Source of the DNA: Bacillota bacterium
Lineage (GTDB): Bacteria; Bacillota; Sulfobacillia; Symbiobacteriales; ZC4RG38
Reading direction: 5' to 3'
NCBI GenBank assembly: GCA_021890795.1
Contig: JAKKUO010000011.1
Location: 1 to 51,447 of the forward strand
DNA length: 51,447 bases
The position numbers were made by a program, and so were the translations under genes. Positions 1 to 51,447 of this stretch are shown here, piece after piece; position 1 is the first letter of the stretch; each line of letters opens with the position of its first letter. Below the pieces are notes generated by a model. It ran no database searches. It was given only the letters and a program-made list of their open reading frames with translations, and was not told where the DNA came from.

Positions 1-61
1 TTTGTGCCCTTGGCTTGGTTGACCGCCATTCCACACTCATTGACCTAGAGCCTGGTCGCTC

Positions 62-90
62 TTGACACCGGCCTTCTCCCTCGCTACAAT
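62..90 (+). promoter_or_regulatory. Sigma-A promoter of the metG leader
   Basis: TTGACA at 62-67 and TACAAT at 85-90 are separated by 17 bases, a near-consensus vegetative promoter. Transcription would start near 97, just before the T-box stem I. Confidence 0.8.
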
Positions 91-96
91 TCCTCA

Positions 97-428
97 CAAC
101 AGGCGATGACGGGGAGGAGTAGCGCCAGGAGGTGCCCCAGCGAGCCGGGGAGGGTGCGAGCCCGGCGGTGCCAAGCGGCGTGAAGATGGCCCCGGAGCTT
201 CCGGTCGAAGGCTCTGCTCCGGACTTGCCCCGCAGCGGCGCGGGGACGGGGGCGGGCTGTGTAGGCCAGGACGGGTGGCCTCCGTTACCAGGGCCAGGGT
301 ATTGAGGGCCCGCTGCGGCCTGCGTACCCGCCGAGGCTTCCCGCCGCGAGGCGGGAGCGAACCAGGGTGGTACCACGGGAGCGTCTTGCCCCCGTCCCTG
401 ACCGGGACGGGGGCTTTGTGGTTTTTTC
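97..428 (+). promoter_or_regulatory. T-box riboswitch, methionine specifier
   Basis: The canonical T-box motif AGGGTGGTACCACG lies at 364-377, followed by a G+C-rich terminator hairpin and a T tract (388-427). Upstream is a stem I-like region with a GAGTAG (loop E-like) element near 117 and a distal AGCGAGCCGGGG...GTGCGAGCCCGG segment at 138-174. GAAG-ATG-GCCCC at 183-193 places ATG (186-188) as the specifier, with CCCC pairing back to GGGG near 111-114. A conserved-type hairpin (TCCCGCC/GGCGGGA, 339-357) precedes the T-box. Family knowledge: uncharged tRNA stabilises the antiterminator, so uncharged tRNA-Met should raise MetRS synthesis. The specifier is my fold by eye; the T-box itself is certain. 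Confidence 0.9.
388..427 (+). terminator. T-box intrinsic terminator
   Basis: The hairpin CCCCGTCCC / GGGACGGGG is followed by CTTTGTGGTTTTTT. Its 5' arm lies just after the T-box sequence, as expected for the competing terminator form of the leader. Confidence 0.8.
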
Positions 429-481
429 CGGCCCTTGCCCACGAGGCTCTTGCCCACGATGGAGGACGGGAGGGGAACCCG

Positions 482-2488
482 ATGGGGGAGCGGTTCTATA
501 TCACCACCCCGATCTATTACCCGAGCGACAACCTGCACCTCGGTCACGCCTACACCACGGTGGCGGCCGACGCCCTGGCCCGGTACTACCGACAGCGGGG
601 GTACGAGACCTGGTTCCTGACCGGCACCGACGAGCACGGCCAGAGGATCGAGCGCAGGGCGGCGGAGGCCGGCAAGACCCCGAAGGAGTTCGTGGACGGG
701 ATTGTCGCTGGCATCCGGGAGCTGTGGCGGGAACTCCACATCTCCTGCGACGACTTCATCCGCACCTCCGAGCCCCGGCATGAGAAGGTGGTCCAGGCCA
801 TCTTCACCCGGCTCTACGAGCAGGGGGACATCTACAAGTCCGAGTACGTGGGCTGGTACTGCACCCCCTGCGAGACCTTCTGGCTGGAGTCCAAGCTGAA
901 GGAGGGGCGGCTCTGCCCCGACTGCGGCCGGCCGGTAGAGCTGACCCGGGAGGAGAGCTACAAGTTCCGGCTCTCCAAGTACGAGGATCAGCTCCTCCGG
1001 TATATCGAGGAGCACCCGGACTTCATCCAGCCCGAGTCCCGGCGGAACGAGATGACCAACTTCATCAAGCAGGGGCTGGAGGACCTCGCCGTCACCCGGA
1101 CCACCGTCAAGTGGGGCATCCCGGTGCCCTTTGACCCCAAGCACACCATCTACGTCTGGCTCGACGCCCTCTCCAACTATATCTCGGCCCTGGGGTACGG
1201 GACCGAGGACGACACCCTCTTCCGGAAATTCTGGCCCGCGGACGTGCACCTGATGGGCAAGGAGATCGTCCGGTTCCATGCGATCATCTGGCCCATCATC
1301 CTCCTGGCCCTGGGGCTGCCGCTGCCCAAGAAGGTCTTCGGCCACGGCTGGCTGCTGTACGGCAAGGCCGGGGAGAAGATGAGCAAGTCCCGGGGCAACG
1401 TGGTGGACCCCCGGGAGCTGATCCGGCGCTACGGGGTGGACGCGGTCCGGTACTACCTCCTCCGGGAGGTGCCCTTCGGGGCCGACGGCACCTACACCGA
1501 GGAGCAGCTGATCCTCCGCACCAACGTGGACCTGGCCAACGACCTGGGCAACCTCCTGAGCCGCACCACCCAGATGATCAACAAGTTTGCCGGCGGCCGG
1601 GTGCCCGCGCCGGTCCCCGCCGTGGACGACGGGATCCTCCAGGCCGCGGTGGCCGAGGCCCTGGCGGGGATGACCGCGGCGATGGACCGGCTGGAGATCT
1701 CCGACGCCCTCGCCTCCCTGTGGAAGGCGGTGGCCCGGGCGAACAAGTATATCGATGAGCAGGCGCCCTGGGCCCTGGCCCGGGACCCGGCCCAGGCGGA
1801 CCGGCTGGCCACGGTGCTCTACAACCTGGCGGAGGCCCAGCGGATCCTGGCGGTCGCCCTGACCCCCTTCCTGGTGGAGACGCCGGAGAAGATCTGGGAC
1901 CAGCTGGGGCTGGACCCGACGGGGGTCCGCACCCAGCCCTGGGAGGAGGCTGTCGCGTGGGGCGGCCTGCCGCCCGGGACGGCGATCCGCCGGGGGGCTC
2001 CCCTCTTCCCCCGCATCCCGATGCCGAAGGAGGAATCCGACGTGTCCGGTAACGACGTCACCAACCCTGCTGCCTCCGGAGCCGGGGCTCAGGCCCAGCA
2101 GCCGGCGGAAAAGGCCCAGGCTGCCGAGGCCCAGCAGTCGGCCCAGGCGCCGGAGGGGGTCGCCCTTATTGACTACGAGGACTTTGCCAAGGTCCAACTC
2201 CGGGTGGCCCGGGTGCTCCACGCGGAGCGGGTGCCGAACACCGACAAGCTGCTGCGGCTGGAACTGGAGGTCGGCACCGAGCGGCGGCAGATCGTAAGCG
2301 GCATTGCCCAGCACTACCAGCCGGAGGAGCTGGTCGGGCGGCTGATCGTCGTCGTGACGAACCTGAAGCCCAGGAAGATCCGGGGGGTCGAATCCCACGG
2401 GATGCTCCTCGCCGCCTCTACCCCGGAGGGCCAGCTCTCCCTGGTGACGGTGGACCGGCCCATCGCCACCGGCGCGCAGGTGAAGTGA
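482..2488 (+). CDS. metG: Methionyl-tRNA synthetase
   Basis: Charges tRNA-Met (cytosolic translation). The 668-aa protein starts at the ATG after GGGAGGGGAACCCG; the open frame extends further upstream but through the T-box leader. HLGH (residues 19-22) and KMSKS (299-303) are the class I ATP-binding motifs. Cysteines 127/130 and 145/148 form a zinc knuckle. A Gln/Ala-rich linker around residues 525-555 leads to a C-terminal OB-fold tRNA-binding (Trbp111/EMAP-like) domain in the last ~110 residues, as in long Firmicute MetRS. Regulated by the upstream methionine T-box; followed by tatD as in B. subtilis metS-yabD. Confidence 0.97.
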   Translation: MGERFYITTPIYYPSDNLHLGHAYTTVAADALARYYRQRGYETWFLTGTDEHGQRIERRAAEAGKTPKEFVDGIVAGIRELWRELHISCDDFIRTSEPRHEKVVQAIFTRLYEQGDIYKSEYVGWYCTPCETFWLESKLKEGRLCPDCGRPVELTREESYKFRLSKYEDQLLRYIEEHPDFIQPESRRNEMTNFIKQGLEDLAVTRTTVKWGIPVPFDPKHTIYVWLDALSNYISALGYGTEDDTLFRKFWPADVHLMGKEIVRFHAIIWPIILLALGLPLPKKVFGHGWLLYGKAGEKMSKSRGNVVDPRELIRRYGVDAVRYYLLREVPFGADGTYTEEQLILRTNVDLANDLGNLLSRTTQMINKFAGGRVPAPVPAVDDGILQAAVAEALAGMTAAMDRLEISDALASLWKAVARANKYIDEQAPWALARDPAQADRLATVLYNLAEAQRILAVALTPFLVETPEKIWDQLGLDPTGVRTQPWEEAVAWGGLPPGTAIRRGAPLFPRIPMPKEESDVSGNDVTNPAASGAGAQAQQPAEKAQAAEAQQSAQAPEGVALIDYEDFAKVQLRVARVLHAERVPNTDKLLRLELEVGTERRQIVSGIAQHYQPEELVGRLIVVVTNLKPRKIRGVESHGMLLAASTPEGQLSLVTVDRPIATGAQVK

Positions 2489-2538
2489 GGTCGGGGCCGG
2501 CGACGGTCCGCACCTGCGCCAGAAGGATAGTTGTCAGT

Positions 2539-2586
2539 CGGGGCCGGCCCCGGGGAGGCGATGGCGCTCCCCGGCCGGCCCCGGGT
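2539..2586 (+). terminator. Hairpin after metG, terminator-like without T tract
   Basis: A long inverted repeat, GGGGCCGGCCCCGGGGAG / CTCCCCGGCCGGCCCC around a GCGATGGCG loop, lies in the 154-bp metG-tatD gap. No T run follows, so it may only attenuate or protect mRNA 3' ends. Confidence 0.4.
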
Positions 2587-2642
2587 CCGCCGGTGCCGGA
2601 CAGGGCAGCCGGCGGCCCGGCAGGAGAGGAGGCAGGAGGCCC

Positions 2643-3407
2643 TTGCTCTTTGACACCCACTGCCACCTGGACCACAGCAAGTTCGACGAGGACCGGACCG
2701 AGGTGCTGGAGCGGGCCCGGGCGGCGGGGGTCGGGCTGATGATGGTGGTCAGCACCTCGGAGGCCAACTCCCGGCAGGTGCTAGCCCTGGTGGAGCAGCA
2801 CCCGGACCTCTACGCCGCGGTGGGGGTCCACCCCAGCGACGCTGCGGCCTGGGACGAGGGCACCTACGCCCGGCTGCGGGAGCTGGCCCGGCATCCGAAG
2901 GTCCGGGCTATCGGGGAGATTGGCCTGGACTACTACTGGGATTACCCCCGGGAGGCCCAGTTCCGGGCCTTCCGGGCCCAGATCCGGCTGGCCCGGGAGC
3001 TGGGGCTGCCCATCGTCATCCACGACCGGGACGCCCACGAGGACGTGGTCCGGGTTCTGGAGGAGGAAGGGGCTGGCGAGGTGGGGGGCATCATGCACTG
3101 CTGGTCCGGGGACTGGGCCCTGGCCGAGCGGTGCCTTGCCCTGGGATTCTACCTTGGCTTTGGCGGGACCCTCACCTACCCCCGGAACGAGGCGATCCGG
3201 GAGGTGGCCCGGCGGGCCCCCATCGACCGGATCGTCATCGAGACCGACAGCCCCTACCTGCCCCCGGTCCCCCACCGGGGACGGCGGAACGAGCCCGCCT
3301 ACGTCCGGCACGTCGCGGAATTCCTGGCGGAACTCAGGGGAATGGCATATCCCGATTTGGCGGCGTTGGTGACGGCCAACGCCAAGCGGCTGCTCCGAAT
3401 CCCTTGA
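2643..3407 (+). CDS. tatD: TatD family metal-dependent DNase
   Basis: A 254-aa TIM-barrel hydrolase of the TatD/YabD family; members show metal-dependent 3'-5' exonuclease activity on DNA. The TTG start follows AGGAGAGGAGGCAGGAGG. Expected metal ligands are visible: H6 and H8 in THCH, E92 in IGEIGLDYYWD, H127 in VIHDRD, H152 in MHCWSG and D202 in ETDSPYL. The length is standard. It lies directly downstream of metG, the order found in B. subtilis (metS-yabD) and many Firmicutes. Confidence 0.93.
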   Translation: MLFDTHCHLDHSKFDEDRTEVLERARAAGVGLMMVVSTSEANSRQVLALVEQHPDLYAAVGVHPSDAAAWDEGTYARLRELARHPKVRAIGEIGLDYYWDYPREAQFRAFRAQIRLARELGLPIVIHDRDAHEDVVRVLEEEGAGEVGGIMHCWSGDWALAERCLALGFYLGFGGTLTYPRNEAIREVARRAPIDRIVIETDSPYLPPVPHRGRRNEPAYVRHVAEFLAELRGMAYPDLAALVTANAKRLLRIP

Positions 3408-3427
3408 CCCGCCGGAGCAGCCGCTTT
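3385..3427 (+). terminator. Terminator overlapping the tatD stop
   Basis: A perfect 13-bp stem, AGCGGCTGCTCCG (3385-3397) / CGGAGCAGCCGCT (3413-3425), ends in a short TTT. Its 5' arm is the last coding part of tatD and the stop codon sits in the loop. Confidence 0.6.
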
Positions 3428-3454
3428 GACGCGTGGGCCGGAATCCGCTATAAT
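3426..3454 (+). promoter_or_regulatory. Sigma-A promoter of the yabE-like gene
   Basis: TTGACG (3426-3431), a 17-base spacer and a perfect TATAAT (3449-3454). It starts at the foot of the tatD terminator. Confidence 0.8.
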
Positions 3455-3500
3455 CACCGGTGGTTTTGTGCCACTCCGCAACGCTTCGGGGAGGGAAAGC

Positions 3501-4523
3501 ATGGCCCTCGAGCCCTTGGCCCGTCGGGCCCCTCGGCACTGGGCGCAACCCCTGATCGTGCTCAGCCTCTTGGGCGTCGCGTCCGGTGCGGTCACGGCGG
3601 GCAGCCGGCTGGTGACAGCCGCGGTGCATCGCCGCTCGGTGCGGGTGATGGTGGACGGCCAGGTCCACGCTTCGCTTTCCACCAAGGCCCGCACGGTGGC
3701 CGAAGCCCTGGCGGAGGCCGGGGTAACCCTCGGGCCCCAGGATCGGGTGCAGCCACCCCCGGAGCAGCCGCTGGCGGATGAGGCCGAGAACGTGGTGCGG
3801 GTTCGGCGGGCCAAGCTCTGGCGGGTCGAGGCCGACGGCGTGGTCCGCGAGGAACTTTCCGCCGCCGCTGGCGTCACCGAGGTTCTCCAAGCGCTTGGCA
3901 TTACCCTGGATGCCGACGACCGGGTGCAAGTGCAGTCCCGGCCCGATGGCGGCTTCACCGCCCGGGTGATCCGGGTCCAGGAGGAAATGGTAACGGAAAC
4001 TGAGGAGATTCCCTTCGAGACCCTGCGCCGCCCCTCCGACGAACTGGAGGTCGGCCAGGTGCGGGAGGTCCGGGCGGGGGCCCCGGGTCTTTTGGAGCGG
4101 AAGGTGCGCCTGACCTACGAAAACGGGAAGCTCGTATCCCGAGAAGTGGTTGCCGAGACGGTCGTGCGGAAGCCGGTGCACCGGATCCTGGCCTACGGCA
4201 CCATTCGGACCGTGGCCCGGGGCGGCCAGGTCTACCGCTACCGCCGGGTCCTGGAGATGAAGGCGACGGCCTACGCCCCCGGCGATGGGTCCACCCCGGG
4301 ACAGTATACCGCCACCGGGGTCCCGGCCCGGCGGGGGGTTGCAGCGGTGGACCCCCGGGTGATCCCCCTGGGCACCCGGCTGTATGTGGACGGTTACGGG
4401 CCGGCCGTCGCCGCTGACACCGGTGGGGCGATCAAGGGCAACCGCATCGACCTGGCCTTTGACACCCCCGCGGAGGCCCGGGCCTTTGGGGTCAGGACGG
4501 TGAAAGTCTACATTCTGGAGTAG
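3501..4523 (+). CDS. YabE-like cell wall protein, DUF348-G5-3D domains
   Basis: A 340-aa exported or membrane-anchored protein. The start is the ATG after GGGGAGGG. A hydrophobic segment at about residues 14-38 is followed by two DUF348 (YabE N-terminal) repeats, a G5 domain with the typical V..ET...PFET...D motif, and a C-terminal 3D domain (MKATAYAPGDG, then AADTGGAIKGNRIDLAF with the paired aspartates). Relatives include B. subtilis YabE and the Rpf/Sps family of putative peptidoglycan hydrolases, where the 3D domain is a MltA-type lytic fold. It has its own vegetative promoter. The position after tatD matches B. subtilis. Confidence 0.9.
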   Translation: MALEPLARRAPRHWAQPLIVLSLLGVASGAVTAGSRLVTAAVHRRSVRVMVDGQVHASLSTKARTVAEALAEAGVTLGPQDRVQPPPEQPLADEAENVVRVRRAKLWRVEADGVVREELSAAAGVTEVLQALGITLDADDRVQVQSRPDGGFTARVIRVQEEMVTETEEIPFETLRRPSDELEVGQVREVRAGAPGLLERKVRLTYENGKLVSREVVAETVVRKPVHRILAYGTIRTVARGGQVYRYRRVLEMKATAYAPGDGSTPGQYTATGVPARRGVAAVDPRVIPLGTRLYVDGYGPAVAADTGGAIKGNRIDLAFDTPAEARAFGVRTVKVYILE

Positions 4524-4592
4524 TAAGACTGGGACCGGCCAGGCCACCCGTTCGGGTGGACCTGGCTGCTCTTCATACGGAGGCGAGCAGCC

Positions 4593-5468
4593 CTGACGCT
4601 GGATCTGACCAGCCCCCGGGTACTGAAGGCCCTCCTGGAGCGGCATGGCCTGCGGCCCCAGCACCGTCTGGGCCAGAACTTTCTCGTGGACCGGGGGACC
4701 CTGGCGAAGATCTTGGCCGCGGTGGCACCCGCCGAAGCCCCTTTGATTTTGGAGATCGGGCCGGGACCCGGGACTCTGACCGCAGCCCTGGCGGAAGTGG
4801 CCCCCCGGGTCGTGGCGGTGGAGGTCGACCGGGGGATGGTGGCGCTGCTCCGGGAGACCCTGGGCCACCGGACCAACGTCGAGGTGATCCACGGCGACGC
4901 GCTGAAGGTCGATCTCCGATCCCTCCTGGTGGAGCGGCTCCAGCCGGGACAGAAGGCCCGGGTGGCGGCCAATCTGCCCTATTACATCACTTCGCCCCTC
5001 CTCTTCCGCCTGCTGGAAGAGGACCTGCCCCTGGACCGGATTGTGGTGATGGTCCAGCGGGAGGTGGCCCTGCGGATGGTGGCGGCCCCGGGCTCTCGGG
5101 AGTACGGCGCTCTCAGCGTCGCGGTCCAGTACCACACCGTGCCCCGGGTGGTGGCAAGGGTCTCCCGGGGGGCTTTCTGGCCCCCGCCGGAGGTGGACTC
5201 CGCGGTGGTAGCCCTGGAGGTCCGGGAGCAGCCGGCGGTGGCCGTGCCCCGGCGGCTCTTCTTTGCGGTGGTGCGGGCGGCCTTCCAGCAGCGTCGGAAG
5301 ACCCTGGCCAACGCCCTGGCCGGGGGCCTGGGGCTGGAGCGGGCCTGGGTGGAGGAGCGGGTGGCGGCCGCGGGCATCGACCCCGGCCGCCGGGGGGAGA
5401 CTCTCTCCCTGGAGGAGTTCGCCGCGGTAGCCAGGGCCATCGGGCCGGCGGTGCCGGACCAGGGGTAG
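4593..5468 (+). CDS. rsmA: 16S rRNA dimethyladenosine transferase, probable CTG start
   Basis: Methylates two adjacent adenines near the 3' end of 16S rRNA (KsgA). The family motif LGQNFLVD, then [10 protein letters not shown] (SAM-binding) and [11 protein letters not shown] (catalytic NLPY) are present. The conserved N-terminus ([18 protein letters not shown]) lies upstream of the first GTG at 4686, and no ATG, GTG or TTG occurs in frame before it. The best initiation point is CTG at 4593, nine bases after GGAGG (4579-4583), giving 291 aa, the normal family length. The RNase M5 gene (rnmV) usually found just upstream is absent: only 69 bp separate this start from the yabE-like stop. Confidence 0.9.
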
Positions 5469-5536
5469 GAGCCGCAGGCAGCCCGGGGCAGAGAGTCCCT
5501 GGTTATGACTTCTCAGACACCGGTCTGGTTTGCGGA

Positions 5537-5545
5537 TGCTATAAT
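5537..5545 (+). promoter_or_regulatory. Extended -10 promoter
   Basis: TGC-TATAAT at 5537-5545 with no good -35 box upstream. It lies in the 160-bp gap before the YkuK-like gene. Confidence 0.55.
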
Positions 5546-5628
5546 CGGATTAAGGCGAGTTGACAGTTGTGCTGAGCCGCACGTCTGCGGGTCTGTAGCG
5601 GGCGGCTGGCAGGTAGCAGGGAGGCGGA

Positions 5629-6114
5629 TTGGCGGTGAAGGACGAGCCATTCATAAGCCCGACCCGGGGGTTTCTCACCTTTGAGGCGATGGTCGCTGAC
5701 CTGGTCGAGTTCGTCCGGGAGGATCCCGAGGCGGCCTACAAGCTCATCATCGGCACCGACTCCATGGCCCGGGATGACCTTACGTTTGTCACCGCGATCA
5801 TCATCCACCGGGTGGGCAAGGGAGCCCGCTACTACTACCGGCGGCACACCCAGCGAAAGATCAACAGCCTCCGGCAGAAGATTTTCTACGAGACGGCCCT
5901 CTCCCTGGCCCTGGCTCAGCGACTGGTGGAGAGCCTCCGCAACGTGGGCCAGCCGGCCCCGGGGGTGGAGATCCACCTGGATGTAGGCCCGCAGGGGGAA
6001 ACCCGGGAACTGATCCGGGACGTGGTGGGCATGGTCACGGGCTCCGGGTTCCACGCGGAGATCAAGCCCCACGCTTACGGCGCCTCCAAGGTGGCGGACC
6101 GGTATACAAAGTAA
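5629..6114 (+). CDS. YkuK-like RNase H-fold protein (DUF458)
   Basis: A 161-aa protein resembling B. subtilis YkuK, a DUF458 family member predicted to adopt an RNase H-like fold. Key features are YKLIIGTDSMA near the N-terminus, a basic stretch (YYYRRHTQRKINSLRQKIFYE) and the C-terminal VEIHLDVGPQGETRELIRDVVGMV segment; the acidic residues D44, D131 and D142 fit such a fold. The TTG start follows GGGAGG. The molecular activity of the family is not established. It occupies the place held in B. subtilis by yabG (a spore-coat protease gene). Confidence 0.8.
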   Translation: MAVKDEPFISPTRGFLTFEAMVADLVEFVREDPEAAYKLIIGTDSMARDDLTFVTAIIIHRVGKGARYYYRRHTQRKINSLRQKIFYETALSLALAQRLVESLRNVGQPAPGVEIHLDVGPQGETRELIRDVVGMVTGSGFHAEIKPHAYGASKVADRYTK

Positions 6115-6214
6115 CCAGACCGCGTGCCGAAGCAGTCTTCCGCTTCCTCGTGCCCCTGGCCCTTGGCACCCGCTGACCCGTACACAGGACGCCCATCCGC
6201 TCTCTGGATGCGCA

Positions 6215-6243
6215 TTGACAGGCTGTGCGCGTCCTGATAAAAT
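6215..6243 (+). promoter_or_regulatory. Upstream veg promoter P1
   Basis: TTGACA (6215-6220), 17 bases, TAAAAT (6238-6243). The first of two tandem sigma-A promoters. Confidence 0.65.
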
Positions 6244-6253
6244 TGTGCTTTCC

Positions 6254-6283
6254 TTGACACTTGTCCTTCCGGTCTGGTATAAT
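6254..6283 (+). promoter_or_regulatory. Main veg promoter P2, consensus with extended -10
   Basis: Perfect TTGACA (6254-6259), 18 bases, TGG-TATAAT (6275-6283). Both hexamers match consensus and an extended -10 is present. The B. subtilis veg promoter is likewise one of the strongest vegetative promoters known. Confidence 0.88.
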
Positions 6284-6340
6284 CGGGACGTAAGTGTGCC
6301 TGAGCCCGGGTATCTCGGACCGGAAAGGATGTGATTCTGG

Positions 6341-6619
6341 TTGGCGTCCAAGAGTGTCCTGGCCGACATCAAGCGCGACCTTGACAGTCACATTGGAGCC
6401 CGGATCCGGTTGCGGGCGAATAAGGGCCGGAAGAAGGTGCTGGAGCGGGAGGGCATCCTGGAACAGACCTACCCGAACATCTTCACGGTCCGGATTCGTG
6501 ACGGGTCGCTGGGAGAGCGGCGGGTCTCCTACAGCTATACGGATCTACTGACAGAGGACGTGGAACTGGTCATCTACGACGCCGACGGCGAGGTCAAGTT
6601 CGAGTACCAGGGTCGGTAA
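6341..6619 (+). CDS. veg: Veg family protein
   Basis: A 92-aa protein (TTG start) of the Veg/DUF1021 family, closely following the family pattern LADIKRDLDSHIGARIRLRANKGRKKVLEREGILEQTYPNIF and ending in VKFEYQ. In B. subtilis Veg stimulates biofilm matrix gene expression; the biochemical role is unclear. It sits in the syntenic place upstream of ispE, behind two tandem promoters and followed by a terminator. The small acid-soluble spore protein gene sspF, next to veg in B. subtilis, is absent. Confidence 0.93.
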   Translation: MASKSVLADIKRDLDSHIGARIRLRANKGRKKVLEREGILEQTYPNIFTVRIRDGSLGERRVSYSYTDLLTEDVELVIYDADGEVKFEYQGR

Positions 6620-6672
6620 ACTTTGAACAAATAGAGACGGCAACAATAGAAAAGCCTGTATAGAGAGAATCC

Positions 6673-6699
6673 ACCGGGGCCGGGGCAGCCCCGGTTTTT
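6673..6699 (+). terminator. Rho-independent terminator after veg
   Basis: CCGGGGC / GCCCCGG stem followed by TTTTT (6695-6699). It isolates the strong veg transcript from ispE. Confidence 0.8.
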
Positions 6700-6720
6700 C
6701 GTTGAGGGGAGGCATGGCTC

Positions 6721-7653
6721 TTGTGCACAGGTGCGCAGCCGTCGGCCCTTGAAGTCCGGGCCCACGCCAAGGTCAACCTGGCCCTCCAGGTGGTGGGCCG
6801 GCGGCCCGACGGCTACCACGAGGTCCGGATGGTCATGACCCCGCTGGCGCTCTACGACCGGCTCCGGGTGTCGGTCACCCCGGCGGAACTGACGGTGACC
6901 GTGGACGACCCCGGCATCCCGTCGGGGCCGGAGAACCTGGCTTACCGGGCCGCGCTGGCCCTGAAGGAGGCCGCCGGATGCCCCCTCGGCGCGACCATCG
7001 GGATCGAGAAGCGGATTCCCGCCGCGGCGGGCCTGGGCGGGGGCAGCGCGGACGCGGCCGCGGTGCTCCTGGCCCTGAACCGGCTCTGGGATCTGGGGTG
7101 GCCCCTGGAGCGGCTGCAACGGCTGGCGGCCCCCCTGGGCGCGGACATCCCCTTCTGCCTCCTGGGCCGGACAGCCCTGGTGGAGGGGATCGGGGAGCGG
7201 CTCACCCCCCTGCCCCCGGTGCCGCCGGTGCCGGTGGTGGTGGCCACCCCCGAGGTCCGTTGGCCCGGCCCCAAGACCGCGACGGTCTACCGGGCCTGGC
7301 GGCCCCTGGCTCCGGCGGAACGGGCGGAACCGGACCGGGTGCTGGCGGCGCTCCGGCGGGGGGATCCGGCCGCGCTGGCTGCCGCCTTGGGTAACGACCT
7401 GGAGCCCGGCGCCACGGGGCTCCAGCCGGTTATCGGCCGGCTGAAGGCGGCCATGGTCCAGGCGGGAGCTCTGGGGGCGGTCATGGCCGGGGCCGGCCCG
7501 TCGGTGGTCGCCCTGTGCCCCGACGCAGAGGTGGCCGCAGCCGTGGCGGCCGCGGCCAGGCCCCTTGCCCGGTGGGTGGTGGTGACCGCCCTGGCCGGGG
7601 AGGTGGATCCCTTCGCCCCGCCGGCCCCATCGCCCGGTGGCGGCCAGGCCTAG
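6721..7653 (+). CDS. ispE: 4-diphosphocytidyl-2-C-methyl-D-erythritol kinase
   Basis: Phosphorylates CDP-methylerythritol in the MEP pathway to isoprenoids. The 310-aa GHMP kinase has AHAKVNLALQVVGRRPDGYHEV at the N-terminus, the ATP-binding motif PAAAGLGGGSADAAA (about residues 101-115), and a C-terminal GAVMAGAGPSVVAL loop. The TTG start lies nine bases after AGGGGAGG; an ATG at 6714 is out of frame and quickly closed. The gene is convergent with the dacF-type gene, and its stop lies in a 16-bp tandem duplication. Confidence 0.95.
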   Translation: MCTGAQPSALEVRAHAKVNLALQVVGRRPDGYHEVRMVMTPLALYDRLRVSVTPAELTVTVDDPGIPSGPENLAYRAALALKEAAGCPLGATIGIEKRIPAAAGLGGGSADAAAVLLALNRLWDLGWPLERLQRLAAPLGADIPFCLLGRTALVEGIGERLTPLPPVPPVPVVVATPEVRWPGPKTATVYRAWRPLAPAERAEPDRVLAALRRGDPAALAAALGNDLEPGATGLQPVIGRLKAAMVQAGALGAVMAGAGPSVVALCPDAEVAAAVAAAARPLARWVVVTALAGEVDPFAPPAPSPGGGQA

Positions 7654-7668
7654 TGGCGGCCAGGCCTA
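7637..7668. repeat. 16-bp tandem duplication carrying two stop codons
   Basis: GTGGCGGCCAGGCCTA occurs twice back to back (7637-7652 and 7653-7668). The first copy supplies the ispE stop (TAG at 7651-7653) and the second the stop of the convergent carboxypeptidase (CTA at 7666-7668, minus strand). Confidence 0.9.
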
Positions 7669-8946
7669 GAAGCGGCCGGTCGCCCGCCGGCGGAGGTCGA
7701 GGGGGCGGGCTTCCTGCCACCGGCTGAGCCGGCGGCGCCGGAGCCACACGAGGAGAACCCCCGCCAAGGCGGCCCAGCCCAGCGCTACCGGCCAAGGCCG
7801 GGCAGAGCCGGCCAGGCGAGCTTCTCCTTCCGCCATCGGCACCGCTTCCCGGGCCCGGACCGGTATCCGAGCCAGCACCTGGTCCTGCTGGCGGATCAGG
7901 ATCTCCCCGAGGGGATAGCCGGCGGGGACCGGCGCCTCCACCTCCCTGACTAGGTTGACCACCCGCTCCATGGGCGGGCCCCAGGTGGCGCCCACGGGGA
8001 GCCAGGCGTCAAAGTCACCGCCGGCCACTCCGGTCACCTGCTCCGCCTGGCCGCCCCGGACCGGGACGGTGCCCACCACTTCTCCGGCCTGGACCAGGGC
8101 CTGGGGGGCGAACGCCGCAAACCCCCAGTCCAGCAGCCTGGCCATGTCTGCGAAGAGGTCCTGCCGGCTGGGTGCCCCGAGGACCACCCCGATGAGCCCC
8201 CGGCCCTGCCGCTCCGCCAGGGCCACCAGGGTGTGCAGAGCCTCCTCGGTAAACCCCGTCTTCCCCGCGACCATCCCCGGGTAGTCCTGGAGCAGCCGGT
8301 TGTGGTTGTAGAAGACCCGGGGGGTGGGCTCAGGGCCCTGGAGGGTGAGTTCCTTGAGCCCGGCCAACCGGCGCACCTCCGGGTTCTGGAAGGCTGCCCG
8401 GGCGATCCGGGCCAGGTCCAGGGCGGTGGTGTAGTGGTCTGGATGGTGCAGGCCGTGGGGGTTGACAAAGTGGCTCGCCTTGGCTCCCACTTCCTCGGCC
8501 CGGCGGTTCATCGCCGCGGCGAAAGCCTCCTCGGTCCCCCCGAGGTATTCGGCGATGACACTGGCGGCATCGTTGCCCGAGGCGACCAGCAGGCAGGCGG
8601 TCAGCTCCCGGAGGGTATGCGTCTCCCCCGGCTGCAGGTAGCAGGAGGTGCCGTCGGGGCCGGCGGAGACCCCTTCCGGTGCGGTCACCGGCTCGTCCAG
8701 CCGGTCAGACTCGGCCGCCAGCAGGGCGGTGAGGATCTTGGTGGTGCTGGCGGGGTAGTGCCGGACGCTGCCGTTCAGTTCGTATAGGACCTGCCCGGAA
8801 TGGGCATCAATGAGCGCCGCAGCCCGGGCCGAGAGGGATGGCGGAACGGCCGCGGTCTCCGCGGCGGCAGCCCCCGGCCTCAGACCAAGAACGAGAAGGA
8901 GGAGGAGCCCGATCAGGGGCCGGAGCCCGGTTCTTGAGCGGTGCAA
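7666..8946 (-). CDS. D-alanyl-D-alanine carboxypeptidase (DacF/PBP5 type)
   Basis: A serine-type D,D-carboxypeptidase that trims peptidoglycan pentapeptides on the outer face of the membrane. A signal peptide (RTGLRPLIGLLLLLVLGLRPGAAAA) precedes the three penicillin-binding motifs: STTK, SGN and KTG (near residues 67, 123 and 229). The PBP5 C-terminal beta domain follows, then a final hydrophobic segment and basic tail (ALAGVLLVWLRRRRLSRW) that anchors the enzyme. I chose TTG 8946, six bases after GAGGTGG; GTG 8955 is possible but lacks a ribosome site. Inserted between ispE and purR relative to B. subtilis. A dacF-like sporulation role is possible but not shown. Confidence 0.92.
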   Translation of the reverse strand: MHRSRTGLRPLIGLLLLLVLGLRPGAAAAETAAVPPSLSARAAALIDAHSGQVLYELNGSVRHYPASTTKILTALLAAESDRLDEPVTAPEGVSAGPDGTSCYLQPGETHTLRELTACLLVASGNDAASVIAEYLGGTEEAFAAAMNRRAEEVGAKASHFVNPHGLHHPDHYTTALDLARIARAAFQNPEVRRLAGLKELTLQGPEPTPRVFYNHNRLLQDYPGMVAGKTGFTEEALHTLVALAERQGRGLIGVVLGAPSRQDLFADMARLLDWGFAAFAPQALVQAGEVVGTVPVRGGQAEQVTGVAGGDFDAWLPVGATWGPPMERVVNLVREVEAPVPAGYPLGEILIRQQDQVLARIPVRAREAVPMAEGEARLAGSARPWPVALGWAALAGVLLVWLRRRRLSRWQEARPLDLRRRATGRF

Positions 8947-9112
8947 CGGTTCCACCTCACACTTTCGACGGGCAAGACGATTCGACAGCGAGCGGGCTGT
9001 CCCTGCTGACCGACAAAAAGAGGAGTTCCCGGGAGCGGAGCGAAATTCTGGTTCGGACTCAGGGGCATTCGCTTCAGGGGCATCCAGGGCTCAAGTCGGG
9101 GAGGCGCAAGGG

Positions 9113-9880
9113 ATGCTGGTCAACGCCATTGTCCTGGCCGGAGCGGCCAACCAGGGGCCCCTGCGGGAGGTGGATCCGGCTCCCAACGAGGCCTTGATTC
9201 CCATCGCGGGCAGGCCCATGGTCCAGTACGTCATCGATGGGCTGCGGGCCTCGGGCCGCGTTGGCCGGATCCTGATCGTGGCGCCGCCCGGGCAGCTCGA
9301 GCCCTATCTCCAGGGGGAGGACCTGGAGTTTGTCCCCTCCCGGGGCGACATCGTCGACAACGTCCTCGCGGCCCTGGCCCGGCTGCCGCAGGACCAGATG
9401 GTGATGATCGCTTCCAGCGACATCCCCCTCATCACCGGCGAGATCGTCCGGGGGGTGCTGGACCTCTGCGCGCAGCGGGAGGCGGACGTCTACTATCCCG
9501 TAGTGGAGCGGTCGGTGGCGGACCGCTGCTATCCGGGGGTCAAGCGGACCTACGTCCGGCTGCGGGAGGGGTCCTTCACCGGCGGGAACATCTTTGTGTT
9601 CAATCCCCGGATCGCGGACCGGGTAGCCCCCAAGGTCCGGAGTTTCTTGCAGCACCGGAAAAACCCGGTCCGGATGGCGGGACTCCTGGGCTGGACCTTT
9701 GTGGTGCGGCTCTTCCTCCGGTCCCTCAGCCTCCGGGGCCTGGAGGAGCACGTCTCTCGCCTCTGGGGCATCCGGGGCGCGGTGATCATCTGCCCTTACC
9801 CCGAGGTGGGCATCGATGTGGACAAGCCGAGCGACCTGCAGCTGGCCCGGGCGGCCCTGGGCCGGGCTCTGACGGGCTGA
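9113..9880 (+). CDS. MobA-like NTP transferase family protein
   Basis: A 255-aa nucleotidyltransferase-fold protein starting at ATG 9113 after GGGGAGGCGCAAGG. The N-terminus NAIVLAGA...NEALIPIAGRPMVQYVIDGL resembles MobA/GlmU-type sugar-nucleotide or cofactor nucleotidyltransferases, though the usual LAGG-x-x-x-RMG loop is altered. MVMIASSDIPLITGEIV is the expected metal-binding aspartate strand. The C-terminal part (LLGWTFVVRLFLRSLSLRGLEEHVSRLWGI) is hydrophobic/basic and may associate with the membrane. The substrate cannot be assigned. It lies 58 bp upstream of purR. Confidence 0.8.
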   Translation: MLVNAIVLAGAANQGPLREVDPAPNEALIPIAGRPMVQYVIDGLRASGRVGRILIVAPPGQLEPYLQGEDLEFVPSRGDIVDNVLAALARLPQDQMVMIASSDIPLITGEIVRGVLDLCAQREADVYYPVVERSVADRCYPGVKRTYVRLREGSFTGGNIFVFNPRIADRVAPKVRSFLQHRKNPVRMAGLLGWTFVVRLFLRSLSLRGLEEHVSRLWGIRGAVIICPYPEVGIDVDKPSDLQLARAALGRALTG

Positions 9881-9938
9881 TGACGTCCAGCACCCTGGCT
9901 CCACCGGGCCGGGGGCTTTTCCCTGTGGAGGAGTGGAG

Positions 9939-10766
9939 ATGGCGAAGCTCGGTCGGGCCGAGCGAGTTGCATACATCGTGAAGACGCTGGTGGAGCGGCC
10001 GGGAGAGATCATCCCCCTCTCCTACTTCGCCCAGCGGCTGGGGGTGGGGAAGAGTTCCATCAGCGAGGACCTGGCGGCGGTCAAGGCAGCCCTGGAAGCT
10101 GCCGGCTCGGGCACCCTCCGCACCGTGCCCGGGGCCGCTGGCGGTGTGGCCTACTGGCCCCTGCCCTCCCCGGCGGAGCAGGAAGAGGTCTTGGAGCGGC
10201 TCTGCGAGATGCTTTCGGCCCCGGAGCGGATTCTCCCTGGCGGATTCATCTTCATGACCGATCTGATCACTTCCCCGGCCTGGACCGCCCGGATTGGCGA
10301 GATCTTCGCTGCCCACTTCCGGCCCCAGCGGCCCACCTGCGTGCTGACGGTGGAGACCAAGGGAATCCCCCTGGCCCTGATGACCGCTAGGGCCCTCAAC
10401 GTGCCTATGGTGGTGGCCCGCCGGGAAGGCCGGGTGACCGAGGGGCCCCAGGTGACCATCTCCTACGTGACCGGTTCCCGGGGCCGGATTGAGACCCTGA
10501 CCGTGGGCATCCGGTCCATCCCCCGGGCGGCCCGGGTGCTGATCATCGACGATTTCATCAAGGCCGGAGGCACCGCCCGGGGGCTGGTGGACCTGGTCCG
10601 GCAGTTCGAGGGTGCGGAAGTGGTCGGCATCGGTGTGCTGATTCAGACGGCGCAGCCGGAGCGCAAGCGGGTGGAGGGGTACCTCTCCCTCCTCACCCTC
10701 GAGGAAGTCGACGAGGAGCGGGGGAGGGTGCAGATCCGCCCCAGCCGCTCCGTGGAAAAGGAGTGA
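9939..10766 (+). CDS. purR: Purine operon repressor PurR (Bacillus type)
   Basis: A 275-aa regulator with an N-terminal winged helix (VAYIVKTLVERPGEIIPLSYFAQRLGVGKSSISEDL) and a C-terminal phosphoribosyltransferase-like domain. The PRPP-binding motif is RVLIIDDFIKAGGTARGL. In B. subtilis PurR binds PurBoxes upstream of purine genes and is released by PRPP. ATG 9939 follows GGAGGAG; GTG 9933 is an alternative. Its last codons overlap the next gene by 4 bases, so the two are translationally coupled. Confidence 0.95.
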   Translation: MAKLGRAERVAYIVKTLVERPGEIIPLSYFAQRLGVGKSSISEDLAAVKAALEAAGSGTLRTVPGAAGGVAYWPLPSPAEQEEVLERLCEMLSAPERILPGGFIFMTDLITSPAWTARIGEIFAAHFRPQRPTCVLTVETKGIPLALMTARALNVPMVVARREGRVTEGPQVTISYVTGSRGRIETLTVGIRSIPRAARVLIIDDFIKAGGTARGLVDLVRQFEGAEVVGIGVLIQTAQPERKRVEGYLSLLTLEEVDEERGRVQIRPSRSVEKE

Positions 10767-12013
10767 ACGACGTGGCCGACCTGCCCGTGCAACTCTCTGA
10801 CGTCATGCGGGCCCGGCAGGCCCTGGCCGGCTTTGTCCGGGGAACCCCGCTCTACCACTCCCCCAGCATCAGCCAGTTGGTCGGATGTCCGGTCTACCTC
10901 AAGCCCGAGAACCTGCAACGGGCCGGCTCCTTCAAGGTGCGGGGAGCCTTCTACAAAATGTCCTCCCTGAGCCCGGAGGAGCAGCGACGGGGGGTGGTGG
11001 CGGCTTCCGCGGGCAACCACGCCCAGGGGGTGGCCCTGGCCGCGCAACAGGCTGGGATTCCCGCCACCATCGTGATGCCCGCGGAGGCGCCCATCACCAA
11101 GGTCCAGGCCACCGAAGCGTACGGGGCCCGGGTCGTGCTTTACGGCACCACCTACGACGACGCCTACGACCATGCCCTGGAGATCCAGCGGGCTACCGGC
11201 GCCACCTTCATTCCGGCGTTCGACGACCCGCACATCATTGCCGGTCAGGGTACCATCGGCCTGGAGATCCTGGACGACCTGCCCGATGCCGGCACGGTCC
11301 TGGTGCCCGTCGGCGGCGGGGGGCTCATCTCCGGCGTCGCCCTGGCGATCAAGAGCCTGCGCCCCGACTGCCGAATCATCGGCGTCCAGGCCGCCGGGGC
11401 GCCGGCGGTCTACCTCAGCCGTCAGGAGGGCCGGTACTGTACCACCGACTCGGTCCGGACTATTGCCGACGGCATTGCCATCAAGCGGCCGGGGAAGCTG
11501 ACCTGGGACTACATCCAGCGGTACGTGGACGACATCGTCCTGGTGGGCGAGGAGGAGATCGGCCTCGGCATCCTGGTGCTGCTGGAGCGGGCGAAGCTCG
11601 TGGCCGAAGGTGCGGGCGCCGTGGGGATGGCCGCGCTGCTGGCGGGCAAGGTGCCGAATCTGAAGCCCCCGGTAGTGGTGGTGGTCTCCGGCGGGAACAT
11701 CGATCCCAACATCCTGGCCCGGATCATCGAGCGGGGTTTGGTAAAGGCCGGGCGGTACGTCCGCATCTGCGCCCTGGTGCCGGACCGGCCCGGTGGGCTG
11801 CAGCGGCTGCTGGCGGTGGTGGCTCGGGCGGGGGCGAACGTCATCGATGTACAGCACGAGCGCTGGCTGAACCGGGTGACGGTGGGGGAGGTGCAGATCC
11901 ACCTGGCCATCGAAACCCGGAGCCAGGAACACGTGCAAGAGGTGCTGGCCGCGCTGCGGCAGGAAGGGTACGACGCCCAGCTCATCCCCCGGTTCCGACC
12001 GGAGGGGGACTAG
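10763..12013 (+). CDS. ilvA: Threonine ammonia-lyase (dehydratase)
   Basis: A PLP enzyme converting threonine to 2-oxobutanoate and ammonia (serine to pyruvate). Of 416 aa, residues 1-325 form the fold-type II PLP domain, with Lys58 in AGSFKVRGAF, the ASAGNHAQGVA loop, the phosphate-binding GGGGL, and VVVVVSGGNID. A single C-terminal ACT domain (RYVRICALVPDRPGGLQRLLAVV) follows, as in short IlvA/TdcB-type enzymes. The GTG start overlaps the purR stop. In B. subtilis this place between purR and spoVG is held by yabJ (RidA), which removes the reactive enamine this enzyme makes. Biosynthetic versus catabolic role is not decided by sequence. Confidence 0.93.
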   Translation: MNDVADLPVQLSDVMRARQALAGFVRGTPLYHSPSISQLVGCPVYLKPENLQRAGSFKVRGAFYKMSSLSPEEQRRGVVAASAGNHAQGVALAAQQAGIPATIVMPAEAPITKVQATEAYGARVVLYGTTYDDAYDHALEIQRATGATFIPAFDDPHIIAGQGTIGLEILDDLPDAGTVLVPVGGGGLISGVALAIKSLRPDCRIIGVQAAGAPAVYLSRQEGRYCTTDSVRTIADGIAIKRPGKLTWDYIQRYVDDIVLVGEEEIGLGILVLLERAKLVAEGAGAVGMAALLAGKVPNLKPPVVVVVSGGNIDPNILARIIERGLVKAGRYVRICALVPDRPGGLQRLLAVVARAGANVIDVQHERWLNRVTVGEVQIHLAIETRSQEHVQEVLAALRQEGYDAQLIPRFRPEGD

Positions 12014-12032
12014 CGGAAGAGACCTGGTTCTG

Positions 12033-12061
12033 GAAGGATTTTCCAAGCCGCCGGCGAATCT
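12033..12061 (+). promoter_or_regulatory. SigH-type promoter of spoVG
   Basis: GAAGGATTT (12033-12041) matches the SigH -35 consensus RNAGGAWWW. After an 11-base spacer, GGCGAATCT (12053-12061) matches the -10 RNNGAAT. spoVG of B. subtilis is a classic SigH gene, so regulation appears conserved. Confidence 0.75.
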
Positions 12062-12098
12062 GTCACTTACCAACAGGAAAAAAGGGAGTGTCGTGCCG

Positions 12099-12371
12099 AT
12101 GCAGATCACCGACGTGCGGATCCGGCGGCTCTCCGGCGAGGACCGGGTGAAGGCCCTCTGCACCATCCTGATCGACGGGGTCTTTGCCGTCCACGACCTG
12201 CGGGTGGTAGAAGGGCCGGCGGGCCTCTTTGTCTCCATGCCCAGGCGGCGAACCGCGGACGGCGAGTACCGGGATGTGGCTCACCCCATCACCAGCGAGA
12301 CCCGGGAGATGATCCAGCGGGCGGTGCTGGAGGCCTACCACCAGTCCCTCCTGGACAAGGCGGGGGTGTGA
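12099..12371 (+). CDS. spoVG: Septation/RNA-binding regulator SpoVG
   Basis: A 90-aa SpoVG protein, MQITDVRIRRLSGEDRVKALCTILIDGVFAVHDLRVVEG... with the invariant FVSMPRRR and a C-terminal helix. SpoVG is a small nucleic-acid-binding protein affecting asymmetric septation, sporulation and many regulons. ATG 12099 (ten bases after GGGAG) fits the family N-terminus; GTG 12093 is in frame and possible. A SigH-type promoter lies 40 bp upstream. Located before glmU as in Bacillus, with one extra gene between. Confidence 0.95.
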   Translation: MQITDVRIRRLSGEDRVKALCTILIDGVFAVHDLRVVEGPAGLFVSMPRRRTADGEYRDVAHPITSETREMIQRAVLEAYHQSLLDKAGV

Positions 12372-12506
12372 GGGGAAGCCGGCAGCCAGCAGAGGGGCCC
12401 GGGCCAGTCGCCTTGCCGCGGCCGTCCGGGCCCTCCCCTGGCAGGGTCTGGGGGTTGACGCCGGGTACCCCGCGCCCTATATCCAATGGGCGGGGAGGCG
12501 ATTGCG

Positions 12507-13322
12507 TTGTTCGGCCGGAAGGCTCCCGGCGTGCTCCTCCGGCTGCTGGCCTTGGGGCTGACGGGCTGGCTCCTCGGGACCAGCCTGGCTCTGGCCGCAC
12601 CCGAGGTGCCGCCGCTGCTGCCGGACCCGATCCAGGACATCAGTTCGACCCCGCTCACGGAGGCCGAGCGGGAGGAACTGGACGCAACCCTGGCCAGCCT
12701 CCGGGGTCCGGTGCGGTACAAGATCCTGATCATCGACTCGAGCAAGCCCCAGGGGCTGGAGGAGTACCTGGAAGCCGTCTGGTCCGAATGGCGACTTCCC
12801 AACGATACGGTGCTGCTGGTGGTGGCCCGGCAGGACGGCAACGCCATCCGTTTTTACCTCGGCGGCGAGGCAGGCCGCCACGGCATCACTGTCGACTCGG
12901 CCCTGGCGGCGATCCGGCAGCACTACGCCCCCGCCGTCCGGGAGGGCGGCTTGGCCGCGGGGCTGAAGGCCCTGGTCGCCGAACTCCACCGGCAGGCGAC
13001 AGGCGAGGCGCCGGTTCCCGATGAACCGGAGGCGGCTGCCGATCCCGGCCCGGGGGATTGGCGGAGGTGGCTCCGGTGGCCCCTGCCGTCCCTGCCCCGG
13101 CTGGAACTGCCGGACTGGCAGCTACCCGATTTTCAGCTTCCAGACTGGAAACTTCCGGATTGGCAACTTCCTCCGTCTCTGGTGCCTCCCCTGCCGCTGC
13201 CCCGGGTGAACCTCCTGGACCCCCGGCTGCCCCTGTGGTTGGGCGCCGGCGGTCTTGGCTGCATCGGCTATAGCCTCTTGCGGTACGCTTTGGCCCTGCG
13301 CCGCTGGCAGCAGGGGCCATAG
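12507..13322 (+). CDS. TPM-domain membrane protein with LPDW repeat
   Basis: A 271-aa protein with an N-terminal signal or membrane segment (LLRLLALGLTGWLLGTSLALA), a TPM/Psb32-like domain in the first half (LASLRGPVRYKILIIDSS...NDTVLLVVARQDGNAIRFYLG), a Pro/Trp-rich linker and a C-terminal transmembrane helix. The linker holds four tandem LPD[W/F][Q/K] units (DNA about 13107-13172). TPM proteins have phosphatase-like folds and diverse, mostly unknown roles. TTG 12507 lies eight bases after GGGGAGG; an in-frame ATG at 12486 lacks a ribosome site. Inserted between spoVG and glmU; function unknown. Confidence 0.75.
   Translation: MFGRKAPGVLLRLLALGLTGWLLGTSLALAAPEVPPLLPDPIQDISSTPLTEAEREELDATLASLRGPVRYKILIIDSSKPQGLEEYLEAVWSEWRLPNDTVLLVVARQDGNAIRFYLGGEAGRHGITVDSALAAIRQHYAPAVREGGLAAGLKALVAELHRQATGEAPVPDEPEAAADPGPGDWRRWLRWPLPSLPRLELPDWQLPDFQLPDWKLPDWQLPPSLVPPLPLPRVNLLDPRLPLWLGAGGLGCIGYSLLRYALALRRWQQGP
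13107..13172 (+). repeat. Tandem LPD[W/F][Q/K] codon repeat
   Basis: Four degenerate 12-15 base units encode LPDWQ, LPDFQ, LPDWK and LPDWQ in the linker of the TPM protein. The units differ at the DNA level (tgg/ttt, cag/aaa), so the repeat is kept at the protein level rather than newly amplified. Confidence 0.85.
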
Positions 13323-13334
13323 CCTTTTGTTTTC

Positions 13335-13363
13335 TTTGCCCCCGGGGAGGGCTGTGCTACAAT
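13335..13363 (+). promoter_or_regulatory. glmU promoter, extended -10
   Basis: TTTGCC (13335-13340), 17 bases, TACAAT (13358-13363) preceded by TGC. The -35 box is weak and the extended -10 good. Confidence 0.6.
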
Positions 13364-13400
13364 TGCGGAGGGAGTAGCCTTGCCCGCGGGAGGCGGTTGT

Positions 13401-14807
13401 ATGACCGATGTGACAGCGGTGATCCTCGCCGCTGGCCACGGGACCCGGATGAAATCGAAACTGGTCAAGGTGCTGCACCCGGTGGGCGGCAAGCCCATGG
13501 TCGGCCATGTGGTGGAGAACTGCCGCCAGGCGGGCATCGGGCGGATTGTGGTGGTCGTCGGGGTGCAGCAGGAGCGGGTCCGGGCCTACCTGGGTGACAC
13601 GGTGGAATACGCAGTACAGGATCCGCAGTTGGGCACCGCCCATGCGGTGATGCAGGCCGAGCCACTCCTCCGGTCGGCGGCGGGGGACCTGCTGGTGATC
13701 AACGGGGATACCCCGCTCCTGCGGCCGGAAACCATCCGCAGATTCGTGCAGGCCCACCGGGAGAGCGGCGCCCACGCCTCCCTGCTGACGGCCGTGGTCG
13801 AGGAACCGGGGATGATGGGCCGGATCCTCCGGGACGGGGCCGGCCGGCTTGTGCGGGTGGTGGAGTACAAGGATGCCACCCCGGAGCAGCGGCAGATCCG
13901 GGAAGTCAACGGTGGCGTCTACTGTTTCCGGCTCGAGCACTTCTGGGAATACCTTCACAAGGTTGATAATAACAACGCCCAAAAGGAATACTACCTGCCC
14001 GATGTCTTCGACCGGATGCAGGCCGCGGGGCTGCCGGTGCAGGCGGTGCCGGTGGCTACTGCGGAGGACGTGCTGGCGCCCAACGACCGGAAGGAACTGG
14101 CCCGGGCCGAGGCTATCCTCCGGCAGCGGATCCTGGACCGGTTGATGGCCGAAGGGGTGACCATCGTGGATCCGGCCACCACCTGGGTCAGCGCCGAGGC
14201 CCGGGTGGAACGGGACACGGTCATCTACCCCTTTACCTTTATTGAGGGCCGGTCGGTGATCGGCGAGGGCTGTCACATCGGCCCCGGAACCCGGATCGTC
14301 AACTGCGAGGTCGGCCCGGAGACTCGGATCGAAATGTCCGTGGTGGAAGAGAGCCGGATCGGACCCCGGGTCCGCATCGGCCCCTTTGCCCACGTCCGCC
14401 CCGGCTGCGATCTCGGCCCCGGGGTGGAGCTGGGGAACTTCGCGGAGATCAAGAAGACCCGGCTGGGTGCCGGGGTCAAGATGCACCACCACGGCTACCT
14501 GGGCGACAGCGAGGTCGGCGAAGGCGCCAACATCGGCGCGGGTGTGATCACCTCCAACTACGACGGCTACAACAAGCACCGGACCATCATCGGCCCCGGC
14601 GCTTTCATCGGCACCAACGTGAACCTGGTAGCCCCCGTCACCATCGGCAAGGATAGCTACGTGGCGGCAGGTTCTACCATTAATCGGGATGTGCCTGAGA
14701 ATGCGCTGGCCATCGCCCGGGCCCGGCAGGAGAACAAGCCGGGCTACGCGGAAATCCTGCGGGCTCGGGCCCGGGCGCGGAAAGAACAACAGGGGCAGCA
14801 AGACTAG
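13401..14807 (+). CDS. glmU: Bifunctional N-acetylglucosamine-1-phosphate uridyltransferase / glucosamine-1-phosphate acetyltransferase
   Basis: Makes UDP-GlcNAc for peptidoglycan and other polymers. The 468-aa protein begins at ATG 13401, seven bases after GGGAGG; a longer TTG start at 13380 is less likely. The N-terminal uridyltransferase domain has [20 protein letters not shown] and INGDTPLL. The C-terminal left-handed beta-helix acetyltransferase shows hexapeptide repeats ([34 protein letters not shown]). It has a promoter of its own and is tightly followed by prs, as in B. subtilis. Confidence 0.96.
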
Positions 14808-14818
14808 GAGGTCTGGCT

Positions 14819-15769
14819 GTGGTGGGTTACCAGGATCGGCGGCTCAAGATCTTTGCAGGCAACGCGAACCGACCATTGGCTGAGGAGATCGCCCGACACC
14901 TGGGCATCGAGCTGGGGGCCATGGAGGTCGGCCGGTTCTCCAACGGCGAGATCAAGGTAATGATCGGCGAGAGCGTCCGGGGTGCGGACTGCTTTGTCAT
15001 TCAACCTACCTGCCACCCCGTCAACGAGAACCTGATGGAACTTCTGATCATCCTCGATGCCCTGCGGCGGGCCTCGGCCAGGCGGATCACCGCCGTGATC
15101 CCCCACTACGGCTATGCCCGGCAGGACCGGAAGGCCCGGGGGCGGGAGCCGATTTCCGCCAAACTCGTGGCTAACCTGATCGTCACCGCAGGGGCTCGGC
15201 GGGTACTGACAATGGACCTCCACGCCGACGCGATTCAGGGCTTTTTCGATATCCCCGTCGACCATCTGAAGGCGGTGCCCCTGATCGCGGACTACTTCCG
15301 GAAGAAGGACCTGGTCAACCCGGTAGTGGTCTCGCCGGACACCGGCGGCGTGCCCCGGGCGAGGGAGCTGGCCTCCCGGCTGGGGGTGGGGCTGGCCATC
15401 ATTGACAAGCGCCGGCCGGAGCCCAACCAGGCTGAGGTGATGAACGTCATCGGCGACGTGGCCGGCCGCTCCTGCATCATGATCGACGACATCATCGACA
15501 CCGCGGGGACCATCGTCCTCGGCGCCCAGGCCCTTCTCGAGCGGGGGGCCCGGGAGGTCTATGCGGCGTGCACCCACCCGGTCTTCTCCGGCCCGGCTTA
15601 CGAGCGGCTGGCGAACTCGCCCTTCAAGGAAGTGGTGGTGACCAACACCATCCCCACGGATCCGACCCGGCTTGGCGACCGGCTCAAGGTGCTCTCCGTC
15701 GCTCCCCTCTTCGGCGAGGCCATCATCCGCATCCACGAAGACCTCTCCGTGAGCAAGATGTTCGACTGA
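14819..15769 (+). CDS. prs: Ribose-phosphate pyrophosphokinase
   Basis: Makes PRPP from ribose 5-phosphate and ATP for nucleotides, histidine, tryptophan and NAD. The 316-aa protein has the class I landmarks [40 protein letters not shown] and the PRPP loop [13 protein letters not shown]. The GTG start follows AGGAGG by seven bases, 11 bp after glmU, so the two form an operon. The ribosomal protein L25 gene (ctc), which follows prs in Bacillus, is missing. Confidence 0.97.
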
Positions 15770-15871
15770 ACGCTCCTTCCCACCGGTGACTTGGGTGCGC
15801 CTTTGCGCCAGCGGTCAGGACTCCGGCTCTAGGTGTTGGGCGCAGCAGGTGGCCGGGTTCCGGCCGCTGCA

Positions 15872-15920
15872 CCGGGTCCGGCTACCGGGGGCATCCGGTG
15901 GCCGGGCCCGGTTCTTTCTA
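15872..15920 (+). terminator. Probable prs terminator
   Basis: CCGGGTCCGGCTACC / GGTGGCCGGGCCCGG forms a long imperfect stem (15872-15911), followed by the T-rich TTCTTTC. Confidence 0.5.
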
Positions 15921-15969
15921 CCCGCTGTTTCTCCGCCGGGAACCCGCAGCGGCGGGCTGCAGCAGGCTG

Positions 15970-15991
15970 TTGTTTACGACTTGTTTACAAT
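15970..15991 (+). repeat. Two TTGTTTAC direct repeats 11 bp apart
   Basis: TTGTTTAC occurs at 15970-15977 and 15981-15988, one helical turn apart, in an otherwise GC-rich gap upstream of the htrA-type gene. The second copy overlaps a TACAAT (15986-15991). A regulator site or DnaA-box variant is possible; no -35 box is convincing. Confidence 0.5.
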
Positions 15992-16049
15992 TTGGTCAAG
16001 CCCCGTTGCCCGTAGGGTTGTATCATGGGAAGAGCAGGGGGTGTGAGGG

Positions 16050-17489
16050 ATGGACGAGATGGATCGGGAGAAGGACCTGCAGCCAGGTCAGCATGGCGAC
16101 CTGGGCGGTGCTGCTCCCGGGGGAGGCGGCGAGGCGGGCGCGGATGCCGCGCCGGCGGGCGAACTCCAGGCGTCGGTGAGTCCAGCCGGCCATTCCCTGG
16201 CGGATTCGGCCGACCCGGAGGGCGAAGCCCAGGCCGCTCCGGCTGACAGCTCCGGGGCGGCGGAGGCCCAGTCTGCTCCGGCGGACAGTCCCGGGGCCGT
16301 GGCCCCTCATGGCCCTGCGGCAGCGGCTGCGGAGGCGGCTCCAGCCCCATCCCGGCGACGCTCGTCCCGAGCCCTGGCCGCTGCAGCCCTGGTGGCTCTG
16401 GGCGCCGTTCTGGGCGCCGCCGGCGGCACCTTTGCCACCTGGAAGGTGCTGCAGGGGCGTTTGAGCCTGCCGGCCCCGGCCAGCACTCTTCTCCCCTCTT
16501 CCCTTCTCCGGCCGGTGGTTCTGGCGGGCCAGGAGGTTGACCTGCCTGCCCTCTATGAGCGGGTGGCCCCCGGGGTGGTCCGGATCGACAGCGATGACGG
16601 CAACGGTACGGGCTTTGTCGTTGACGCGCTTCGGGGCCACATCCTGACCAACTACCACGTGGTGAAAGGGCAGAAGACCGTCGAGGTGCTGGTGGACGAC
16701 CGGATTCGGCTCCAGGGCCGGGTCCTGGGCACCGACCCGTCGACGGACCTGGCCCTGGTGGCGGTGGACCCGAAGGCGGCTCCGCTGGTGGCGCTGCCCC
16801 TGGGTGACTCCGACCGGGTGCGGCCCGGGGACCTGGCCATCGCCATCGGCTACCCCCTGGGCACGGGGAAGTCCATCACCGCGGGGATCATCAGCGGTGT
16901 GGGCCGGACCGGCCAGGCGCCCACCGGCAGAGGGCTGCTGAATCTCATCCAGACCGATGCGGCCATCAACCCGGGCAACTCCGGCGGCCCGCTGCTGAAC
17001 GCGGCCGGTGAGGTCATCGGCATCAACACCCAGATCCTGAGCCCGGTGAGGGGCTTTACCGGCATCGGCTTCGCGGTGCCCATCAACACCGCCAAGCAGG
17101 TGCTGCCGGAGCTGGCCGAGGGTCGGGACGTGCAGCGGCCGTGGCTGGGGATCTCCGGCGAGGCGGTATCGGCGGTTGTCCACCAGTTCCCCGAGGTGGC
17201 TCAGGAGATCCAGGCGAAGGAAGGCGTCCTGGTGTGGGACGTCTACCCGAACAGCCCGGCGGAGAAGGCCGGCCTGCGGCCGACGACCCAGACCCGGTAC
17301 GGCCGCGTGGTCCCCGGGGATGTGATCCTGGCGGTGGACGGCCGGCCGGTGCGGACGATCCAGGACATCCTCGCCTACCTGGACACCAAGAAGCCCGGCG
17401 ATACCGTCACCCTGCAGGTGGACCGGGGGGGCCGGCAGCTGGAGCTGAAGCTGACCCTCGAGCCCTGGCCCGTGAACCCGGACCGGTAA
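16050..17489 (+). CDS. HtrA/DegP-type membrane-anchored serine protease
   Basis: A 479-aa surface protease for damaged or misfolded exported proteins. A Gly/Ala/Pro-rich acidic cytosolic N-terminus (residues 1-100) precedes one transmembrane helix (about 108-126), a trypsin-like domain with the triad His203 (NYHVV), Asp233 (TDLALV) and Ser311 (PGNSGGPL), and a C-terminal PDZ domain (about 365-475). This is the layout of Bacillus HtrA/HtrB/YyxA. ATG start after GTGAGGG. It sits between prs and pth, where B. subtilis has ctc. The unusually long N-terminal tail has no recognisable domain. Confidence 0.92.
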   Translation: MDEMDREKDLQPGQHGDLGGAAPGGGGEAGADAAPAGELQASVSPAGHSLADSADPEGEAQAAPADSSGAAEAQSAPADSPGAVAPHGPAAAAAEAAPAPSRRRSSRALAAAALVALGAVLGAAGGTFATWKVLQGRLSLPAPASTLLPSSLLRPVVLAGQEVDLPALYERVAPGVVRIDSDDGNGTGFVVDALRGHILTNYHVVKGQKTVEVLVDDRIRLQGRVLGTDPSTDLALVAVDPKAAPLVALPLGDSDRVRPGDLAIAIGYPLGTGKSITAGIISGVGRTGQAPTGRGLLNLIQTDAAINPGNSGGPLLNAAGEVIGINTQILSPVRGFTGIGFAVPINTAKQVLPELAEGRDVQRPWLGISGEAVSAVVHQFPEVAQEIQAKEGVLVWDVYPNSPAEKAGLRPTTQTRYGRVVPGDVILAVDGRPVRTIQDILAYLDTKKPGDTVTLQVDRGGRQLELKLTLEPWPVNPDR

Positions 17490-17511
17490 GAGCGCCGCGG
17501 GCCCCTGGGCC

Positions 17512-17541
17512 TTGCTCCCCGGCTCCATCCTCTGCTAGAGT
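17512..17541 (+). promoter_or_regulatory. pth promoter candidate
   Basis: TTGCTC (17512-17517), 18 bases, TGC-TAGAGT (17533-17541): a weak -35 and an extended -10. Confidence 0.5.
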
Positions 17542-17576
17542 AAGGGCGTAATCCGTCTGCAGAGGGGATCGGTTCT

Positions 17577-18143
17577 GTGGCCACGTGGATTGTCGCCGGT
17601 TTGGGCAATCCCGGTGAGCGGTACGCCAATACCCGGCACAACGTCGGGTTCATGGTGGTGGATACTTACGCACGGAAGCAGGGCCTGGCGGTCAGCAAGA
17701 GCGGCCACCAGGCCCTTTACGCGGAGTTGCGGGTCGGAGAGCACCGGGTGGTGCTGCTCAAGCCCCAGACCTACATGAATCTCAGCGGCCAGTCGGTGGC
17801 CGCAGCGGCCCGCTGGTACAAGGTTGAGCCGCAGCAGGTGCTGGTCATCTACGACGACCTGGATCTCCCCCTGGGTACCCTGCGGCTGCGGCAGAAGGGT
17901 AGCTCCGGGGGCCACAACGGCGTCAAGTCCATCATCGAGCACCTGGGTACCGAGGAGTTTCCCCGGATCCGGGTGGGCATCGGCCGGCCCGCTGCCGGCG
18001 AGTCGGTGGTGGATTGGGTGCTCTCGCCGTTTACCGAAGAGGAAAGGCCGGTCATCGCCGCCGCGGTGGAGCGGGCAGCGGAGGCCCTGGAGACGGCCCT
18101 CCGCCTGGGCTTTGTCACCGCCATGAACCGGTACAACCGCTGA
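17577..18143 (+). CDS. pth: Peptidyl-tRNA hydrolase
   Basis: Releases tRNA from peptidyl-tRNA dropped by ribosomes. The 188-aa protein has the active-site set of the family: N11 in GLGNPGERYANTRHN, His21, N68 in TYMNLSG and D94 in VIYDDLDLP, plus GGHNGVKSI. The GTG start follows GAGGGGATC. In B. subtilis (spoVC) it is followed by fin and mfd; here about 9.5 kb separates it from fin. Confidence 0.96.
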   Translation: MATWIVAGLGNPGERYANTRHNVGFMVVDTYARKQGLAVSKSGHQALYAELRVGEHRVVLLKPQTYMNLSGQSVAAAARWYKVEPQQVLVIYDDLDLPLGTLRLRQKGSSGGHNGVKSIIEHLGTEEFPRIRVGIGRPAAGESVVDWVLSPFTEEERPVIAAAVERAAEALETALRLGFVTAMNRYNR

Positions 18144-18182
18144 CAAAGCCGCCGGGCCGCCCCCGGCCCATCGCGGCAGCCC

Positions 18183-18941
18183 TCACGTCGAGCGCCGGCT
18201 CAGGACCGCCGCGGCGGTACGGCGGACGAAAGGATCGGGGTCGGCCCCCGCGATCTGCCCCAACCGCTCCCGGGCTACGGGGCTGAGGGAGGGCTGCCGG
18301 TTCAGGGCCAGGATACCGGCCCGGCGTACCTCCGGCTCCGGATCCTCCAGGAGGGGGAGAAGGACCGGCTCCGCCTCCAGGTACTGCCGCCGCCCCATTT
18401 CGCCCACGAGGTAGCCGGCCATCCGCCGGCGGACGGGGTCCGGGTCCTGGGTAGCGGCTACGGCCAGGTCCGCCAGAGGACGGCCGTAGCGCTCCGCCAG
18501 CCGTAGGACCAGGCTGGCGGCCGCCCAGCGCAGGTCCCGGTTCCGGGAGCCCATGGCCCCGGCCAGGGCTGGCCCCATCTCCGGCCACCAGAGGTTTAGC
18601 CGGGCCAGCACGATGGCTGCGGCCCAGGCGTGCCAGGCGTCGCCGGACTGCAGAGCGCTCCGCAGCGCCGGCACCACCTCCGGGGAGAAGTGGGCCAGCA
18701 CCTCCAGACACTCCGCCGCGTGGACCTGCACCCCCTTATGCCGGTCCGCCAGGGCCCGGACCAGGCTGTCCACCAGGTCCGGGTGGGCCGCCAGGGTCTC
18801 CTCGACCTGCTCCGGAGCGGCTACGGCTTCGGCCAGCCATCGGGAGATGGACGCCGCGGCATTAAGGCGCAGTTCCGGGTCCCAGGGGTCCTGAAGGGCC
18901 CGGAGGGCCTCCTCGAAGTTGAAGTTGTTTCCGAATTGCAT
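18183..18941 (-). CDS. HEAT-repeat protein
   Basis: A 252-aa alpha-helical protein. The open frame runs about 100 codons further upstream, but the ATG at 18941 (after GAGGTGACAGGGAAG) begins the clean protein MQFGNNFNFEEALRALQDPWD. Six or so 30-40-residue helix pairs with D/P-A-A-L patterns (VRALADRHKGVQVHAAECLEVLA, DPDPVRRRMAGYLVGEMG, DPEPEVRRAGILALN, DPDPFVRRTAAAVLS) are typical of HEAT or PBS-lyase-like repeats, usually protein-binding scaffolds. No catalytic motif seen. It stands alone on the minus strand; partner and role unknown. Confidence 0.8.
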   Translation of the reverse strand: MQFGNNFNFEEALRALQDPWDPELRLNAAASISRWLAEAVAAPEQVEETLAAHPDLVDSLVRALADRHKGVQVHAAECLEVLAHFSPEVVPALRSALQSGDAWHAWAAAIVLARLNLWWPEMGPALAGAMGSRNRDLRWAAASLVLRLAERYGRPLADLAVAATQDPDPVRRRMAGYLVGEMGRRQYLEAEPVLLPLLEDPEPEVRRAGILALNRQPSLSPVARERLGQIAGADPDPFVRRTAAAVLSRRST

Positions 18942-19153
18942 CTTCCCTGTCACCTCGGACGATCTGTCACTACCATCATAGCCGGCCGAGGGTGCGGGAA
19001 CCAGTGCGAAGGGCAAGGTCGGCAGGCCACGTGAGAGCCGGGGCTTCTCCGACCCTGACAGAATGTGGTGAGATTCGCACCGAAACCAGTTGAAGACCTC
19101 CCCCGTCCTATGGACGGAATACCTGTCCTCATCTCCTTTCAGGAGGGAACCCC

Positions 19154-21295
19154 ATGCTCCCACCCCGCCGTTTCCTCTCCTCCCGCCGCACCGTCGCCGG
19201 TCTGGTCGCCGCCGTTCTCGCTGCCGGCCTCGTCGGGGCAAAGCCCGTCCCAGCCCAGGCGGCCCAGCCCCGTATCTCCGTCTGGGTCGACGGCCAGCGG
19301 CTGTGGGTCGATGTGGACCCGGTGATGATCCAGAACCGGGTCCTGGTGCCCATGCGGTCGATCTTCTCCGCCCTGGGCGCCCAGGTGGACTGGGACGGGT
19401 CCACCCGGACCGTCACCGCCATCCTCGGGGACCGGTATGTCCGGATCCAGATCGACAATCCCCAGGCCTGCCTGAGCCCCGGCTGCAACCCGGCGGTCGA
19501 GCTCGATGTGGCGCCCCGGATCCTTTCCAACCGGACCTTTGTCCCCATCCGGTTTGTCGCCACCGCCTTAGGGGCACAGGTAGAGTGGGACGGGGCCCGG
19601 CAGGCGGTGATTATCCGCAGCGGCGGGGCCGAACCGCTGCCGGTCCAGCCGCCGCCGAGCATGGCCACGGGCCTCAAGCTCCTCACCGTGGCGCCGGGGC
19701 AGGCGATCGCCGGCGTCACCGAGCTCCGGTCCCGGCTGGAGGTGGGCGGCGCCGCCCGGATCCAGTACATCCTGGTGGACCCCGTCACCGGGAAGGGGCC
19801 GGTCATCGCCGCCGGCAAGGAACCTGAGGCCGCCTACACCTGGCGGCCGGACCCCGCCTACAGCGGCCCCCGCATCCTGGTGGCCGCAGCCTACGATGCC
19901 CAGGGCCGGAAGGTGGCGGAGGCCCGGGTGCCGGTGGAGGTGGCGGTTGACTCCACCGTAACCGTCCGCGGGATCGCCCCCGGCCAGGTGCTGCAGGGCA
20001 CCGGCGGGAGCGTCACCATGACCGCGGAGTTCGGGTTTGTCGCCACCCGAGCGACCTGGTCCCTGGTGGATCCTACCTCCGGCCGGGAGTACCCCATCGC
20101 CGATGCGGACCCCTACGCGCCCTTCACCTGGTGGCCCGGGGTCTGGAGTAACGGCAACTGGCTCCTGCGGGTGACGGTTTACGACCGGCTGGGCAACGCC
20201 TACCGCTCCGAGGGGATTCCCATCGCCGTAAAGATGCAGCCACGGACAGCCATCGGCGGTATCCAGCCCGGTCAGACCCTCACCGGTCCCGTGAGCCTCC
20301 GGGCCCAGGTGAACTACAGCGCCAGCCGGATCCAGTTCCGGCTGGGCAACGGCACGGTGCTGGGGGAGTCCACCGACCCTGCCGCGGCCATCCGCTGGTT
20401 CCCGAGCCCCGATCAAAACGGCCCCCAGACGGTGCGCCTGACGGTCTGGGATACCCAGGGGAATCCCCGGGAGGCGGAGCCGGTGCAGGTGGAGGTCCGG
20501 GTGCAGCCCACCCTCCGGCTCCTGGGGGTGGGGCCCCGGCAGGTGGTGACGGAGCCGGTCCCGCTCCGGGTGGAGGCCAACGTCCCCCTCACCGGGGTCA
20601 GCTTCCGGATCGCCCGGCCGGGGAGCGGCCAGTGGACCACCGTCGCCGGCGGGGCGGATCCCAAGGCCAGCTACACCTGGAACCCCGCCACGGTGGCGGA
20701 GGGCGACTGGCAGATCCAGGCGGTGGCCACCACCGCCAGCGGACAGACCCTCGCGTCCGAGGCCGTCACCTTCCGGGTCTACAAGGGCCCCATCTACGGT
20801 CCCCGGCCCGCCGCCCCGAAGGACCAGTTCATCGACCTCATCACCCCCTGGGCCGTCGCCACCCACCGGGAGACCGGCATGTCCGCGGCGCTGCAGGTGG
20901 CCCAGGCCATCCTGGAGACCGGCTGGGGCCAGTACGTCCCCGTGGACAAGTACACCGGCCAGTTCTCGTACAACCTCTTCGGCATCAAGGGCCAGGGGCC
21001 CGCGGGGTCGGTGATCAGCAACACCTGGGAGGAGTACAACGGCGTCGCGTACCGGGTGGACGACTACTTCCGGGCCTACCGCAGCCTGGAGGAGAGCTGG
21101 CAGGATCACCAGTGGTTCCTCCTCGACCCGAGCAAGGAGCGCTACGCCCCCTTCCGGGCGGTGATGGCCGACCCCATCCAGGGGGCCTGGGCTCTGCGCC
21201 GAACCGGCTACGCCACCGACTCCCAGTACGCCCTGAAGCTCATCGACATCATGAACCGGTACAACCTCTACCGGCTGGACGAGGTGGAGCCCTGA
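19154..21295 (+). CDS. Secreted glucosaminidase with copper-amine-oxidase-like N-terminal domain
   Basis: A 713-aa exported protein. Signal peptide (RRTVAGLVAAVLAAGLVGAKPVPAQA) at residues 11-36; a copper amine oxidase N-terminal-like domain (about 40-155, with NRVLVPMRSIFSALGAQVDWD and NRTFVPIRFVATALGAQVEWD); four Ig-like repeats of about 90-100 residues (about 170-545, each with a [GV]..P[GR]Q motif and a Trp-rich strand such as YTWRPDP, FTWWPG, IRWFPSP, YTWNPA); and a C-terminal GH73 glucosaminidase (ALQVAQAILETGWGQYV, NLFGIKG, YRSLEESWQDH). Likely peptidoglycan remodelling, LytG-like. ATG after CAGGAGGGA. A free-standing gene in the pth-fin insertion. Confidence 0.88.
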   Translation: MLPPRRFLSSRRTVAGLVAAVLAAGLVGAKPVPAQAAQPRISVWVDGQRLWVDVDPVMIQNRVLVPMRSIFSALGAQVDWDGSTRTVTAILGDRYVRIQIDNPQACLSPGCNPAVELDVAPRILSNRTFVPIRFVATALGAQVEWDGARQAVIIRSGGAEPLPVQPPPSMATGLKLLTVAPGQAIAGVTELRSRLEVGGAARIQYILVDPVTGKGPVIAAGKEPEAAYTWRPDPAYSGPRILVAAAYDAQGRKVAEARVPVEVAVDSTVTVRGIAPGQVLQGTGGSVTMTAEFGFVATRATWSLVDPTSGREYPIADADPYAPFTWWPGVWSNGNWLLRVTVYDRLGNAYRSEGIPIAVKMQPRTAIGGIQPGQTLTGPVSLRAQVNYSASRIQFRLGNGTVLGESTDPAAAIRWFPSPDQNGPQTVRLTVWDTQGNPREAEPVQVEVRVQPTLRLLGVGPRQVVTEPVPLRVEANVPLTGVSFRIARPGSGQWTTVAGGADPKASYTWNPATVAEGDWQIQAVATTASGQTLASEAVTFRVYKGPIYGPRPAAPKDQFIDLITPWAVATHRETGMSAALQVAQAILETGWGQYVPVDKYTGQFSYNLFGIKGQGPAGSVISNTWEEYNGVAYRVDDYFRAYRSLEESWQDHQWFLLDPSKERYAPFRAVMADPIQGAWALRRTGYATDSQYALKLIDIMNRYNLYRLDEVEP

Positions 21296-21389
21296 GGGAG
21301 CTGAGAACCGGACGGCCGGACTGCCGCGGGTACCCCCGGGTAGCGGGTATGTCGTGGCAGCCCGGGACCTTCCGAGGATACCGGCGGCC

Positions 21390-21416
21390 GGGCCGCGGGC
21401 AGACAGCCCGCGGCCC
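21390..21416 (+). terminator. Strong hairpin after the glucosaminidase
   Basis: GGGCCGCGGGC / GCCCGCGGCCC with a 5-base loop, a perfect 11-bp stem. Only TGTTGT follows, so termination is likely but not certain. Confidence 0.5.
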
Positions 21417-21450
21417 AGCCCTGTTGTGTACCTGTGAGGAGGGAGATACC

Positions 21451-22223
21451 ATGGCCAGCCGGGGCGCCTTCCGGGCCCAGGTGGTGGTGGGCGCGGACGG
21501 CCGCCGCTCCCGGGTGCGGGAGGCCTTGGGGATCCGGGCGGCTTCTGCTTCCCTCTCGGTGACCGGCAGGCCCGGCTCTACCTTCTCCTTCATGAGGACG
21601 AGGACTACGCTCGCTTCAAGTCCTTGCCCGACGGCGGTCTCGGCTACCTCAAGGAGCGGCTGACCGCCTTCTTCCCGAACCTGGAAGCAGCCATCGCGGG
21701 CATCCGGGACCTCCGGGAGGTGCAGGTGATCCCCTCTTACTACCTCCTGGCCGAGCGATGGGTAGCGGACGGCGCGGCCCTGCTGGGGGATGCGATCCAT
21801 TGCGTCAACCCCGCCCGGGGCCAGGGGATGAACCTGGCCATCGCCGACGCCTGGGAGCTGGCGGAGGTGCTGGCCGGGGCCCTGGCCGCGGGTCGGACCG
21901 ATGCCCGTGCCCTGGCCGCCTACGCGGCCCGCCGGAGGCGGCATGTGGAGTACATTCAGAAGGAAGGAGACCGCACCCGCCGCTTCCTGCTGGCCACCCA
22001 TCCCCTGATGGCGAGGCTCCGGGATCGGGTGTTCCGGAACATGCCCAGAGCCCCCCGGGCCATCCGGCGGCTGACGGCGGTGCTCGCGGGGGTGGAGCCG
22101 CCCCCGTCCCCGGCCGAGGACCTCCTGCTCTTGGCCGCCTTCACCTTTCCTTGGGTGGACCGGCTGGTGCCGGCCGGGGGCCGGACTACCGTATCTCCCC
22201 CCGGTACAGGTACCCCAGGCTGA
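21451..22223 (+). pseudogene. Decayed FAD-dependent monooxygenase (UbiH/PHBH family)
   Basis: Two fragments of a flavin monooxygenase lie in different frames. The first (ATG 21451, good GGAGGGAG site) has the DG motif AQVVVGADGRRSRVREALGI and then turns to nonsense, closing at 21663. The second frame, readable from about 21561 (RQARLYLLLHEDEDYARF...), continues through GDAIHCVNPARGQGMNLAIADAWELAE, the FAD/ribityl-binding GD motif, to 22223. The N-terminal GxGxxG nucleotide-binding region, about 120-150 residues, is missing altogether. A frameshift and a 5' deletion therefore both occurred. The 3' end overlaps the convergent permease gene by 38 bases. Confidence 0.75.
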
Positions 22224-22911
22224 GGGCCGCCCCGAGGACCGCCGGCATCGCCACCGCGGCGGCCCAGGCCCCGGGGCCGGCCAGCAGGTCCCCCGGCGGG
22301 GACTGCCCGGTGGCCAGCTGGGTCAGGATCACGGTGGCCGAGACAGGGTAGAGGCCGGCGTACCGGGACTGGAGGGCCATCAGCCCGGCAAAGGTGGCCA
22401 CGATCCCCAGGCCGCTGGGGACGAAGAAGCTGCGGCTCAGGAGCCCGGTCAGGTGGTAGACCGGCAGCATGCCGCTGAGGCCGAGGCCGGCGGTGGCGAA
22501 GGCCGCGGTCCAGGTCTTGAGGTCCGGCGGCTCCCCCTGGGCCACGAGGGGGCTGAGAGCCCAGCCTGCTACGAGCACCAGCAGGGTCAGGCCCTGGACC
22601 CACGCCACCCCCAGGAGCAGCTTGGCCAGGTAGATCCCGCTCCGGGGCACCGGGGTGGAGAGGAGCACCTTCCAGGTGTCGCACTGGTACTCCATGGCCA
22701 CCATTTGGGCACCGATAAGGGTTACGGTCAGGGGCCCGGTCAGCAGGGTGTACCAGACCAGGACCTGGCCCAGAAAGTGCTCCGGGCTCGTTCGGTAGCT
22801 CAGGGCGAAGAGGGACGCCAGGGCCGGGGCGGCCAGCGCGCCGGCCACCGTCACCCAGAAGAACCGGGTTCCTCGCCACTTGGACAGTTCCGCCGCCAAG
22901 ACCTTACCCAT
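22186..22911 (-). CDS. ABC-2 type transporter permease
   Basis: A 241-aa membrane protein with about six hydrophobic helices (for example FFWVTVAGALAAPALASLFAL, ALLGVAWVQGLTLLVLVAGW, AVAMPAVLGAALSLGYL). The pattern MVAMEYQCDTWKVLLSTPVPRSGIYLAKLLL is typical of ABC-2/lantibiotic-immunity type permeases, where E-Y..DTW.. precedes the coupling region. Its ATG overlaps the end of the ATPase gene by 8 bases, so both belong to one exporter. Substrate unknown; the neighbouring sensor/regulator pair suggests an inducible export or resistance module. Confidence 0.82.
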   Translation of the reverse strand: MGKVLAAELSKWRGTRFFWVTVAGALAAPALASLFALSYRTSPEHFLGQVLVWYTLLTGPLTVTLIGAQMVAMEYQCDTWKVLLSTPVPRSGIYLAKLLLGVAWVQGLTLLVLVAGWALSPLVAQGEPPDLKTWTAAFATAGLGLSGMLPVYHLTGLLSRSFFVPSGLGIVATFAGLMALQSRYAGLYPVSATVILTQLATGQSPPGDLLAGPGAWAAAVAMPAVLGAALSLGYLYRGEIR

Positions 22912-23854
22912 GCCGGCTCCCCCCTGTCAGCTCGAGAAAGACCTCTTCCAGGGTCGGGACCCGGGGCGCGAGGCGGGAGACGGCGAAGCCGCCCTCCACC
23001 AGGATTCGGTTCACCTCGGCGGGAGGGATCGTCTCCACCGGCACCTCCAGCCCCGGGGCCGTGCCCCCCGACCCTTCCTGCCCGTCCCCGACCCGCACCC
23101 GGGCGGCGAGGCCCAGCCGGTCCCGGAGGAGGGCCGCGGCCTCCTCTGGCCGGTCTACCGCCACCTCCAGTACCGGCCGGCCCCGGCGGAGCAGCTCCTG
23201 GACCCCGGCCTCTGCCAGGAGCCGGCCAGACCGGATCACCCCGACCCGGGTGGCGAGCTGCTCCACCTCGTGGAGCAGGTGGCTGCTGAGGAGGATGGTC
23301 ATGCCCCGGTCCCGGACCAGGTGCCGGAAGAGGGCCCGCATCTCCCGTACCCCGGCAGGGTCCAGGGCGCTCACCGGCTCGTCCAGAATCAGGAGCCTGG
23401 GCCGCCCGAGGAGGGCCATCGCGATCCCCAGCCGCTGCTTCATTCCCAGAGAGAGGCGGCCGGCAGGGGTGCGGTCGGTCTCCCGCAGCCCCACCAGTTC
23501 CAGCACCTCGCCGATCTCGCCTGGTGGTCCGCCGCCCTTCAGCCGCTGGACAATCCGCAGGTTCTCCGCCGGGGAGAGGTGGGGGTAGTACCCGGGATTT
23601 TCGATGAGGGCCCCCACCCACCGGAGGAGGGTGCGGGGGGCCCGGCGGGGGTCCTGGCCGAAGAGCCGGATCTCCCCGGCGCTGGGCCGGACCAGCCCCA
23701 GGATCATCCGCAGGGTGGTGGTCTTGCCAGCGCCGTTGGGACCGAGGAAGCCGTAGATCTCTCCTTGCCGGACGGTCATGGAGACGTCAGCCACCGCCGG
23801 CCGGCCCCGGTAGTATCGGGCGAGCCGGCGGGTGACCAGCACCGGTTCCGACAT
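22904..23854 (-). CDS. ABC transporter ATP-binding protein
   Basis: The 316-aa ATPase partner of the downstream permease. Walker A GPNGAGKTT, signature LSLGMKQRLGIAMALL, Walker B LLILDEPVSALDP and H-loop SSHLL are all intact. A roughly 90-residue C-terminal extension (RPVLEVAVDRPEEAAALL...) is typical of multidrug/bacitracin-type exporters. The start is ATG 23854 (MSEPVLVTRRL), with AGGAGG and CAGGAG upstream; the longer open frame is not needed. It is preceded by the two-component pair on the same strand. Confidence 0.92.
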   Translation of the reverse strand: MSEPVLVTRRLARYYRGRPAVADVSMTVRQGEIYGFLGPNGAGKTTTLRMILGLVRPSAGEIRLFGQDPRRAPRTLLRWVGALIENPGYYPHLSPAENLRIVQRLKGGGPPGEIGEVLELVGLRETDRTPAGRLSLGMKQRLGIAMALLGRPRLLILDEPVSALDPAGVREMRALFRHLVRDRGMTILLSSHLLHEVEQLATRVGVIRSGRLLAEAGVQELLRRGRPVLEVAVDRPEEAAALLRDRLGLAARVRVGDGQEGSGGTAPGLEVPVETIPPAEVNRILVEGGFAVSRLAPRVPTLEEVFLELTGGSRHG

Positions 23855-23945
23855 GGCTCCTGCCAACCTCCTTCCGCCGGCTCCCAGGATACCAGGGCAG
23901 CCTGACAGGCGGCTGACAGGAGGCTGGCAGGAGCCTGACATCTTT

Positions 23946-25541
23946 CTACCTGCCCCCGGGGGCCGCCGCACCGGCCCCCGTCTCCGCCGGCAGCGTCTCT
24001 GCCGGTAACGTCTCTGCCGGCAGCCACAGGGTAAAGATCGCCCCGGCCCCCGGGGCGCTTTCCACTGTCACCCGGCCGCGGTGGACCTCCGCCACCTGCC
24101 GGACGATGGCCAGTCCCAGCCCCGACCCCGGCCCCCGGGCGGTGGCGGAGGTGCCCCGGTAGTACCGGTCAAAGACGAAGGGCAACTCCTCCGGGGGGAT
24201 CCCGGGGCCGTCGTCGGCCACCGCGACCCCCACCCCACCGGAGGTCCGGAGGAGCCGGACTGCCACCCGGCTCACCCGGGCCTTCCCGGCAGCCCGGGTG
24301 TCCGGGAGGGCCCCCGGGTCCACCCCTGTCCCGTCGGGTGCCGGCTCCCCGGTGTTCCCGGGGGCTTCGCCGGCAGCGGCCGGCCCGGCGCCCCGACCGT
24401 GCCGAAGAGCGTTTACCAGGAGGTTCTGGACAGCCCGGCTCACCAGCCGCCGGTCGGCCCGAACGGGCACGGTTCCCTCCTCCGGGAGGTCCACCTCCAC
24501 CTGCACCCCCGCCGCCTCCGCTTCCGGAAGGAGGGCAATCACCTGTTCCCGAATCAGCTCCGCCAGGTCAAAGGGCTCCGGATGCAGAGCCGGAGCGGAC
24601 TGGAGCCGGGAGAGTTCCAGGAGGTCCCCGATGAGGGCGTCGAGTTCCTGCACCCGCCGGGCGAGGATCGCCCCGTATCGCTGCCGGACCTCCGGCGGCA
24701 GGTCAGCCTCGGCCAGCCGCTCGGCGAAGCCCTGGAGGGAGGTGAGGGGGGTGCGGAGGTCGTGGGAGAGGTTGGCGATCAGGTCCCGCCGGGCGGCCTC
24801 CAGCCGGTTTCGCTCCGCCTCCGCCGCGGCCAGCCGGTCCATCAGGTGGTTGAAGGCCCCGGCCAGGAGAGCCAGTTCATCCCGCCCCCGCACCGGGATC
24901 CGCCGGGTGAAGTCGCCCCGGGCGGCCGCCTGGAGTTCGGCGGCGAGCCGGGTGAGGGGCCGGCTCAGCCGCCAGGCGAGGAAGAGCCCGGTGGCCACGC
25001 TAATGAACAGTCCGGCCAGGGCCGCAAGCCCGATTCCCCGGAGGAAGTGGCCCAGCATCAACTGGGTGACCGCCGGCGTCAGGTAGGCCACCAGCCGGTA
25101 GGACTGCTGCACCGGGGCGGCCAGGATCACGGCTCCCTGGGGCCCGGCGGGCCCCGGGATGGCGGCTACCATGTACGTCTGGGGCGGGTCGCCCGCCGGG
25201 CCGGCGGCCAGGACAGCGAGCTGCGGCGGGGAGTACCGCCGGGGTCGGTCCGGTGGCGCCCCCACCGCCTGCACCTCCTGGCCAGCCGCGTCCACCACCT
25301 GGGCCCACCCTCCCGCCGCCAGGGTGGGCTCGAGCCACTCCGGCGGGATCCGGGCCCCGAGCCCCGCCTGGGCCAGGTGCTCGGCGATCAGCCGGGCCTC
25401 GTAGGGGGAGGCGGGCTGGGGAAGGGTCCGTAACCGCAGGGCCAGGGCTCGCAACTGGAAGAAGGCCAGAACCGGCACGGAGAGGACCAGGAGGGCCAGT
25501 ACCAGGAGGTGGGAAAGGCTGAGACGGGTGGCGAGGCGCAT
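23946..25541 (-). CDS. Sensor histidine kinase
   Basis: A 531-aa membrane sensor kinase: TM1 at about residues 10-30, an extracytoplasmic sensor region (30-165), TM2 (168-190), HAMP (191-243), HisKA with the phospho-accepting His260 in [10 protein letters not shown], and a HATPase domain with N box [11 protein letters not shown]1 DDGPGIP and G2 GSGLGLAI. A 40-residue Gly/Ala/Pro-rich insert (383-425) splits the ATPase domain right after the N box, where the family normally continues. The C-terminus ends in three PAET repeats. It starts one base after the regulator stop, forming an operon with it. Confidence 0.93.
23987..24022 (-). repeat. 15-bp tandem repeat in kinase 3' end
   Basis: Plus-strand units CCGGCAGCGTCTCTG, CCGGTAACGTCTCTG and a partial third encode the C-terminal [15 protein letters not shown] of the kinase. 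Probably a recent slippage expansion. Confidence 0.75.
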
Positions 25542-25542
25542 C

Positions 25543-26253
25543 TCACCGGTCCCCTCCGCCCGGAAGCAGCCGGTACCCCAGGCCCCGGACCGTCACCAGC
25601 AGCCGGGGGTGGCCCGGGTCCGGCTCGATCTTCTCCCGTAACCGCCGGATCGCGGCCATCACCGCGTCGTCGTCCCCCAGGTACGGCTGACCCCAGGCCG
25701 CCTCGTAGAGTTGCCGTTTGGTCCAGATCCGACCCGGGGTGCGGGCGAGGGTGAGGAGTACCGCCAGCTCCAGGGCGGTGAGGGTCACCACCTGGCCGTC
25801 GGGGCGGCGGACCTCCGCAGTACCCGGGTCGATGACGAGCCCGCCCACCTGGACCGGAGCCGGCGGGGGTGACGTGGGGGTGTCAAAGATCCGCCGGCGG
25901 CGGATCTGGGCCTTCACCCGGGCTACCAGCTCCCGGGGGCTGAAGGGCTTGGTGATGTAGTCGTCGCCGCCCACCGCCAGGCCCACCAGCTTGTCCACCT
26001 CCTCGCCCCGGGCGGAGAGGAAAAGGATGGGGAAGGTGTGGGTCCGGCGCAGCTCCCGGCAGACCTCCACCCCGTCGAGCCCGGGCAGCATGACGTCCAG
26101 CACCAGCGCGTCGGGCGGCTCGAGCCGGGCGAGCCGGATCGTCTCCGGCCCGTCGTAGGCGTGCACCACCGTCAACCCTTCCCGGGTGAGAAGCGGGGTC
26201 AGCAGTTCGTGGATCTCCGGTTCGTCGTCGGCCAGCAGAATCCGGCCCTCCAC
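25543..26253 (-). CDS. OmpR/PhoB-family response regulator
   Basis: A 236-aa DNA-binding regulator: receiver domain with acidic pocket DDE at 9-11, phosphorylated Asp53 (LVLDVMLPGLDG), Thr/Ser80 and Lys102 (ITKPFSP), followed by a winged-helix domain ending VRGLGYRLLP. GTG 26253 with AGGAGGG eight bases upstream is the start; the open frame continues about 250 codons upstream without homology. Operon order on the minus strand is regulator, kinase, ABC ATPase, permease, so the pair plausibly controls this exporter. Confidence 0.92.
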   Translation of the reverse strand: MEGRILLADDEPEIHELLTPLLTREGLTVVHAYDGPETIRLARLEPPDALVLDVMLPGLDGVEVCRELRRTHTFPILFLSARGEEVDKLVGLAVGGDDYITKPFSPRELVARVKAQIRRRRIFDTPTSPPPAPVQVGGLVIDPGTAEVRRPDGQVVTLTALELAVLLTLARTPGRIWTKRQLYEAAWGQPYLGDDDAVMAAIRRLREKIEPDPGHPRLLVTVRGLGYRLLPGGGDR

Positions 26254-26390
26254 CGCGCTATCCCTCCTGGGTACCAGGGCTGCTCTTCTCAATCCCTTGG
26301 ATTCCCTGCCGGCCCTGTGGGGTTCCATCTGACCGGGGGCGCGGGCCAGGGCCCTTCCGGTGGGCCGACGGACAGCAGAGCCGGGGAAGC

Positions 26391-26441
26391 AGAGCCGGGG
26401 CCGGCCCTCTCGGTTGGGGGCCGGCCCCGGTCGTCCCTCTC
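26391..26441. terminator. Long GC hairpin between regulator and Met-rich gene
   Basis: GCCGGGGCCGGCCC / GGGCCGGCCCCGG around an 8-11-base loop in the 227-bp gap. It could terminate transcription from the minus-strand gene upstream; no T tract. Nothing else is recognised in the gap. Confidence 0.45.
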
Positions 26442-26480
26442 TGGATAGAACCAAACCGGTGGGGGCGGGGCCGGGGCGGA

Positions 26481-27392
26481 TCACTGCTCCCGGCCTGTCC
26501 CCTCGGCCCACTCCTGCAACTGGTTGATGGTCCGGGGCCCCAGGGCGGCGGTGGTCAGGGCGATGGCCCGGCGGATCTCCCGGGTGGTGGCCTGGATGTA
26601 TCCCCCGAGCCGCTGGACCGTCGGCCGCAGTTGCGCTGGGGCCGCGGCAGCCAGGCGTTGGAACGCGGCTGTTGCCCGCTCCTGGTGTTCGTAGGCTGCC
26701 CGCTGGCAGCTGATGAGCTTGGCGAAGTACCCCGGGTCCCGGGCACCGGCCAGGATCCGCCGGGCCGATCCGATGGCCGTGGTCAGGTGGTAGGCCACCT
26801 CGTAGTTCTCCCGATGGAGCTCTTCGTACCCGGGCAGCCGGCGCATCTCCGGGATGTACTGCCCCAGGGAGGCGACCGCACACTGGAGGGAGAGGCTTAC
26901 GTGGGCCCGGTGCAGGGCGGCCAGGACCTCGTCGAGGCCCGGAACCGCCTGGGCAGGCCCTTGCGGTCCGGCCGGCCCGCCGGGGGGCGGGTACTGGCCC
27001 TGCTGCAGAGGCCACATGTACAGGGGTCCGTAACCGGGGGCCCCCATGGGGAACATCTCCTCCGTGTAAAGCATCTGCCCCATGGGGAACATCGGGCCCA
27101 TGGGGTACATCTCCCCCATCGGGTACATCCCCTCAGGGTACATGGGCCGCCCCATCGGGTAGGGCTGCCCCATCGGGTGCATTCCCCCCGGCGGGTACAT
27201 CCCTTCCAGAGGGTACATCTCCCCCAGGGGAGGATAGAACGGCATGGGCACCGGCGGGGGACTGGGTGCTTCGGCTTTGGGTTGCTTGGGGCTGGGGTAG
27301 GCCCGGTCCCGCTCCCGGTCCTCCGGGTACCCGCCCTTGTGGCCGTCCCGGCGGCCGTCCGTCTCTGCGCGGCGGGCATCGCTGTCGGTCAT
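26481..27392 (-). CDS. Met/Tyr/Pro/Gly-repeat protein of unknown function
   Basis: A 303-aa protein I do not recognise. The start is ATG 27392 (MTDSDARRAETDG) after AAAGGGG. Residues 1-45 are charged. Residues 50-130 are a low-complexity array of MYPxG/E-type units (MYPMGEMYPMGPMFPMGQM and variants) with about 17 Met and little charge. The C-terminal ~150 residues (from about 152) are a soluble-looking helical domain with conserved-type aromatic and His residues (HRAHVSLSLQ, YEELHRENYEVAYHLTTAIGSARR, YFAKLISCQRAAYEHQERA). Repeats rich in Tyr, Pro and Met recall spore-coat or surface proteins, and fin lies next door on the other strand; this is inference only. Confidence 0.75.
   Translation of the reverse strand: MTDSDARRAETDGRRDGHKGGYPEDRERDRAYPSPKQPKAEAPSPPPVPMPFYPPLGEMYPLEGMYPPGGMHPMGQPYPMGRPMYPEGMYPMGEMYPMGPMFPMGQMLYTEEMFPMGAPGYGPLYMWPLQQGQYPPPGGPAGPQGPAQAVPGLDEVLAALHRAHVSLSLQCAVASLGQYIPEMRRLPGYEELHRENYEVAYHLTTAIGSARRILAGARDPGYFAKLISCQRAAYEHQERATAAFQRLAAAAPAQLRPTVQRLGGYIQATTREIRRAIALTTAALGPRTINQLQEWAEGTGREQ
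27000..27245 (-). repeat. DNA array encoding MYPxG repeats
   Basis: Degenerate 9-12-base units, read on the plus strand as CCCATxGGGTACAT-like blocks, repeat about 15 times and encode the MYP/MFP/PMG units of the minus-strand protein. Confidence 0.85.
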
Positions 27393-27712
27393 GGCGTCAA
27401 GCCCCTTTCCGCATCGGCTCTTATGGAAACAGCCTATGCCGGCAGGGGCAGCGGTGTCCCGGGGCGGCCGGGAGCCGGGCACCCGGTGGCGCCGCGGGGA
27501 GCTACACCGGTCTTCTGGTTCTTGCTCCTGGGTCGCTTCTAGGGGCCGTAGCGGCCGTGGCGACAGCGGGCCGCATAGCCTGGAGACGCCCGTGGAGAGA
27601 CTAAGGGACGCCTGACCCGGGCAGGGGTACCCGGGTTCCCGGAGCCCCGGGCAGACGCGGGCAGAGGCATCCCGGTACCCGGGCAGATGCGGTACGTAAG
27701 GAGGACCCTCCG

Positions 27713-27940
27713 GTGCAGGTAGAGTACTTTTGCCGCCGGTGCGGCAGCCACATGGCCACCCTGAACCTCCCGGCGGTGAACGAGGCCGCCCTTGGCCTGC
27801 ACGCGTTGACCCCCGAGGAGCGGGCCGATATAATTACCTTTGACGCGCTGGCGGAACGGATGCGAGTTAAGAGCATCTGCGACGAGTGCGCGGCAGGAGC
27901 GAGGGTCGGCGGAGACCGCAAACCCCGTTTGCTCCACTGA
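27713..27940 (+). CDS. fin: Anti-sigma-F factor Fin
   Basis: A 75-aa Fin (YabK) protein. It has the pattern of B. subtilis Fin: YFCRRCG at the N-terminus, LGLHALTPEERADII in the middle, and ICDECAAG; cysteines 7/10 and 56/59 are the zinc ligands. Fin inhibits SigF in the forespore and helps the switch to SigG. GTG start eight bases after AAGGAGG. As in B. subtilis it lies just upstream of mfd. No SigF-type promoter is evident. Confidence 0.85.
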   Translation: MQVEYFCRRCGSHMATLNLPAVNEAALGLHALTPEERADIITFDALAERMRVKSICDECAAGARVGGDRKPRLLH

Positions 27941-28212
27941 CGTCTTCTGGCGGACGGGCCCGGTGCCGCCCCGGCAGGTCCGCTGGGCGAGGGTGCGGCC
28001 CTTCGCCCCCCTCAGCCGGTGTCTGTCGTCTCTCCAGGGGCTGTAGCCCCCCGGTGCGGGGCTAGAGCCCTTTCGGGTTTTTCCCACCAGCCTGTCCGCG
28101 GCGTCGCCTGTCCGCGTGCCCCAGAGTGCAACCAGGGCCCGTCCCGGATGGGCCGGGCCCATCCGCCCTTTCCGGCGGCCCTGCCGCCGCACCGAGGAGG
28201 CTGGAGCGCCAC

Positions 28213-31200
28213 ATGCTCGCCGAAACCGCGCTCGACCTACTGCACCAGGCTCCAGAATTCCACTCTCTGCTGGAAGGGCTGAAGCGGGGTTACCGGGAAC
28301 AGCTGGTCTACGGCCTGAGCGGTTCCATGAAGAGCTTCCTCGCCGCCGGCCTGCGCCGGGAGACCGGCCGTCCCCTGCTGGTCATCACCGCCAACCTGCA
28401 ACAGGCGGAGCGCTTCCGGGAGGACCTGGCCACCTGGCTGCCGGGCCAGGATGTGCTGCTCTTCCCGCCGATGGAGTACGTCCCCTTCGAGGTGGTGGCT
28501 CACAGCCCGGAGGTAGCGGGGCAGCGGCTCCAGGTTCTGGAGCGGCTGGCCCGGGGGGAGAACCTGGTGGTGGTCGCGCCCGCCGCGGCGCTCCTGCGGG
28601 CGCTGGTGCCCCGGGATGTTTTTGCCGCCTGCCAGACCCCCATCCGGCTCGGCCATCCCCTCAACCTCGACGCCCTGGTCGCGGACCTTGCCCGCCGGGG
28701 CTACGAACGGGTGGAGATGGTGGAGGGCCGGGGCCAGTTTGCCCGCCGGGGGGACATTCTGGACGTCTGGCCCCTGTCCGCGGAGTACCCGGTCCGGGTG
28801 GAGACCGAATGGGATGAGGTCTCCCGCATCCGCCGGTTTGACCCTGCGACCCAGCGGTCGGTAGAGGACCTCCAGGCGGTGGTCATTCCCCCGGCCCGGG
28901 AGTTCGTCCTGCCCGAGGACCGGCAGGCGGGGGTGGAGCGGATCGCCCAGGAGCTGGAGCAGGCGGTGGTCCGGCTCCGCCGCCGCGCGGAGGAGCAGCT
29001 CCGGGAAGCCCGGCAGCGGCACGGGGAACTCATTGCGGGGGCGGGCTCCGATGGCGAGCCGGCGGATGCCGCCTCCGGGTCGGGCCGGCGCCGGCGCCGC
29101 AAGGGCAAGGCCGGTGGTGACGCGGGCCCCGGGGGCGCCGAGGCGGCCCGGGAGCAGGGGTCGAAGCTGGAGCGGATCCTTTTCAGCCCCGATGACGCCG
29201 CAGCCAAGCTTCGGGAACGGGTGGAGGGCCACCTGGAGAAGCTCCGGGAGGGCATCTTCTTCGAGGGGGCGGACCTCTACGCGCCTTACTTCTATCCGGA
29301 AGGGGCGTCCCTCCTGGACTACTTTGCTGTCCCGCCGCTGGTGGTGGTGGACGAGACCGCCCGGATCCGGGAGGCGGCGGCGGAGGTGGAGTCCCTGGGC
29401 CGGGACCGGCAGGTGAGCTACCTGGAGAAAGGGGGCCTCCTACCCGGCCAGCTCGGGCTCTACATGGGCTTTGACCAGCTGGCCCATCGCCTCAAGCGCT
29501 GGCAGACCATCCACCTGAGCCTCCTCCTCCGGAAGGTACCCGGGGTCGATCCCCAGAACGTGGTCTCCGTCCAGGGCGCCAAGCCGATGCAGGAGTTCCA
29601 CGGCCAGTGGCCTCTCTTCAAGGAGGAACTGGACCGGTGGGTCGCCCAGCGCTACCGGATCTTCCTGCTGGCGGCGACGGAGGAGCGCCGGCAGCGGCTC
29701 CGGGAGCAGATGCTGGAGGCGGACCGGATCCCGACCCTCGCCGAGCCCCAGACCGGCGCTGACGGGCTGCCGGCCTGGCCGGCACCGGCCCCCGGGGCGG
29801 TGCAGATCGGCATCGGCAGCGTCGAGGCCGGGTTCCAGTGGCCGGCTCTCAGGCTGGTGGTGGTGACCGACGGCGAGATCTTCGGCCGGACCAAGAAGCG
29901 GCGCCGGTCCCAGAGCTCCGGCCTTGCCCGGGAAGGCGCCCGGATCACCAGCTACCAGGACCTGCAGGTTGGGGACTACGTGGTTCACCAGGTCCACGGC
30001 ATCGGCCGGTACCTGGGGGTTCAGTCCGAGACCATCCTCGGGGTGACCCGGGATTACCTGGTGATCCAGTACGAGGGCAGCGACCGGCTGAAGATCCCCA
30101 CGGACCAGATCGACCAGATCTCCAAGTACATCGGCGCCGAGGGGCACGAGCCGAAGCTCAACCGGCTCGGCGGGTCCGAGTGGTCCAAGGTCAAAGCCCG
30201 GGTGAAGGAGTCCATCCGGGAGATGGCCGCCGAGCTCCTCCGGATCCAGGCGATGCGAGAGGCGATGCCGGGTCACGCCTTCAGCCCCGATACCCCCTGG
30301 CAGAAGGAGTTTGAGGACGCCTTCCCGTACGAGGAGACCCCGGACCAGCTCCAGGCCGCTGAGGAGATCAAGCGGGACATGGAGAAGCCCCGGCCGATGG
30401 ACCGGCTGCTCCTCGGGGATGTGGGCTACGGTAAGACCGAGGTGGCGCTGCGGGCGGCTTTCAAGGCCATCGCGGACGGCAAGCAGGTGGCCTTCCTGGT
30501 GCCTACCACCATCCTGGCCCAGCAGCACTACGTCACCTGCCTGCAGCGGTTCAGCGGGTTCCCCATCCGGATCGACGTTCTCAACCGCTTCAAGACCCCC
30601 AAGGAGCAGCAAAAGACCCTGGAGGCTCTGGCCCGGGGCGAGGTGGACCTGATCATCGGCACCCACCGGCTGCTGAGCGACGACGTCCGGTTCAAGGACC
30701 TGGGGCTCCTCATCGTCGACGAGGAGCAGCGCTTCGGGGTCCAGCACAAGGAGAAGCTGAAGGCCCTCCGGGCGACGGTGGACGTCCTCACCCTCTCCGC
30801 CACCCCCATCCCCCGGACCCTGCACATGGCGATGGTTGGGATCCGGGACATCAGCACCATCACCACCCCGCCGGAGGACCGGTACCCGGTGGAGACCTAC
30901 GTGGCCGAGGCCGACGACGATCTGATCCGGGAGGCCATCACCCGGGAGCTCTACCGGGGCGGGCAGGTCTACTACGTCTACAACCGGGTCCACGACATCG
31001 ACAAGGTGGCCGCCAAGGTCCAGCGGCTGGTGCCGGAGGCCCGGGTGGCGGTGGCCCACGGCCAGATGAAGGAAGAGAAGCTGGAACAGGTGATGATGGA
31101 CTTCCTGGACCGGGAGTACGACGTCCTGGTGGCCACCACCATCATCGAGTCCGGGCTGGACATCCCCAACGTCAACACGATCATCGTCGAGGACGCGGAC

Positions 31201-31980
31201 CAGCTGGGCCTGGCCCAGCTCTACCAGCTCCGGGGCCGGGTGGGTCGGTCCAACCGGGTGGGCTACGCCTACTTCCTCTACCGGAAGAACAAGGTGCTGA
31301 GCGAGGTGGCGGAAAAGCGCCTCCAGGCGATCAAGGACTTCACCGAGCTGGGCTCCGGCTTCAAGATCGCCCTCCGGGACCTGGAGATCCGGGGCGCGGG
31401 CAACCTCCTGGGGCCCGAGCAGCACGGGTTCATCGTCAGCGTCGGCTTTGACCTGTACACCCAGCTCCTGGAAGAGACGGTGCGGGAGCTGAAGGGCGAG
31501 GCGCCGCCGCCGCCGGAGTTCCAGCCCGCGGTGGAGCTGAGCGTCGACGCCTACATCAGCGACCAGTACATCTCCGACCCCCGGCAGAAGATCGAAGCGT
31601 ACCGGAAGCTCCGGGCGGTACGGAGCCTGGAGGACGCCCAGGACCTGGCGGAGGAGTGGACCGACCGGTACGGCCCCATGCCCCAGCCGGTGGCCAACCT
31701 CCTGGCCCTGGCCCGGATCAAGGTCCTCGCCGCGGCGGCTGGCGTGACCGCGGTCCAGCAGATGAAGGACCGGGTGACGGTGAAGTTCCTTGCCGATCGG
31801 CGTCCGGATCCGGCGGTGGTGGCGGATCTCAACCGCAAGTACCGGGGGCGGATCCAGTTGAGCACTTACCGGCAGCCGAGCCTCGTCCTGCGGGTGCAGG
31901 ACTTCACCCCGGCGGACCTCCTCTACGCCCTGGAGGATATCCTGAGCAAGATCCGGCCTCTCACCCCCGTCAAGACCTAG
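28213..31980 (+). CDS. mfd: Transcription-repair coupling factor
   Basis: Removes RNA polymerase stalled at DNA lesions and recruits UvrA. The 1255-aa protein contains the UvrB-like N-terminal modules, an RNAP-interacting domain (VGDYVVHQVHGIGRYLGV), RecG-like translocase motifs (Walker A GDVGYGKTEVALRAAF, DEEQRFG, SATPIPRTL, GRVGRSNRVGYAY) and the C-terminal TRCF domain. A roughly 40-residue Gly/Arg/Ala-rich linker (GSGRRRRRKGKAGG, DNA about 29035-29160) interrupts the N-terminal half and is not typical. ATG 28213 gives the family N-terminus; an upstream in-frame start at 28126 adds an unrelated Pro-rich stretch. Confidence 0.97.
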   Translation: MLAETALDLLHQAPEFHSLLEGLKRGYREQLVYGLSGSMKSFLAAGLRRETGRPLLVITANLQQAERFREDLATWLPGQDVLLFPPMEYVPFEVVAHSPEVAGQRLQVLERLARGENLVVVAPAAALLRALVPRDVFAACQTPIRLGHPLNLDALVADLARRGYERVEMVEGRGQFARRGDILDVWPLSAEYPVRVETEWDEVSRIRRFDPATQRSVEDLQAVVIPPAREFVLPEDRQAGVERIAQELEQAVVRLRRRAEEQLREARQRHGELIAGAGSDGEPADAASGSGRRRRRKGKAGGDAGPGGAEAAREQGSKLERILFSPDDAAAKLRERVEGHLEKLREGIFFEGADLYAPYFYPEGASLLDYFAVPPLVVVDETARIREAAAEVESLGRDRQVSYLEKGGLLPGQLGLYMGFDQLAHRLKRWQTIHLSLLLRKVPGVDPQNVVSVQGAKPMQEFHGQWPLFKEELDRWVAQRYRIFLLAATEERRQRLREQMLEADRIPTLAEPQTGADGLPAWPAPAPGAVQIGIGSVEAGFQWPALRLVVVTDGEIFGRTKKRRRSQSSGLAREGARITSYQDLQVGDYVVHQVHGIGRYLGVQSETILGVTRDYLVIQYEGSDRLKIPTDQIDQISKYIGAEGHEPKLNRLGGSEWSKVKARVKESIREMAAELLRIQAMREAMPGHAFSPDTPWQKEFEDAFPYEETPDQLQAAEEIKRDMEKPRPMDRLLLGDVGYGKTEVALRAAFKAIADGKQVAFLVPTTILAQQHYVTCLQRFSGFPIRIDVLNRFKTPKEQQKTLEALARGEVDLIIGTHRLLSDDVRFKDLGLLIVDEEQRFGVQHKEKLKALRATVDVLTLSATPIPRTLHMAMVGIRDISTITTPPEDRYPVETYVAEADDDLIREAITRELYRGGQVYYVYNRVHDIDKVAAKVQRLVPEARVAVAHGQMKEEKLEQVMMDFLDREYDVLVATTIIESGLDIPNVNTIIVEDADQLGLAQLYQLRGRVGRSNRVGYAYFLYRKNKVLSEVAEKRLQAIKDFTELGSGFKIALRDLEIRGAGNLLGPEQHGFIVSVGFDLYTQLLEETVRELKGEAPPPPEFQPAVELSVDAYISDQYISDPRQKIEAYRKLRAVRSLEDAQDLAEEWTDRYGPMPQPVANLLALARIKVLAAAAGVTAVQQMKDRVTVKFLADRRPDPAVVADLNRKYRGRIQLSTYRQPSLVLRVQDFTPADLLYALEDILSKIRPLTPVKT

Positions 31981-31984
31981 TAGG

Positions 31985-32016
31985 TGGGCCGCCTTTCCGG
32001 CGGCCCCCTTTTTTGC
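31985..32016 (+). terminator. Rho-independent terminator after mfd
   Basis: GTGGGCCGCC / GGCGGCCCC stem followed by CTTTTTT, just after the mfd stop. Confidence 0.85.
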
Positions 32017-32265
32017 CTTCTTGCCTTCCCACCGCCCGTCCCGGTGCCCAGGCAGGTGGCCAGGTCGATGCTCCGACAGCTGGCCAGGCGGCCGGGCCTG
32101 TAAAACCGGCCTGCCGGTGGTACATTATCCGCGTCGGGTGGCGCCGGCCCCGCAGGAACCGGCACTCCGCCGGTAGCGAAGCGGCGCCGGAAACCTGGCG
32201 CCGGTGGAGACGGCCCGGTTTACAGAAGGAAAAGGTTAGCGGCAGTGTCGCACCGCCACCAGATC
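32017..32265. other. Gene-free GC-rich stretch between mfd and spoVT
   Basis: About 250 bases with several short inverted repeats (for example GGCGCCGG near 32143 and 32203), no supported ORF and no RNA family I recognise. The spoVT promoter follows at 32266. Confidence 0.5.
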
Positions 32266-32296
32266 TGAATAGCAATGTAAGGGCTGCTATATACTA
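32266..32296 (+). promoter_or_regulatory. SigG-type promoter of spoVT
   Basis: TGAATA (32266-32271), 18 bases, TATACTA (32290-32296). This matches the forespore SigG consensus (TGAATA, CATACTA) except one -10 base. spoVT is SigG-dependent in B. subtilis. Confidence 0.72.
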
Positions 32297-32341
32297 TCTC
32301 CACCGAGCCGACGTGAGGTGCCAAGCGGAGGAGGGATGCAG

Positions 32342-32902
32342 TTGAAGGCCACAGGAATTGTCCGGCGCATCGACGACCTGGGTCGGGTGGTCATCCCGAA
32401 AGAGATCCGGCGCACCCTGCGCATCCGGGAAGGGGATCCGCTGGAGATCTTTGTGGACCGGGACGGCGAGGTGATCCTGAAGAAGTACTCACCCATCGGC
32501 GAACTCGGCGACTTCGCCAAGGAGTACGCCGACTCCCTGTACGAGACCACGGGGCACATCGCCCTGATCGCGGATCGGGATGCGGTGATCGCCGTCGCCG
32601 GGGCACCGAAGAAGGAGTTCCTGAACAAACCCGTCGGGGCCCTGGTGGAGCGGGTGATGGAGGAGCGCAGGGCCGTCCTGGTCAACCGGCCGGCAGAGCA
32701 GAAGAACGTCCGGGGCTCCCTCATCGGCGACGATGAGGACGAGAGCTTCTCCGCCCTGGTGGTAGCCCCCATCGTTGCCGCCGGTGACCCCATCGGCGCT
32801 GTCATCCTCTGTTCCCGGGAGCCGGACGTTACCATGGGCGACCTGGAGCTGAAGCTGGCGGAGACGGCTGCCGGTTTCCTGGCCAAGCAGATGGAGCAGT
32901 AG
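32342..32902 (+). CDS. spoVT: Stage V sporulation transcriptional regulator SpoVT
   Basis: A 186-aa late-forespore regulator. The N-terminal AbrB-type swapped-hairpin DNA-binding domain (KATGIVRRIDDLGRVVIPKEIRRTLRIREGDPLEIF) is almost that of B. subtilis SpoVT; the C-terminal part is a GAF-like domain (about 60-180). TTG 32342, seven bases after AGGAGG, reproduces the family N-terminus; ATG 32336 lies too close to the ribosome site. Behind a SigG-type promoter and ended by a clear terminator, so monocistronic. Confidence 0.96.
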   Translation: MKATGIVRRIDDLGRVVIPKEIRRTLRIREGDPLEIFVDRDGEVILKKYSPIGELGDFAKEYADSLYETTGHIALIADRDAVIAVAGAPKKEFLNKPVGALVERVMEERRAVLVNRPAEQKNVRGSLIGDDEDESFSALVVAPIVAAGDPIGAVILCSREPDVTMGDLELKLAETAAGFLAKQMEQ

Positions 32903-32972
32903 CGCCCCCAGTGCACACAGATCCCCACAGGTTCCTCCGATGGTTTCCTCAGGCTCACAATTGGTCTCTTGC

Positions 32973-33001
32973 AGTAGCGGTCACTGGCCGCTACTTTTTT
33001 T
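32973..33001 (+). terminator. Rho-independent terminator after spoVT
   Basis: AGTAGCGG (32973-32980) / CCGCTACT (32988-32995) with a 7-base loop, followed by seven T. Confidence 0.92.
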
Positions 33002-33112
33002 GCCTGGAGCCCGATGATTCCGGGCCCCAGGCTGGACGCCGGCCAGCCGGCAGCGATACGATGTAGACAAGCGGGATCCCAATTCCGGGGTCCATCGTGG
33101 GAGGCTGGCCTT

Positions 33113-34747
33113 GTGCGCGCTCGGCAAGCAGTCCCTGCCGGGGAGGGTTTCCTCCGCGGCGCCTTGATGATCGCCCTGGCGGGGTTTATCTCCCGGCTAC
33201 TGGGGGCTCTCTACAAACCCGTCGCCACCTGGCTCTTCCGCCCCTATGACGGCCAGAATGGGGAGGCCGGCATGGGGCTGACGACCGGGCCTGCTGCAGC
33301 GTACCTGATCGTCCTGGCCATCTCCGCCTCGGGGCTGAATGTGGCCATCTCCAAGCTGGTGGCCGAGCGGTTGGCCCGGGGGCGGCCCGATGAAGCCCGC
33401 CGGGTCTTCCGCATCTCCCTGGGGCTGATGGCAGGGCTGGGCCTGGTCCTGGCCCTGGCCTTCTACGCCAGCGCCCCCTTCCTGGCCGAGCGGGCCGGCC
33501 GGCCGGAGACCGCGCCGGGGTTCCGGGCGGTGGCGCCGGCGATCTTCTTCGTCTCGGTCATGGCCGCGTACCGGGGGCTGTTTCAGGGGCTTCAGCGGAT
33601 GACCCCCTACGCCATGTCCCAGATCTACGAGCAGATTGTCCGCATCGTTGTGGGGCTTTTCCTCATCTGGCTCCTGGCTCCCCGGAGCGTCGCGCTGGGC
33701 GCGGCGGGGTACAACTTTGGCACCGTGGCCGGGGCGGTGGTGGGGCTCGCCTACCTGCTCTTGCTCTACCTCCGGGGCGAGGCGGCCCTGCCGGAGGCCG
33801 GCTCCGCCCGGACCGGCCCGGAGGAAAGGGAGCCTGTCGGCCGCATCGTCCGGGCGATCCTGGCGGTGGCAGCGCCCATCTCCCTCATCGCCGCGGTGCA
33901 GCCGCTGATGCTGGCCGCGGACGCCTGGATCGTCATCCACCGGCTGGAGGCCGTGGGTATCGCCGGCCTCCAGGCCGATGCCGCCCTGGGCCAGCTCAAC
34001 AACGCCTTTTCGGTCATCTGGCTGCCGGCGATGCTGACCAACGCGCTGTACATCAGCCTGGTCCCGGCCATCACCGAGTCCCTGGAGCAGGGGAACCGGG
34101 AACAGGCCCGGCGCCGGTCCGCCGCGGCCTACCGGATCACCCTGCTGGTGGGAATTCCCGCCGCCGTCGGCCTCTGGGTGCTGGGCGACGGCATCTACTA
34201 CCTGATCTTCGGCGGCGAGGGTGGGCCGGTGCTGTCGGCCATGTCCCTGGGTGCCCTCTTCATGATGCTTCAGCAGACCAGTTCGGGCATCTTACAGGGG
34301 GCAGGGAACATCGCCAGCCCGACCCGCAACCTCCTGGCGGGACTGGCGGTGAAGGTCATCCTCACGTACTGGCTGACCGCCACCCCCCTCGGAGCCCGGG
34401 GGGCAGCCCTGGCGACGGCTCTGGGGTTTGCCGTCGCCGCGGGGCTCAACCTCCTGGCCAGCCGCCGGCAGATGGGCCCGCTGATGGACTGGACCGGCAT
34501 GTGGCTGAAGCCCGGGGCCGCGGCTGGGGTGATGGCCCTCGGTGCCTGGTGGCTCCTGCCCCGGCTCGAGGGGCTCCTGGGCTCGGTGCGGCTGGCGGTG
34601 CTGGTGGACATCGCCCTGGCGGCCGGGATTTACGCCGCCGCGCTGCTGCTGATGGGCGGGGTCCAGGCCCGGGACCTTCTCCTGATCCCCCGGGTGGGCC
34701 AGCCGCTGGCGGAGTGGCTGCGCCGGCGGGGACTGGTTCGGGAGTGA
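33113..34747 (+). CDS. spoVB: SpoVB/MurJ-type polysaccharide flippase
   Basis: A 544-aa integral membrane protein of the MOP exporter superfamily (PST family), with about 14 hydrophobic segments. LRGALMIALAGFISRLLGALYKP at the N-terminus and YRGLFQGLQRMTPYAMSQIYEQIVRI are typical of SpoVB/YabM proteins, which flip lipid-linked precursors; SpoVB is needed for spore cortex synthesis. GTG 33113 lies eight bases after GGGAGG. Its stop overlaps the mazG start by one base (TGATG). In B. subtilis the gene in this position is yabM, so the exact paralogue is uncertain. Confidence 0.88.
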   Translation: MRARQAVPAGEGFLRGALMIALAGFISRLLGALYKPVATWLFRPYDGQNGEAGMGLTTGPAAAYLIVLAISASGLNVAISKLVAERLARGRPDEARRVFRISLGLMAGLGLVLALAFYASAPFLAERAGRPETAPGFRAVAPAIFFVSVMAAYRGLFQGLQRMTPYAMSQIYEQIVRIVVGLFLIWLLAPRSVALGAAGYNFGTVAGAVVGLAYLLLLYLRGEAALPEAGSARTGPEEREPVGRIVRAILAVAAPISLIAAVQPLMLAADAWIVIHRLEAVGIAGLQADAALGQLNNAFSVIWLPAMLTNALYISLVPAITESLEQGNREQARRRSAAAYRITLLVGIPAAVGLWVLGDGIYYLIFGGEGGPVLSAMSLGALFMMLQQTSSGILQGAGNIASPTRNLLAGLAVKVILTYWLTATPLGARGAALATALGFAVAAGLNLLASRRQMGPLMDWTGMWLKPGAAAGVMALGAWWLLPRLEGLLGSVRLAVLVDIALAAGIYAAALLLMGGVQARDLLLIPRVGQPLAEWLRRRGLVRE

Positions 34748-35985
34748 TGTCGTTGCAGCCCTTCGACTGGCATGCGGTGCTTGGCGCCCTCGGACTGGAT
34801 CCGGGAGCCGGGCTTTACACCGTGGCGGCAGACCGGGCGGTCCGGAGCGGCATCCCGGAGGACCAGCCGGTGCTGGTCCTGGGGAGCGGCCCGGAGCCGG
34901 TGCCTGGGCTCCTGGCGCTGCTGCGGGGATCCTATCCGCCGGAGCATCCGGTCTCCCTGGTCACCGGAGGTGCCGGGGGCCTGGAGGTGAGCCGGCGGAC
35001 CCTGGCAGACCTGGCCGGGGACCCGGGGCCCGGGGACCGGGAAGCGGGTAAGGGCCAGGCAGGTGCGGAAGCGGGTAAGGGCCAGGCAGGTGCTGGGAAT
35101 GTTAGGGGCTGGGAGGGCCCCTGGGCCCTCTACCTACCGCCGGCGCCGGCCGAAGCCCCGGGCCGGAGCTTCCGTCACCTGGTCCAGGTCATGGCGGCCC
35201 TCCGGGGGCCTGGAGGCTGTCCCTGGGACCGGGAGCAGGACCACAAGAGCCTGCGGCCATACCTCCTCGAGGAGGCCTATGAGGCCGTCTCCGCCATCTC
35301 TGCGGGGGACATGGAGGGGCTGCGGGAAGAGCTTGGGGACGTCCTGCTCCAGGTGGTCTTCCATGCCCAGGTGGCCCGGGAGGCCGGGTCCTTTGACATC
35401 GACGAGGTGATCCGGGGGCTTGTGGAGAAATTAATCCGTCGGCATCCCCACGTCTTCGGTAACGTCCGGGTGGCGGGGAGCGCTGAGGTGCTCCGGAACT
35501 GGGAGGCCATTAAGCAGGCAGAACGAGCGGGCCGGACGGACCCTGGTGCCTCGGCCGGGTCCAGCTCTCCGGCCGCCGATGCGGGGCCTCCCTCGCTCCT
35601 GGATGGCGTCGGCCGGGGGATGCCGGCGCTGACCCGGGCAGCCAAGGTCCAGCGGCGGGCGGCCAAGGTCGGGTTCGACTGGCCGGACGCCGAAGGGCCG
35701 CTGCAGAAACTGGCCGAGGAGGTTCAGGAGCTCCGGGAGGTGTATCGCCGGGGAGAGCGGGAACGCTACGAAGAAGAGCTCGGAGATGTGCTCTTCGCCG
35801 CGGTCAACGTCGCCCGGTTCCTCCGGGTCGATCCCGAGGTCGCGCTGACTGCTGCGGTGGACAAGTTCTGCCGCCGGTTCGCCTACATCGAAGCCGCCGC
35901 CCGCCAGGCTGGAAAGAACCTGGCGGAGATGGGGCTGGCGGAGATGGACAGGCTCTGGGAGGAAGCCAAGCGGGCAGAAAAGTGA
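34747..35985 (+). CDS. mazG: MazG-family nucleoside triphosphate pyrophosphohydrolase with shortened N-terminal domain (YabN-like)
   Basis: Hydrolyses (d)NTPs to monophosphates and pyrophosphate, a housekeeping or stringent-response function. The 412-aa protein has two MazG domains: CPWDREQDHKSL...LLEEAYEAVSAI...LREELGDVLLQVVFH (about 155-235) and LAEEVQELREVYRRG...YEEELGDVLFAAVN (about 315-375), each with the EExxE...ExxD metal motif. B. subtilis YabN has a full N-terminal tetrapyrrole-methylase-like domain; here only about 120 residues precede MazG, ending in two EAGKGQAGA repeats. Coupled to spoVB. Confidence 0.92.
   Translation: MSLQPFDWHAVLGALGLDPGAGLYTVAADRAVRSGIPEDQPVLVLGSGPEPVPGLLALLRGSYPPEHPVSLVTGGAGGLEVSRRTLADLAGDPGPGDREAGKGQAGAEAGKGQAGAGNVRGWEGPWALYLPPAPAEAPGRSFRHLVQVMAALRGPGGCPWDREQDHKSLRPYLLEEAYEAVSAISAGDMEGLREELGDVLLQVVFHAQVAREAGSFDIDEVIRGLVEKLIRRHPHVFGNVRVAGSAEVLRNWEAIKQAERAGRTDPGASAGSSSPAADAGPPSLLDGVGRGMPALTRAAKVQRRAAKVGFDWPDAEGPLQKLAEEVQELREVYRRGERERYEEELGDVLFAAVNVARFLRVDPEVALTAAVDKFCRRFAYIEAAARQAGKNLAEMGLAEMDRLWEEAKRAEK
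35041..35094 (+). repeat. 27-bp tandem repeat inside mazG
   Basis: Two copies of a 27-base unit (35041-35067, 35068-35094) differ only in the last base and encode EAGKGQAGA twice in the linker before the MazG domains. In-frame, so the reading frame is kept; a recent duplication. Confidence 0.92.
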
Positions 35986-36100
35986 CGTTAGAAGGGGACT
36001 TGCACACAAGTCCGAGCTTTGACCAGAAGGAAAATCTGGTTGGCTCAACGAATAAAACGCACCGACCATAAATGGTGAAAGTGGAAAGGAGAGACGGTCC

Positions 36101-36376
36101 TTGAACAAGGCAGAACTGATTGCCAGCATCGCTGAGAAATCCGGGCTGACCAAGAAGGACTCCGAGAAAGCCATCAACGCCTTCATCGACAGCGTCAAGG
36201 AGGCCCTGGCCAAGGGCGACAAGGTTTCGCTGGTCGGCTTCGGCACCTTCGAGGTGCGGGAGCGGAAGGCGCGCAAGGGCCGCAACCCGCAGACCAAGGA
36301 GGAAATCACCATCCCCGGCGGCAAGACCCCGGCTTTCAAGGCCGGCAAGGAGCTGAAGGATGTCGTCGGGAAGTAA
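36101..36376 (+). CDS. hup: DNA-binding protein HU
   Basis: A 91-aa histone-like protein: [56 protein letters not shown] (beta arm with the GFGTF and RNP motifs) and [14 protein letters not shown]. It compacts and bends DNA as a dimer. The TTG start follows AAAGGAGA. The ~115-bp upstream region is AT-richer than its surroundings and holds an imperfect CCAGA/TCTGG repeat (36023-36039), but no clear promoter. HU between mazG and the S4 gene is a common clostridial arrangement, not that of B. subtilis. Confidence 0.96.
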
Positions 36377-36427
36377 GGTGCCGTCGGGCCGAGCCTGATA
36401 ACGGCGGCCGGCGGTCAGAATGGGCAA

Positions 36428-36458
36428 GGGCGCAGCCGGAGGGCTGCGCCCCTTTGTT
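36428..36458 (+). terminator. Terminator after HU
   Basis: GGGCGCAGCC / GGCTGCGCCC with a short loop, then CTTTGTT. Confidence 0.75.
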
Positions 36459-36514
36459 GGCTGAGGCCTGGGCCCGTCGGTGGGCCGGAAGCCCACTTGC
36501 TGGGAGGTGGACCG

Positions 36515-36805
36515 GTGCGGCTGGACAAGTTTCTGAAGGTCTCCCGGCTGATCAAGCGCCGGACCCTGGCCAAGGAGGTGGCGGAATCGGGTCGGATCCA
36601 GGTGAACGGCCGGGTGGCCAAGCCCTCCACCGAGGTGAAGGCGGGGGATGAGATCCGGATCGACTTCGGCCACCGGCAGGTCGTGGTCCGGGTGCTGGAC
36701 GTCCGGGAGTCGGCCCGGGCGTCGGAGGCCCGGGAGCTGTACGAGGTTGTCGCCGAAACCTTCGTGGACTCGGGACTGGAGCACCTGGAGGACGATCCGG
36801 AGTAA
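36515..36805 (+). CDS. rqcP: S4-domain RNA-binding protein RqcP (YabO)
   Basis: A 96-aa Hsp15-like protein with an S4 domain (MRLDKFLKVSRLIKRRTLAKEVAESGRIQVNGRVAKPSTEVKAGDEI) and an acidic tail. In B. subtilis YabO/RqcP works with RqcH in alanine tailing of nascent chains on obstructed 50S subunits. GTG 36515 lies seven bases after GGAGG and gives the exact family N-terminus. In B. subtilis yabP and yabQ follow directly; here about 6.7 kb is inserted. Confidence 0.93.
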   Translation: MRLDKFLKVSRLIKRRTLAKEVAESGRIQVNGRVAKPSTEVKAGDEIRIDFGHRQVVVRVLDVRESARASEARELYEVVAETFVDSGLEHLEDDPE

Positions 36806-36862
36806 CCCCGGGGCTCTGCCGCCGCCGCTTCGGGGGTGCTCCTGCCGCCCTGGTTCGGAGGG

Positions 36863-37654
36863 TCACTTTGCCGCCACCAGGATGACCCGGTGTTTGCGGT
36901 AAAGAAGCCCGGAGCCGGTCTCCTCGACCACCTGAGCCCGAAGGGCCGGCGGGGCCGCGGCGAGAAGCGCTGCGACCCGGGCGGCCTCCGGCCCGTCCGG
37001 AGGCACGGGGTAGAGCCAGCGCTCCAGGGGAACCGGGTCCGCCTGGACCTCCAGGGTTAGAATCCGGAGCCCCGCCCCCGCGATGACCTGCTGCCACTCC
37101 GCCAGGCCCAGGGCCCGTTGGTGGGAGGCGTCCCGGGCCTTCTCCAGGCCGTTGAACAGGTCGGCCGCGTCGGGATCCCCGGGGGCCACCATGTCCACCA
37201 CCCCCAGCCGCCCGCCGGGGCGGAGCACCCGCACCATCTCCGCCACTGCCCGGGGAATGTCCGGGAAGTGGTGGGCGGCCCGCCGGGTGGTCACCAGGTC
37301 GAAGTGGCCGTCAGGGAAGGGGATCGCCTCCACGTCGCCGACGCAGAACCGGGCGTTCGTGATGCCGCGGGCCCGGGCTTCGGCCTGGAAGACCGGCTCC
37401 ATCTCCGGGGTCAGGTCCAGGCCCACCACCTCGGCCACGTGGGGGGCCAGGGACAGGGCGGTGTGGCCGGCGGCGGTGGCCACATCCAGGACCCGCCAGG
37501 CCGGGTCCGGCCGGAGCAGGGCGATCAGCCGCTCCAGGTCCGCCCCGCTCCGGTGGCTGGGGCTTTGGGCGTAGGCCTCGGCGTTCCGGCTGAAGAACTG
37601 CCGGACCGCTTCCTTGACCTGCCGATCGGCCTCCCTGCGCTCCCGGGGTTCCAT
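36863..37654 (-). CDS. Class I SAM-dependent methyltransferase (UbiE-like)
   Basis: A 263-aa methyltransferase. Motif I is VLDVATAAGHTALSLAP (a variant of the usual DxGxGxG), followed by VGLDLTPEM, CVGDVEAIPFPDGHFDLVTTRRAAHHFPDIPRAVAEMVRVLRPGG and a C-terminal lid. This pattern is typical of UbiE/Coq5-type enzymes, but the substrate cannot be told; menaquinone or a small metabolite are possibilities. ATG 37654 is six bases after GGAGGG; the ATG at 37660 directly abuts it. It diverges from the SAM hydrolase gene across a perfect palindrome. Confidence 0.87.
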   Translation of the reverse strand: MEPRERREADRQVKEAVRQFFSRNAEAYAQSPSHRSGADLERLIALLRPDPAWRVLDVATAAGHTALSLAPHVAEVVGLDLTPEMEPVFQAEARARGITNARFCVGDVEAIPFPDGHFDLVTTRRAAHHFPDIPRAVAEMVRVLRPGGRLGVVDMVAPGDPDAADLFNGLEKARDASHQRALGLAEWQQVIAGAGLRILTLEVQADPVPLERWLYPVPPDGPEAARVAALLAAAPPALRAQVVEETGSGLLYRKHRVILVAAK

Positions 37655-37671
37655 GCGCATCCCTCCAGGGC

Positions 37672-37690
37672 TGTTCCGTTATACGGAACA
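37672..37690. promoter_or_regulatory. Perfect 19-bp palindromic operator candidate
   Basis: TGTTCCGTTATACGGAACA: two 8-base arms around TAT, just upstream of the methyltransferase start and 84 bp before the SAM hydrolase start. TTCCG...CGGAA palindromes resemble operators of IclR-family and some other regulators (general knowledge, not proof). No regulator gene lies nearby. Confidence 0.7.
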
Positions 37691-37773
37691 GTGTGCCAAT
37701 TCTGATCCTAGCAGAGAAGGAGTCGGAGGGCAAGGGGCCGGAGGATTGCCTACTGGGAAAGGAGGGGAAGACC

Positions 37774-38547
37774 GTGGCGCTGGTGGCTCTGCTGACGGAC
37801 TTTGGCGACTCCGAGTACGCCGGGGTGATGCGGGGGGTACTCCATCGCACCTGCCCCGGGGTGACGGTGGTGGACCTCTTCCACGACGTGCAGCCCCAGG
37901 CGGTCCGGGAAGGGGCCTGGATCCTCCTCCAGGGCTTCCGGTACTTCCCAGAGGGAACGGTCTTCTGCTGCGTGGTGGACCCGGGGGTGGGGACCGACCG
38001 GGCGGCGGTGGCGGTCCGAACCCGGCGTTACCAGTTCGTGGGGCCGGACAACGGCCTCCTCTACCCGGCGGTAGAGGCCGACGGCGGGGCCCTGGAGGTG
38101 GTCCGGCTGCCGGTGCCCCCCGGGGCCTCCAACACCTTCCACGGCCGGGACCTCTTTGCCCCGGCGGCGGCCCGGCTGGCCGCGGGGGAGCCCCTGGCCA
38201 CCCTGGGGACCCCGGCGCCTGGGCTCAAGCCCCTCCACTTCCACCGCCAGGGCCGGGAGGGGGAGGTGGTCCGGGTGGACCGGTTCGGCAACATCATCAC
38301 CAACCTCCCGCCGGTGCCGGGGAAGACCCGGTACCGGCTCCGGCTGGGCGGATTCGCAGCGGAACTCCCCTTCTACCCCGCCTACGGCTACGCCCAGCCG
38401 GGGGAGCTGTTGGTCACCGACGGCTCCAGCGGCACCCTGGAGGTGGCGGTCCGGGAGGGAAGCGCCCTGGAGCGGCTGGCCCCCCTGGTGGGGGCGGAGG
38501 GCGGATCGGCGGGGAGCCTCTTGGGGATGCGGATTGTGCTGGAGTAG
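37774..38547 (+). CDS. SAM hydrolase / SAM hydroxide adenosyltransferase (DUF62)
   Basis: A 257-aa enzyme of the family that splits S-adenosylmethionine to adenosine and methionine using water-derived hydroxide. The D-H-R style triad and signature regions are present: LLTDFGDSEYAGVMRG at the N-terminus, VVDPGVGTDRAAVAV, FVGPDNGLLYPA, NTFHGRDLFAPAAARLA and DRFGNIITNL. The GTG start follows AAAGGAGGGG. It is divergent from a SAM-using methyltransferase with a shared operator-like palindrome, so SAM turnover could be co-regulated. Confidence 0.92.
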   Translation: MALVALLTDFGDSEYAGVMRGVLHRTCPGVTVVDLFHDVQPQAVREGAWILLQGFRYFPEGTVFCCVVDPGVGTDRAAVAVRTRRYQFVGPDNGLLYPAVEADGGALEVVRLPVPPGASNTFHGRDLFAPAAARLAAGEPLATLGTPAPGLKPLHFHRQGREGEVVRVDRFGNIITNLPPVPGKTRYRLRLGGFAAELPFYPAYGYAQPGELLVTDGSSGTLEVAVREGSALERLAPLVGAEGGSAGSLLGMRIVLE

Positions 38548-38569
38548 TGCCGTACCGGTCAGGGCGCGG

Positions 38570-38601
38570 GACGGGCCCGGGGCTCTGCCCCCGGGCCCGT
38601 C
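38570..38601. terminator. Shared hairpin between convergent genes
   Basis: GACGGGCCCGGGG (38570-38582) / CCCCGGGCCCGTC (38589-38601), a perfect 13-bp stem in the 52-bp gap between the SAM hydrolase and spoVR. The 3' arm touches the spoVR stop. Confidence 0.6.
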
Positions 38602-40045
38602 AGAGTACCTTCCGCTCCACCTGTCCTTCCCCGGTGCAGGTGTACCGGACCTGCCGGCCGTCCTCCACCGTGTCCAGGTGTACCGGCCGCCCCCAGATGT
38701 GGTGGACGTGGGGGAGGGTCCGGGTGAGGTAGTGGGTATCTAGCTCCACCCCCTCGTAGCCGTGGGTGAGGTGGAGTTCCCCCCGCTTGCCGAAGTCGTG
38801 GTCTTCGGCGTAGATGTAGGGCACGCCGCCGTTGGTGATCAGCCGGACGATCCCGTCCCGGACCGCTTCCCACTCCCGGTGGGCCGCGGTCACCCGGTAG
38901 CCGTCGCCCTCCTTCCGGTAGAGGTAGAGGTCCAACTCCTCCACCGCCTGCTCGTCCAGGTAGTTGCGCAGGAAGGAGACGTCGGTCTCCAGCTCCCGGA
39001 TCTCGAAGAGCTTTTCCAGCCCGTGCTTCTCCTCCAGGCGGGTGAGAAGGTAGAAGCCCAGGTGGTAGGGGTTCAGGTGGTACGGGTTAGGGGCCAGGAC
39101 CGCGGCGTGGAGCCGCGCGAACTCCACCGACTCCTCCGGGGTGAGGTCCAGCTCCCGCAGGATTCGGGCGTGCCAGAAGGAGGCCCAGCCCTCGTTGAGG
39201 ATCTTGGTCTCCATCTGGGGCCGGAAGTAGAGGGCCTCCGCCCGGATGCTGGAGAGGATGTCCCGCTGCCAGTCCTCCAGGTCCGGGGCCTTTTCCATGA
39301 GAAACAGCAGGAGGTCCCGGCACCGGGCCGGCGGCCGGGGCTCCTCCGGCGGCGCCGGCTCAAGGGGCCTGGCTTCGGCGCCCCCCGGCAGGTGCCGATC
39401 CAGGTCCCAGAGGTCCCGGTACGGGTCCCGGGGGTCCGCCCCCCGCTCCCGGCTGCCCCGACCCCCCGGGTCGCCCTGGCGGTCCTCGGGGCCCTGGCCC
39501 TCCGGTCTCTCCTGCCTCCCCTGGCGGGCCGGGAAGGGGTCGATCTGCTCGTGGAGGGCCAGGGCGGCGTCAAGGAACCGCTCCACCCGGTCCCGGCCGT
39601 ACCGCTGCTCATACCGCCGGACCCTTTCGGCAAAGGCGGCCATGGTCCAGACCATCTGCCGGTTGGTGCCCTGAAACCGCCAGTTCCGCTTGAAGAAGTC
39701 GCTGTGGGCCAGGACGTGGGCGGCGATCACCTTGTTTTGCAGCAGGCTGTTGGTCTCCAGCAGGAACGCATAGCACGGGTCCGAGTTGATCACCAGCTCG
39801 TAAATCTTCGACATCCCGTAGTCGTAGCTCATCTTCATCCGGTGGAAGGCCTTGCCGAAGCTCCAGTGGGAGAAGCGGATCGGCATCCCGTAGGCCCCGA
39901 AGGTGTAGATAATCTCTGCCGGGCAGATCTCGTACCGCATGGGGAAGGGGTCGAGCCCCATTGCCAGGGCCTTGCCCACGATCCGCTCGATGGCCCGCTC
40001 CAGCTCCCGGATCTCCTGGGCGGTGTTGACGTGGGCGGTGTTCAC
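38600..40045 (-). CDS. spoVR: SpoVR family stage V sporulation protein
   Basis: A 481-aa SpoVR protein, needed for spore cortex formation in B. subtilis. Family features include MGLDPFPMRYEICPAEIIYTFGAYGMPIRFSHWSFGKAFHRMK, YELVINSDPCYAFLLETNSLLQNKVIAAHVLAHSDFFKRN, and in the second half EGWASFWHARILREL and FGKRGELHLTHGYEGVELD. A ~60-residue polar, Arg/Gly/Pro-rich insert lies in the middle. The GTG start overlaps the yhbH stop (GTGA), so it is the third gene of a prkA-yhbH-spoVR operon. Confidence 0.95.
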   Translation of the reverse strand: MNTAHVNTAQEIRELERAIERIVGKALAMGLDPFPMRYEICPAEIIYTFGAYGMPIRFSHWSFGKAFHRMKMSYDYGMSKIYELVINSDPCYAFLLETNSLLQNKVIAAHVLAHSDFFKRNWRFQGTNRQMVWTMAAFAERVRRYEQRYGRDRVERFLDAALALHEQIDPFPARQGRQERPEGQGPEDRQGDPGGRGSRERGADPRDPYRDLWDLDRHLPGGAEARPLEPAPPEEPRPPARCRDLLLFLMEKAPDLEDWQRDILSSIRAEALYFRPQMETKILNEGWASFWHARILRELDLTPEESVEFARLHAAVLAPNPYHLNPYHLGFYLLTRLEEKHGLEKLFEIRELETDVSFLRNYLDEQAVEELDLYLYRKEGDGYRVTAAHREWEAVRDGIVRLITNGGVPYIYAEDHDFGKRGELHLTHGYEGVELDTHYLTRTLPHVHHIWGRPVHLDTVEDGRQVRYTCTGEGQVERKVL

Positions 40046-41229
40046 AGAGAAGCACCCCCCAGGGCGGCCATCTGCTCCGGGCCGAAGAAGGTCCGGAGGG
40101 CCTGGTAGACATCGCCCTTCTCCCGGATCACCGTGGCGACGAACCGGGGGTTCTGGATCTCTTTGGTAAAGAGGGTGTAGAGGGTGGTGCTGCGGTAGTA
40201 GCCGGAGCCGGCCGGGTAGCTGTCGATCTCCCCGTAGCCCACCAGGCTGCTCACCTCCACGAGCCGGCGCATCATCTCCAGGGCCCGGGGGTTGTCGGAG
40301 GCGAGGTTGTCGCCGTCGCTGAAGTGGAAGGGGTAGAGGTTGTACTGGTCCGGCGGGTACCGCCGGGCGATGATCTCCAGGGCCAGCTCGTAGACCGACG
40401 AGCACCGGGTGCCCCCGGACTCCCCTTTGGTGAAGAACTCCTCCTCGGTCACCTCCCGGGCCTCGGTGGAGTGGGCCAGGAAGCAGATCTGGACGTTGTC
40501 GTACTTGGTCCGCAGAAACCGCACCATCCAGTAGAAGAAGGCCCGGGCGATGTACTTCTCAAACTCCCCCATCGACCCCGAGGTGTCCATCATCGCCAGG
40601 ACCACCGCGGCGGTCTCGGGCTTGTAGCTCTCGTCCCAGGTCTTGTACCGCAGGTCCTCCCGGCCAATGGGGTGGATCGACTGCCGGCCCCGGAGGGCGT
40701 TTCGCTTAAGGGCCTCGAGGATGGTCCGCTTCTTGTCGATGTTCGATTGCAGTCCCTGCCGCCGGACGTCGTTCCACTCGTAGCGCCGGGTGGTGAGGTC
40801 CGGCCGCTTCCGGGGGTCCAGGTGCGGGAGCCCCAAGTCCTCGAAGATCAGGTTGCCGATCTCGTCGATGGTCACCTCTGCCTCGTAGTAGTCCTCCCCC
40901 GGCTGGTCCCCCGGGGCGCCGGGGCCCCGACCGGCGCCGGCCGCGGGCCCCTCCCGGCCGATCACTTGCCCCTTGCGGGTATCCCCCGGCCCCTGCCCCG
41001 CCCGTTCCTGCTTCTGGTAGTTGTAGCGGAAGCGGTACTCGTTCAGGGAGCGGATGGGGACCTTGATCACCCGCTGGCCGTCGCTGGTGATGATCGCCTC
41101 GTGGCTGACGATGTCCGCCAGGTTGTTCTTGAGGGCCTCCCGGACCTTCTCCCGGTGCCGCTCCTGGTCCATCTGCCCCTGCCGATGCAGGGACCAGTCC
41201 TCCCGGGTGATGGTGAAGTAGGTGGCCAT
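40042..41229 (-). CDS. yhbH: DUF444 protein YhbH/YeaH, VWA-like
   Basis: A 395-aa protein with an N-terminal helical region (VREALKNNLADIVSHEAIITSDGQRVIKVPIRSLNEYRFRY), a Gly-rich linker (75-115) and a C-terminal von Willebrand A-type domain with the MIDAS motif DTSGS (215-219). The family is tied genetically to PrkA and SpoVR; in B. subtilis yhbH is a SigE gene involved in sporulation. ATG 41229 lies directly after the prkA stop, spaced 12 bp. Confidence 0.94.
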   Translation of the reverse strand: MATYFTITREDWSLHRQGQMDQERHREKVREALKNNLADIVSHEAIITSDGQRVIKVPIRSLNEYRFRYNYQKQERAGQGPGDTRKGQVIGREGPAAGAGRGPGAPGDQPGEDYYEAEVTIDEIGNLIFEDLGLPHLDPRKRPDLTTRRYEWNDVRRQGLQSNIDKKRTILEALKRNALRGRQSIHPIGREDLRYKTWDESYKPETAAVVLAMMDTSGSMGEFEKYIARAFFYWMVRFLRTKYDNVQICFLAHSTEAREVTEEEFFTKGESGGTRCSSVYELALEIIARRYPPDQYNLYPFHFSDGDNLASDNPRALEMMRRLVEVSSLVGYGEIDSYPAGSGYYRSTTLYTLFTKEIQNPRFVATVIREKGDVYQALRTFFGPEQMAALGGASL

Positions 41230-41241
41230 TCTCTCACCGCC

Positions 41242-43149
41242 CTAGCGATTGAGCAGGCTGCCCACGTACTTCAGCAGTTCGTTGGCGCAGGTGGCGCAGT
41301 AGCCGTGCTCCTGCACCAGCCGGTCCACCACCTGGTTGATCCGGCGGAGCTGCTCCGCGTCCGGGGTCCGGGAAGAGGTGGTGATCTTCACCACGTCCTT
41401 GAGGTCGGCGAAGAGCTTTTTCTGGATCGCCTCCCTGAGCCGCTCGTGGCTGGTGTAGTCGAACTTCTGCCCCCGGCGGGCGTAGGTGGAGAGCCGGATC
41501 AGGATCTCCTCCCGGAAGGCCTTCTTGGCGTTCTCGGAGATGCCGATCTGCTCCTCGATGGACCGCATCAGCTTCTCGTCCGGGTCCAGGTACTCCTCGG
41601 TGATGGGGTCCTTCACCTTGGTCTGGTTGCAGTAGGCCTCCACGTTGTCCAGGTAGTTGTTGAGAAGGGCCCGGGCCTGCTCCTCGAAGGAGTAGACGAA
41701 GGCCTTCTGCACCTCCTGCTTGGCGATCTCGTCAAACTCCTGCCGGGCCAGGGCGATAAAGCCCAGGAGCCGCTCCCGCTCCTCCTTGGTGATGGAGGGG
41801 TGCTGGTCGAGGCCGTCCTTGAGGGCCCGGAGGACGTCCAGGGCGTTGATGCAGGACTTCTCCATCTCCCCCTTGCGGATGAGGGCGGTGGAGATCCGGT
41901 TGATCACATACCGGGGGTCAACCCCGGTCATTCCCTCGCCTTCGGCCTCGGCCTGGAGTTCGGCCAGGTCCTTGGGCTTGAAGCCCTCCACCTCCTGGCC
42001 GTCGTAGAGCCGCATCTTCTTGATGAGGTCGAGCCCCGCCCGTTTGGACTCCTTCAGCCGGCTGAGGACGCTGAAGACCGCGGCGGCGTAGAGAGCGTGG
42101 GGGGCGATGTGGACCCCCCGGAGGTCCGACTGCTGGATCAGCTTTTCGTAGATCCGGACCTCGTCGCTCACCCGGAGGTTATAGGGGATGGGCATGACGA
42201 TGATCCGGCTCTGGAGGGCCTCGTTCTTCTTGTTGGCGATGAAGGCCCGGTACTCGGTCTCGTTGGTGTGGGCGACGATCAGCTCGTCCGCGGAGATGAG
42301 GGCAAAGCGGCCGGCCTTGAAGTTCCCTTCCTGGCTGAGGGCCAGGAGGTTCCACAGGAACTTCTCATCGAGCTTCAGCATCTCCTGGAACTCCATCAGG
42401 CCCCGGTTGGCTTTGTTTAGCTCCCCGTCGAACCGGTAGGCCCGGGGGTCGGACTCGGAGCCGTACTCGGCGATGGTGCTGAAGTCGATGGAGCCGGTGA
42501 GGTCGGCGATGTCCTGGCTCTTGGGGTCCGAGGGGCTGAAGGTGCCGATGCCCACCCGCTCCTGCTCCGAGAGGATCACCCGCTCCACCAGCACGTCTTC
42601 GATCCGGCCGCCGTACTGCTCTTTCAGCATCAGCCGGCAGGAGGGGCAGAGCTCCCCCTCGATGGGGATGCCCAGCTCTTCCTCCACCTCCCGGCGCATC
42701 TCCCGGGGAATGAGGTGCAGGGGCTCCTCGTGCATGGGGCAGCCCTTGATGCCGTAGAGGGCTCCTTCCTCGGTCCGGCTGTAGGCCTCGAGGCCCCGCT
42801 TGAGCATGGTGACGATGGTGGACTTCCCCCCGCTCACGGGGCCCATCAGCAGCAGGATCCGCTTGCGCACGTCCAGCCGGCGGGCCGCCGGGTGGAAGTA
42901 CTCCTCCACCAGCCGTTCCAGAGCCCGGTCGATCCCGAAGATCTCGTTGGCGAAGAACCGGTACCGCCGGCCTTCCGGCCCTTCTTCCACCCCGTGGGAG
43001 ACGATCATGTCGTAGATCCGGTGGTGGGCAAGGCGCGCGACCGCCGGGCGCTGGTAGACGATCTTGAGGTAGTCGGAGAAGGTGCCCTCCCACCGCAACT
43101 GGCTTTCCTGCTGGCGGTGCTCCTCCAGGCGCCTGAGCAGCCTTTCCAT
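41242..43149 (-). CDS. prkA: PrkA AAA+ serine kinase/protease
   Basis: A 635-aa PrkA/YeaG protein: AAA+ module with Walker A GPVSGGKST (103-111), a zinc-ribbon-like CPMHEE...CPSCR region, and a C-terminal kinase-like domain. In B. subtilis PrkA affects sporulation through SigK and Hpr; recent work points to protease activity. ATG 43149 (MERLLRRLEEHRQQESQLRW) is ten bases after AAGGAGG; a 25-codon upstream extension is not needed. First gene of the minus-strand operon. No sigma-factor site was convincing upstream. Confidence 0.95.
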   Translation of the reverse strand: MERLLRRLEEHRQQESQLRWEGTFSDYLKIVYQRPAVARLAHHRIYDMIVSHGVEEGPEGRRYRFFANEIFGIDRALERLVEEYFHPAARRLDVRKRILLLMGPVSGGKSTIVTMLKRGLEAYSRTEEGALYGIKGCPMHEEPLHLIPREMRREVEEELGIPIEGELCPSCRLMLKEQYGGRIEDVLVERVILSEQERVGIGTFSPSDPKSQDIADLTGSIDFSTIAEYGSESDPRAYRFDGELNKANRGLMEFQEMLKLDEKFLWNLLALSQEGNFKAGRFALISADELIVAHTNETEYRAFIANKKNEALQSRIIVMPIPYNLRVSDEVRIYEKLIQQSDLRGVHIAPHALYAAAVFSVLSRLKESKRAGLDLIKKMRLYDGQEVEGFKPKDLAELQAEAEGEGMTGVDPRYVINRISTALIRKGEMEKSCINALDVLRALKDGLDQHPSITKEERERLLGFIALARQEFDEIAKQEVQKAFVYSFEEQARALLNNYLDNVEAYCNQTKVKDPITEEYLDPDEKLMRSIEEQIGISENAKKAFREEILIRLSTYARRGQKFDYTSHERLREAIQKKLFADLKDVVKITTSSRTPDAEQLRRINQVVDRLVQEHGYCATCANELLKYVGSLLNR

Positions 43150-43487
43150 CTTCCACACCCTCCTTGTGCCGAGCCGGAGAGCCGGCCGCAACCGACCGCT
43201 GGCGGCGAAGGGCCGGGGAGACAAAGAGCCGCCGGGTCCGTCCGTGGACAGGGGAACCGGGTGGACGTGACGCCAGCGGCTTACCTCTATGAAGCGGCCA
43301 GAGGCAACGAATTGTAAAGATGTTCCCGTCGATTTTGGCTGGCAGCGTGGCCGTCAGGGCAGGCCTCTCCGCCGGCGCCGGGTCAGTCGCAGCAGACTCC
43401 CGTTATCTGGTTATCACCCGACCCGGCGGTCCATATACATAAGCCGTGACAGCCTGGCAGGGACAACCGTGCAAGGGGAGAGGAACC
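43150..43487. other. Divergent intergenic region prkA / yabP
   Basis: 338 bases without a gene. The prkA side is GC-rich with no clear promoter; the yabP side carries the SigE-like element. The middle (around 43300-43335) is AT-richer, without a recognised motif. Confidence 0.5.
43410..43440 (+). promoter_or_regulatory. SigE-like promoter of yabP
   Basis: GTTATC (43410-43415; a second copy at 43402), 16 bases, CATATACAT (43432-43440), loosely fitting the mother-cell SigE pattern (-35 KMATATT, -10 CATACAAT). yabPQ are SigE-dependent in B. subtilis. The -35 match is poor. Confidence 0.4.
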
Positions 43488-43811
43488 ATGCCCGAGGAGA
43501 AGTCCTTCCGGTCCGGGGAGATGCGGGGCGGCAGCCCCGAACACAACCTGACGGTGGTGAACCGGGAGCAGGTGGTGGTCTCCGGGGTGGCCGCGGTGGC
43601 GAGCTTTGACGACCAGGAGATCGTGCTGGAGACCGAACTGGGCAGCCTGACCATCCGGGGGGAAGAGCTGCACATCAAGCAGCTCGACCTCGACTCGGGA
43701 CGGTTTGCCGTCGACGGGCTTGTCAACGCCCTCATCTACACGGGCCGCACCGGGCGGCAGGCCAGCCGGGGTCGGAACCGGGGCGGGCTCCTGGATCGGC
43801 TGTTGCGATAA
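43488..43811 (+). CDS. yabP: Sporulation protein YabP
   Basis: A 107-aa YabP/YqfC-family protein: HNLTVVNREQVVVSGVAAVASFDDQEIVLETELGSLTIRGEELHIKQLDLDSGRFAVDGLVNALIYT is the full domain, a beta-rich fold seen in spore-assembly proteins. ATG 43488 follows GGGGAGAGG. A Arg-rich tail (GRQASRGRNRGGLLDRLLR) ends it. In B. subtilis YabP and YabQ are mother-cell proteins; yabQ is required for spore cortex. Confidence 0.93.
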   Translation: MPEEKSFRSGEMRGGSPEHNLTVVNREQVVVSGVAAVASFDDQEIVLETELGSLTIRGEELHIKQLDLDSGRFAVDGLVNALIYTGRTGRQASRGRNRGGLLDRLLR

Positions 43812-43937
43812 TCCGGTGGCATCCCTCCGCGGGTTCCTTTGGCTGCTCGCGCCCTTCGGCGCGTTCCGTTCGCCCGGTGGCATCCCCCCGCCGGCGGGGG
43901 CATAGGGGTGCGGTGAACCCCCGGGGGGAGGCCTGCC

Positions 43938-44552
43938 ATGCCCGCTTTGGAGCTCCACCTCTATGGCTTTCTCACCCTGGTGCTGACCGGGGTGGCCGCC
44001 GGTCTGGCCTTCGACGTCCTCCGGGCCATCCGGCGCCGGCTCCTGCCGGGGAGGCCGGTGGCCCCACTCCTCGACCTGGCCTACGGAGTGGCCCTCGGCG
44101 GACTCCTGGGCGCCGGCCTGTTCCTCGCCAACCGGGGCGAGCTTCGGCTTTACGTCTTCCTGGGGGTGGCGACCGGCGCCGCCCTCTACTTCACCCTGGG
44201 CAGCCCGGTGGTGCTCTGGACCCTGGAGGGCATCCTGAGCCTTGGGGCGCTTCTGGCCGGGTGGGTCTGGGGAGCGGTGCAGGTCCTGGTTATCCGGCCC
44301 GGTGCCTGGGTGGCAGGGCGGTTCCTCTGGCTCCTCAAGGTCCTGGGCCAGATGGCTCAGGGTCTGGGCCGCCTGGCCGCGGCCCCCCTGCGGCCCGGGG
44401 TTCGCCGGGCCCGGCGATGGGCTGGAAGCACCTGGGTGGGGCGTGCCCTGCGCCGGCTCCTGGCGTGGCTCCTGCCGCCGGCGGACCCGGGCGGTCCGCC
44501 GGGGGAGGGAGCGGGCGGCGACCCGGGGGCCGGTGGCGCGGCCGGAGGGTGA
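43938..44552 (+). CDS. yabQ: Spore cortex membrane protein YabQ
   Basis: A 204-aa membrane protein of the YabQ family: four hydrophobic segments (LYGFLTLVLTGVAAGLAFDVLRAI, PLLDLAYGVALGGLLGAGLFL, LRLYVFLGVATGAALYFTLG, LEGILSLGALLAGWVWGAVQVLV) and a basic C-terminal part ending in a Gly/Pro-rich low-complexity tail. Required for spore cortex in B. subtilis. ATG follows GGGGGAGG. The 126-bp gap from yabP suggests co-transcription. Confidence 0.9.
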   Translation: MPALELHLYGFLTLVLTGVAAGLAFDVLRAIRRRLLPGRPVAPLLDLAYGVALGGLLGAGLFLANRGELRLYVFLGVATGAALYFTLGSPVVLWTLEGILSLGALLAGWVWGAVQVLVIRPGAWVAGRFLWLLKVLGQMAQGLGRLAAAPLRPGVRRARRWAGSTWVGRALRRLLAWLLPPADPGGPPGEGAGGDPGAGGAAGG

Positions 44553-44601
44553 CGCGGGGCCGGCCCGGCCGCCGCCCGCACCGCGGACCTGCAGCCGACC
44601 G

Positions 44602-44630
44602 GTTGCCTGCCTGTTGCCTGCCTGCTGCCG
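44602..44630 (+). repeat. Short TTGCCTGCC tandem repeat
   Basis: GTTGCCTGCCT occurs twice in tandem (44602-44623), followed by a partial GCTGCC unit, in the gap between yabQ and the HTH gene. Confidence 0.7.
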
Positions 44631-44699
44631 ATCGGCTGGCGGTCGCGACAAACGCGGGAATTCTTTGGCGATCCAGGAGGAGGATGGCGGCAGACACAG

Positions 44700-44776
44700 A
44701 AGTATAAATCCCGTACAAGGGATGTACACAGATTGTACTAAAGTTGTCCACAGCCCATCCACAGCCTGTGCACAGA
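44700..44776 (+). repeat. Seven-unit 11-bp phased array, DnaA-box-like
   Basis: Seven 11-base units start at 44700, 44711, 44722, 44733, 44744, 44755 and 44766, sharing NNGTNCANA: AAGTATAAA, CCGTACAAG, ATGTACACA, TTGTACTAA, TTGTCCACA, CCATCCACA, CTGTGCACA. TTGTCCACA is a known DnaA-box form in high-GC bacteria, and units 3, 6 and 7 differ from the DnaA box at two or so positions. The last unit ends 19 bp before the HTH gene start, so bound protein would block or stimulate it. Confidence 0.85.
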
Positions 44777-44792
44777 TGGGGAAGGATCCGCG

Positions 44793-45029
44793 GTGCAGAT
44801 CGAGATCCGCGGCGCCGAGAAGCTCAGCCACCGGGAACGCCAGGTGGTGGCCCTCAAGGAGATGGGATATAGCAACGAACAGGTGGCCAAGCGCCTCGGG
44901 CTGGCCCCTGGCACCGTCGCGACCCTCTACAACCGGGCCAAGGCCAAGGGCTACCAGGTGGTCATCGTGCTTTCCGGCGACCCGCTGGGTCTCTTTGAGG
45001 CGGCAGAGGAGGAGGACGAGGCCGAATGA
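44793..45029 (+). CDS. Small LuxR/sigma-region-4-like HTH protein
   Basis: A 78-aa protein. Residues 10-55 (LSHRERQVVALKEMGYSNEQVAKRLGLAPGTVATLYNRAKAKGY) are a clear LuxR/sigma-70 region 4 type helix-turn-helix; the rest (QVVIVLSGDPLGLFEAAEEEDEAE) is short with an acidic tail. No sensor or oligomerisation domain is seen. GTG start after GGAAGGA. Its stop overlaps the divIC ATG (ATGA), so it is coupled to a division gene. Not part of the B. subtilis yab cluster. The 11-bp array directly upstream may be an autoregulatory or DnaA-bound region. Confidence 0.78.
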   Translation: MQIEIRGAEKLSHRERQVVALKEMGYSNEQVAKRLGLAPGTVATLYNRAKAKGYQVVIVLSGDPLGLFEAAEEEDEAE

Positions 45030-45430
45030 GGGCGCAGGGTACTTACCCCAGCCTCCGGGGTCAGTGGCCGGAGGAGGTCTCCCGGTCCGTGCCGCCGCGC
45101 CCGCCCAAGCCGGGGCAGGGGCAGGTGGTACGCCGGTACTGGCTCTACGGGGTCTGCCTGGCGGCCATGGCGATGGCCGGCCTCTCCCTCCACGGGATGT
45201 TCCGGGCCCAGGAAGAACGGCTGGCCCGGCTCCAGGCCGAAGAGGCGGCGCTGCAGGCCCAGCTCGAGGCGGCCCGGAGCCGGAACCAGGCCCTGCGCCG
45301 GGAGATCGAACGGCTGCAGACCGACGAGTACATCGAGACCGTGGCCCGGAGCCAGCTGGGCTACGTCCGGCCGGGGGAGATTCCCTTCATGGCCCTGGAC
45401 CCGAAGCAGGGGAGCAGCGGCAACAATTGA
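45026..45430 (+). CDS. divIC: Septum formation initiator DivIC (FtsB-like)
   Basis: A 134-aa bitopic division protein: a proline-rich cytosolic N-terminus (1-36), one transmembrane helix (about 38-57, YWLYGVCLAAMAMAGLSLHG), a coiled coil (60-98, EERLARLQAEEAALQAQLEAARSRNQALRREIERL) and the conserved YIETVARSQLGYVRPGE. Forms a complex with FtsL and DivIB at the septum. Overlaps the HTH gene by 4 bases. Followed by a strong hairpin and a tRNA gene, as the tRNA operon follows divIC-yabR in B. subtilis; yabR is absent. Confidence 0.93.
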   Translation: MRAQGTYPSLRGQWPEEVSRSVPPRPPKPGQGQVVRRYWLYGVCLAAMAMAGLSLHGMFRAQEERLARLQAEEAALQAQLEAARSRNQALRREIERLQTDEYIETVARSQLGYVRPGEIPFMALDPKQGSSGNN

Positions 45431-45437
45431 TGCAGTC

Positions 45438-45466
45438 GGGCCCCGGCCGGGGTGCTGCCGGGGCCC
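45438..45466 (+). terminator. GC hairpin after divIC
   Basis: GGGCCCCGG (45438-45446) / CCGGGGCCC (45458-45466). No T tract. Confidence 0.45.
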
Positions 45467-45471
45467 GGTTG

Positions 45472-45480
45472 TGCTATACT
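45472..45480 (+). promoter_or_regulatory. tRNA-Leu promoter, extended -10
   Basis: TGC-TATACT at 45472-45480, 18 bases before the tRNA 5' end. No good -35 box is seen. Confidence 0.5.
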
Positions 45481-45498
45481 GATGGACGGCGAACGCAG

Positions 45499-45586
45499 GC
45501 CGGAGTGGCGGAACGGCAGACGCACGGGACTTAAAATCCTGGGCCCCGGGAGGGGCGTGTGGGTTCAAATCCCACCTCCGGCACCA
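45499..45586 (+). tRNA. tRNA-Leu (TAA)
   Basis: An 88-base class II tRNA. The acceptor stem GCCGGAG (45499-45505) pairs with CTCCGGC (45576-45582), followed by A and an encoded CCA (45584-45586). Anticodon loop CTTAAAA gives anticodon TAA (leucine UUA). A long variable arm (GGGCCCCGGGAGGGGCG region) and the T arm GTGGGTTCAAATCCCAC are clear. Confidence 0.95.
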
Positions 45587-45630
45587 GTGAGCAAGCGGGC
45601 TGCAGGGTTCAAAACCCTGCAGCCCGCTTC
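45567..45630 (+). repeat. tRNA-Leu 3' end plus hairpin, left direct repeat copy
   Basis: From AAATCCCACC in the T arm through CACCA and the following hairpin to CCCGCTTC, this stretch recurs imperfectly at 48154-48219 in the same orientation. Compatible with an attachment-site duplication at the tRNA gene. Confidence 0.65.
45593..45629 (+). terminator. Perfect 17-bp hairpin behind tRNA-Leu
   Basis: AAGCGGGCTGCAGGGTT (45593-45609) and its exact complement (45613-45629) around a 3-base loop. It looks like the tRNA terminator although only CTTC follows. Confidence 0.7.
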
Positions 45631-45824
45631 GCTATGTACAGCCATCTGGGGCTGAAGCGCTCTTGGGTGCAAGGCCCTGGGCCAAGAGCTGTTGGGCTAG
45701 GTCGGTCGTCGCTCCATGTGTCACGCCTAGTGCACTGGCAGGCCGGCACTTGGTGGGGGGACCGGTCGAGCTGGCCCACCGTGGCCGAGGCCATCTCTGC
45801 GATTGCGCCAGCCAGGAGGTGCCT
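45630..45824. other. No recognised feature after the tRNA terminator
   Basis: About 195 bases with open frames on both strands but no ribosome site, homologous motif or promoter I can support. Codon pattern unlike the neighbours. Confidence 0.4.
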
Positions 45825-46139
45825 ATGCGGGTCGTGCTGGCACCAGTAGAGTACGGCTGGCTTAACTACCTCCAAGACTTGGAGAGCCAACATGGCGTGC
45901 TGCGCCTCGAGGGCGACCGGGAGGTTCGCCGGGCCGTAACCTCCGGCAACTTGCCGGCCTCAGCCACTATGGCTGTGCCGGCCGCTGCTTGGGTGGATCC
46001 CTCAACTCGGAGGCAGCCCCGAACCTCTCCAGTGACCAGCATCTGGCAGGTGGGGCGCTCGGATGTTCATGGCCGGCAGCCGTGGGGGCATCCGTTCGGC
46101 CACCCTTTTCCCGGGCGCATGCCACCACGTCTAGAATAG
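45825..46139 (+). CDS. Doubtful small ORF or gene fragment
   Basis: A 104-codon frame from ATG 45825, five bases after a good AGGAGG. The first 45 residues (MRVVLAPVEYGWLNYLQDLE, then a charged helix-like stretch) look protein-like; the remainder (PAAAWVDPSTRRQPRTSPVT onward) does not. It may be the 5' remnant of a longer gene cut by the rearrangement that formed this accessory segment. Not recognised. Confidence 0.35.
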   Translation: MRVVLAPVEYGWLNYLQDLESQHGVLRLEGDREVRRAVTSGNLPASATMAVPAAAWVDPSTRRQPRTSPVTSIWQVGRSDVHGRQPWGHPFGHPFPGRMPPRLE

Positions 46140-46217
46140 CTTAACCTGGCTTCTTTCCGGAGTTGAAAAGCAGCAAGTAAGTATGGCACCACCGAAAATC
46201 TGTTGATGCGGACTCAG

Positions 46218-47015
46218 TTACCGAATTGACTGGGATATGAGCAAGTGCCGTAACTTATCAAGCAGCATATCATAATCGCGTTTATGGTCTGGATTTCGGA
46301 CTTTTACTGGCCGCAGAATCAATCCGCGCTCACGAGCATTGCGGGTTCCGTTGGGATGTTCTTCACACCACATCAATCTTACGACTTGAGGCAATATTTC
46401 TCTGGCTGGTTGGGAGTCTGGTGGCGCATTAACGCAATAGCGGAAAGACCCAAGCACAATATCGATGACGGAGCTTGCATGGGAAGCGCCGATTACCGTT
46501 GAAGCAAATAATGTAATTCGATCCAGTCTGTGGACGGTTCCGTTATGATACTTTAATCCTTCCTGAAACTTTCTTGCCAAGTACTGCCAGTTGTTCTTAA
46601 ATGGTAGTTTGTCGGTAACTACAATGCCATAGCTATTTTCGCGTTCGAGAAAATCATGGAATCTACGGATTACGTGGTCGGCAGCCCAAGAAACGGTCCG
46701 CTCCTGCCCTTGCTGGGCGGCGATCTCATGGTGCACGACGTATGCGATAAACCGAACGTTCAGATCAGCACACAAGTTCAACACGCGACGCTTAGCTTCT
46801 GTAGCTGTCTCAGGGCTTATGTGTTGCGGGCGTTCTGCCACATTAAACTTGAAAATATCTGTCGGGCGGTATCCTGCATCTCTACGAATATTCTCAACCC
46901 GCTGATGCATCTCCGGTAATATCTCGACCGGAAAGAACACACCCCCATAGATAAAGAACTTCACTTGGTCATTTTGGTTCAGGTTGGTCTCATCGCAAAA
47001 TAGGGCGTAAACCAA
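46218..47015 (-). CDS. DUF3800 domain protein, horizontally acquired
   Basis: A 265-aa DUF3800 protein: N-terminal YALFCDETN (the family's DE/DES motif), FIYGGVFFP, ...FIAYVVHHEIA, HDFLERENSYGIVVTDKL, and ASSVIDIVLGSFRYCVN near the C-terminus. DUF3800 is a predicted RNase H-like fold often found with mobile and defence genes; activity is not established. TTG start at 47015 after GGGGGTGGTG. Base composition is plainly AT-richer than all other genes in the window and codon use differs (many AAT, ATT, GAA, TTA-type codons), a sign of recent transfer. Confidence 0.82.
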   Translation of the reverse strand: MVYALFCDETNLNQNDQVKFFIYGGVFFPVEILPEMHQRVENIRRDAGYRPTDIFKFNVAERPQHISPETATEAKRRVLNLCADLNVRFIAYVVHHEIAAQQGQERTVSWAADHVIRRFHDFLERENSYGIVVTDKLPFKNNWQYLARKFQEGLKYHNGTVHRLDRITLFASTVIGASHASSVIDIVLGSFRYCVNAPPDSQPAREILPQVVRLMWCEEHPNGTRNARERGLILRPVKVRNPDHKRDYDMLLDKLRHLLISQSIR

Positions 47016-47435
47016 TGAACACCACCCCCATCAGTGGGGATGGCAACCATTTCGATGCCGGATCATAAAATACCTGCCACGCACATTAAATACCCCGATA
47101 CAGTTGTACCGGGGCATCTCATCTTTGGCTTCCCACCCCCTGGGCCACGCTCCCAGGGACGGCCTACGTCATACCTACTCAGGCTATTCGGCCACGCCGC
47201 GTGCGCTTCGAGGCGCACGACTTTTCGGGACTCGATGTACCCGCGGCGTCGTCTCTCTTCCGACAGGTGGGAAGCCGGTCAGCTAGCTGCCAACCTCATA
47301 TTAGCACAGGCGCCTAGTGATTGCAATAATTTGGGAGATCAGAGAGTGTATCAGGCTTTGGTAATCGGTCCCGCAAAAAGTGTACTCGAAGCACGGGCTA
47401 CCGAAATTATCGCGAATGGGAGGATTCCTTCGGTG
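47016..47435. other. Gene-free structured stretch in the accessory segment
   Basis: About 420 bases without a convincing gene. Several hairpins can be drawn: CCACCCCCATCAGTGGGGATGG (47024-47045), CCCCG...CGGGG (47092-47114) and GTGCGC/GCGCAC (47201-47218). It may be a remnant of a mobile element end; no transposase, integrase or RNA family is recognised. Confidence 0.5.
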
Positions 47436-48041
47436 TCACCTGTACTGTGATGCTGGAACTACCTGGCACTCCCCGTGGGGCAACCATTCCGAAAACGCCT
47501 GGCAGTCGCCATCGAAACGGTACTCGATCTCGGTGATCTCCTCGAACTGGGCCAGGGTCATCCCGAGTTCTCGCATGAGCTGTCCCGAACCGGCGGTGGT
47601 ACTGGCATTGGGAATGACCTCGGAGAAGTCCTTGAAGTCAACGATGACCAGACCGCTCTCCGTGACCGTCACGCGGTTCAGCATCCCTGCGGTCTCCGGT
47701 CCAAACCAGGACCAGAAGCCCCTCTTCCGTTCTTCGGGTGTCGGACCCTTCAGCAGCTCCTCCATAGCCAGCTGCGGGGTCCATTCCTCAGCCTTTACCT
47801 TTCGGAAAACCGGGCGCGGGGTGGCGGGAAGGGGGTCGTCCTCGCAAGTGTAGTAGAGGGTGACCACGACAAACCCCGGTTCTGCCGGCGGGCGCTCGGA
47901 GGTGCAGCGTGCGTCACTCGTGACCGGAATGGCGTCGCCACTGGACGGCGCCGATGCATCCGTGCCGGACTTGGTACAGCCGGCGGCCAAAAAGAGGGCA
48001 CTGAAGAGCACCGCAAGCATCGCCTTTCCTCGGCGGTTCAT
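47436..48041 (-). CDS. GerMN-domain lipoprotein
   Basis: A 201-aa lipoprotein. Signal peptide with lipobox LAAGC (Cys22), then a spacer with a pair of cysteines (C46/C66) and a GerMN domain: FVVVTLYYTCEDDP, EEWTPQLAMEELLKGPTPEERKRGFWSWFGPETAGMLNRVTVTESGLVIVDFKDFSEVIPNASTTAGSGQLMREL. GerM of B. subtilis works in sporulation and germination; GerMN lipoproteins also accompany secreted hydrolases. ATG 48041, six bases after GAGG. Lies inside the tRNA-repeat-bounded segment, but its GC content is like the host. Confidence 0.85.
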   Translation of the reverse strand: MNRRGKAMLAVLFSALFLAAGCTKSGTDASAPSSGDAIPVTSDARCTSERPPAEPGFVVVTLYYTCEDDPLPATPRPVFRKVKAEEWTPQLAMEELLKGPTPEERKRGFWSWFGPETAGMLNRVTVTESGLVIVDFKDFSEVIPNASTTAGSGQLMRELGMTLAQFEEITEIEYRFDGDCQAFSEWLPHGECQVVPASQYR

Positions 48042-48153
48042 GGCCGACCTCGCGGACCTCCTCACCGATGTCCCAAGATTGGGACGCACGGCCACGGGTG
48101 ACGGTTTCCATCCCGCTGTTGGTGGAGAATCGCCCCTATGCGCCGCAAAGCGG

Positions 48154-48219
48154 AAATCCCACCGCCGGCCGCACCATAGCAAGCGGTCTGCAGGGGCTTG
48201 AACCCTGCAGCCCGCTTCC
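48154..48219 (+). repeat. Degraded copy of tRNA-Leu 3' end and hairpin, right repeat
   Basis: AAATCCCACCGCCGG...GCACCATAGCAAGCGG (48154-48186) followed by CTGCAGG..ACCCTGCAGCCCGCTTC matches 45567-45630 with a few substitutions and indels. No full tRNA precedes it, so it is a partial copy rather than a second gene. Confidence 0.65.
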
Positions 48220-48325
48220 TTTACCGCTCGCTTTGCAAGAGCATCCCCACAACCAACCGGGCGGACCCGGCACCACCAACCCGGTAAGCCCCGGATGGAG
48301 AGGCTGGGCACCCGCCGGCCTGCCC

Positions 48326-49576
48326 CTACCGCCGGAGCAATACGTACAAGACGCTCACCGCGTATGCGAGGGCGCCGAGGCCCGTTCCGGCTCCGGCCAG
48401 CCACTTCAGGCCTGGAGAGGCCCCCAGCAGCACCCCGGCGACGAGCCCTGCCAGCCCGGCGTTCCAGAGCCACACCCCGGCCCGGGGCAGGACCGGCGGG
48501 AGCATCTGGGCCAGGGTGGGCACCCGGGTCTGGCCGACGCGGGAGGCGTAGCGAGAATACCACACCAGGAAGGGAACAATCTTATAGGCCAGGCCGATGG
48601 CAATGTTCCCGGCCCACCCGGGAAGCAGGAGCAGCCCCAGGGCCGACCAGCCTCCGGGGCCGGGCCGCCAGCCCAGGGTCGCGGCTAGGGTGCCGGCCGA
48701 GGCCAGGAGCAGGGCCGCCACCGAAGCATACAGGTGCAGGATCGTCGGGTCCGTCACCCGGCGGCCCCGGCGATGGATCCGGCGGCCGAAGTCCAGGGCG
48801 TAGGCGGCTCCCAGGATCGCCAGGGCCGCGGCCAGCGGCAGGGCCCGGGGACCGTAACCGCCGGCGAGGAGAAGGCTCAGGAGGGCCAGCACCCCGATGG
48901 TAGCCCAGGCCATCCACCGGGCCCAGGCCGGGGGTTCCCCCCGGGGGGTGAAGTAGAACATCGCCCCGAGGCGGTAACTAAGCCCGATGATCGCCAGGCC
49001 GAACCACCCGGCGGCCCCCACCACCAGATGGGCTCCCAGCACCGGCCAGGCACCGGCGGGGAGAAAGCGGAACCGGAGGTTAAGGGCCAGGGTGAGGCCG
49101 AGGCTGACGACCAGCACCAGGGAAGCCAGGGCCCCGGTCAGGTAGGCGGGGATCAGCCCCTGGGGGAGGGCCCGGAGCACCCCGGGGGCGACGGTAGCCA
49201 CAAACCAGATGACCGCGGTCAGGACCAGCGCGCCGCCGGCCCCGAGGACGAGGGGCTGCCACAGCCGGAACCCCGCCAGGATCAGGGCGATGCCCACCCC
49301 GAGCAGCCAGGCCTGCCGGATCCCCGGCCGCCGGTCCACGGGCGGCTGCCCCAGGACCACCGGCACCAACTGGTAGAGGGCGCCCATCTCCAGGGCGGTC
49401 AGCCCCAGGGTGAAGGCGTGGACTGCGATGAGCAGGGAGGGGTTGTGGCGGAAGGATTCGGCGTGGACGGCTGCCTTGGGCAACACCAGCCCCAGCAGGG
49501 CAAAGCTAAGGGCGCTGACGGTGAAGAACCGCAGCGATGCCCGGGGGTCGGGCACGCTGCCAGGTGCCGAGAGCAT
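48326..49576 (-). CDS. Heme-copper-oxidase-subunit-I-like membrane protein
   Basis: A 416-aa protein with 12 or so transmembrane helices. Histidines in helices at HNPSLLIAVHAFTLGLTALEMGALYQLVPVVLG, LGAHLVVGAAGWFGLAIIGLSYRLGAMFY and TILHLYASVAALLLA are placed as in CcoN/NorB-related or NnrS-like proteins that bind heme or nitric oxide. The full set of ligands of a true oxidase is not clear by eye, so activity is uncertain. ATG 49576 is preceded by AGGAGGTGG. It is divergent from the DUF59 gene and likely functionally linked to it. Confidence 0.75.
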   Translation of the reverse strand: MLSAPGSVPDPRASLRFFTVSALSFALLGLVLPKAAVHAESFRHNPSLLIAVHAFTLGLTALEMGALYQLVPVVLGQPPVDRRPGIRQAWLLGVGIALILAGFRLWQPLVLGAGGALVLTAVIWFVATVAPGVLRALPQGLIPAYLTGALASLVLVVSLGLTLALNLRFRFLPAGAWPVLGAHLVVGAAGWFGLAIIGLSYRLGAMFYFTPRGEPPAWARWMAWATIGVLALLSLLLAGGYGPRALPLAAALAILGAAYALDFGRRIHRRGRRVTDPTILHLYASVAALLLASAGTLAATLGWRPGPGGWSALGLLLLPGWAGNIAIGLAYKIVPFLVWYSRYASRVGQTRVPTLAQMLPPVLPRAGVWLWNAGLAGLVAGVLLGASPGLKWLAGAGTGLGALAYAVSVLYVLLRR

Positions 49577-49686
49577 GGGGCCACCTCCTGTCGGGAACGG
49601 TAGCGGAACCGGTCCTGGGCGCGCCGTGATCATGGTCACTGCCCGCCGCAGCCGGCGGTGGGACGATGGGCTGGGGGTGAGTTCCG

Positions 49687-50013
49687 ATGTCCGAGCCGAC
49701 GATTACGCCCGCTGACGTGTTGAGCCGGCTGGAGTACGTCATCGACCCGGAGTTGGGGGTCGACATCGTCAACCTCGGCCTGGTGTACGACGTGCAGGTG
49801 GACGAGGGCGGCCGGGTGGCGGTCACCATGACCCTGACCACCCAGAACTGCCCCCTCACCTTCAGCATGCCGGCTGCGGTGGAGCGGGCGATTCGGTCCC
49901 TGCCCGGGGTGACCGATGTCTCGGTCCAGCTGGTCTGGTCACCCCCATGGCATCCCAGCATGATGAGTCCCCTCGCCCGGGCCCGGCTGGGATATCGCCC
50001 GGAGTCCGAGTAG
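49687..50013 (+). CDS. DUF59/MIP18 metal-sulfur cluster assembly factor
   Basis: A 108-aa protein of the SufT/PaaD/MIP18 family: VIDPELGVDIVNLGLVYDVQV and TLTTQNCPLTFSMPAAVERAI with the conserved Cys55. Family members help mature Fe-S proteins. ATG start after GGGGGTGA. First of three plus-strand genes. Confidence 0.93.
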   Translation: MSEPTITPADVLSRLEYVIDPELGVDIVNLGLVYDVQVDEGGRVAVTMTLTTQNCPLTFSMPAAVERAIRSLPGVTDVSVQLVWSPPWHPSMMSPLARARLGYRPESE

Positions 50014-50108
50014 GGCGGGAACCCAGCCGGCGACGCCCGGTTACCATCCCGGTTCCTCGGTTACCATCGCCGTTACCATGGTGAGCAAAGAGGGAGGCAT
50101 GCATACCC

Positions 50109-50336
50109 GTGCAGACAGTGGAAGTCGATGTCCGGCAGGTGCCGCCTCCGCAGCGGCATCCTCTGATCTTCAGCACCTTCGACCGCCTGGCTCCCGGGCA
50201 GACCATGGTGCTGGTTAACGACCACGATCCCAAGCCCCTGTACTACCAGCTCTCCTTCGAGCGGTCCGGGCAGTTCGAGTGGGAGTACCTGGAGCAGGGG
50301 CCCGAGGTCTGGCGGGTGGCCATCCGCCGGAAGTAG
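50109..50336 (+). CDS. DUF2249 domain protein
   Basis: A 75-aa DUF2249 protein: VEVDVRQVPPPQRHPLIFSTFDRLAPGQTMVLVNDHDPKPLYYQLSFERSGQFEWEYLEQGPEVWRVAIRR contains the whole domain, with the DHDPxPLYYQ motif. DUF2249 proteins occur with hemerythrin-like and denitrification genes, and their biochemical role is unknown. GTG 50109 with GGGAGG about 12 bases upstream; an ATG at 50099 is out of frame. Confidence 0.88.
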   Translation: MQTVEVDVRQVPPPQRHPLIFSTFDRLAPGQTMVLVNDHDPKPLYYQLSFERSGQFEWEYLEQGPEVWRVAIRRK

Positions 50337-50362
50337 GAGGCCGGAAGCAGGAGGTGGTCCCC

Positions 50363-51415
50363 TTGGACCGTACCCGGCTGGCCCGGGTGGACGTCAGCCA
50401 GACCCCCCTCGTCACTATCTGGGAGGTCACCCGGGCCTGCGCCCTGGCCTGCCGCCACTGTCGGGCTGAGGCTATCCCCCGGCGGCACCCGCTGGAGCTG
50501 ACCACCGAAGAGGGCTACCGGCTGATGGACCAGGTCCGGGAGCTGGGAAGCCCCCTTTTTGTCCTGACCGGGGGCGACCCGCTGCTGCGGCCGGATTTCT
50601 TTGACCTGATCCGGTACGCCACGGAGATCGGGCTCCGGGTGGCCGCCACCCCCAGCGGCACGGGCCTGTTGACCCGGGAGAATATCCGCCGGGCGGCGGA
50701 GGCCGGGCTGCGCCGGGTGGCCTTCAGCCTGGACGGCGTCTCCGCCGGGACCCACGACGCCTTCCGGGGGGTGAAGGGATCCTTCCGCCTGACCCTGGCC
50801 GGGATCGAATACGCCCGGGAAGCGGGCATGGAGGTCCAGGTGAACACCACCGTCACCCGGTACAACCTGGCCGAACTCCGGGAGATGCCCCGGCTCCTCG
50901 AAGAGCTGGGGGTCCGCCTGTGGGCGGTCTTTTTCCTGGTGCCCGTGGGCCGGGGCCTGCAGGAGGACATGATCACCCCGGAGGAGCACGAGGAGGTCTG
51001 CCGGTGGCTGGTGGCCATCGGGGAGAGCGTCCCCTTCCCCATCAAGACCACCGAGGCGCCCTTCTACCGCCGGGTGGCGATCCAGATGGGGCGGCCGGTT
51101 CCCTACACCGTCAACGACGGCAAGGGGTTCGTTTTCATCGACCACCTGGGGAACGTCTGCCCCAGTGGCTTCCTGCCCCTGCCCGCGGGCAACATCCGGG
51201 AGCAGCCCCTGGCGGAGATCTACCGGAACGCGCCGCTCTTCCGGGACCTGCGCAACCCGGACCTCTTGAAGGGCAAGTGCGGCCGGTGCGAGTACCGGTC
51301 CCTCTGCGGCGGTTCACGGGCCCGGGCGTGGGCCTTGACCGGGGATCCTCTCGCCTCGGACCCCGCTTGCCCGTACGAGCCCGAGGGGGCGCCGGGTGCC
51401 GCCGCCAGCGCATGA
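50363..51415 (+). CDS. Radical SAM/SPASM domain protein
   Basis: A 350-aa radical SAM enzyme. CALACRHC (Cys26, 30, 33) binds the SAM-cleaving 4Fe-4S cluster; LTGGDPLLRPD and AFSLDGVSAGTHDAFRG are further core motifs. The C-terminal SPASM region has CPSG and CGRCEYRSLCGGSRARAWALTGDPLASDPAC for auxiliary cluster(s). The pattern resembles AhbC/AhbD/NirJ-type heme-modifying and related enzymes. TTG 50363 follows AGGAGGTGG. With DUF2249, DUF59 and the oxidase-like gene next door, a role in heme or nitrogen-oxide cofactor chemistry is plausible. Confidence 0.9.
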   Translation: MDRTRLARVDVSQTPLVTIWEVTRACALACRHCRAEAIPRRHPLELTTEEGYRLMDQVRELGSPLFVLTGGDPLLRPDFFDLIRYATEIGLRVAATPSGTGLLTRENIRRAAEAGLRRVAFSLDGVSAGTHDAFRGVKGSFRLTLAGIEYAREAGMEVQVNTTVTRYNLAELREMPRLLEELGVRLWAVFFLVPVGRGLQEDMITPEEHEEVCRWLVAIGESVPFPIKTTEAPFYRRVAIQMGRPVPYTVNDGKGFVFIDHLGNVCPSGFLPLPAGNIREQPLAEIYRNAPLFRDLRNPDLLKGKCGRCEYRSLCGGSRARAWALTGDPLASDPACPYEPEGAPGAAASA

Positions 51416-51447
51416 AGCCCGGCGCAAAAAGGCCCCGGCCGTCCTTG

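Follow-up and report, generated by a model that had tools for sequence, protein, structure and literature searches.

The window, by which we mean the whole stretch of 51,447 nucleotides analysed here, contains seven short sites at exact 11-bp steps that cover the expected start site of a sigma-H-type promoter and immediately precede the gene of a small helix-turn-helix (HTH) protein. We read this array, with a probability of about 0.58, as a cooperative DnaA-binding element over the start site that limits transcription of the HTH gene and, at most loci, of divIC with it. The HTH gene would then probably be switched by the replication-initiation protein DnaA. The computation establishes that the array exists, that its pitch is exact and conserved, that it goes with the HTH gene, that it lies on a sigma-H-type promoter and that it resembles a conserved DnaA-box module upstream of dnaA; DnaA binding, its 3′ to 5′ spread, repression and the role of the HTH protein are inferred.

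The array occupies 44700–44776, and its units start at 44700, 44711, 44722, 44733, 44744, 44755 and 44766, with no departure from the register. When seven consecutive units are scored with the motif of the sequence-only reading (GTnCAnA), the array reaches 31 of 35; scores run up to 22 at unrelated places elsewhere in the window and up to 20 in 20 first-order Markov simulations of its sequence. The claim of a seven-unit, 11-bp array before the HTH gene and divIC is confirmed. A scan of the window with a profile derived from homologs also returns 44700–44776 as the single array match. The strict form NNGTNCANA is present in three of the seven units (44722, 44744 and 44766), and the remaining four are off by one or two positions, including AT instead of GT at 44755 and T instead of the first A at 44733. 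The 5′ units AAGTATAAATC, CCGTACAAGGG and ATGTACACAGA (44700–44732, + strand) form a weak class with TGTA...A only, and unit 1, which overlaps the promoter −10 element, is the weakest of the array. The 3′ units are TTGTACTAAAG, TTGTCCACAGC, CCATCCACAGC and CTGTGCACAGA (44733–44776, + strand), of which the last three hold the ranks that are DnaA boxes in relatives (forward, then reversed). Compared with the DnaA consensus TTATNCACA, the unit at 44744 (TTGTCCACA) has one mismatch and the others two or more, giving one 9-mer within one mismatch and no perfect box. The window's own units are only fair as DnaA boxes, and the likeness is much clearer in relatives. A separate short 11-bp tandem repeat, GTTGCCTGCCT, is found at 44602–44629 upstream of the promoter; its sequence is unrelated to the array.

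The gene order around the array is yabP, yabQ, array, HTH gene, divIC and tRNA-Leu. The upstream neighbours are yabP (43446–43811, + strand, PF07873) and the spore cortex protein gene yabQ (43938–44552, + strand, PF09578). The HTH gene (44793–45029, + strand) encodes a 78-residue GerE/sigma-4-type protein; its ribosome-binding site GGGGAAGGA, read from the sequence, lies at 44778–44786 (+ strand) and its GTG start codon 16 bases past the array end. It is overlapped by divIC (45026–45430, + strand, PF04977), which by synteny shares the operon in most, not all, loci. Both neighbours 3′ of the array are those that had been named before.

The HTH protein matches PF00196 with 32.2 bits (cut-off 23.5) and PF08281 with 36.2 bits (cut-off 25.7), so that its HTH core belongs to the GerE/LuxR (NarL-type) family, as judged by PF00196 or sigma region 4. 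The gene is found in 54 of 61 related genomes, one of them (G031) counted by a weak generic HTH match alone, and at 80 further loci, including those of Moorella, Carboxydothermus, Carboxydocella, Desulfofundulus and Syntrophomonas. Identity across classes is 60–80%, and 21 residues are invariant across 32 diverse homologs. A confident structure model (pLDDT 87) predicts a strand-HTH-strand fold, and the top Foldseek matches of this model are VpsT, DosR, GerE and NarL, at weak E-values. The fourth (LuxR dimerisation) helix is absent from the model, in which a strand (residues 55–59) follows the helix of residues 39–52 and no helix is predicted beyond. Sequence look-ups for a named family or a solved relative gave generic HTH matches only, and the libraries searched hold no named function for the family.

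The array is conserved before the HTH gene in many spore-forming bacteria. Among 101 distinct upstream regions of homologous HTH genes, drawn from several Firmicutes classes, the self-match at lag 11 has a z-score of 39 and recurs at its harmonics, lags 22 and 33; of the 350 steps between units, 330 are exactly 11 bp. The spacing is thus kept in relatives, and the placement of all sites on one DNA face, proposed in the sequence-only reading, is borne out as a deeply conserved phasing. The unit profile from the homologs is [T/C]TGT[A/C/G][C/G]A[C/T/A]A, and 96 of the 101 regions outscore every one of 505 shuffles. Six low scorers were rescanned over 700 bases, which revealed strong arrays (scores 46–51) 129–473 bp upstream at four loci (L036, L044, L055 and L067), a short array at L095 (score 21) and a doubtful one at L104 (score 23). 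A convincing array is present in all but one of the 101 regions. Natural arrays have 3 to 8 units. A simple slippage repeat was rejected as an origin: the units differ in sequence, their rank-specific differences recur across several classes, and the pitch is kept. At L067, in the 180 bases leading up to the HTH start at 3001, about nine more 11-bp direct repeats follow downstream of the normal array; in this expansion the pitch is preserved and the unit is altered (CTTGGGATAAG / CTTGGGGTAAC).

DnaA-box likeness depends on the rank of a unit from the 3′ end. Units that match TTATNCACA with one mismatch or none occur in 71, 74, 66, 19 and 7% of loci at ranks 0 to 4, respectively. The last two units (ranks 0 and 1) are mostly reversed DnaA boxes such as TGTGGATAA and TGTGCATAA, and at the third from the 3′ end (rank 2) forward boxes prevail, with G as their third base, as in the window's unit at 44744. 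Farther 5′, only TGT(A)...A is kept. The letters of a unit covary such that a box is retained in one orientation: 69 cases are seen against 43 expected at rank 1 (shuffle maximum 54), and 61 against 35 at rank 2 (shuffle maximum 45), with shuffles that ignore relatedness. In about 70% of loci, 9-mers within one mismatch thus occupy the three 3′ positions, a likeness that few 5′ units reach.

A closely related layout is observed upstream of dnaA. In about 20 of 31 loci we find TTATGCACA(+)-11-TGTGGATAA(−)-12-TGTGnATAA(−)-11-TGTTGATA(−) or a near variant. This four-box module is class-wide and highly conserved (L168–L195); in this genome it lies at about 62050–62110 of contig C103 (L151/L167), and it could serve as an oriC marker. 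It is also present in genomes that lack the HTH gene (G026, G028 and G059; loci L183, L191 and L180). The array has the same layout of boxes, (+)(−)(−)(−), at nearly the same pitch. It differs in that the forward box is TTGT rather than TTAT, in that one 12-bp step of the module is 11 bp in the array, and in its 5′ TGTA units, which the module lacks. In the genus of G014 and G039 the array is reduced to three units, TTAT(A/G)CACA, TGTTGATnA and TGTGGACAA, so that oriC-like boxes lie under a sigma-H-type promoter. The description of the sites as DnaA-box-like thus stands for the three 3′ units in relatives, which are arranged as upstream of dnaA, and fails for the 5′ units. Conserved 11-bp phasing, together with 3′ units that resemble the dnaA-upstream boxes, makes a cooperative DnaA complex the most economical reading and DnaA the most economical candidate binder.

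The sequence-only reading missed a promoter just upstream of the array. In Bacillus subtilis, sigma-H promoters follow the consensus RnAGGAwWW, 11 or 12 bp, RnnGAATww. A looser form of it, with a spacer of 13 also allowed, was used for the search. The pattern nnAGGAnnn-N11/12-nnnGAAnnn occurs directly before the array in 74 of 94 loci, where shuffles expect 1.6. In the window, the match common to homologous loci gives a −35 element GGAGGAGGA at 44676–44684 and a −10 element ACAGAAGTA at 44696–44704 (both + strand), the latter overlapping array unit 1; from the usual distance between −10 and +1, transcription is expected to start near 44711. The gene of sigma-H itself (TIGR02859) is above cut-off in 57 of 61 genomes, including this one (contig C74), so both the promoter form, in its looser version, and its sigma factor are present. 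Measured from the end of the −10 element, the first base of the array lies anywhere from 14 bases upstream to 31 bases downstream across loci, in most cases 0–18 downstream, and the array therefore covers the expected start site and leader. A complex bound here would be expected to block transcription. Five Sulfobacillus-like loci (L010, L017, L023, L047 and L048) have, by eye, TATAAT directly before the array instead.

The array goes with the HTH gene and not with divIC. At seven loci (L035, L045, L046, L051, L061, L064 and L066) no divIC is detected nearby, and the array is still found directly before the HTH gene. In six genomes without the HTH gene, yabQ and divIC are adjacent, and no array is found between them or nearby. 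Because it is kept when divIC is elsewhere and absent where yabQ and divIC occur without the HTH gene, the array belongs to the HTH gene, and a role as regulator of divIC or yabQ was rejected. As for the proposed connection to cell division through divIC, this gene lies downstream and shares the operon in most loci, whereas the array tracks the HTH gene. When outside the divIC operon, the HTH gene is repeatedly found, by eye, near a coaBC-like (Dfp) gene (L036, L044, L045 and L066), which suggests an alternative neighbourhood. A strict link to sporulation was also rejected. G014 and G039 have no detectable Spo0A or YabQ, yet they keep the HTH gene, the array and the sigma-H-type promoter, and several genomes with Spo0A lack the HTH gene, among them the six with adjacent yabQ and divIC.

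The genome search for further arrays yielded one other strong array in this genome and no genome-wide regulon. This second 11-bp TGT array (TGTGGACAACT TGTGGATAGTG TGTACAAAGCC TGTCGATAACC) is at 40811–40862 of contig C17 (about 2311–2362 of L149) and precedes, by eye, an acetyl-CoA acetyltransferase-like (thiolase) gene. It is common only to the two species of the genus, the sister copy being at 248–288 of contig C77 in G001 (L165). In relatives of order f2 (L153, L155, L156 and L166) a conserved short 11-bp array, TGTGAATACCT TGTGAACACC..., adjoins what looks by eye like a HemW-like radical-SAM gene.

We propose that DnaA would nucleate at the 3′ boxes, the forward TTGTCCACA and then the reversed TTATNCACA boxes, and would extend 5′ along the weak sites, whose 11-bp spacing puts them on one DNA face. 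The resulting complex would cover the start site and limit transcription from the sigma-H-type promoter, which is predicted to drive the HTH gene and in most species divIC as well. Expression would need both sigma-H (transition phase) and the release or remodelling of DnaA, and through this dual need the HTH protein, and often DivIC, would be tied to the replication state.

The strongest competitor is autorepression, in which the HTH protein would bind the array as its own operator. Its monomers would each read TGTnnAnA within one 11-bp turn, head to tail and cooperatively over the start site, and the DnaA-box likeness would be incidental. TGT is found in nearly all units in one orientation, poor DnaA boxes included; this may reflect recognition by the HTH protein or by DnaA in the reverse sense. 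In forward boxes, position 3 is G in 80 of 88 array boxes and A in 76 of 102 oriC boxes (p = 3.5e-21), a preference for TTGT that selection for DnaA binding alone would not be expected to give; in reversed boxes array and oriC do not differ (p = 0.86). The array lies directly over the start site of the HTH gene, and, oriC aside, the search returned no further widely conserved gene with an array of this kind. Array and HTH gene also move together and are lost together, which fits autoregulation too. A head-to-tail operator, however, needs none of the full DnaA boxes of alternating orientation that are kept at ranks 0–2. The same module, moreover, is present at oriC in genomes that have no HTH gene, and the three-unit arrays of G014 and G039 break TGT in unit 1, giving TTATnCACA. 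We hold autorepression to be possible, though unlikely. A dual code is doubtful to a slightly greater degree: the HTH protein would read TGTnnAnA in all units, DnaA would read the 3′ boxes, and the two would compete, so that sigma-H-induced HTH protein on the DnaA boxes of oriC might restrain replication in the transition phase. Such a brake would, by analogy, be an uncharacterised site-competition counterpart of the Bacillus SirA/Spo0A brake.

The four to seven DnaA-like boxes, and a distance of roughly 60–210 kb from dnaA in closed genomes, would also suit an oriC-proximal locus that serves chiefly to titrate or reset DnaA, in the manner of datA or DARS, and regulates the HTH gene only secondarily. 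Conserved gene order accounts for the nearness to oriC, and the array stays with the HTH gene in new neighbourhoods, exactly on its promoter, which makes this reading improbable. Complementary TTGTCCACAA and TTGTGGATAA units might instead pair into hairpins of the transcript, and some leaders can do so (L081, z = −3.3). The window leader, however, folds no better than shuffles (z = +0.4; L028, z = −0.45), there is no Rfam match except tRNA-Leu, and a hairpin does not need exact 11-bp phasing with a one-sided TGT. A leader-RNA element is very hard to credit and was rejected. The units are also unlike the Spo0A box TGTCGAA, save in a few loci.

We found no earlier description of the HTH gene or the array in the open-access literature searched. 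DnaA-controlled promoters and DnaA arrays of 11-bp pitch are each already known, separately; what would be new is a conserved phased array that covers the sigma-H start of an HTH gene not characterised before. If the DnaA reading is true, an oriC-type array of the replication initiator has been placed on a promoter of the transition phase and has been retained there, site by site, in several Firmicutes classes. The state of replication would then be wired in a simple way to a nearly invariant DNA-binding protein, and often also to the divisome. An HTH family without a named function gains a direct route to study, and the natural series of 3 to 8 units could test DnaA assembly on low-affinity sites outside oriC.

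A comparison with known systems places the array close to oriC in its architecture. The low-affinity DnaA sites of E. coli oriC form clusters of four, 2 bp apart, which is an 11-bp pitch (PMC6070618), and weak sites are filled from strong boxes (PMC4451416). The array likewise consists, by sequence, of head-to-tail weak sites with 2-bp gaps beside a strong box, given its 11-bp steps and the strong reversed 3′ boxes of relatives. It shares with the E. coli arrays, which are flanked by R1 and R4 with R2 between, the strong end box, the weak 11-bp run and the weak-to-strong order (PMC6070618, PMC4285127). Unlike them, it is known from sequence alone, lies at a promoter and transcription start and not at an origin, and its weak units have TGT...A in common and are not I- or C-type sites. 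The HTH protein shares the three-helix HTH core with GerE/NarL-type regulators and differs from them in its 78-residue length, its strand-HTH-strand fold, its acidic tail and, in the model, the missing fourth (dimerisation) helix. DnaA is known to activate or repress promoters, among them that of the sporulation-checkpoint gene sda (PMC4447404, PMC8203912). At the B. subtilis sda promoter, as here, a cluster of DnaA boxes is found at the promoter of a small-protein gene in the context of transition phase or sporulation (PMC4447404, PMC8203912). In contrast to sda, the promoter here is of sigma-H type and the encoded protein, of HTH type, is not related to Sda. Furthermore, sda is activated by DnaA, whereas an array that covers the start site and continues downstream of it, as here, predicts repression.
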